DNA of 28,510 bases from positions 1 through 28,510 of the IMG/VR virus record IMGVR_UViG_3300024346_000386; one strand, given 5' to 3'. Source of the DNA: a virus. A program made the translations under genes and the position numbers. Below, in pieces: positions 1-28,510 of the stretch. Positions within the stretch are counted from its first letter, which is position 1. Every line of letters begins with the position of its first letter. The notes below the pieces were generated by a model. The model was not told the origin of the DNA and searched no databases. It worked only from the letters and a program-made list of their open reading frames with translations.

Positions 1-7300: not shown

Positions 7301-7657
7301 TTAAGGCTCAACATCCTTAGCAACCGTCACAAACTGCCCTTTATTGTTTCGCTTACGTCCTGTGAACGTGCGAGCGGTCAAGTGCTGGATAGTTTCCTTA
7401 GCGGCTTTCAATTCCCTATCCTTTGCATCATATTCTTTGTCAGCTTCGAGCAAATCGTCCTCAAGTTTCTTTGACACTTCAACTTCAACTTCGTAAAGTT
7501 TCCGAATTGTTGTGATTGCCTTTATCGAAATTTCTTTATCTTCCAACAGATCGGCTATCCTTTCATCCTTTTGGTGGATAATTGCGAACAAAACACCACA
7601 CGCAAGGGTTAACGTGGCTGCGATAAATACGGGAATTGTCAAAAGTACAGGGTTCAT
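7301..7657 (-). CDS. Spanin-like membrane-anchored coiled-coil protein
   Basis: The 118-residue protein has one N-terminal transmembrane segment (LLTIPVFIAATLTLACGVLF, residues 5-24) followed by a long charged coiled coil (DERIADLLEDKEISIKAI ... LEADKEYDAKDRELKAAKE) and a basic tail. This is the topology of an inner-membrane spanin or phage tail-side coiled-coil protein. No lysozyme is adjacent, although a DUF5675 gene and a lipoprotein-like ORF lie about 1 kb upstream. The role is inferred from topology only. Confidence 0.55.
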   Translation of the reverse strand: MNPVLLTIPVFIAATLTLACGVLFAIIHQKDERIADLLEDKEISIKAITTIRKLYEVEVEVSKKLEDDLLEADKEYDAKDRELKAAKETIQHLTARTFTGRKRNNKGQFVTVAKDVEP

Positions 7658-7663
7658 TTTACG

Positions 7664-7900
7664 TTAGTTTTCTTTAGTGAATTGCCAGCCCTCCCAGTTA
7701 TAACCAACTGTAAACGCGGTGCTGCCTTGGGTTTTCAAAGTGTGATACGGGAATCGGTGCAACGTGCAGAAATCCCTAAACGTGCCCGAATGTTTAACCG
7801 TGCGCCCGTCAAAGTGAATAGCCGTGTAACGTGTTGGCTTGGCACGTCCAACCACCTCCACGCCCTTTAGAACATCTGTGATGTGCGAATAGTTACTCAT
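7664..7900 (-). CDS. Hypothetical protein (78 aa)
   Basis: The function is not recognised. It is a soluble protein containing TAIHFDGRTVKHSGTFRDFC and ending YNWEGWQFTKEN. The stretch FRDFCTLHRFPYHTLKTQGS could be a small DNA-binding helix pair. It overlaps the upstream gene by 8 bp and belongs to the same minus-strand unit as the sigma-like gene. Confidence 0.5.
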   Translation of the reverse strand: MSNYSHITDVLKGVEVVGRAKPTRYTAIHFDGRTVKHSGTFRDFCTLHRFPYHTLKTQGSTAFTVGYNWEGWQFTKEN

Positions 7901-8078
7901 TTTCTTCTACGATTTTGAAAAGGCTTGGTTTGCTTAGAATAAAGGCTTCACTCCAGTAGTCCCCATTTTTTTTAGTTCCAAACTGCCGACCAAAACCGCG
8001 CGTGTCAAACATTACCAGCTTGGTATCCTTTGGAATTAACGGGTGCGAATCGGTCAATACTATTGCGTATGTTTTCAT
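7893..8078 (-). CDS. Hypothetical protein (61 aa)
   Basis: The function is not recognised. It begins MKTYAIVLTDSHPLIPKDTK and ends FKIVEENE, with no membrane segment or motif I can name. ATGA-style overlap with the upstream gene (8075-8078) and an 8-bp overlap downstream support it as a real gene of the unit. Confidence 0.5.
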   Translation of the reverse strand: MKTYAIVLTDSHPLIPKDTKLVMFDTRGFGRQFGTKKNGDYWSEAFILSKPSLFKIVEENE

Positions 8079-8275
8079 TTCTCTTCAAGTGCTTTAATGC
8101 GTTCATCCTGTATCAAATTGTACTCAGCAGCTTTAAGTAGTGCTTGCTCCAAACGGTTAACCCGTTCGCGAAGTAGCCCGCGCTTTTCGATGCCCGATTT
8201 AATTAAGTCAATTAGCTGACTGGCTAATGTGAAGATGCCCTCTATTGGTATGTCTTTTTTTGCTTGGTTGCTCAT
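8075..8275 (-). CDS. Small coiled-coil protein (66 aa), first gene of unit
   Basis: The function is not recognised. The C-terminal two thirds (KRGLLRERVNRLEQALLKAA ... IKALEEK) is a predicted coiled coil, preceded by an amphipathic segment (LASQLIDLIKSGI). It is the first gene after a ~115-bp gap. A TAnnTTTG element lies 4 bp upstream of its ATG, so the mRNA may be leaderless or nearly so. Confidence 0.5.
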   Translation of the reverse strand: MSNQAKKDIPIEGIFTLASQLIDLIKSGIEKRGLLRERVNRLEQALLKAAEYNLIQDERIKALEEK

Positions 8276-8389
8276 GGCTCAAATGTATTACGTGTTTTTC
8301 TTTAGTTGTGTAATTAGATGGACGTTGTAGGAATAAAGTTTAACATTGGCTTGGCAAAATTGCAAAGGGCAACTTCGCAAAGCCTTTGG
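8276..8389 (-). promoter_or_regulatory. Intergenic gap with candidate promoter TACATTTG
   Basis: The minus strand carries TACATTTG at 8287-8280, matching the Bacteroidetes -7 consensus TAnnTTTG, but there is no TTTG at the -33 spacing. It lies 4 bp from the next ATG. The rest of the gap holds an imperfect inverted repeat (GGCTT / AAGCC arms, about 8349-8385) without a clear U-tract, so I do not call it a terminator. Confidence 0.35.
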
Positions 8390-8806
8390 TTAACTCTTAA
8401 TGGTCAACTCAAACCCATCAGGAAACATAAGCATCAACCCAGCAAAGGTAGGTTTGGAGTTCACAATGTCCACTATACCATCCTTGTTGATGTCGGCCAT
8501 TGCCGACCCTACCAATACGCATCCTTTGATGTCACTCTGGCCGCTTTTTGGATTGATTGAACCAGCGTAATTGCCCCAATGGATTAGCACAAAAGAACGA
8601 TTAGGCACGTTGGTAATGTGTAGATGTCGGCCATACTTCGCGGAGTGACGTGGAACGACAGTATACACACCTTCGGGTATGCAGCTAATCTTTGCCGCGT
8701 TATCCTTCCACGCAAGTTCCAACGTCTTACATTTGAAATTGCCAATTACCAACTCGCCTGGCGTTTGGGTAGCTGTGTACTTTCGGGTTATGGTTGCTTT
8801 AATCAT
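8390..8806 (-). CDS. DUF5675 family protein
   Basis: The 138-residue protein shows the DUF5675 pattern: an N-terminal strand TPGELVIGNFKCKTLEL, then ISCIPEGVYTVVPRHS, LHITNVPNRSFVLIHWGNYA and SDIKGCVLVGSA with a conserved Cys. The CIPEGxY, HWGN and DIKGCVLVG segments are the family hallmarks. The family is widespread in phages, and its fold suggests relation to L,D-transpeptidase-like cell-wall proteins, so a lysis or peptidoglycan role is plausible but unproven. Its ATG overlaps the stop of the small lipoprotein-like ORF (ATGA). Confidence 0.75.
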   Translation of the reverse strand: MIKATITRKYTATQTPGELVIGNFKCKTLELAWKDNAAKISCIPEGVYTVVPRHSAKYGRHLHITNVPNRSFVLIHWGNYAGSINPKSGQSDIKGCVLVGSAMADINKDGIVDIVNSKPTFAGLMLMFPDGFELTIKS

Positions 8807-8964
8807 TCGTTTATGTCTTTATAGAATAGTCTTTGTTGATTCACGCTGAACAGCATAACGTGTACTGGCGTTGGCTTAATTACCTCTTTGCACACGTGCG
8901 GCTCGAAAGCTACAAGTGGGCAAAGTAGGCAACTAAGGATGTAAATGATTGCTAAGGTTCGCAT
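8803..8964 (-). CDS. Tiny signal-peptide/lipoprotein-like protein (53 aa)
   Basis: ATG 8964 overlaps the stop of the DUF3127 gene (TAATG), and its TGA overlaps the DUF5675 start (ATGA), so it is tightly coupled on both sides. The product starts MRTLAIIYILSCLLCPLVAF, a hydrophobic signal-like segment containing a possible lipobox (ILSC), then EPHVCKEVIKPTPVHVML and a short polar end. This resembles outer-membrane spanins or small lysis lipoproteins in size, and the DUF5675 neighbour fits. A plain membrane peptide is the alternative. Confidence 0.55.
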   Translation of the reverse strand: MRTLAIIYILSCLLCPLVAFEPHVCKEVIKPTPVHVMLFSVNQQRLFYKDINE

Positions 8965-9281
8965 TAGAAAGGTAGTGTTGTGTTCTCCTCCTCAAATACT
9001 TGCGGAGTAGGTGCGCCTGCCTGTTGCCCAGACGTTAGCTTCCATCCCGTTATGCTTGGGTAATACTTGCCAGAATATTCTCGCCCTCCAACATTCGCTT
9101 CAACACTAACCGACTGCCCTATTTGCAGCCCGTCAAGTAGCGCGATGTTTTGTTTGGTGAACTCGATTGGCGCAAGGTTGTTGAACTTGTCCTCCGTTGC
9201 AACTACCAGCAATCGCTTGCTGAATTTGTCGCTTATTACTTCTGTTTGCCCAACGTGGTGAACTGTTCCTGTGATTGTCAT
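8964..9281 (-). CDS. DUF3127 OB-fold, SSB-like protein
   Basis: This 105-residue protein matches the DUF3127 pattern: ITGTVHHVGQ, then a KRLLVVATEDKFNNLAPIEF strand pair, LLDGLQIGQSVSVEANVGGREY, and GKYYPSITGWKL. The fold is a single OB barrel like single-stranded DNA-binding proteins. The acidic tail EEENTTLPF imitates the SSB C-terminal tip (D/E-rich then LPF) that recruits repair partners. It sits with Erf and Gp157 in the recombination segment, so a phage ssDNA-binding role is likely. Confidence 0.75.
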   Translation of the reverse strand: MTITGTVHHVGQTEVISDKFSKRLLVVATEDKFNNLAPIEFTKQNIALLDGLQIGQSVSVEANVGGREYSGKYYPSITGWKLTSGQQAGAPTPQVFEEENTTLPF

Positions 9282-9283
9282 GA

Positions 9284-9538
9284 TTATTTAGTTGGTTTGG
9301 TTAAATTTTTCTTTGCAATTTTTAACGCTTTTATTAGTACGTCAATACTTTCGGCTTTTGGGAACTCCATTACGATATGCCACGCGCCTTCAATTTCTTC
9401 ATCGTCTTTATTAACTAATTTAATAAAAACTTTGTTATCCCATTTTTTTGATGGCTCAATAAGAATGTCCTGAGTTCCAAACTGCACAAAAGTACACGGG
9501 GCAGAACTTGGAAATAGTTTAGCGTTTTTGTATATCAT
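9284..9538 (-). CDS. Hypothetical protein (84 aa)
   Basis: The function is not recognised. The sequence has mixed alpha/beta character (CTFVQFGTQDILIEPSKKW, IEGAWHIVMEFPKAES, then IDVLIKALKIAKKN). It is located between Gp157 and the SSB-like protein with an ATGA-type junction upstream (9535-9538), so it likely belongs to the recombination and replication segment. Confidence 0.55.
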   Translation of the reverse strand: MIYKNAKLFPSSAPCTFVQFGTQDILIEPSKKWDNKVFIKLVNKDDEEIEGAWHIVMEFPKAESIDVLIKALKIAKKNLTKPTK

Positions 9539-10029
9539 TTAATTTGAAGGTTATTTATTGTTTCGATTTTGTAGCCTTGGACGTCCTCACCGCTTTCAAT
9601 AGCGGCTTTTATCGCGGTCAGGTTAGGCTTGCGGCTTTCAGGTACTAAGGTAGTAAATCTATCCTCTAAAGTGAACGCCACGCCATCGCTTACGCATCGC
9701 TTTGACGTTCTGAATGATAGCTTAATTAGTGGCGTTTTTACTTCCGTAATCTCGAAGTATTGCATGGCCTGTGAGATGGCGCCTTTTAGCTTGTCTATTT
9801 TGCGCTGTTCCGATTGTTTTAACGCTTGTAAACGTATAATCTCATCATCTATGACGTTAATGTTTTCAAGCCCATCTTTAATTACATAGGCATAGGCGAC
9901 CGCCTTACCCTGTAACTCCGCTTGGTTAATCGCCAGAGCATTCTCAATTTCGGGTGTCAATTCTTCTTGCTCCAGTAAGGCTGCAAGTTCGATGTACTCC
10001 TGTTCTATTTGGTAAAGTGGCTTGTTCAT
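9535..10029 (-). CDS. Siphovirus Gp157-like protein
   Basis: The 164-residue protein has the Gp157 layout. An N-terminal coiled-coil half (YIELAALLEQEELTPEIENA ... QGKAVAYAYVIKDGLENI) and the EIIRLQALKQSEQRKIDKLK stretch are followed by a small beta domain (LIKLSFRTSKR, then KPNLTAIKAAIESGEDV). Gp157 proteins are commonly encoded beside Erf or RecT recombinases in siphophages, as here. The molecular role of the family is poorly known. Confidence 0.75.
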   Translation of the reverse strand: MNKPLYQIEQEYIELAALLEQEELTPEIENALAINQAELQGKAVAYAYVIKDGLENINVIDDEIIRLQALKQSEQRKIDKLKGAISQAMQYFEITEVKTPLIKLSFRTSKRCVSDGVAFTLEDRFTTLVPESRKPNLTAIKAAIESGEDVQGYKIETINNLQIK

Positions 10030-10574
10030 TGGATTGTAAATTTAGATTTGAGTGATTCTTTTAAAGCAATAACGGACGGTATCCGTTGCTCGTGTGCATT
10101 TAGCGACTTCCATGCAATGCCCAGTGTTTCGAGCGTAGTGCAAGCGTTCAATACTGCGATTGCGTTATGGTCGGTCACACGGGGCGCGGGTGCTACCGTT
10201 GCCCTTTGCGCATCATCGTCCTCGTCAATATTCAAAGATAAAACCGCGCCTAAAGCGTAACGCCTTGCATACGTCAAAGCCGACCCCAAAGCCTGTGGGT
10301 TGCTGGCATCCTTACATGGAGTCAGCGACACGCTGCTAATGTATTCGCCCGATGTATGCAATAGCATCGTTTCTAAGCCACTTTCGCACGGCAACTGAAT
10401 AATCGATAGCCCAACCGCGTTTAAGTGTGGTGTGGTGGCTTCTATGATGTTGCTCAAAGATGCGTACTTGTTCTTAAAATGTGGGTTAACAGCATCCTTG
10501 CCCACCTTACCCATTAGCCCGTGGAATTTGTGCAAGGCAACGGCTATTTCTTTAATTGATTCGCTTGTTTTCAT
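10026..10574 (-). CDS. erf: Erf family single-strand annealing protein
   Basis: This 182-residue protein has the ERF core. KDAVNPHFKNKYASLSNI with IEATTPHLNAVGLSIIQ forms the N-terminal part, LLHTSGEYISS follows, and LGSALTYARRYALGAVLSL with IDEDDDA is the diagnostic helix. ERF proteins anneal complementary single strands in phage recombination and genome circularisation. The neighbours are Gp157 and an SSB-like protein. Only the C-terminal ~60 residues are variable. Confidence 0.9.
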   Translation of the reverse strand: MKTSESIKEIAVALHKFHGLMGKVGKDAVNPHFKNKYASLSNIIEATTPHLNAVGLSIIQLPCESGLETMLLHTSGEYISSVSLTPCKDASNPQALGSALTYARRYALGAVLSLNIDEDDDAQRATVAPAPRVTDHNAIAVLNACTTLETLGIAWKSLNAHEQRIPSVIALKESLKSKFTIQ

Positions 10575-10774
10575 AGTGTTGCTGTTATATCGTCCTCTAA
10601 TTCATTAATGCTTTTACCTATCCATGCAACCATTAAGGCTTGCACGTCCATGCCGTTCCAATTAACCGAAACAACGTGAGCGGTTGGTTCTGCGTTTTCA
10701 CCGCTTGCAGTCACACCTTCTGTGTAATCTGCTCGCAGTTCGATATTCTCTAATTCAAAGTAGTAGCTTGGCAT
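10571..10774 (-). CDS. Hypothetical protein upstream of erf (67 aa)
   Basis: The function is not recognised. I chose the internal ATG 10774 (MPSYYFELENIELRADYTEG), which begins 13 bp after the previous stop, because starting at 10918 would overlap that gene completely. It is an acidic small protein ending GKSINELEDDITATL. It overlaps the erf start by 4 bp (ATGA), so it may be an Erf partner by position. Confidence 0.55.
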   Translation of the reverse strand: MPSYYFELENIELRADYTEGVTASGENAEPTAHVVSVNWNGMDVQALMVAWIGKSINELEDDITATL

Positions 10775-10787
10775 TTGTTCTGTGGTT

Positions 10788-10961
10788 TTAGTTGTTAGTG
10801 TAAAGAAGTGAGTCAATATCTTCGCATGAATCGCATACCGCCAAAAACCAAACAGGCTGGTTTGTTGAGTCGGCATTACGTGGGCGCTCATTGCTTGTAG
10901 AGTAAATTCTGTAGTCATTCATTAGTTGTGATCCGATTCTGCGTAGTAGTTCGTTTTTCAT
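10788..10961 (-). CDS. Small hypothetical protein (57 aa) with early-type leader
   Basis: ATG 10961 starts MKNELLRRIGSQLMNDYRIY and the product ends SCEDIDSLLYTNN. No family is recognised. It is preceded directly by the leader AATAACCACAAC, and by a promoter region almost identical in layout to that of the 18497-18709 gene. That leader is complementary over 10 nt to the loop of the terminator at 18809-18839. Confidence 0.6.
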   Translation of the reverse strand: MKNELLRRIGSQLMNDYRIYSTSNERPRNADSTNQPVWFLAVCDSCEDIDSLLYTNN

Positions 10962-10962
10962 G

Positions 10963-11040
10963 TTGTGGTTATTTGTTGGGTCAAATGTACAGGTAGTGTT
11001 TCTATTAAAATGTTTCAAAACATACAAAAGCGAAAATAAA
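10963..11040 (-). promoter_or_regulatory. Repeated early promoter/leader module, copy A
   Basis: This ~78-bp region parallels 18722-18798. Both read (minus strand) TTTATTTTC-RCTTTTGTAWGTTT, then an AT-rich part with ATAGAAA, then a TAC[A/T]TTTG element (TACATTTG at 10989-10982, matching TAnnTTTG), then CAAATAACCACAA directly before the start codon. No TTTG at the standard -33 spacing is present, so the shared upstream CTTTTGTA may be a protein-binding or UP-like element. Confidence 0.55.
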
Positions 11041-11041
11041 T

Positions 11042-11227
11042 TTATCTGCATTTAGATTCCTCAATCCACCACCACTTTTGCCCGTCAGCTTCCCGAATGC
11101 TGCAATACCAATCTTCGCCCCGTTGCTCTATTCCATCCACCCAATACGTCTTTCCGTTGCGTTGGATTACGCGGACGTGGGTTGGTTGGGTATCAATAAG
11201 TTTGCTTGACTTGTTGGATGGTTTCAT
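11042..11227 (-). CDS. Hypothetical protein (61 aa)
   Basis: The function is not recognised. It starts MKPSNKSSKLIDTQPTHVRV and ends QKWWWIEESKCR, with several Trp and a compact beta-like pattern (GKTYWVDGIEQRGEDWYCSI). It overlaps the VRR-NUC gene by 35 bp and is followed immediately by the copy A promoter module, so it is the last gene of the helicase/nuclease unit. Confidence 0.55.
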   Translation of the reverse strand: MKPSNKSSKLIDTQPTHVRVIQRNGKTYWVDGIEQRGEDWYCSIREADGQKWWWIEESKCR

Positions 11228-11471
11228 CGTAGTTGCTGGGCTTAGTTACCATTGCTATAAATCCTTTTGCTTGCAGTTCCTTTATGCGATACTCTTGCAC
11301 CTTGCTCAATATACCCTTTTCATCTTTTACCTCTATGAAGATAATTGGTCTAAGTGGGTGCAATAGCATAAGGTCAGGATATCCGTTAACCGTTGCCCGT
11401 ATTATCTTAATTACTAGCCAGCCATTACCCTCAAAGTGTTTCTTTAACTTTCGCTGGTAGGTGCTTTCCAT
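11193..11471 (-). CDS. VRR-NUC domain nuclease
   Basis: This 92-residue protein is essentially one VRR-NUC domain (PD-(D/E)XK fold). RATVNGYPDLMLLHPLR carries the GxPD motif, IIFIEVKDEKG the ExK motif and LSKVQEYRIKELQAKGF the Q-containing helix. Stand-alone versions are common next to phage helicases and are thought to cut branched or replication-intermediate DNA. It overlaps the helicase end by 28 bp. Confidence 0.85.
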   Translation of the reverse strand: MESTYQRKLKKHFEGNGWLVIKIIRATVNGYPDLMLLHPLRPIIFIEVKDEKGILSKVQEYRIKELQAKGFIAMVTKPSNYDETIQQVKQTY

Positions 11472-12676
11472 TTCTTGAAATGTTTTAGCGTGTAATCTTG
11501 CTTCTTCATTACGGTGTTGTAAATATCCGATTCAATACCACCCTCCGCCATTATAAACCAAACTTCGGGCGGTGTTGTGCGGTCTTTAGTGGTTGCCCTA
11601 TCTCGCCCTTGGATATACGATAAACTGCTGAACTCGATATTCAAATACACCAAACAGTCAGCGCTCGATAAATTAACCCCTTCGCGGCTGCTGCGAATTT
11701 GCCCAACAAAAGTAGCGGTCGGGTCTGCATTAAACGCTTCGGGTGTACTTACGCAATTAGGTATTAACTCTTTCACTATGTCCATCTCGGCTTGGTACAC
11801 GGTAAAGATGGCAATCTTCCTACCTTCAAACTTTAGTTTGATGGCTTTTACTTTGGTATTATCTACAATGTGAACCCCATTCTCGGTAATCACCGTACCG
11901 CTGCATAATTGGTGAACCTTTGACTGCATTTTAACGCCAGTGTCGGCAAGTATCACATCGGTATTACCTTCATAAATCCCGTTATTCATTACCGCTTTAG
12001 CCATCGCGTACGTGCTTGGCTTCATTTGAACGACAAGAATGTCCTCAATAATCTGCTGCGTGAACCCAGCTTGCTGTTGGGTGTAGGTTAGCATAATCGG
12101 CTTGACATACATTGCAATATCCTTCCAACGTGCATCGGAGTAGTCGTTCGTGGTTTGCCCTGTGCCTATGTATTTCACTCCGACATTTACAAATACTTTA
12201 GCCCACTTGTAGAAGTTGCCGTACTGCGAAAATGGGCTTAATGGATGCACCCAAAATTGATGGAATAATTGGCTAAAACTTTCTGGACTTGGCGTTCCAC
12301 TAAGCAGAATTAGGTAGGTGTTTTGGTCTATAATCGCCCGTAATTGTTTAGCCCTTAGCGATGGCTTTGGAAACGCTCCAATACAATGCGCTTCATCTAT
12401 TACGATGTACTTAAACCGTTCTTTTACCTTGTGCAAACTTTCATAATTCACACATTCCACATCGACCCCGATTAACTCCGCATCTTTTTGGATGCTGGGT
12501 ATTGCTTTCTTTTTGGTTACAAATAGGCATCTATTCGCGCCTACCTTTTGCAGCGTTGCAAATGCGGTCAAAGTTTTGCCTGTCCTTACCTCCATCGCTA
12601 AGTATACTATCTTGCGCTTAGATAGTATTTCAGCGGCTTGGTTACTTATGTCGGTTTGGTAATCTCTAAGCTGCAT
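11444..12676 (-). CDS. SF2 DEAD/SNF2-like helicase
   Basis: With start ATG 12676 the protein has 410 residues. Motif Q-like LRDYQTDISNQ opens the protein. MEVRTGKT (28-35) is the Walker A, VIDEAH (about 92-97) Walker B/DEAH, LLSGTP (about 124-129) motif III, and QGRDRATTKDRTTP near the C-terminus motif VI. The P-loop is a variant seen in phage SF2 enzymes. I chose 12676 because it overlaps the prim-pol stop by 11 bp and drops 16 residues that would cover the preceding gene. It likely unwinds or remodels DNA during phage replication with the VRR-NUC nuclease. Confidence 0.85.
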   Translation of the reverse strand: MQLRDYQTDISNQAAEILSKRKIVYLAMEVRTGKTLTAFATLQKVGANRCLFVTKKKAIPSIQKDAELIGVDVECVNYESLHKVKERFKYIVIDEAHCIGAFPKPSLRAKQLRAIIDQNTYLILLSGTPSPESFSQLFHQFWVHPLSPFSQYGNFYKWAKVFVNVGVKYIGTGQTTNDYSDARWKDIAMYVKPIMLTYTQQQAGFTQQIIEDILVVQMKPSTYAMAKAVMNNGIYEGNTDVILADTGVKMQSKVHQLCSGTVITENGVHIVDNTKVKAIKLKFEGRKIAIFTVYQAEMDIVKELIPNCVSTPEAFNADPTATFVGQIRSSREGVNLSSADCLVYLNIEFSSLSYIQGRDRATTKDRTTPPEVWFIMAEGGIESDIYNTVMKKQDYTLKHFKKWKAPTSES

Positions 12677-14936
12677 TCTCAAACTCTTTAATCCAGTTGA
12701 TAATGGTTTGGCGCGATACTGCAAGCAACTCGGCTGCGGAGGTTCTATTAAGGTCGGTGTCAGTCCTCCACATTTGCTTGCATCGTTCTTTAGGTGTTGC
12801 CGCTCCTTTCACATTAGCCGCTTCGCGTATTACGCTGTATGCCATACTATCCACTTTCACCTTTTTACTCATTGTGATGAAGTAGTCAGATAATCTCTCG
12901 GCTTTTATCATAGTAGCCGCGTCAATAGGTCGGGTTAATTCTTCGCCATTTGCATAGGCATCAATAACGGATAAAAGTAAAGCGAAACGTGGCACGTAGG
13001 TTTTTTGCTTTGGTAGCATGGACTTAGTAAATTCGCTTTCATTATCGCTATTCTGCATGATGGTAATCTTATCATTGATGCGTTTCCACTCCGCCTTAGC
13101 CCCCTTATCCATAGGTATTAAATGGGGTTTTATTTCTCGTTCTTCATCAAATACAATAAGGTTGTTTTTTATATGCGCATGAAGTTCCCCTATGTAATTA
13201 TGATACCAGTCTATTAGTTCTTCGCTCAATTCATTCTCGTTGTACATTTCCACTTGAATGTCAGGATAGCAAAGTAGCATCCTATCACTAAATCCATTGT
13301 CCCGATATTCGTCTGTAAAAATTTGATTCAATACAGCGGGTTGTATGCCCCCAAGTACAGGAATAATTGGGCTGTGAACGTAAGTGTTTTTAACCGTCTT
13401 TCTATTCAGTGCTGCTGGTTGGTTGCTAAAAGTAGAAAGCCAAAACTCCAAATCAGAACCCGCCCTATATTTATTCATGTCCTTAATCCAGCCCGCTAAT
13501 TCATCTTTAAAAACGCCTACCGCATTCGGGTTTTCTTCATGCAATTCTACAAGGGCTTCCAGCGTTACATCGTTAACAATAAACTGCTTTTTTATTGGAC
13601 ATTGAACCTCTGGACGTTGCTCTTTTTCCTTCTTGCTTAGTTTGTCGTATTCGTCCCACGCTTTAAATCTCTTTTGATATTCGCGTATTTCTCGGCTGTT
13701 GGCTTGAATTAGCGGCCTAATTACGTTGTTTATTGATGGAGACTTCCCAACTCCAGCTTTACCCACTACCGTTACCCAAATAGTACAGCATTCATCCCAC
13801 CCCTTTTTGACTTGTATCTTCATGCTATTACCTACCAAAATAGATAGCATCCAAAGCAATCCAGCCCCCATGTAATCTACCGAACTATCTAAGGTGCGGT
13901 TGCATTCAAGTAAGTAATTTTGAATTTCAGTTGGGTAAATGTCTAAAGGAAAAGATAGCTTTTCAATAGTTGGCTTTTCTATTGTCGCAATTTCGGGCTG
14001 TGGTAATTTAACCCTATCACCGTAACCGCTTGCATACAACTCTTTAGCGGCTGTACTCATATTGCCGTTGTGGTACTTGTAGGCAAATAATGAAAAAGGG
14101 CTTAATAGCTTTTCGTTTGGGTATGCCGTCCCTGTGCTGAATAAGTACATACATCCACTATCCTTAAACACGTAGCCCGAATGTGCGGAGGTTGCCCCGT
14201 GTCGCTTTATTACCGTCTTACTTGCAAGGTTTCTTATCACCTTAAATTCATCGCCTACTACATCAAAAACAGTATGCCTTTGGTTGTAATCTTGCCAAGG
14301 GCTTACTCCAGTTTCTTTGTCTTTTTTTGGTTGCTCAACTTGTTGCACCTCCACGCGTTCATCGTACATCCTACAAATTGCAAGGATAGTATTATGTTCT
14401 TCATCGCTTAGGTATTGGATAGCTGTATAGTCTAATCCGTTGGTGCATTCATCGTACAATAAAGCATAACCACCAGTCCCACGGCTTTCGATTAAGGCTT
14501 GTGTTTTTCCACTACTTTCAGATTTTAAACCAGTTAATACAGGTACTGCAATCTTTTCGTTACCCATCATTAACCGCGTTCGATAAGTTAAATGATACCC
14601 AAAATTCATAGTCTTATGTACAGCTACTTTCTTATCAAACCCGTCTACATTGTCCCGTACAAAAGCTATAAACTCGGTAAAGAATGCAGCCCGTAATTCC
14701 ATCGGCAGCACCTTTAAATCAATATCAATAACTAAAATGTCATTGTAACCAGTTGGATAACCGTATCGAAACGCTTTAGGATTCTGTATATTCTTTTCTA
14801 ACTCCGCAGCCGTCCACGGGGTTGTCATTAACGCTTTCCAACTGTGGCATGGTAGTTTGTCCTCACTTGCTACAAGTAAAGAATACCCAGCCGCAAGTAA
14901 TGACTTGCCCTTTTCTAATCTTATGTGCTTGCTCAT
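12666..14936 (-). CDS. Prim-pol / DUF3987 primase-helicase
   Basis: This is a 756-residue replication protein. The N-terminal prim-pol domain has NDILVIDIDLK (DxD at 71-73), the FGYHLTYR strand and ESRGTGGY (150-157). A zinc-ribbon-like or linker region covers about 215-310. The DUF3987 ATPase has GKAGVGKS (392-399), FIVNDVTLEALVEL, GVFKDELAGWI and the later GGIQPAVLNQIF and FSDRMLLCYPD. A C-terminal helix-turn-helix (SAAELLAVSRQTIINWIKEF) ends the protein. It should prime and unwind phage DNA. It overlaps the upstream gene (ATGA) and the helicase downstream. Confidence 0.85.
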   Translation of the reverse strand: MSKHIRLEKGKSLLAAGYSLLVASEDKLPCHSWKALMTTPWTAAELEKNIQNPKAFRYGYPTGYNDILVIDIDLKVLPMELRAAFFTEFIAFVRDNVDGFDKKVAVHKTMNFGYHLTYRTRLMMGNEKIAVPVLTGLKSESSGKTQALIESRGTGGYALLYDECTNGLDYTAIQYLSDEEHNTILAICRMYDERVEVQQVEQPKKDKETGVSPWQDYNQRHTVFDVVGDEFKVIRNLASKTVIKRHGATSAHSGYVFKDSGCMYLFSTGTAYPNEKLLSPFSLFAYKYHNGNMSTAAKELYASGYGDRVKLPQPEIATIEKPTIEKLSFPLDIYPTEIQNYLLECNRTLDSSVDYMGAGLLWMLSILVGNSMKIQVKKGWDECCTIWVTVVGKAGVGKSPSINNVIRPLIQANSREIREYQKRFKAWDEYDKLSKKEKEQRPEVQCPIKKQFIVNDVTLEALVELHEENPNAVGVFKDELAGWIKDMNKYRAGSDLEFWLSTFSNQPAALNRKTVKNTYVHSPIIPVLGGIQPAVLNQIFTDEYRDNGFSDRMLLCYPDIQVEMYNENELSEELIDWYHNYIGELHAHIKNNLIVFDEEREIKPHLIPMDKGAKAEWKRINDKITIMQNSDNESEFTKSMLPKQKTYVPRFALLLSVIDAYANGEELTRPIDAATMIKAERLSDYFITMSKKVKVDSMAYSVIREAANVKGAATPKERCKQMWRTDTDLNRTSAAELLAVSRQTIINWIKEFENAA

Positions 14937-15481
14937 ATTCCTTTTACTTCAATAGTTTTTACGGCAACTTTTAATGCTTCATAAAACGTCCTACGTTCGG
15001 CATCACCACTAAACTGTATTTCTATTAAATCAGAATCTACTCCGTTAATTGACATTGCTGTGCATGAATCATTTTTTAAGGTCAACTTTACAAATCCTCC
15101 ATGTCCAGCGTCACCTCCTTGCACACCTGTATCTTCAACTATTACCGTTAGTATATTACAATCGGTAAAAGTTTCTTCTACTATTGTATTTTTATCTGTG
15201 GACATCCATGCAGCCATCCAAACCTCTTTAGGCGTTTGCTTTAGTTGCCACAACCCCGACAGTAGATGTATAAATAAACCGTTGGCAAACTTTTTTATTT
15301 CGGGTATATCTATTTGTGCGCACTTTTCAAAATCTTCATAATCTTCATACTTACGTGCCATTTTGGTTTCCTTAATAACCAATTCCATTAACTCATTAAA
15401 GGATATTTCAGCTTGCTTCAAGTCGGAAAACCAAACTGATTCATTAAAAAGCGCATACAAATCTTCGTTAATCTCTTTCAT
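14933..15481 (-). CDS. Hypothetical protein (182 aa), first gene of replication operon
   Basis: The function is not recognised. The N-terminal half is helical (LYALFNESVWFSDLKQAE, FANGLFIHLLSGLWQLKQ). The C-terminal half is beta-rich, with a Gly-rich GVQGGDAGHGGFVKLTLKND segment and IEIQFSGDAERRTFYEALK. It is the first gene behind the structured leader at 15487-15583 and directly precedes the prim-pol, so it could be a replication accessory protein or the target of the leader control. Its ATG follows an A-rich leader, UUGUAAAAAAAUG. Confidence 0.65.
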   Translation of the reverse strand: MKEINEDLYALFNESVWFSDLKQAEISFNELMELVIKETKMARKYEDYEDFEKCAQIDIPEIKKFANGLFIHLLSGLWQLKQTPKEVWMAAWMSTDKNTIVEETFTDCNILTVIVEDTGVQGGDAGHGGFVKLTLKNDSCTAMSINGVDSDLIEIQFSGDAERRTFYEALKVAVKTIEVKGI

Positions 15482-15486
15482 TTTTT

Positions 15487-15583
15487 TACAATAAAAAAAC
15501 CCAGCCGAGTTTGGAGTAGCAGCTCCTCCCTCGAATGGGTTAATAAGTTCTTTTTTGTTTATCGGTCTGCTACCCGATGGAAC
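15487..15583 (-). ncRNA. Kissing-loop leader or small RNA ending in terminator
   Basis: Downstream of the promoter, the transcript folds into two hairpins. Hairpin 1 is AUCGG/CCGAU (15578-15561) with the 8-nt loop GUAGCAGA. Hairpin 2 has the outer stem AACCCA/UGGGUU (15541-15498), inner CGAG/CUCG and GGAG/CUCC stems, and the apical loop CUGCUA. GUAGCAG in loop 1 and CUGCUAC at loop 2 are perfectly complementary over 7 nt. Hairpin 2 is followed by seven U, a typical intrinsic terminator, and then by the start codon at 15481. It may be a terminated RNA of about 90 nt or a regulated leader. Structure was predicted by eye. Confidence 0.65.
15496..15541 (-). terminator. Intrinsic terminator inside the leader RNA
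   Basis: The minus strand has AACCCA, inner CGAG and GGAG arms, and the pairing strands CTCC, CTCG and TGGGTT, followed by T7 (15499-15493). It lies only ~12-18 bp before the ATG at 15481, so the replication operon requires read-through or antitermination at this point. It also forms part of the kissing-loop leader. Confidence 0.6.
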
Positions 15584-15588
15584 GGCTA

Positions 15589-15619
15589 CAAATATACAAG
15601 TATTTTTGATTAAAACAAA
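15589..15619 (-). promoter_or_regulatory. Bacteroidetes-type promoter of replication operon
   Basis: The minus strand reads TTTG (15619-15616), a 19-nt spacer (15615-15597), then TATATTTG (15596-15589). This exactly matches the Bacteroidetes sigma-ABfr consensus TTTG-N19-TAnnTTTG. The start of transcription should fall near 15583. The TACTGTAAA repeat array begins 9 bp upstream of the -33 element, well placed for an activator or repressor. Confidence 0.8.
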
Positions 15620-15627
15620 AAAAAATA

Positions 15628-15876
15628 TACTGTAAACCTACTGTAAAGCAATTTTACACCTACTTTACACTAAAAAATCAATGTTTATGCGGGCTGTGGA
15701 AGGTTTTACTGTAAAATTTTACACCCGAGCGAAAATTTTAGAATTTTTTTTTTGCCTTTTTTATTTTCATAATCCAACTTTACAGTAAAATTTTACAGTA
15801 AACCTTTGTCAAAGCCGCGCCAATGCTATAAAGTTACTGTAAAGTGCTGCCAAAATCTACTGTAAAGACTTTACAC
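15628..15876. repeat. TACTGTAAA / TTTACAC repeat array, candidate origin or operator array
   Basis: Direct TACTGTAAA copies lie at 15628, 15639, 15707, 15835 and 15858, and inverted TTTACAGTA copies at 15779 and 15792. TTTACAC units lie at 15653, 15664, 15718 and 15870; two are preceded by T to give TTTTACACC, an 8-of-9 match to a DnaA box (TTWTNCACA). Several are spaced 11 bp (one helical turn), and the core TTTACWGTAAA is palindromic. A strongly AT-rich stretch (about 15731-15772) lies between the clusters. This fits iterons of a phage replication origin, or operators for the adjacent winged-helix proteins. Confidence 0.7.
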
Positions 15877-15884
15877 CTACCAAA

Positions 15885-15908
15885 CAAAAAAGCCCCCAGT
15901 TGGAGGCT
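15885..15908 (-). terminator. Intrinsic terminator after early operon
   Basis: The minus strand has AGCCTCC, the loop AACT and GGGGGCT (15908-15891), a 7-bp stem with one G-T pair, followed by T6. It begins 9 bp after the stop of the winged-helix gene (15918), so it closes the early operon before the repeat array. Confidence 0.85.
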
Positions 15909-15917
15909 CTTTAGTGT

Positions 15918-16199
15918 TTAGATCCGCCACGTTTTGGCGATGTGTTCGGATAATAGGTAGTCGTCCTCTATCCAATAGCCTAATTTACGCGCTCGGATTG
16001 GCACAAAGAAGGCAAGGTCGCTATCATGCCGCAGCGTATGGATGTCCTTTTCAATTGTTGCCGCGCTGGTATCATTTCCCAGGAACGAATTAACCTTATC
16101 GGCTAAAGCAAACCGAGTGAGTGGATGGTCATAACTTGCGCCTCGCAGCTCGCGAATGATTACAAGGTAACGTTTGAATGCTGACTTGTTTACTGGCAT
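15918..16199 (-). CDS. WYL-type winged-helix N-terminal domain protein
   Basis: This 93-residue protein resembles the N-terminal winged-helix of WYL-domain regulators without the WYL domain: MPVNKSAFKRYLVIIRELR, then FALADKVNSFLGNDTSAATI and EKDIHTLRHDSDLAFFVPI, ending YWIEDDYLLSEHIAKTWRI. A truncated, DNA-binding-only regulator is likely. It is the last gene before the terminator and the repeat array, making it the prime candidate to bind the TTTACWGTAAA palindromes. This link is inference. Confidence 0.6.
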   Translation of the reverse strand: MPVNKSAFKRYLVIIRELRGASYDHPLTRFALADKVNSFLGNDTSAATIEKDIHTLRHDSDLAFFVPIRARKLGYWIEDDYLLSEHIAKTWRI

Positions 16200-16378
16200 G
16201 GCTCAATCGTATAAAGGTTTCCATCCTTAGTAACTGGCAACTTTTTTAGTTCGTTCTCGATTACGCTATCACTCCACTTCTTGCGCTTTTGTATGCGTGC
16301 AACGTGGGCTTGTAAGTCGACAACGGAGTAGCTGCCTTGCATGAGTAGGGCGCGGATTATTTTGGTGCGGTCGGTCAT
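16190..16378 (-). CDS. Small HTH-like protein (62 aa)
   Basis: The protein MTDRTKIIRALLMQGSYSVV, then DLQAHVARIQKRKKWSDSVI and ENELKKLPVTKDGNLYTI, has the three-helix plus wing pattern of a small winged-helix protein. No family is named with confidence. It overlaps both neighbours (the methyltransferase stop by 1 bp, the WYL-like gene by 10 bp), so the three are co-translated. Confidence 0.5.
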   Translation of the reverse strand: MTDRTKIIRALLMQGSYSVVDLQAHVARIQKRKKWSDSVIENELKKLPVTKDGNLYTIEPCQ

Positions 16379-17052
16379 TAGAACATAGTTATTTGATTGG
16401 ATTCACTTTTAGTAATTATGTTCCGGGCGGTGTTGAATATGGTTAGGCCAGCTTCATAATCTACAAGGTTTCTGCCTATTTTAACTAGATTTTGTTCGCC
16501 TTTATAACTTGTTAAATCAATTTTGTGAAATTTACAAAGTTCTTTTAACTCGTTTTTAACTTGTGAAATTGCAAATCGTCTATCTCCTAAATCACTTGGT
16601 AAATTAAAGTTAGTCCAATATAAATGTCTACCTCTTTTTTTTGCTGGTATTAATGGATCATAGTATGGTATAACATTTTCAACTACATATTTCCCGGTAC
16701 GATAATAATGCTGCAGAAACAAAATTTCTTGATATAATTTCATATCGGGATAAATAGCTTCTGTTGCCGTGTCATAATTTGAACTACTCCAATATCTTGC
16801 CCTGCTATGACTTGGACAAGGCGGTGAACTCCAAATAAAATCAAACTCTTTGTAGTGGTCTAATAAGTATTGATGTGCATCTGCAACTATTACCGTATCA
16901 TTTGGAAATCTTTCTTGATATAGCCTTGAAAGTTCGGGGTCTAATTCAACCGCAGTTACATCGCAGTCAGTCCATTTGTAACGATTGCCGCCTAAGCAAG
17001 CATAAAGGTTTAGCACCTTAAACTTCCGTATTATTTCTGCTCTATCTCCCAT
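16378..17052 (-). CDS. Compact cytosine-C5 DNA methyltransferase
   Basis: The 224-residue protein has motif I KVLNLYACLGGNRYKW (12-27), VTAVELDPE (32-40), motif IV FIWSSPPCPSHSR with the catalytic Cys at 79, and motif VI KYVVENVIPYY with ENV at 125-127. A short end (IGRNLVDYEAGLTIFNTA) resembles motif X. It is about 100 residues shorter than typical restriction-modification C5 enzymes and has no nuclease neighbour, so it is an orphan methyltransferase. Likely uses are protection from host restriction or marking phage DNA. The sequence between motifs VI and X is AT-richer than its neighbours. Confidence 0.8.
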   Translation of the reverse strand: MGDRAEIIRKFKVLNLYACLGGNRYKWTDCDVTAVELDPELSRLYQERFPNDTVIVADAHQYLLDHYKEFDFIWSSPPCPSHSRARYWSSSNYDTATEAIYPDMKLYQEILFLQHYYRTGKYVVENVIPYYDPLIPAKKRGRHLYWTNFNLPSDLGDRRFAISQVKNELKELCKFHKIDLTSYKGEQNLVKIGRNLVDYEAGLTIFNTARNIITKSESNQITMF

Positions 17053-17402
17053 TCCTTTGCCAGCTTTACTATTGTTTCAATTTGATGCTTATACTTTGGC
17101 TCGATTGATATATACCCCCTCGCTTGCCGTACGTTGTGGATTATTGTAGCATGGGTTCTATTTAGCAACTTACCCATATCCAAATAAGTAGATTGGTTAA
17201 TGTAAGTGTAGATTACGTAGGCTATTTGCTCCCGACATTTTACCACGTGGGGAAGGTTCGACTTTCTTATTATCTGCTCCCACTCAATTTGGTGGACTTG
17301 CATGGCCGCAATACATAGCCCCTCCACACTTACATCGGGCAGGAATTTACGCTCACTTAGCCGTTGTTTAATGGCTGCCAGTTGTTCTGCTGTCATCTTC
17401 AT
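17031..17402 (-). CDS. Stand-alone DnaA domain IV-like protein
   Basis: The 123-residue protein has a helical N-terminus and the sequence CREQIAYVIYTYINQSTYLD, then MGKLLNRTHATIIHNVRQAR (76-95). This resembles the DnaA domain IV signature (an xLGRDHTTVLHA-like helix-turn-helix) that reads the DnaA box. The AAA+ module is absent, so it cannot melt DNA alone; it may guide host or phage replication proteins or compete with host DnaA. DnaA-box-like TTTTACACC units lie in the 15628-15876 array. It overlaps the methyltransferase start by 22 bp. Confidence 0.75.
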   Translation of the reverse strand: MKMTAEQLAAIKQRLSERKFLPDVSVEGLCIAAMQVHQIEWEQIIRKSNLPHVVKCREQIAYVIYTYINQSTYLDMGKLLNRTHATIIHNVRQARGYISIEPKYKHQIETIVKLAKEWEIEQK

Positions 17403-17578
17403 TTGGTTTTGTTTGATGCTTTCTTTGCAGCACGTTTGATTTCCCTGTTTATACTTTTAACGTCTTTACCCAACTGCAATAAGTCTACACCATCCAATGC
17501 CTTACTAATTGCAAAAGCTGAATCTATTACTGCCTGTGCTACTTTCATTGCCCGTTCTTCCTTTTCTTCCTGTGTCAT
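17399..17578 (-). CDS. Small basic coiled-coil protein (59 aa)
   Basis: ATG 17578 overlaps the upstream stop (ATGA), and its TGA overlaps the DnaA-like start (ATGA). The product starts MTQEEKEERAMKVAQAVIDS and ends INREIKRAAKKASNKTK, with a helical middle (AFAISKALDGVDLLQLGKDV). No family is recognised. Coupling on both sides and clean coding character make it a real gene despite its size. Confidence 0.65.
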   Translation of the reverse strand: MTQEEKEERAMKVAQAVIDSAFAISKALDGVDLLQLGKDVKSINREIKRAAKKASNKTK

Positions 17579-17838
17579 TTCGGTACAGATATAACAGGCG
17601 TTTGAAGGATTACAAAGTGCGCCCCGTTTTCAATCGTTAGGCTATACGTGCGCCCATTCCAATGGCTTTCCACCTGTAAAGCGCGTGCAAGTTCGCCCAG
17701 CGTTACTTTATCGCATTCGATGTGAGCGGAGGTGTCGGAGTTTAACCGAGTAGCCGCAATTGCTCCTTTGAGGTATGCCAATGCGCTTAGGTTTGGCGTG
17801 TCTTTTAACGCGGATTCGAGTTGTGTTAGTGTGGTCAT
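17575..17838 (-). CDS. Hypothetical protein (87 aa)
   Basis: The function is not recognised. A helical N-terminal half (LESALKDTPNLSALAYLKGA) is followed by a beta-like region (TLGELARALQVESHWNGRTY, then SLTIENGAHFVILQ). The leader reads AACAAATAACC directly before ATG, sharing AAATAACC with the other early leaders. It is part of the early operon. Confidence 0.6.
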   Translation of the reverse strand: MTTLTQLESALKDTPNLSALAYLKGAIAATRLNSDTSAHIECDKVTLGELARALQVESHWNGRTYSLTIENGAHFVILQTPVISVPK

Positions 17839-17840
17839 GG

Positions 17841-18170
17841 TTATTTGTTTTTAAGAGTTTCTGAAAGTGAATTAACCGAAAGCGTAACGCCACTGCATTC
17901 AATGAAAATAGTGTAGATAATTCCGCTGTAAATGCTTACCTCTACATTGGTTACTATTGCATCCAGTCCTAAATACTTGAACTTGTCACCAACACTAAAT
18001 ATTTCATCCTCCTGTTCAATTTCGCCCGTACCGTTGCAAGTTTCGCAGTCATAATAATAGCCGCAACCTCCGCAGCATTCGTTACGCCACTTTGTGCATT
18101 GTCGGCTTGTGTCTTCGTATTTTTGCCCTTCTTCGCAGTCATGGCAAGTCTTCATTTTGGTAGTTTCCAT
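17841..18170 (-). CDS. Zinc-finger (DnaJ-like CxxC) protein
   Basis: The 109-residue protein has an N-terminal cysteine-rich region with CHDC, ECCGGCG and CETCNGTG pairs, like the DnaJ-type zinc-binding repeats, followed by a beta-rich part (DKFKYLGLDAIVTNVEVSIY). At least two zinc sites are possible. A second in-frame ATG lies at 18155. The leader contains AAAACCACAACACAATG. Its role in the early operon is unknown. Confidence 0.6.
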   Translation of the reverse strand: METTKMKTCHDCEEGQKYEDTSRQCTKWRNECCGGCGYYYDCETCNGTGEIEQEDEIFSVGDKFKYLGLDAIVTNVEVSIYSGIIYTIFIECSGVTLSVNSLSETLKNK

Positions 18171-18194
18171 TGTGTTGTGGTTTTTAGTGGTTAA

Positions 18195-18431
18195 TTAATC
18201 AAACAATTCTTCTTGAGTGTCATAAATTTGGAACAGTACATCTATACCATTTCCAGCATAATCATCGCAATGCATATGGTAATCTCCTTCGCTTGAAATG
18301 TCAGCTCCATTTTTTCTTGCAAGAAACTTCCATGTGTTAAGCTCGGCCATGCAGTATTCTAAACTTCCTTTCGCAAGGTATTCTTTCTTGCCTGTGCCGT
18401 AATACTTGACTAATTCGTGTATTGTTTTCAT
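18195..18431 (-). CDS. Hypothetical early protein (78 aa)
   Basis: I chose ATG 18431 (MKTIHELVKYYGTGKKEYLA), since the 18 residues from the upstream ATG 18485 are low-complexity and the leader before 18431 (AAAAACAAACCACGATG) looks like those of neighbouring genes. The product ends DVLFQIYDTQEELFD and is acidic. No family is recognised. Confidence 0.55.
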   Translation of the reverse strand: MKTIHELVKYYGTGKKEYLAKGSLEYCMAELNTWKFLARKNGADISSEGDYHMHCDDYAGNGIDVLFQIYDTQEELFD

Positions 18432-18496
18432 CGTGGTTTGTTTTTGTGCGGTTGAGTGGGTTTGATTGCTCGCCCCCTTACTCAACCACGAGTGAG

Positions 18497-18709
18497 TTAA
18501 TAAACGTTAGCTAATTTTATTTTAAGCGATTCCACCATTTCATAGCAATGCTTAGACCAGGAAGGCGCAACTACTTCGTTTGCTTTTGCAGTTCTTTCGT
18601 ACCAAGCAATGTCAGCATTGATTGATTTTTTCTTTGCAGCCATTGTAACGCTGTTAAGGTATTCAAGTCTTTTTGCAGTTTGTTCGGGTGTTGGTAGGTT
18701 GAAGTTCAT
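18497..18709 (-). CDS. First gene of early operon, hypothetical (70 aa)
   Basis: The protein MNFNLPTPEQTAKRLEYLNS ... SWSKHCYEMVESLKIKLANV is a helical, basic small protein of unknown function. It has its own promoter module (copy B, 18722-18798) and the leader AAATAACCACAAAAACAAAC before ATG. This leader is the exact 11-nt complement of the terminator loop about 100 bp upstream. Confidence 0.6.
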   Translation of the reverse strand: MNFNLPTPEQTAKRLEYLNSVTMAAKKKSINADIAWYERTAKANEVVAPSWSKHCYEMVESLKIKLANVY

Positions 18710-18721
18710 CGTAGTTTGTTT

Positions 18722-18798
18722 TTGTGGTTATTTGATAGGACAAAAGTACAAAGCGTTTTCTATGTAAATAGCACGAAACTTACAAAAGTGAAAATAAA
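18722..18798 (-). promoter_or_regulatory. Repeated early promoter/leader module, copy B
   Basis: The minus strand carries TTTATTTTCACTTTTGTAAG, then TACTTTTG (18748-18741, TAnnTTTG), then CAAATAACCACAA. It parallels 10963-11040 in order and sequence. Its upstream edge overlaps the T-rich tail of the terminator at 18809-18839, so the short RNA ends where this promoter begins. Confidence 0.6.
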
Positions 18799-18839
18799 TA
18801 AAAAGAAACCCGTCAAGGATAACCACAAACCTTGACGGG
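18790..18839 (-). terminator. Intrinsic terminator with 11-nt antisense loop
   Basis: It has a 10-bp perfect stem (18839-18830 with 18818-18809), the 11-nt loop UUUGUGGUUAU, then the tail TTTCTTTTTATTTATTTTC. The U-tract is interrupted but strong. Confidence 0.75.
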
Positions 18840-18896
18840 CTAAGTAAACGACCCATGACTGGTACGCTGTTCTAATGGTAAGCGTTCGGGTACTGT
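18797..18896 (-). ncRNA. Predicted ~100-nt terminated small RNA with antisense loop
   Basis: The RNA would start a few bases after TATCTTTG (18909-18902). It contains a hairpin ACGCU/AGCGU with a 12-nt loop (18880-18859), and ends in the hairpin CCCGTCAAGG / CCTTGACGGG (18839-18809) plus a T-rich tail. The terminator loop UUUGUGGUUAU is the exact reverse complement of AUAACCACAAA, the leader of the next gene (18731-18721), and matches 10 nt of the leader at 10972-10963. This suggests a phage small RNA acting on early leaders. Expression and function are inferred. Confidence 0.55.
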
Positions 18897-18901
18897 TGGG
18901 G

Positions 18902-18966
18902 CAAAGATAGTAAACGTAAGCCTATGAACTTACTTTGTGGGCAAAAAAGTAAGCCTATACACTTAC
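18902..18966 (-). promoter_or_regulatory. Promoter with two palindromic operators
   Basis: The minus strand has TATCTTTG at 18909-18902 (TAnnTTTG); a TTTG at -33 is not seen. Two 18-bp palindromes GTAAG-N8-CTTAC lie at 18916-18933 and 18949-18966, 33 bp apart (three helical turns). The inner one covers the spacer and -33 region. This arrangement suits a dimeric repressor or activator that controls the short RNA and possibly the early operon. No matching regulator can be assigned. Confidence 0.65.
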
Positions 18967-18983
18967 TATTTAACCGCCCGAAA

Positions 18984-19181
18984 TTATCGTACGTTTGAAA
19001 ACTCGTCCCTGGAAAAGATAGGACTGCCATCTACATCCAACGGTGGGTAATGCCTTAAACACCTTCGCGCCCTTTCCTTCAATTGCTTTACGGTCTTTGG
19101 TCGGGTGCTTGTATTCAATAGGTCGAGCAGAAATTCCCGTGTAATTAGCAAGGCGTTATCCTGTTCATATCGTAGGCTCAT
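18984..19181 (-). CDS. Conserved small phage protein (65 aa)
   Basis: The protein MSLRYEQDNALLITREFLLD with LKERARRCLRHYPPLDVDGS resembles a small phage protein family of unknown function with the (R/K)ERAxRCLRHYP pattern. It is coupled to the metallophosphoesterase gene upstream (19178-19181, ATGA-type). It is the last gene before the operator region. Confidence 0.6.
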   Translation of the reverse strand: MSLRYEQDNALLITREFLLDLLNTSTRPKTVKQLKERARRCLRHYPPLDVDGSPIFSRDEFSNVR

Positions 19182-20200
19182 CGAATTTTACCCTTAATAA
19201 TAGTATGGTTGTGAACCGTGAACCCGTTATCCTGTTCACGTTCCGCATAGGCAAATCCCAAATTCCATTTGTTAATAGGCATATAGGACGGGTGCAGCTC
19301 GCAAAGACAGCCAGTTGACCATGTGTTGACTACATGGCCGTTCATGCTTGGTTCTACATGGCTGCTTGTTTGGTGATTGTGGCCAGCGATGCAATTTTCT
19401 TTTCCCCTCATGTATAGCCCACGTGCTGGGTTAACAGGCGAAAATACCGACTTACCAAATTCGTGGCCGTGCATAATGTTTAAATTGCCAAATTTGATAA
19501 TGCGCATATCATCTATCCATTCAACGCCAAGCTCTCCAAACTTTAAAAGCACGTCAACTCGAAACTCTGGAACATCCAAAAGTTCTGGTGCTTTAATTCG
19601 CAAATAGCGTTCGTATCTCATTTCATGGTTGCCAGATTTGTAATAGATTGGCACACCGTCAAACTCTTTGCGAAGTATTTTTAGGAACTCGCGACCCATT
19701 TCTAACTCTGCTGAAAACCGCCTTTTACGTGGATCCTTTTCAAATGTAGACAGCCCGTAAAAATCGAGAATATCACCGTTTAACATTATACCGTTCACGT
19801 TCCTATCCTTGCCGTATTGAAGGGCAAGAGTGATAGCGTTAACATTGTGGTATGGGATGTGTATATCGGATAGGATAAGTAACCGCGTTACCGATGGCGG
19901 TATGATGTACGGTTCCCATTCTACTTCATCGCTTTCGGGAAGGAAAAACGGATTCGGTATTCCCATTGCATTTGCAAAGCTTGCAGCCTGTGGTTTTTCT
20001 CCCATGTGTGTTTGTTTTCTATTTTTTGAACCAATTTGCCCGCGATAATATCGAACGCAAGAACGCGCACTATCAATACTGTTAAACAACTCTGGGAAGT
20101 CTGAAAATAGTTTCTTCGCTAAAGTTGCCGAAGGTAAGTCGGGAAAACGGGTTAACGCTTCATTAACCGTAATGCCAATAAGCGTTTTATCTTTTGACAT
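19178..20200 (-). CDS. Calcineurin-like metallophosphoesterase with N-terminal HTH-like region
   Basis: The 340-residue protein has all metal-site motifs: SDIHIPYH (111-118), NGDILD (141-146), SGNHEMRYE (189-197), MHGHEFG (243-249) and AGHNHQTS (272-279). The N-terminal ~55 residues (TVNEALTRFPDLPSATLAKK) look like a small helix-turn-helix or helical domain. Phage enzymes of this class are DNA or nucleotide phosphoesterases; the substrate is not shown. Its ATG overlaps the stop of the 37-aa gene by one base (TAATG). Confidence 0.85.
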   Translation of the reverse strand: MSKDKTLIGITVNEALTRFPDLPSATLAKKLFSDFPELFNSIDSARSCVRYYRGQIGSKNRKQTHMGEKPQAASFANAMGIPNPFFLPESDEVEWEPYIIPPSVTRLLILSDIHIPYHNVNAITLALQYGKDRNVNGIMLNGDILDFYGLSTFEKDPRKRRFSAELEMGREFLKILRKEFDGVPIYYKSGNHEMRYERYLRIKAPELLDVPEFRVDVLLKFGELGVEWIDDMRIIKFGNLNIMHGHEFGKSVFSPVNPARGLYMRGKENCIAGHNHQTSSHVEPSMNGHVVNTWSTGCLCELHPSYMPINKWNLGFAYAEREQDNGFTVHNHTIIKGKIR

Positions 20201-20313
20201 TAACGCCCTTGCCCTCTGTACGCTTTAAAACCCTTCGCCCGATACTTACTATGTCTGCGAAGTTTGCGCTTAACACGTGGCTTAAATTTGCCCCCTACGA
20301 TAATCTTTGCCAT
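20200..20313 (-). CDS. Tiny very basic protein (37 aa)
   Basis: ATG 20313 overlaps the preceding stop (TAATG) and the TAA 20202-20200 overlaps the next start (TAATG), so it is coupled on both sides. The product MAKIIVGGKFKPRVKRKLRR then HSKYRAKGFKAYRGQGR has about 40 percent K/R/H and no acidic residue, like a ribosomal-protein fragment or nucleic-acid binding peptide. It may be packaged or bind nucleic acid; the function is unknown. Confidence 0.65.
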   Translation of the reverse strand: MAKIIVGGKFKPRVKRKLRRHSKYRAKGFKAYRGQGR

Positions 20314-20639
20314 TAGTCAGGTTTTATGTATTGAAGGATTGTCGCTTGCATCCGTTTCATTTCGTTCTGCAGCCCGTCTACTTTCACCTCTAAGCCCTTA
20401 CGACCTTCTTCGCATTCGCGGTGCAGTTGCCGTGTTTCGCTTAGACTTTCTTTGATGTCGGCCATCTCTCCTTTGGTGAACTCGTTGGCTTCTTTGTATT
20501 GGGTAATAAGCCCTTTCACTTCTTCGAGTTGCTGGTTCTTACCCAATCGAATACCGCCCCACGCACCGCCCGCAAGCCCTCCGATTGCCGTAATAATTGC
20601 GCCTATTCCCTCTGCTTCCATTGCTTTAAAGTGTGCCAT
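20313..20639 (-). CDS. Membrane-anchored coiled-coil protein next to holin
   Basis: The 108-residue form starts at ATG 20639 (ATG 20621 is a good alternative, just after the previous stop). It has a Gly/Ala-rich membrane-type segment (GIGAIITAIGGLAGGAWGGI) followed by a coiled coil (QLEEVKGLITQYKEANEFTK ... VKVDGLQNEMKRMQAT). This is typical of spanin or holin-accessory proteins. It follows the holin-like gene directly. Confidence 0.6.
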   Translation of the reverse strand: MAHFKAMEAEGIGAIITAIGGLAGGAWGGIRLGKNQQLEEVKGLITQYKEANEFTKGEMADIKESLSETRQLHRECEEGRKGLEVKVDGLQNEMKRMQATILQYIKPD

Positions 20640-20856
20640 TGTTTCGTTTGTCTTTGTCGGCTGAACCCTGTGAGCTGCCGAAATAATATGATGCAACGGA
20701 TGTCACGATACCAAACGCAAAGCCAATAGCCGTATCAATCGTTCGCTGGTTCTCCGTTGGTATGGTTAAGAATGATGCCGCAAACACGTAACCCATCGCA
20801 CTAATGTAAACCACGAATGCAAGTATTAAGCGGATATAATGGCTGCTAAATTTCAT
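20626..20856 (-). CDS. Holin-like protein (76 aa)
   Basis: The protein has two hydrophobic segments: IRLILAFVVYISAMGYVFAA (about 8-27) and TAIGFAFGIVTSVASYYFG (about 42-60). A charged tail SSQGSADKDKRNN follows, close to the FGSSxGSxxK end seen in phage holin-like proteins. A small two-TM protein beside a coiled-coil protein fits a class II holin. The neighbouring genes have no recognisable endolysin; the DUF5675 gene lies far downstream. Confidence 0.65.
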   Translation of the reverse strand: MKFSSHYIRLILAFVVYISAMGYVFAASFLTIPTENQRTIDTAIGFAFGIVTSVASYYFGSSQGSADKDKRNNGTL

Positions 20857-21043
20857 TTTCTATCCTTGCTAATTCATCAGCAGTAAGGCCATCGCCATCG
20901 CCTACGTTCAATAGGTAATCTGTGCCATCTTGAACCATAGGCCACCAATAGCGTGTAGTAACCATGTCGCAACCCCTACGGATAGCTTCAACTATGTTTC
21001 GCTCTACCGCTTGTTGCTCGGTTGTGTATCTTAGATAACTCAT
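20846..21043 (-). CDS. Hypothetical protein (65 aa)
   Basis: The protein MSYLRYTTEQQAVERNIVEA with IRRGCDMVTTRYWWPMVQDG and TADELARIENEI is a small acidic protein of unknown function. The start overlaps the tail-protein stop (ATGA), and the end overlaps the holin-like start by 11 bp. Confidence 0.6.
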   Translation of the reverse strand: MSYLRYTTEQQAVERNIVEAIRRGCDMVTTRYWWPMVQDGTDYLLNVGDGDGLTADELARIENEI

Positions 21044-22953
21044 ATTGAATAGAATGTGCGTTGGTTATTTTCTATTATTAATTCATTAGCATCTGATAAT
21101 ACTGATGTATAAAGTATAGATTCTGAAAAATCACCAATATGATAAAAAGAAGGAACATCTGGTCTCGTGCCAATTATACTTATTACCATTGTTGCCGATG
21201 TTGTACCTGTGGCTTGAGTTGTGCCATCCACCCGTAATCTACCTGCACCAGCAACACCCATTTTAAAGGAAACTTGATGCTTGTTAGTATTGTTTACGGT
21301 ACTGGTTAAATTTCCGCCTGACGTAACTACGCTAATATTGGCAAACGTGGGGGACAATGTGCCTCCAAAATTTAAACCTTGACCAGTACCACCTAAAAGA
21401 TATTGCAATACATTGGTATTTGACGATTTTCTTGCAACTACAAAACCGTGAGCAAAAGTGACATCAGAAGCCATAGACATTTGGTTTGACGTTCCATTAA
21501 ATACTAGTGTTGGCTTGCCGCCAAGTAGTTGAATAGTACCGCTTAATACTTGCGTTGGTTGGTTTCCAGCAGTAGATTGGTTGGCATTGTTCCCAGTTGA
21601 CATTTGATTATAAAGTGTGGCAGTGAAACCATTACCAACGCCTACGAATGCAGTTAGTGCAGCGGTGTCCATATTTTCACCAACAAAGCCAATAGACAAT
21701 ACAGCGTTATCACTTGACCGTCTAACTATTGCAGCGTCACCCGTATAGCCAGACCTTAATCTCCTAAGACTTGCCGCCCAAACGGGTTGTGGTGTTATTA
21801 GGTCAAGAACATATCCACTTGCAGCAACCACTCCAACAGTTCCGTATACTTCAAGTGTTCCATCTGTCGCAAGTACGTAAACATCATAAGTTCCTATCCT
21901 GTTAACAGTCCAGTTGTAAACTGCTCCAGCTTGCTCAATTATAAATTCAATAGTCGCTCCATCATAAGTAAAGAATATATATGAGGTTGGCGTTAAGTTT
22001 GTTGGGGTCGCAGTTAATGTAATTGTTTGGCCAGTTGTTGGAGTTGTGTCGCTTACTCCAATTGATACCGATGGCGGTGGTGTTGCTGCACTTGTAAAGC
22101 TTAGCGTGTCCGTAGGCGCATCGTAACTACCCGAATTAACCGCCCCGTCTAACTTAGTGATAAGGTTAAATGTAGAACCACTTGACAAGGATTCCTTGTT
22201 GATTGCATTAATTTGAAAGGTGACCGGTGAACAGGGTGCGGAGGTGAAGTCTAAAGTCTTTGTGCCAGCGTTAAACGAACCCAAGTTATTTGTACCGTCT
22301 AATCTAGTAATAAGTGGATAGGTTGCCCCTGCTGGTACTGTAAAGAATGGGTTTCCATTTTGAGTAACCGTAGCATCCACGCAAGTGATACCATACTCTG
22401 CTTCTAAACAAGCTACTTGCGAAGGTGTTAAGCGTGCAATTACGCTAGGGTCGCAAAAGTCGTAAAGTGTTAACCCATCAACACTAGGTGGGATTGTTGC
22501 GCCTGTTTGTGGGATTTGGCACGCATCCCATGTGAACGGCTGCCGTATTTGAATCAGTACGCTATTGCCTGCAACTCGGTCGTTAAACCGCTCTGTAAAC
22601 GGGTCGATGCTTGCGCTAGTGATTACCTTGTAGCTTTGAGCGTGCTGCTGCTGAAAATATGCTAGAAAATCCAAAAGAATAAGCAACGTATCGCTTAGAA
22701 CCTCTTGCTCCATGCCTGCCGTGTCATCGCCCTCTTCGCCTGTGATTACCCTGTCAGCACAAACCAAGCGAATAGAGTAGACCAGTTCGCGGTCACCTAT
22801 GCTAGTAGTTTCGTGGAATACCCAAAGCAAAGGGTACGCACGTTCTAAAGCCTGCCACTCCGCAAAATCACCTACTCCCGTTGACTGGATTTGTAGATGC
22901 GCTGCTCCGAGTGTCGTTATTTGGCTTATTACTTGATTGAGCGTTAATAGCAC
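21040..22953 (-). CDS. Tail-terminator-like protein fused to lectin/arabinofuranosidase-like domain
   Basis: The 637-residue protein starts at GTG 22953, right after an in-frame TAA. Residues 1-145 (LNQVISQITTLGAAHLQIQS, PLLWVFHETT, LVYSIRLVCADRV, EVLSDTLLILLDFLAYF) resemble small tail-terminator/completion proteins of Bacteroidetes phages. A linker with two related segments (LITRLDGTNNLGSF and LITKLDGAVNSGSY, ~215-288) and an Ig-like region (~295-378) follow. Residues ~381-637 resemble an arabinofuranosidase B/concanavalin-type domain: SLRRLRSGYTGDAAIVRRSS, GFVGENMDTAALTAFVGVG, FTATLYNQMSTGNNANQS. The fusion suggests a glycan-binding decoration on a neck or tail protein. Confidence 0.7.
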   Translation of the reverse strand: MLLTLNQVISQITTLGAAHLQIQSTGVGDFAEWQALERAYPLLWVFHETTSIGDRELVYSIRLVCADRVITGEEGDDTAGMEQEVLSDTLLILLDFLAYFQQQHAQSYKVITSASIDPFTERFNDRVAGNSVLIQIRQPFTWDACQIPQTGATIPPSVDGLTLYDFCDPSVIARLTPSQVACLEAEYGITCVDATVTQNGNPFFTVPAGATYPLITRLDGTNNLGSFNAGTKTLDFTSAPCSPVTFQINAINKESLSSGSTFNLITKLDGAVNSGSYDAPTDTLSFTSAATPPPSVSIGVSDTTPTTGQTITLTATPTNLTPTSYIFFTYDGATIEFIIEQAGAVYNWTVNRIGTYDVYVLATDGTLEVYGTVGVVAASGYVLDLITPQPVWAASLRRLRSGYTGDAAIVRRSSDNAVLSIGFVGENMDTAALTAFVGVGNGFTATLYNQMSTGNNANQSTAGNQPTQVLSGTIQLLGGKPTLVFNGTSNQMSMASDVTFAHGFVVARKSSNTNVLQYLLGGTGQGLNFGGTLSPTFANISVVTSGGNLTSTVNNTNKHQVSFKMGVAGAGRLRVDGTTQATGTTSATMVISIIGTRPDVPSFYHIGDFSESILYTSVLSDANELIIENNQRTFYSI

Positions 22954-23008
22954 TTAGGTAAGTTTTTAGAAGTTCTTTGTTTTTGTTTGACTTGCCGCGT
23001 TTATTCAT
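22868..23008 (-). CDS. Possible tiny protein (46 aa)
   Basis: ATG 23008 overlaps the adaptor stop (ATGAATAA) and encodes MNKRGKSNKNKELLKTYLSA ending NPVNGSR, polar and basic. It overlaps the first ~28 codons of the following tail gene in another frame. It could be a leader that couples translation to the GTG start rather than a functional protein. Confidence 0.3.
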   Translation of the reverse strand: MNKRGKSNKNKELLKTYLSAINAQSSNKPNNDTRSSASTNPVNGSR

Positions 23009-23555
23009 CTCTATATTTTTGCTGCAAACTTTGAACTAACCGCGTGCTGCCTAAAAATATGCTAGACTTGAACGCGTTATTGCTGGGCTGAATTACATCC
23101 AAGCCGCTTCCTGGATTCTCGTAATCGGGAAACAAAGTAGAGTTCTCGCATAGGTAATTGATAAGCCGTTGCTTATACCATTGCGCCTTGTTCAACTCCA
23201 TCTCGCAGATATAGTCTACATCCGACTTGAACGCTGGGCTGCTTTGCTCGCTGTTCTGAATTTGCAGGCCTTTGTTTGTAATCTTGTAGTGGGCCATCCT
23301 AATACATTCAGCAGTCACGTAGTGTTTTAGGCATGGCTGTATGTAGTTATCCATTAGCGACTTGTTAAGGCCTGCTAATGTGTTGGCAATAATGTAACCC
23401 ATTAAGGCGACATAGTAAGTCGTTCCAATTACGGTTTGAATCTCGCTATCCTGCGCCCAAAGAATCGCTTCTTTGATGTACTTAATATCGACATTTTTAG
23501 ATACTTGCGTGTTATCTTTTAGAAAGTCCTCCGATAAGAATAGTGCTGTTGCCAT
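23001..23555 (-). CDS. Head-tail adaptor-like protein (DUF6712-like)
   Basis: This 184-residue helical protein directly follows the portal. It contains FLSEDFLKDNTQVSKNVDIK, IQTVIGTTYYVALMGYI, YIQPCLKHYVTAECIRMAHY and ELNKAQWYKQRLINYLCENS, the pattern I associate with DUF6712 head-tail connector proteins of Bacteroidetes phages. Position after the portal supports an adaptor role. Confidence 0.7.
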   Translation of the reverse strand: MATALFLSEDFLKDNTQVSKNVDIKYIKEAILWAQDSEIQTVIGTTYYVALMGYIIANTLAGLNKSLMDNYIQPCLKHYVTAECIRMAHYKITNKGLQIQNSEQSSPAFKSDVDYICEMELNKAQWYKQRLINYLCENSTLFPDYENPGSGLDVIQPSNNAFKSSIFLGSTRLVQSLQQKYRDE

Positions 23556-23556
23556 G

Positions 23557-25563
23557 TTATGATCGTGATTTAATTACAACACTTTCCCACGCATGGCGGC
23601 AATAGCTTGTGGTTACGTTTGTGCCTTTGCGTGTCCAAAATCCACCCCTACGCATCCACACGTTCCTATCTTCGGCCATGCTTATAGCTTGGATTTGCTC
23701 ACTAGTCCAAACGCGGTTAGCACTTTGCCCTATCATTTTACGGCAAAAAGGTCGGGTTGTTGGTAGCACGTCCGCGCCTGTTGCCTCTTGGCTTAATCCG
23801 TAACGGTATGCTATCTTAAAACTCACACCTAACGGTTTGGCCTGTGTCAATTTTCGCAAGCCGTTTGTACTAACCTCATAAGCTATTTGCGTTGCGCCTG
23901 CTACCGATTGCGTGCCAACGGTCAAAAGCCCCTGCGCAACTAATTCGTTTACTGCTAAGGCTATTTCTTCGATGCTTACGCTCAAAAGTTCAGCAATGCC
24001 TGCGTAGGTAACTGTAGGGTTTTGTTTAAGCTGCTCAAGTATGCCCATTAAAAACGGGTCATCTTCAACTCCAAATTTCATAACCCTATCCTCAAAAGCT
24101 AACTGGTCTTTTTCATCTCTAAAGCGAACTTTGCGAATCGGCTTTACAATTTCCCACTCGTCTAGTGAGTAGCCTGTTTGAGCGAATGCTTCAGCTACTA
24201 AATCTTCGCTATCTTGACTAGAGAACATCGAGCTTGTAACTTCGTCACCTCCATTCACTAGCGGTGGCAAGCCTACCGTTTGGCGAATTTCGTTTTTACT
24301 CATGCTTTCAAGTACCTTATTTGCCACTAATGGGCTAAGTGTATTGATGGCATCTGTAATGCTCTGTGCTTTCTCGCTCACTTCTTCAACTAATGGTGGC
24401 AAACCAACGGCTTCGCGTATTTCATCGGGTGTCATAACGCCCACCTTAGTAGCTTCGCTGTAGCCCTCTGAAATTGGTTCGCTTGGTATAATCTGAATGC
24501 GTTTCTCAAAGCCCTGCAATGCGGCCAATTCGTTAAACACATTCATAATAAAGTCCTGCCTTGCCCTTACGTACGTGTTTTTGAAAAGTTCGTAACTGTC
24601 GCGAACCTGCGTACGTGTGGCAAATACCCCATCCTCTTTGATTCCAAACAGCGCAGGATCTACTACCCTATGGCCGCTGAATATCTCTTGCTGTACGGTC
24701 TTATTTAGAATGTCAAATCGCGCATCAAAGTCATTAGAACCAAGCGGCTGCACCTCTACCGCCTGCTCTTTGCTATCATTAAAGTTCAAAAGTATGCGGT
24801 TTGCATTATCCGTGCCGCAAAACTTAGATTCTATTCGGGCTTCGATAGTTTCTTGTTCTTCTTCAGTAGGTTGTCCATTAAAGAAGTTAAACATAAAGCC
24901 AGCAACAAAGCCGTTTTTGACAGAGTTAAGATGGAAGTTCGCAATTTCGCTATCTAGTTCGATGTAAGGGATTGCACCCAAATAAGGCGGCAAAGGATAG
25001 TAGTCGGCCTTTGGATGGTAAGCTTTAATATAAAGTAACTGCTTGCCGCTTTTGTCGTTGTAATCAAACGCTTTGATAGGTTCGATTGTTTCGGGTTTGG
25101 CTTTCTTCCAGTCGTTGCAATGGTAATAGGTTTTTTGGTCTTTGCTTACCCTGTACTTTGCAAACTCCGCGTGATACATTTGATAGCCGCCCTTCTTATC
25201 GTACAGAATTTCAAGTGCAAAACCTCCAAAAATCTCTAAGTCCAAAGAACACATTTGGATAATGTCCTCTAAGGTTTGGTTTGGGTTTGGCTCTGAAATA
25301 AATTTATTTAGCCGCGCTATCTGCTCGGTGTTTAATCCCTTTTCGTTAACGCTCAAACCTTGCCCGATTACATAATCGACCTTACCGTTTACGATTGCGT
25401 AGTGCTTTGCAGACCTATCGTAAATGTGAAGTAGGTAGTCAGGGTATTGGTTTACCCATCCTTCGCTAGTTCCGTACAAAATCCAATCTTTGGACTGTTG
25501 TTCTTTGAACTCAGGTACTTTGTGAGCGGCAAAATTCAAGACTGAAAAGCTATTTTTACCCAT
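23557..25563 (-). CDS. Portal protein with winged-helix and MuF-like C-terminal extension
   Basis: The protein is 668 residues from ATG 25563 (overlapping the previous stop by 8 bp). The N-terminal ~370 residues resemble a dodecameric portal: DRSAKHYAIVNGKVDYVIGQ, EDIIQMCSLDLEIFGGFALE, ANFHLNSVKNGFVAGFMFNF, TRTQVRDSYELFKNTYV. EIREAVGLPPLV and EIRQTVGLPPLV (about 381-392 and 425-436) are an internal repeat. About 508-547 (VTYAGIAELLSVSIEEIALA, VNELVAQGLL) is winged-helix-like. The C-terminus (PTTRPFCRKMIGQSANRVWT, WMRRGGFWTRKGTN, YCRHAWESVV) has Cys/His spacing like MuF-type proteins. The extension makes it longer than ordinary portals (~450-500 aa). Confidence 0.8.
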   Translation of the reverse strand: MGKNSFSVLNFAAHKVPEFKEQQSKDWILYGTSEGWVNQYPDYLLHIYDRSAKHYAIVNGKVDYVIGQGLSVNEKGLNTEQIARLNKFISEPNPNQTLEDIIQMCSLDLEIFGGFALEILYDKKGGYQMYHAEFAKYRVSKDQKTYYHCNDWKKAKPETIEPIKAFDYNDKSGKQLLYIKAYHPKADYYPLPPYLGAIPYIELDSEIANFHLNSVKNGFVAGFMFNFFNGQPTEEEQETIEARIESKFCGTDNANRILLNFNDSKEQAVEVQPLGSNDFDARFDILNKTVQQEIFSGHRVVDPALFGIKEDGVFATRTQVRDSYELFKNTYVRARQDFIMNVFNELAALQGFEKRIQIIPSEPISEGYSEATKVGVMTPDEIREAVGLPPLVEEVSEKAQSITDAINTLSPLVANKVLESMSKNEIRQTVGLPPLVNGGDEVTSSMFSSQDSEDLVAEAFAQTGYSLDEWEIVKPIRKVRFRDEKDQLAFEDRVMKFGVEDDPFLMGILEQLKQNPTVTYAGIAELLSVSIEEIALAVNELVAQGLLTVGTQSVAGATQIAYEVSTNGLRKLTQAKPLGVSFKIAYRYGLSQEATGADVLPTTRPFCRKMIGQSANRVWTSEQIQAISMAEDRNVWMRRGGFWTRKGTNVTTSYCRHAWESVVIKSRS

Positions 25564-25945
25564 TGTAAACCGCGAATGTTTGGGCATCGTTGCCCGTGTA
25601 TGTTGGTGTTGCTGTAGTTGTGCCAGTTACTATGCACATACCACTTTCAAATGCTGTTAATCCTGCTGGGTTAAGGTTGCTTGCGCTTGCTTGCCCATAA
25701 ATCACGTAGCGATATTCGCCCTCTAAAGTCAATTTGACTTGACCGTTCACAGCTACGGGGTTTGCCGTTTCCGTAATAGTAAACGCATTATAGCGGTCAC
25801 GAAAAGCGCTAGTATCATCAGCTATGCAGTATTGAGTTACCATGCTAGTGAGATTCTCAAAGGCAAAAAGGTAATGTAGTGCCGTTCCCTTTTCGGTCGT
25901 GGTCACTATTACCGTGTTAGCTTGCCCTTTAGTGATTCGTATCAT
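25556..25945 (-). CDS. Small virion structural protein (129 aa)
   Basis: This beta-rich protein begins MIRITKGQANTVIVTTTEKG. GEYRYVIYGQASASNLNPAG and FESGMCIV with the end TFAVYNG are a pattern I recall from Bacteroidetes phage virion operons. It starts on the last base of the upstream stop (TAATG) and overlaps the portal start. The role is unknown; a capsid decoration or connector is possible. Confidence 0.6.
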   Translation of the reverse strand: MIRITKGQANTVIVTTTEKGTALHYLFAFENLTSMVTQYCIADDTSAFRDRYNAFTITETANPVAVNGQVKLTLEGEYRYVIYGQASASNLNPAGLTAFESGMCIVTGTTTATPTYTGNDAQTFAVYNG

Positions 25946-26382
25946 TACGTTAAGGCAATGAAATACTCTATGTCAACTGCTGCGGTGTCTGCTATTGCAC
26001 TAATTTCGCTAATGTTTGCCCACGCGCTGAAGGTGTTAGACGTTTCAATTAGGCCGTTGTGTAGTTCAAACGATTTGCCAGCTTCGAGTTTAACCCAATA
26101 GTGATCAGAACCATTTGATATATTTAAGCTAATGAAATTGGTGTCATCTTTATTCGTAATGCGAAAGTATTTAACCGCTGTTCTCACAAATGTACCAGCG
26201 GCATTTGCCGTGTCATATTTAACCACGGTCACCTCGCTGGTTGGTATGGTTAGAATGCGTTGGTCAACTTCGTTTATGCTTGGAATGGTAAGCGTATTAG
26301 AGTTGCCGTAGCTTTTGTTGTTAAGGCTAACCGCTTCCGTAATTGTTACGGTCAAAGTAGCGTTTGTTATTGTAGTTGCCAT
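25945..26382 (-). CDS. Beta-rich virion-associated protein (145 aa)
   Basis: I chose ATG 26382 (MATTITNATLTVTITEAVSL), because the upstream codons to 26427 run into the terminator and look non-coding. It is beta-rich with Thr/Asn repeats (NTLTIPSINEVDQRILTIPT, VKYFRITNKDD, WVKLEAGKSFELHNGL), typical of structural or decoration proteins. No family is named. Confidence 0.6.
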   Translation of the reverse strand: MATTITNATLTVTITEAVSLNNKSYGNSNTLTIPSINEVDQRILTIPTSEVTVVKYDTANAAGTFVRTAVKYFRITNKDDTNFISLNISNGSDHYWVKLEAGKSFELHNGLIETSNTFSAWANISEISAIADTAAVDIEYFIALT

Positions 26383-26421
26383 CGTGTGTATTTTGCTTAA
26401 ATAGGTAAAATGCTCAAAGTG

Positions 26422-26451
26422 TTTCAAAAAGAAAGGCCGCTATTAACGGCC
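26422..26451 (-). terminator. Intrinsic terminator after tail-tube-like gene
   Basis: The minus strand has GGCCG, the loop TTAATAG and CGGCC (26451-26435), followed by TTTCTTTTTG. It lies ~28 bp after the stop at 26479 and could reduce transcription from the abundant virion genes into the next genes. Confidence 0.75.
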
Positions 26452-26478
26452 TATCTAAATCCCTATGTCAAACCGTTA

Positions 26479-27000
26479 TTAGGCGGTTATTGATGCAAGT
26501 AAAGCTACTGGAACTGCAAGCATTGGATTAGGCTCTAAACCATTAAACGACATTGTGTAACCGTTCAAGTCTGCGAAGGCCGTACCAGTCGCGCCTGTGC
26601 CTGTAGCAAAGTCCAATCCGTTAGCATATCCAGCAACCCAATAAGATGGAGTAGCTTCGTTCGTTTCGATAATTGCGACTACTCTATTCTTTGCAAGTAA
26701 TTGCATTTCGTTACGCTTTGCAACGTCCAACTTGCGAAGTACGAATGTCAAAGATGGCACGTAATGAAGTGACCCGTTGCGATTGCCTGCTGTAGGGTCA
26801 TCTGAAAACATACTTTCTTCTTTGGTCAACTCGTACTTTCTAAAGACGGCTGTTGGTGTGGCAAATGATGCGATTTGTCCAGTAGTGGCAACCGCTCCAA
26901 GAGCAACGTAATCACTGTAGCGTGCAAACCTTACCGATTTGATGCCGCCAATGTCCTCTTTACATCCTAATGTGAACCCCTGTGTTAATACGCAAGACAT
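26479..27000 (-). CDS. Tail-tube-like structural protein (173 aa)
   Basis: The protein MSCVLTQGFTLGCKEDIGGI followed by KSVRFARYSDY resembles Bacteroidetes phage structural proteins with an LxxGxxLGCxDxxGGI start that I associate with tail-tube-type subunits. The middle has KYELTKEESMFSDDPTAGNR and LTFVLRKLDVAKRNEMQLLA. The terminators bounding it suggest high, separate expression, as for a major virion protein. A minor capsid protein is the alternative. Confidence 0.55.
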   Translation of the reverse strand: MSCVLTQGFTLGCKEDIGGIKSVRFARYSDYVALGAVATTGQIASFATPTAVFRKYELTKEESMFSDDPTAGNRNGSLHYVPSLTFVLRKLDVAKRNEMQLLAKNRVVAIIETNEATPSYWVAGYANGLDFATGTGATGTAFADLNGYTMSFNGLEPNPMLAVPVALLASITA

Positions 27001-27016
27001 GTTTTTAGTGTATAGT

Positions 27017-27046
27017 AAAGGCGTGAGCAGTTAAGCCCACGCCCTT
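27017..27046 (-). terminator. Weak intrinsic terminator after major capsid gene
   Basis: The arms AAGGGCGTG and CACGCCTTT form a 9-bp stem with one mismatch or wobble and a ~12-nt loop (27046-27017); the tail TTTACTATACAC is poor in U. It may act mainly as an RNA-stabilising hairpin 3' of the capsid message. Confidence 0.5.
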
Positions 27047-27057
27047 AGATGAATAAA

Positions 27058-28026
27058 TTAAAGAACTATCGCAGCGATTTCGTTCGGGAAAGCTACCTGA
27101 GTACCTACCTTAAACTCCATTGCTACTCTTACTTTGCGGTCGTCCTTAGAGTACCATACCTCCAAAGAATCAAAATCACTTTCAGCATCTACTCCAATGT
27201 AGAAGTTAGAAGCAGAACCAGCATATACACTTTTAACTCCAGTCAAACCGTCTACAGGGATGAACTTCAAGTTGATGCCAGGGAAGCTAAGACCTTCGCT
27301 TGCATCGCTGTCAGTTGCGCCATTCACTCCGCTGTTGATTTGAACACCGTAAGTTGAACCGCCTACTACCAACGCTTGCACTAGAACCGCGTAAGTGTCA
27401 TATCCTACGAAAGCAACTAGGTCAGTCTTAGAAGTAAGGCCAGCAGTAGCAAGTGAGTTGTACAAACGGAAAGCCATCTCTTGTGCGTTTGTTACTGTGA
27501 ATGCAGTTGCAAGTGGAGTGCCACCTAGGTTTGCATTGATGTAACCAGAACCGATTGTAGTAATAAAGCCATCCCAATAAGAACCGTTATTTGAAGTTGG
27601 AGCAGAAAGGCTACCCTTCCAAATGTTCTTGTCAATTTCCAAAGCTACTTTAGCCAAGTAAACCTCCATGATTTTAGCCCATACTTCAGCAGGTTGTACT
27701 TCTTCCGAATGCGAACCAGCTCTCATTTTGGTTACGAAGAAACGTGTCTCCAAATCTTTAGGACACCATTCATCGTTAATCTTTACCTTGCCTGGAGTCA
27801 GGGTTCTTTGAGTAAAGGTAGTATTACCAGTTGCATCAAAAGAACATCCGTCTGCTTGGAAGAAAACCGATTGAGTAAGGATAGGTAGTTTAGATGGCCC
27901 TTTTACACCAGGCATCACTTCTACCAAATTCATCATTTTGGCTTTGTTAATAGTACCAGCCATCAAAGGGAAACGATTCTCCTCGATGTAAGCTACTAAG
28001 CCGTTTACGTTAAATGCACTTGCCAT
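27058..28026 (-). CDS. Major capsid protein
   Basis: The 322-residue protein starts MASAFNVNGLVAYIEENRFP. It has the order expected of HK97-fold capsid proteins from Bacteroidetes phages: CPKDLETRFFVTKMRAGSHS, EVYLAKVALEIDKNIWKGSL, AFVGYDTYAVLVQALV, and GLSFPGINLKFIPVDGL with VYAGSASNFYIGVDAESDFD at the C-terminal part. It is flanked upstream by a scaffold-like protein and downstream by structural genes. Confidence 0.85.
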   Translation of the reverse strand: MASAFNVNGLVAYIEENRFPLMAGTINKAKMMNLVEVMPGVKGPSKLPILTQSVFFQADGCSFDATGNTTFTQRTLTPGKVKINDEWCPKDLETRFFVTKMRAGSHSEEVQPAEVWAKIMEVYLAKVALEIDKNIWKGSLSAPTSNNGSYWDGFITTIGSGYINANLGGTPLATAFTVTNAQEMAFRLYNSLATAGLTSKTDLVAFVGYDTYAVLVQALVVGGSTYGVQINSGVNGATDSDASEGLSFPGINLKFIPVDGLTGVKSVYAGSASNFYIGVDAESDFDSLEVWYSKDDRKVRVAMEFKVGTQVAFPNEIAAIVL

Positions 28027-28053
28027 TTTGTTAAGTTTTTAAATGTTATTTTT

Positions 28054-28510
28054 TTAGTTTTTCTTACGTGTTTCTAGCCACCGATCAAGACCGTTTGCAT
28101 CTTCTTTTTTGAAGTAATTTTTAACGGCTTTGGTTGGTGTTGCTGTTGGTGTTGTGGCGAATTTCTCGAAAAGGTCAGCCATTTCGTTAACCGCTTTTCT
28201 CAAATTAGCGTTGTCAGCTTTGATGGCTTCATTCTCAAATTTAAGGTTGTTGATACGGTCACCAATCGAAGCGTTAATCTTCGCCATAACTGCTGCCTGT
28301 ATTTCATCCATGTTGAATGCAGGCTTTTGTGCTGCCAATGTTGGAGCGTTTGGAGCAACCTCCATTTCTTCAACAACTATTTCAGCTTCAGGTGCTGGTA
28401 TGATTTCAGTAATTAGACCAGCTTCAGTAGTTACTACGCTGCCATCCTCTAGTTGGTGTGCTGCATCGGGTGCTGGTAGCAATTCGCCATCTGCTCCGAT
28501 AACTTGAACC
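28054..28510 (-). CDS. Scaffold or capsid-protease C-terminal part, 5' end beyond window
   Basis: The frame is open to base 28509 and continues upstream (VQVIGADGELLPAPDAAHQL before the first internal alternative start), so the true start is outside. The visible ~152 residues include ELLPAPDAAHQLEDGSVVTT, an acidic Pro/Ala linker, a coiled coil (IGDRINNLKFENEAIKADNA, NLRKAVNEMADLFEKF) and a basic end (KAVKNYFKKEDANGLDRWLE). Acidic linker plus coiled coil directly before the capsid gene fits a scaffold domain, possibly fused to a protease upstream. Confidence 0.65.
   Translation of the reverse strand, partial: VQVIGADGELLPAPDAAHQLEDGSVVTTEAGLITEIIPAPEAEIVVEEMEVAPNAPTLAAQKPAFNMDEIQAAVMAKINASIGDRINNLKFENEAIKADNANLRKAVNEMADLFEKFATTPTATPTKAVKNYFKKEDANGLDRWLETRKKN

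Follow-up and report, generated by a model that had tools for sequence, protein, structure and literature searches.

The packaging RNA of phage phi29 carries two loops that remain complementary while their sequences change between phages, the pairing being intermolecular and taking place in the packaging motor. The leader RNA described here resembles it in having loops that change yet stay complementary, and differs from it in being the leader of an mRNA. P4 CI RNA and c4 RNA are small RNAs derived from the leader of a phage replication or antirepressor operon; they contain complementary segments and act in trans in prophage immunity, in elements bearing an integrase, and, unlike our leader, they have no pair formed by a promoter-proximal hairpin loop and a terminator loop. 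Kissing-loop control of a terminator is already known in riboswitches: in the guanidine-IV riboswitch, the loop of a 5' hairpin kisses that of the terminator hairpin, which hinders the terminator stem from being completed and results in read-through (PMC11611296). The present leader shares with it a 5' hairpin loop complementary to the loop of a terminator hairpin, recognised here by comparing sequences, and the competition between kissing loop and full terminator stem that controls read-through there is what we propose here; the difference is that guanidine promotes the pairing in the riboswitch (PMC11611296), whereas in our leaders the loops vary freely and phage replication genes lie downstream. 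The putL and putR of phage HK022 are likewise short two-hairpin leaders right after an early phage promoter, but no loop-loop pairing has been described for them, they target distant terminators and they have no built-in terminator (PMC9378689); the likeness to put suggested in the initial annotation holds for position and number of hairpins, and for nothing further. In the available text on IsrK of Gifsy-1 (PMC4825925), one phage promoter and a terminator yield a short RNA and a read-through mRNA, an arrangement in which we infer a corresponding short RNA for our leader; that text describes no self-complementary loop pair, and the short RNA of IsrK activates translation of the read-through mRNA.

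A literature search outside subscription titles did not find such a phage leader. Rfam (4227 families) gave no match at the gathering score for the leader analysed here or for those of five relatives (L004, L005, L007, L009 and L086), the best sub-threshold match being a Phe leader, which scored 19.7 bits where the gathering score is 55; neither the guanidine-IV riboswitch nor another riboswitch family in Rfam was matched, a conserved ligand-binding sequence is lacking, and the loops vary. The leader family of Bacteroidota-phage replication operons is apparently undescribed, and what is new, as far as could be checked, is a freely recoded loop pair heading phage replication operons.

The leader was first noticed in an IMG/VR virus record of 28,510 bp, the whole of which we call the window and whose main gene blocks are on the minus strand. 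The initial annotation proposed a Bacteroidetes promoter followed by a two-hairpin leader that opens a replication operon, and both proposals were borne out, with all elements on the minus strand (Table 1). The promoter has the layout TTTG-N19-TATATTTG and agrees with the published Bacteroidota consensus of -33 TTTG and -7 TAnnTTTG (PMC7366714). Both hairpins, HP1 and HP2, are contained in the predicted minimum-energy fold of the 97 nt (z -2.98; one of 200 shuffles was not beaten) and are joined by an A-rich linker. HP2 reads ACCCAUUCGAGGGAGGAG[CUGCUA]CUCCAAACUCGGCUGGGU, its apical part being GGAG[CUGCUA]CUCC, and it was rightly taken to resemble an intrinsic terminator, with a stem and then U7 just before the first gene; such a GC-rich hairpin plus U tract between promoter and first gene is present in the window and not in all relatives. 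The complementarity of the loops had been given as seven bases: six base pairs (UAGCAG/CUGCUA) can form within the loops, and the seventh takes a base of the HP2 stem, where one pair must be opened. The U tract had been placed about 12 bp before the first replication gene; the distance to the ATG is indeed 11 nt, but the first ORF encodes 182 aa without a known family and the replication gene comes second. An outer helix around HP1 is possible, weak in the window and reading AGUUAA/UUAACU in relatives (subfamily A1). The idea that the GGGAGGAG stretch of HP2 pairs with anti-Shine-Dalgarno RNA was rejected, because this stretch is not conserved and relatives have, for example, UGCGGAG.

Table 1. 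Positions in the window of the promoter, the leader and the first two operon genes
Feature	Position	Strand	Basis or remark
-33 element TTTG	15616-15619	-	sequence; consensus in PMC7366714
-7 element TATATTTG of leader promoter	15589-15596	-	sequence
HP1, AUCGG[GUAGCAGA]CCGAU	15561-15578	-	fold; stem covaries in relatives
HP1 loop GUAGCAGA, its UAGCAG pairing with HP2 loop	15566-15573	-	comparison with relatives
HP2 terminator hairpin: lower stem, 3x3 internal loop GGA/AAA, upper stem GGAG/CUCC	15499-15540	-	fold -19.4 kcal/mol; conserved in relatives
HP2 loop CUGCUA, complement of HP1 loop	15517-15522	-	compensatory changes in relatives
U7 tract 3' of HP2	15493-15499	-	sequence; last U 11 nt before ATG 15481
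Possible outer helix framing HP1, GUUC 15580-15583 / GAAC 15547-15550	15547-15583	-	sequence comparison
First operon gene, 182 aa, without Pfam or PHROG family	14933-15481	-	orthologues behind type A and type B leaders
DUF3987 primase-helicase, second operon gene	12666-14936	-	PF13148 9.1e-54, phrog_2373

The proposed loop-loop pairing is backed by compensatory changes in relatives: where one loop differs between viruses the other differs with it, and this shows the pairing to be important. Two tests that do not themselves select for complementarity were available. One was a loop-free pattern, GGAG-N6-CTCCAA-N3-10-GGTTTTTT, in which HP2 is fixed and its loop is left unconstrained. Among the 24 viral contigs matched, 17 have TAnnTTTG 67-80 nt upstream of the HP2 apex, and the free hexamer has its exact reverse complement 44-48 nt upstream in every one of these 17 promoter-linked contigs (L084/L085 and L237/L241 being near-duplicates among them) and in none of the seven matched contigs without a promoter box at the right distance. 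Seven loop pairs occur among the 17, following the form C-NNNN-A/U-NNNN-G. The other test started from the gene that follows the L121 leader, of which 15 orthologues were collected by protein alone. A leader with complementary loops precedes all 15, the loops, taken from the sequences wherever the automatic descriptor failed, being GUGAGAG/CUCUCAC in ten and UGAGGGA/UCCCUCA in five, and the HP2 stem is altered on both sides in this set.

Eleven leaders were also compared as gapless composites of both hairpins, positioned by the hairpins and by the HP2-loop complement; these composites were used for pair counting, because MAFFT had not aligned the subfamily loops correctly. Across the 11 distinct rows the pairing of the kissing helix is complete (100%), double changes occupy 22 cells, and the covariation score of the helix is 0.861 against 0.181 when shuffled (0/500) and at most 0.08 when slid; because the rows were placed by the HP2-loop complement, the independent support is the loop-free pattern test and not covariation alone. 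HP1 stems covary as well. When loops were paired within leaders, a match of at least 6 bp was found in 20 of 22 cases, against 5 of the 462 mismatched pairings between different leaders. Single compensatory swaps distinguish L140 (AUGCCG/CGGCAU) from L143 (AUGCAG/CUGCAU) and L111 (GCUCUAC/GUAGAGC) from L158 (GCACUAC/GUAGUGC), and compensatory changes are also present in the close pairs window/L012 and L227/L238. We do not claim diversifying selection on the loops; their variation is about that of the HP1 stem, and they are invariant in one orthologue set.

The primase of the window led to 80 viral loci. The leaders of L005 and L086 have loops identical to those of the window, and the leader can be regarded as a module, because in L086 neither the DNA upstream of it nor the gene downstream is related. 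L012 has the loops GUAGCCGU and CGGCUA, a double change from A-U to C-G with respect to the window, and the diverged leader of L009 has GUAGCCGA/CGGCUA. The initial annotation named homologous leaders lacking complementary loops as evidence that would count against its proposal; homologous leaders of the same type were found to keep the complementarity, often in recoded form, and other leader types, such as those of L013-L019, are without complementary loops. In L004 and L006, whose primases are 96% and 93% identical to that of the window, the DNA is about 91-94% identical up to the promoter, and at the transcription start the sequence switches to another leader, type B. This consists of HP1 and a three-way junction, and its pairings were taken directly from the sequences of L004, L006 and L007. 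The HP1 loop pairs with one arm (UAUCG/UGAUA in L004, UGACA/UGUCA in L006, UGACAG/CUGUCA in L007), and a single strand pairs with the other arm (CAUGAAG/CUUCAUG in L004 and L006, GAGCAAG/CUUGCUC in L007). The type B leader lies at about 4308-4458 in L004 and L006 and at 1276-1425 in L007, and both of its long-range loop pairings show compensatory changes.

A different leader with a terminator hairpin lies just 5' of the primase in L013, L014, L016, L017 and L018. The inner segment of this terminator (TATACGTTA; GCACGT in L018) is complementary to the segment between U tract and start codon (TAACGTATA, ACGTGC), suggesting an H-type pseudoknot.

To estimate the size of the family, we used descriptors anchored on the promoter. 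An early version found 13 leaders against 1 in five shuffles, and revealed the same architecture with wholly different loops in more phages. The final descriptor, comprising promoter, HP1, HP2 and U tract, gave 32 leaders with 22 pairing cores from 2895 promoter boxes, at least one of the 32 (L066) resembling chance, and the background was 0-2 per shuffle set with a mean of about 1; a promoter-free descriptor was dropped for its excess noise in coding DNA. The element is present in two cultured phages, Flavobacterium phage hemulen6-1 and Polaribacter phage P12002L, which were detected once the minimum HP1 stem was set to 4 and had been missed at 5 bp or more with strict or relaxed boxes. HP1 of hemulen6-1 is GUAG[AGUCGUCG]CUAC, pairing with GACGACGACC, and both are identical across 34 records of the hemulen6-1 group; the loops of P12002L, GGUCGUAG/CUACGACC, form 8 bp directly 5' of a gene annotated as primosomal protein. 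BLAST of the leaders against isolate phages and plasmids returned nothing relevant, because the leader sequence diverges.

The search was also extended to cellular genomes. The subfamily pattern found no leader copies in 84,980 bacterial and archaeal genomes, a single match in an Eubacteriales MAG being a chance terminator without promoter box or HP1, and a primase-alignment profile found no relatives in bacterial and archaeal genome contigs; because neither search yielded any, no prophage copies are known.

Judged by these sequence comparisons, many Bacteroidota viruses open the mRNA of their replication genes with the same predicted fold, and the genes behind it are of three unrelated kinds. 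DUF3987 primase-helicases follow the leader in the window, L009, L111, L140, L143, L158, L234 and L242; operons with an initiator and a Toprim primase/DnaB-type helicase in L227, L228, L229, L233 and L236 and behind the second leader of G008; and BT4734/VirE-like primases in L243 and L231. For part of these assignments the basis is resemblance to the query primase or a common N-terminal sequence, and not a separate family search. Initial scans with the 182-aa gene turned up no further relatives. The first gene of L005 and L012 corresponds to only the N-terminal 97 aa of the 182-aa protein (L005 4213-4503 versus window 14933-15481), and a separate ORF, nuclease-like, comes next.

Several other observations concern the surroundings of the operon. 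Dense ACTGTAAA/TTTACAGT repeats occupy about 250 nt upstream of the promoter in the window (15627-15880), and iteron blocks of other sequence (AGTGTACA, AGTGTGCAAA, GTGTAAAGT) are at the same place in other DUF3987 phages; Toprim/DnaB-type phages with the same leader have no such blocks. The repeats are possibly a replication origin or operators. A 123-aa protein at 17031-17402 of the window has a weak, below-cut-off match to the DnaA DNA-binding domain, and in Manatee Spring phage MW202828 a short protein annotated as dnaA is also upstream of the primase. Near the terminase genes, ORF translations inspected by eye include glycosyltransferase-like and acyltransferase-like ORFs (1832-2776 and 4372-6385), which are unusual within a packaging block.

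We propose, with our confidence evenly divided, that the leader is a cis-acting attenuator of transcription and that loop pairing sets the read-through into the replication genes. Comparison of members places HP1 directly at the transcription start, with a loop of 6-8 nt kept complementary to the apical loop of the second hairpin, and in most members this second hairpin is intrinsic-terminator-like and just 5' of the first gene. HP1 could capture the apical loop of HP2 as this loop emerges from RNA polymerase, at a moment when the terminator still lacks its 3' arm. The U tract ends 20-26 nt after the HP2 loop, a spacing that may give HP1 a short interval for this capture. The kissing complex, in which HP2 would have no more than its short upper stem, would then compete against the full terminator hairpin, and the balance would decide the share of polymerases that read through and the share that stop after about 95 nt. 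The conserved internal loop between the 4-bp upper stem and the lower stem may allow the upper stem to be retained while the lower stem is open. By analogy with the guanidine-IV riboswitch, loop pairing most likely favours read-through. Because the loops can vary freely in sequence, a loop-binding ligand is probably not what tips the balance. Linker lengths in several members permit loop pairing and a complete terminator stem together, so geometry alone does not make the two mutually exclusive (in this linker-length test, stem extension runs into A/U flanks), and the pairing could stabilise the terminator rather than oppose it.

A U tract and a short distance to the ATG are found in most members, but L173, L181, L102 and L144, with a weak U tract, also retain loop pairing, as do the type B leaders L004, L006 and L007, which have no U tract; because of this retention, termination may not be the common function. 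The same observation favours a 5'-UTR element for mRNA stability or translation, in which the U tract would be incidental and the kissing fold would protect the 5' end or present the A/U-rich start region. The fold ends 8-25 nt 5' of the start codon in most members, as such an element would allow, but most members also keep a GC-rich hairpin with U5-U9 that resembles a working terminator, and we regard this explanation as unlikely, though it deserves serious attention.

A terminated leader of about 95 nt would hold both complementary loops, and could pair in trans with nascent leaders of other copies or of superinfecting phages, thereby serving copy control or immunity in which the loop would encode the specificity. 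P4 CI RNA, c4 RNA and ColE1 RNA I are the models for such a reading. It would suit the conservation of the backbone while loops differ despite the same downstream gene (L227 versus L238), as well as the different loops on two leaders of one phage, found in L151, L233, G008-G010 and G013. The paired leaders are at 3597 (+) and 8642 (-) in L151 and at 2233 and 4812 in L233; further positions are L208 588 with L174, and L216 5949 and 16985. IsrK (PMC4825925) provides a phage example in which the terminated leader acts on the read-through form of its own transcript. Against this, diversifying selection would predict changing loops, and in ten L121-type orthologues the loops are invariant while the HP2 stem changes; pairing in cis is simpler, and prophage immunity in particular seems less likely, no tyrosine integrase having been found in 32 of the 33 leader-bearing contigs, many of which are fragments. 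We judge action in trans quite improbable. Its bolder form, in which the loops would be an exchangeable RNA incompatibility code and the ~95-nt leader would stop the replication operons of sibling or competing phages across unrelated replication modules, appears less probable again.

That the folded RNA stays on RNA polymerase and makes it ignore later terminators is a doubtful explanation to which we give little weight: two hairpins after an early promoter are found also in HK022 putL (PMC9378689), but no common loop-loop architecture or sequence is known, one hairpin of the leader is itself a predicted terminator, and Rfam gave no match. Intermolecular kissing into oligomers, as in phi29 packaging RNA or GOLLD/ROOL cages, is the least credible, for although each RNA has two self-complementary loops covarying between phages and phage RNA homo-oligomers formed through kissing loops are already known (PMC12286853), the linker is long enough for intramolecular pairing in many members, the RNA is located in an mRNA 5' UTR, and the phage has terminase subunits.

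The leader represents a compact RNA device that recurs at the point where these phages commit to replication, whichever replication proteins they use. RNA-based control in Bacteroidota phages is, to our knowledge, poorly understood. The mechanism is directly testable because the loop pair can be exchanged freely, cultured phages carry the element, and the leader loop pairs could become orthogonal transcription switches.

Follow-up and report, generated by a model that had tools for sequence, protein, structure and literature searches.

The stretch of DNA analysed here (the window) is a virus record of 28,510 bases, whose genes, almost all on the minus strand, include those for a portal protein, a metallophosphoesterase, a DUF3987 protein, a helicase-like protein, and a cytosine methylase. 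Promoter-like sites in the window have the Bacteroidota form TAnnTTTG, which corresponds to the reported -7 consensus (PMC7366714). A BLAST search of an isolated-phage collection with the region and with the RNA described below yielded neither a match nor a close relative, and a search for tRNA and tmRNA genes found none.

A gap of 274 bases separates the last gene of one operon (ending at 18984) from the first gene of the next (starting at 18709). Read along the minus strand, it comprises two palindromes, the element TATCTTTG, a conserved domain of 54 nt, a terminator, the element TACTTTTG, and the leader of the next gene. The palindromes (AGTAAG..CTTACT) are imperfect and lie 33 nt apart as a pair of direct and inverted repeats. 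The upstream copy (18945-18967), possibly an operator, is kept in several relatives, and the second copy (18912-18934) overlaps the promoter region of the RNA. In two relatives (L007 and L010), other inverted repeats (ATACC..GGGTAT) take its place, as if repressor or activator sites had been exchanged. The -7 element TATCTTTG (18902-18909, minus strand) is assigned to the RNA and TACTTTTG (18741-18748, minus strand) to the next gene, whose leader contains ATAACCACAAA (18721-18731, minus strand). This gene, an early gene and the first after the RNA (18497-18709, minus strand), is listed as an open reading frame of 70 amino acids and has no PHROG or Pfam match.

The Bacteroidota-type promoter (18909-18902) and the terminator predict a separate non-coding RNA of ~100 nt (minus strand, 18897-18797; RNA1), in agreement with the earlier note on this DNA. 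Its 5′ part is an antitoxin-like domain (18844-18897, minus strand). From a predicted 5′ end at about 18897, an outer stem (18891-18886 with 18858-18851) is stacked on an inner stem, ACGCU/AGCGU (18885-18881 with 18868-18864), which closes a 12-nt loop and is followed by a 5-nt bulge, ACCAG (18863-18859). In the window, the outer stem carries an extra AU bulge, and the consensus fold of this RNA taken alone (-6.9 kcal/mol) is slightly weaker than an alternative fold (-8.1 kcal/mol). The terminator (18797-18841, minus strand) consists of a stem (18841-18830 with 18818-18807), the loop UUUGUGGUUAU (18829-18819), and a U-rich tail; the hairpin previously described at 18839-18809 of the minus strand, CCCGTCAAGG-TTTGTGGTTAT-CCTTGACGGG with a T-rich tail, is present.

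Searches with the neighbouring metallophosphoesterase, followed by pattern scans, yielded 20 viral relatives that share this intergenic region, and some of these records are near-duplicates. Across these relatives, the terminator stem is paired in 100% of cells and covaries more strongly than in all 500 shuffles, and its loop is near-constant. Many of the related records contain a second RNA gene (RNA2) in tandem, with the promoter TATCTTTG right after the first terminator. RNA2 has a different 5′ domain, followed by a terminator that often bears the same loop, and several second RNAs end in another terminator type, which has an inner hairpin and lacks this loop. The 5′ domains of RNA1 and RNA2 are both structured, with compensatory changes. 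Inserted or alternative hairpins of similar look (GGATTGNGATTNNCNCAGTCGGC and ATTGGACTGGGGTGTCCCCAATCGGC) were also observed in or after the RNAs of L003, L005, L008, L009, L018, L083, and the more distant relative L022; these hairpins and the other-type terminators could be additional decoys or interchangeable terminators.

The conserved 5′ domain, which does not figure in the earlier note, marks the RNA as a homologue of AbiF-type antitoxin RNAs. Covariance models were built from phage RNA1 (model R1, 82.6 bits for the domain in the window) and from the second phage RNA (model R2). The first R1 match, in a Flavobacteriaceae genome, was located directly upstream of an Abi_2 gene. Among 299 Flavobacteriaceae genomes, R1 matched 14, and 13 of these 14 matches lie directly upstream of an Abi_2 (AbiD/AbiF) open reading frame; the adjoining gene was identified by Pfam Abi_2 (5.7e-55), PADLOC AbiD (1.9e-72), and PDB 8vz6 (1.1e-55). 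R2 gave four matches, three of them upstream of Abi_2, and in the two best the string GCACGCCTCTG-TTCAAGCGCA is almost identical to that of the phage RNA. L261, a cellular RNA, falls between the two types, so that RNA1 and RNA2 appear to belong to one superfamily. One cellular RNA1 match (L257, 1501-1554) has no Abi_2 gene nearby and is possibly another orphan, in a prophage or a remnant.

The reverse search started from Abi_2 genes, gathered according to protein family in 149 Flavobacteriaceae and 198 Bacteroidota genomes; about 32 of the 38 distinct regions upstream of them carry such an RNA, as judged by eye. Wherever the TAnnTTTG element is present, its spacing is the same in phage and cell, and the -7 element of RNA1 thus recurs with the same spacing before cellular Abi_2 RNAs. 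In addition, a plain sequence profile made from 20 cellular Abi_2-upstream RNAs, with no phage sequence included, was run on 1.5 Mb of phage DNA. It returned 31 matches, the top ones being 29 RNA1/RNA2 positions (E 5e-4 for the domain in the window) and the others an orphan RNA in G029 and a chance match; the best E on reversed DNA was 3.2. The elements most conserved in the cellular RNAs (AACAGUAC, ACGC, AGAAC-AGCGU, and the bulge ACCAG) are kept in the phage RNA. In the shared cellular fold, one stem is stacked on another, AGAAC-AGCGU is conserved in the loop and inner stem, and the bulge comprises 5 nt (NCCAG). The phage RNA agrees with this family in sequence and structure, and joint covariation of phage and cellular RNAs supports its membership. 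On these sequence comparisons, kinship between the phage RNA and AbiF-associated RNAs is near certain. The Rfam abiF family (RF03085) was not matched by the window, L244, or L245, with permissive E-values either, and Rfam at gathering and permissive thresholds returned nothing meaningful, whether for phage RNAs or for cellular ones; kinship with RF03085 therefore rests on the Abi_2 linkage.

With regard to the toxin, no Abi_2 open reading frame was found in the 28 phage records checked, the window and its relatives included. The phage RNA is therefore an orphan homologue or mimic of a cellular antitoxin RNA and not part of a complete AbiF system. Pattern scans of viral contigs yielded 112 loci with an RNA that passes the cellular profile, and none of these loci has an Abi_2 open reading frame, though 11 of them lie so close to the end of a contig that position allows no judgement. 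As a control, the Abi_2 profile found 52 of 55 cellular loci, a figure that speaks for detection only, since most of these loci had been chosen for Abi_2. The viral search pattern fixed the inner stem and the bulge and left the outer stem free. The 44 distinct outer stems among 107 parsed orphan RNAs have on average 6.75 of 7 positions paired, versus 4.81 with shuffled partners (maximum 5.25 in 1000), and because this stem was free in the pattern, its pairing indicates that the fold is under selection in viruses without the toxin. In four viral contigs (L374, L379, L339, and L487), orphan AbiF-like RNA genes directly follow TATCTTTG-type promoters. In L347, L355, L359, and L383, further, differently spelled candidates of similar look adjoin the orphan RNA, which suggests arrays made up of more than one antitoxin subtype.

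AbiF, a HEPN RNase under the control of an RNA, is regarded as the ancestor of Cas13. In Clostridioides difficile, AbiF is silenced in trans by RCd22, an RNA of ~100 nt that has a promoter and a terminator of its own and binds the protein directly; the structure of the stem and not its sequence matters (PMC12373285). The structure of a Prevotellaceae AbiF in complex with its RNA is available (8VZ6), and it was also reported that single-stranded bulge nucleotides inhibit the AbiF RNase (PMC12373285, PMC12737573). An RNA that mimics a type III antitoxin is known from phage phiTE as pseudo-ToxI (PMC3475682) and serves as a precedent.

Against this background, the minus-strand RNA at 18897-18797 is best read, with a probability of roughly 0.7, as an orphan AbiF-type antitoxin RNA, that is, a phage-borne mimic of the AbiF antitoxin. 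Given that the phage lacks a gene for AbiF, the RNA probably serves it as a decoy that disarms AbiF defence, and a phage-made antitoxin decoy appears to be the most economical reading of its function. In the cell, the RNA directly upstream of Abi_2 would keep an RNase of the PbAbiF family silent. The phage carries this RNA without the protein, beside its early genes and with its own predicted promoter and terminator. On infection, the RNA would be transcribed from the phage, bind the host AbiF protein, and hold it inactive, and abortive infection would thereby be blocked. A second RNA in tandem, of the other Abi_2-linked subtype, would widen the range of AbiF proteins neutralised. The RNA thus probably acts in trans, as had been proposed, with a protein as its presumed partner. 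As a broader proposal, somewhat better than an even bet, orphan AbiF-type RNAs would constitute a widespread class of phage counter-defence, in which some Bacteroidota phages carry small arrays of at least two subtypes with interchangeable hairpins (the conserved terminator loop included), each tuned to different AbiF-like RNases. In the literature searched, coverage of which was incomplete, no report of phage-borne AbiF RNA mimics was found.

Alternatively, the orphan RNAs might serve a phage function unrelated to host AbiF, for instance the control of a phage protein or transcription attenuation ahead of the early genes. A tRNA gene lies less than 400 nt from 45 of the 112 viral orphans, the fold is maintained without Abi_2, and premature termination is a way in which AbiF RNAs can work in cis (PMC12373285). 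However, the residues conserved in the phage RNAs are those of the toxin-linked RNAs, and two toxin-linked subtypes occur side by side, which makes such a function unlikely.

The AbiF-mimic reading gives no account of the conserved terminator loop, for which the earlier note had put forward a role of its own: a trans-acting sRNA that regulates the translation of early genes through pairing of this loop with their AACCACA-type leaders, much as the terminator loop of LhrC in Listeria is known to pair with a ribosome site (PMC4132741). The loop indeed has a perfect 11-nt complement, ATAACCACAAA, in the leader at 18731-18721, which is 87 nt downstream of the hairpin and the sole other exact 11-mer match in the window, and this places it opposite an initiation region, as in LhrC-type sRNAs. 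The loop is also near-constant despite change in the stem, in the second tandem RNA as well, and in loop-bearing phages the density of AACCACA is ~13-fold higher in leaders than genome-wide, uncorrected for leader composition. A second leader (10972-10962) had been cited as a further target; the match is there, with one mismatch over 11 nt, but it is not an independent instance, as the whole promoter-leader segment 18722-18799 recurs with 77% identity at 10963-11041 (a paralogous block of ~79 bases at 10962-11041, minus strand). The matches of 8 nt and 7 nt noted in other leaders likewise exist, in leaders that are A/C-rich, and when one mismatch is allowed, 14 of 100 shuffles equal the observed number of matches. 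Complements of the loop of at least 8 nt number 7 in the leaders of loop-bearing phages versus 1.8 expected, and 4 versus 2.4 expected in phages without the loop, so that the excess over composition is modest and not specific to loop-bearing phages.

The earlier note had named independent variation of loop and leaders among related phages as the outcome that would speak against control by pairing, and such variation is found in the 21 related records. The exact loop occurs without the exact 11-nt leader in eight of them (G003-G005, G008, G011-G013, and G017), G019 keeps the leader with its loop altered to UUUGUGGUAAU, and no compensatory leader change that matches a loop change was seen in any of the 21. 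Leaders with AACCACAA are also present in G030, a relative without these RNAs, and several second RNAs have other terminators from which this loop is absent. Control of early genes by the terminator loop is therefore not supported and must be considered quite improbable. LhrC and the phage RNA are alike in a terminator loop complementary to a translation initiation region and in the presence of several copies; they differ in that loop and leader do not covary in the phages and the conserved phage domain points to AbiF. As the stem changes compensatorily around a near-constant loop, the loop is constrained, though not demonstrably by these leaders. A search for the exact terminator pattern in genome contigs gave 72 matches, none of them a comparable long-stem terminator, and a terminator model (R3) had no match in the 299 Flavobacteriaceae genomes; nothing thus indicates that the loop is part of the cellular AbiF RNA. 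Pairing of the loop with the leader in cis, as an insulator in read-through transcripts, was also considered and rejected: the window allows such pairing, but several relatives have as their nearest terminator one of another type or one whose loop has drifted.

That the RNA is the vestige of a former phage AbiF system, now a promoter-terminator insulator between late and early operons, would suit its position between two operons of one strand and the occurrence of AbiF in prophages (PMC12373285), but is very improbable given the compensatory changes that show selection on the fold, the orphan state of the RNA in all 21 related records, and the presence of two subtypes.

The antitoxin-mimic reading can be set beside several known systems. 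RCd22-AbiF of C. difficile and AbiFr-PbAbiF (8VZ6) likewise involve a ~100-nt RNA with its own promoter and a structured antitoxin motif (and, in RCd22, a terminator), and the cellular homologues of RNA1 and RNA2 lie directly upstream of PbAbiF-related Abi_2 genes. Unlike these AbiF/AbiD systems, the phage has no Abi_2 gene and its RNA no match to RF03085, and RCd22 contains two antitoxin motifs, whereas each phage RNA has one. A DNA region of lactococcal phage sk1 reportedly protects phage 712 from AbiF (Rince et al., 2000, cited in PMC12737573); it would resemble the present case as phage DNA that counters AbiF, here a presumed function, and differ in being lactococcal. Pseudo-ToxI of phiTE (PMC3475682) is similarly encoded by a phage as a non-coding copy of a defence antitoxin, with no gene for the toxin. 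It concerns the ToxN toxin family instead of HEPN AbiF, and it is an expanded repeat, whereas the phage RNA here, with a putative function and a promoter and terminator of its own, represents a family that is divergent and has long been maintained.

If the mimic reading is correct, it would add another case of RNA mimicry against RNA-antitoxin defence, one present in many viruses and not in a laboratory escape mutant. It would also allow phage sensing by AbiF systems to be tested directly and provide natural RNA inhibitors of a Cas13-related enzyme. Profile searches of this kind can find orphan antitoxin RNAs that are missed by gene-centred annotation and current Rfam.

Two further features of the region were observed. 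A conserved hairpin, AAGTGCACCAGTTAGGTAGTGTACTGCACCACCT, is located between the RNA genes and the early promoter in L007, L010, L020, L083, and L009. In addition, the duplicated promoter-leader block of the window precedes two different early genes, and similar blocks recur in relatives, so that early promoters seem to spread as modules.
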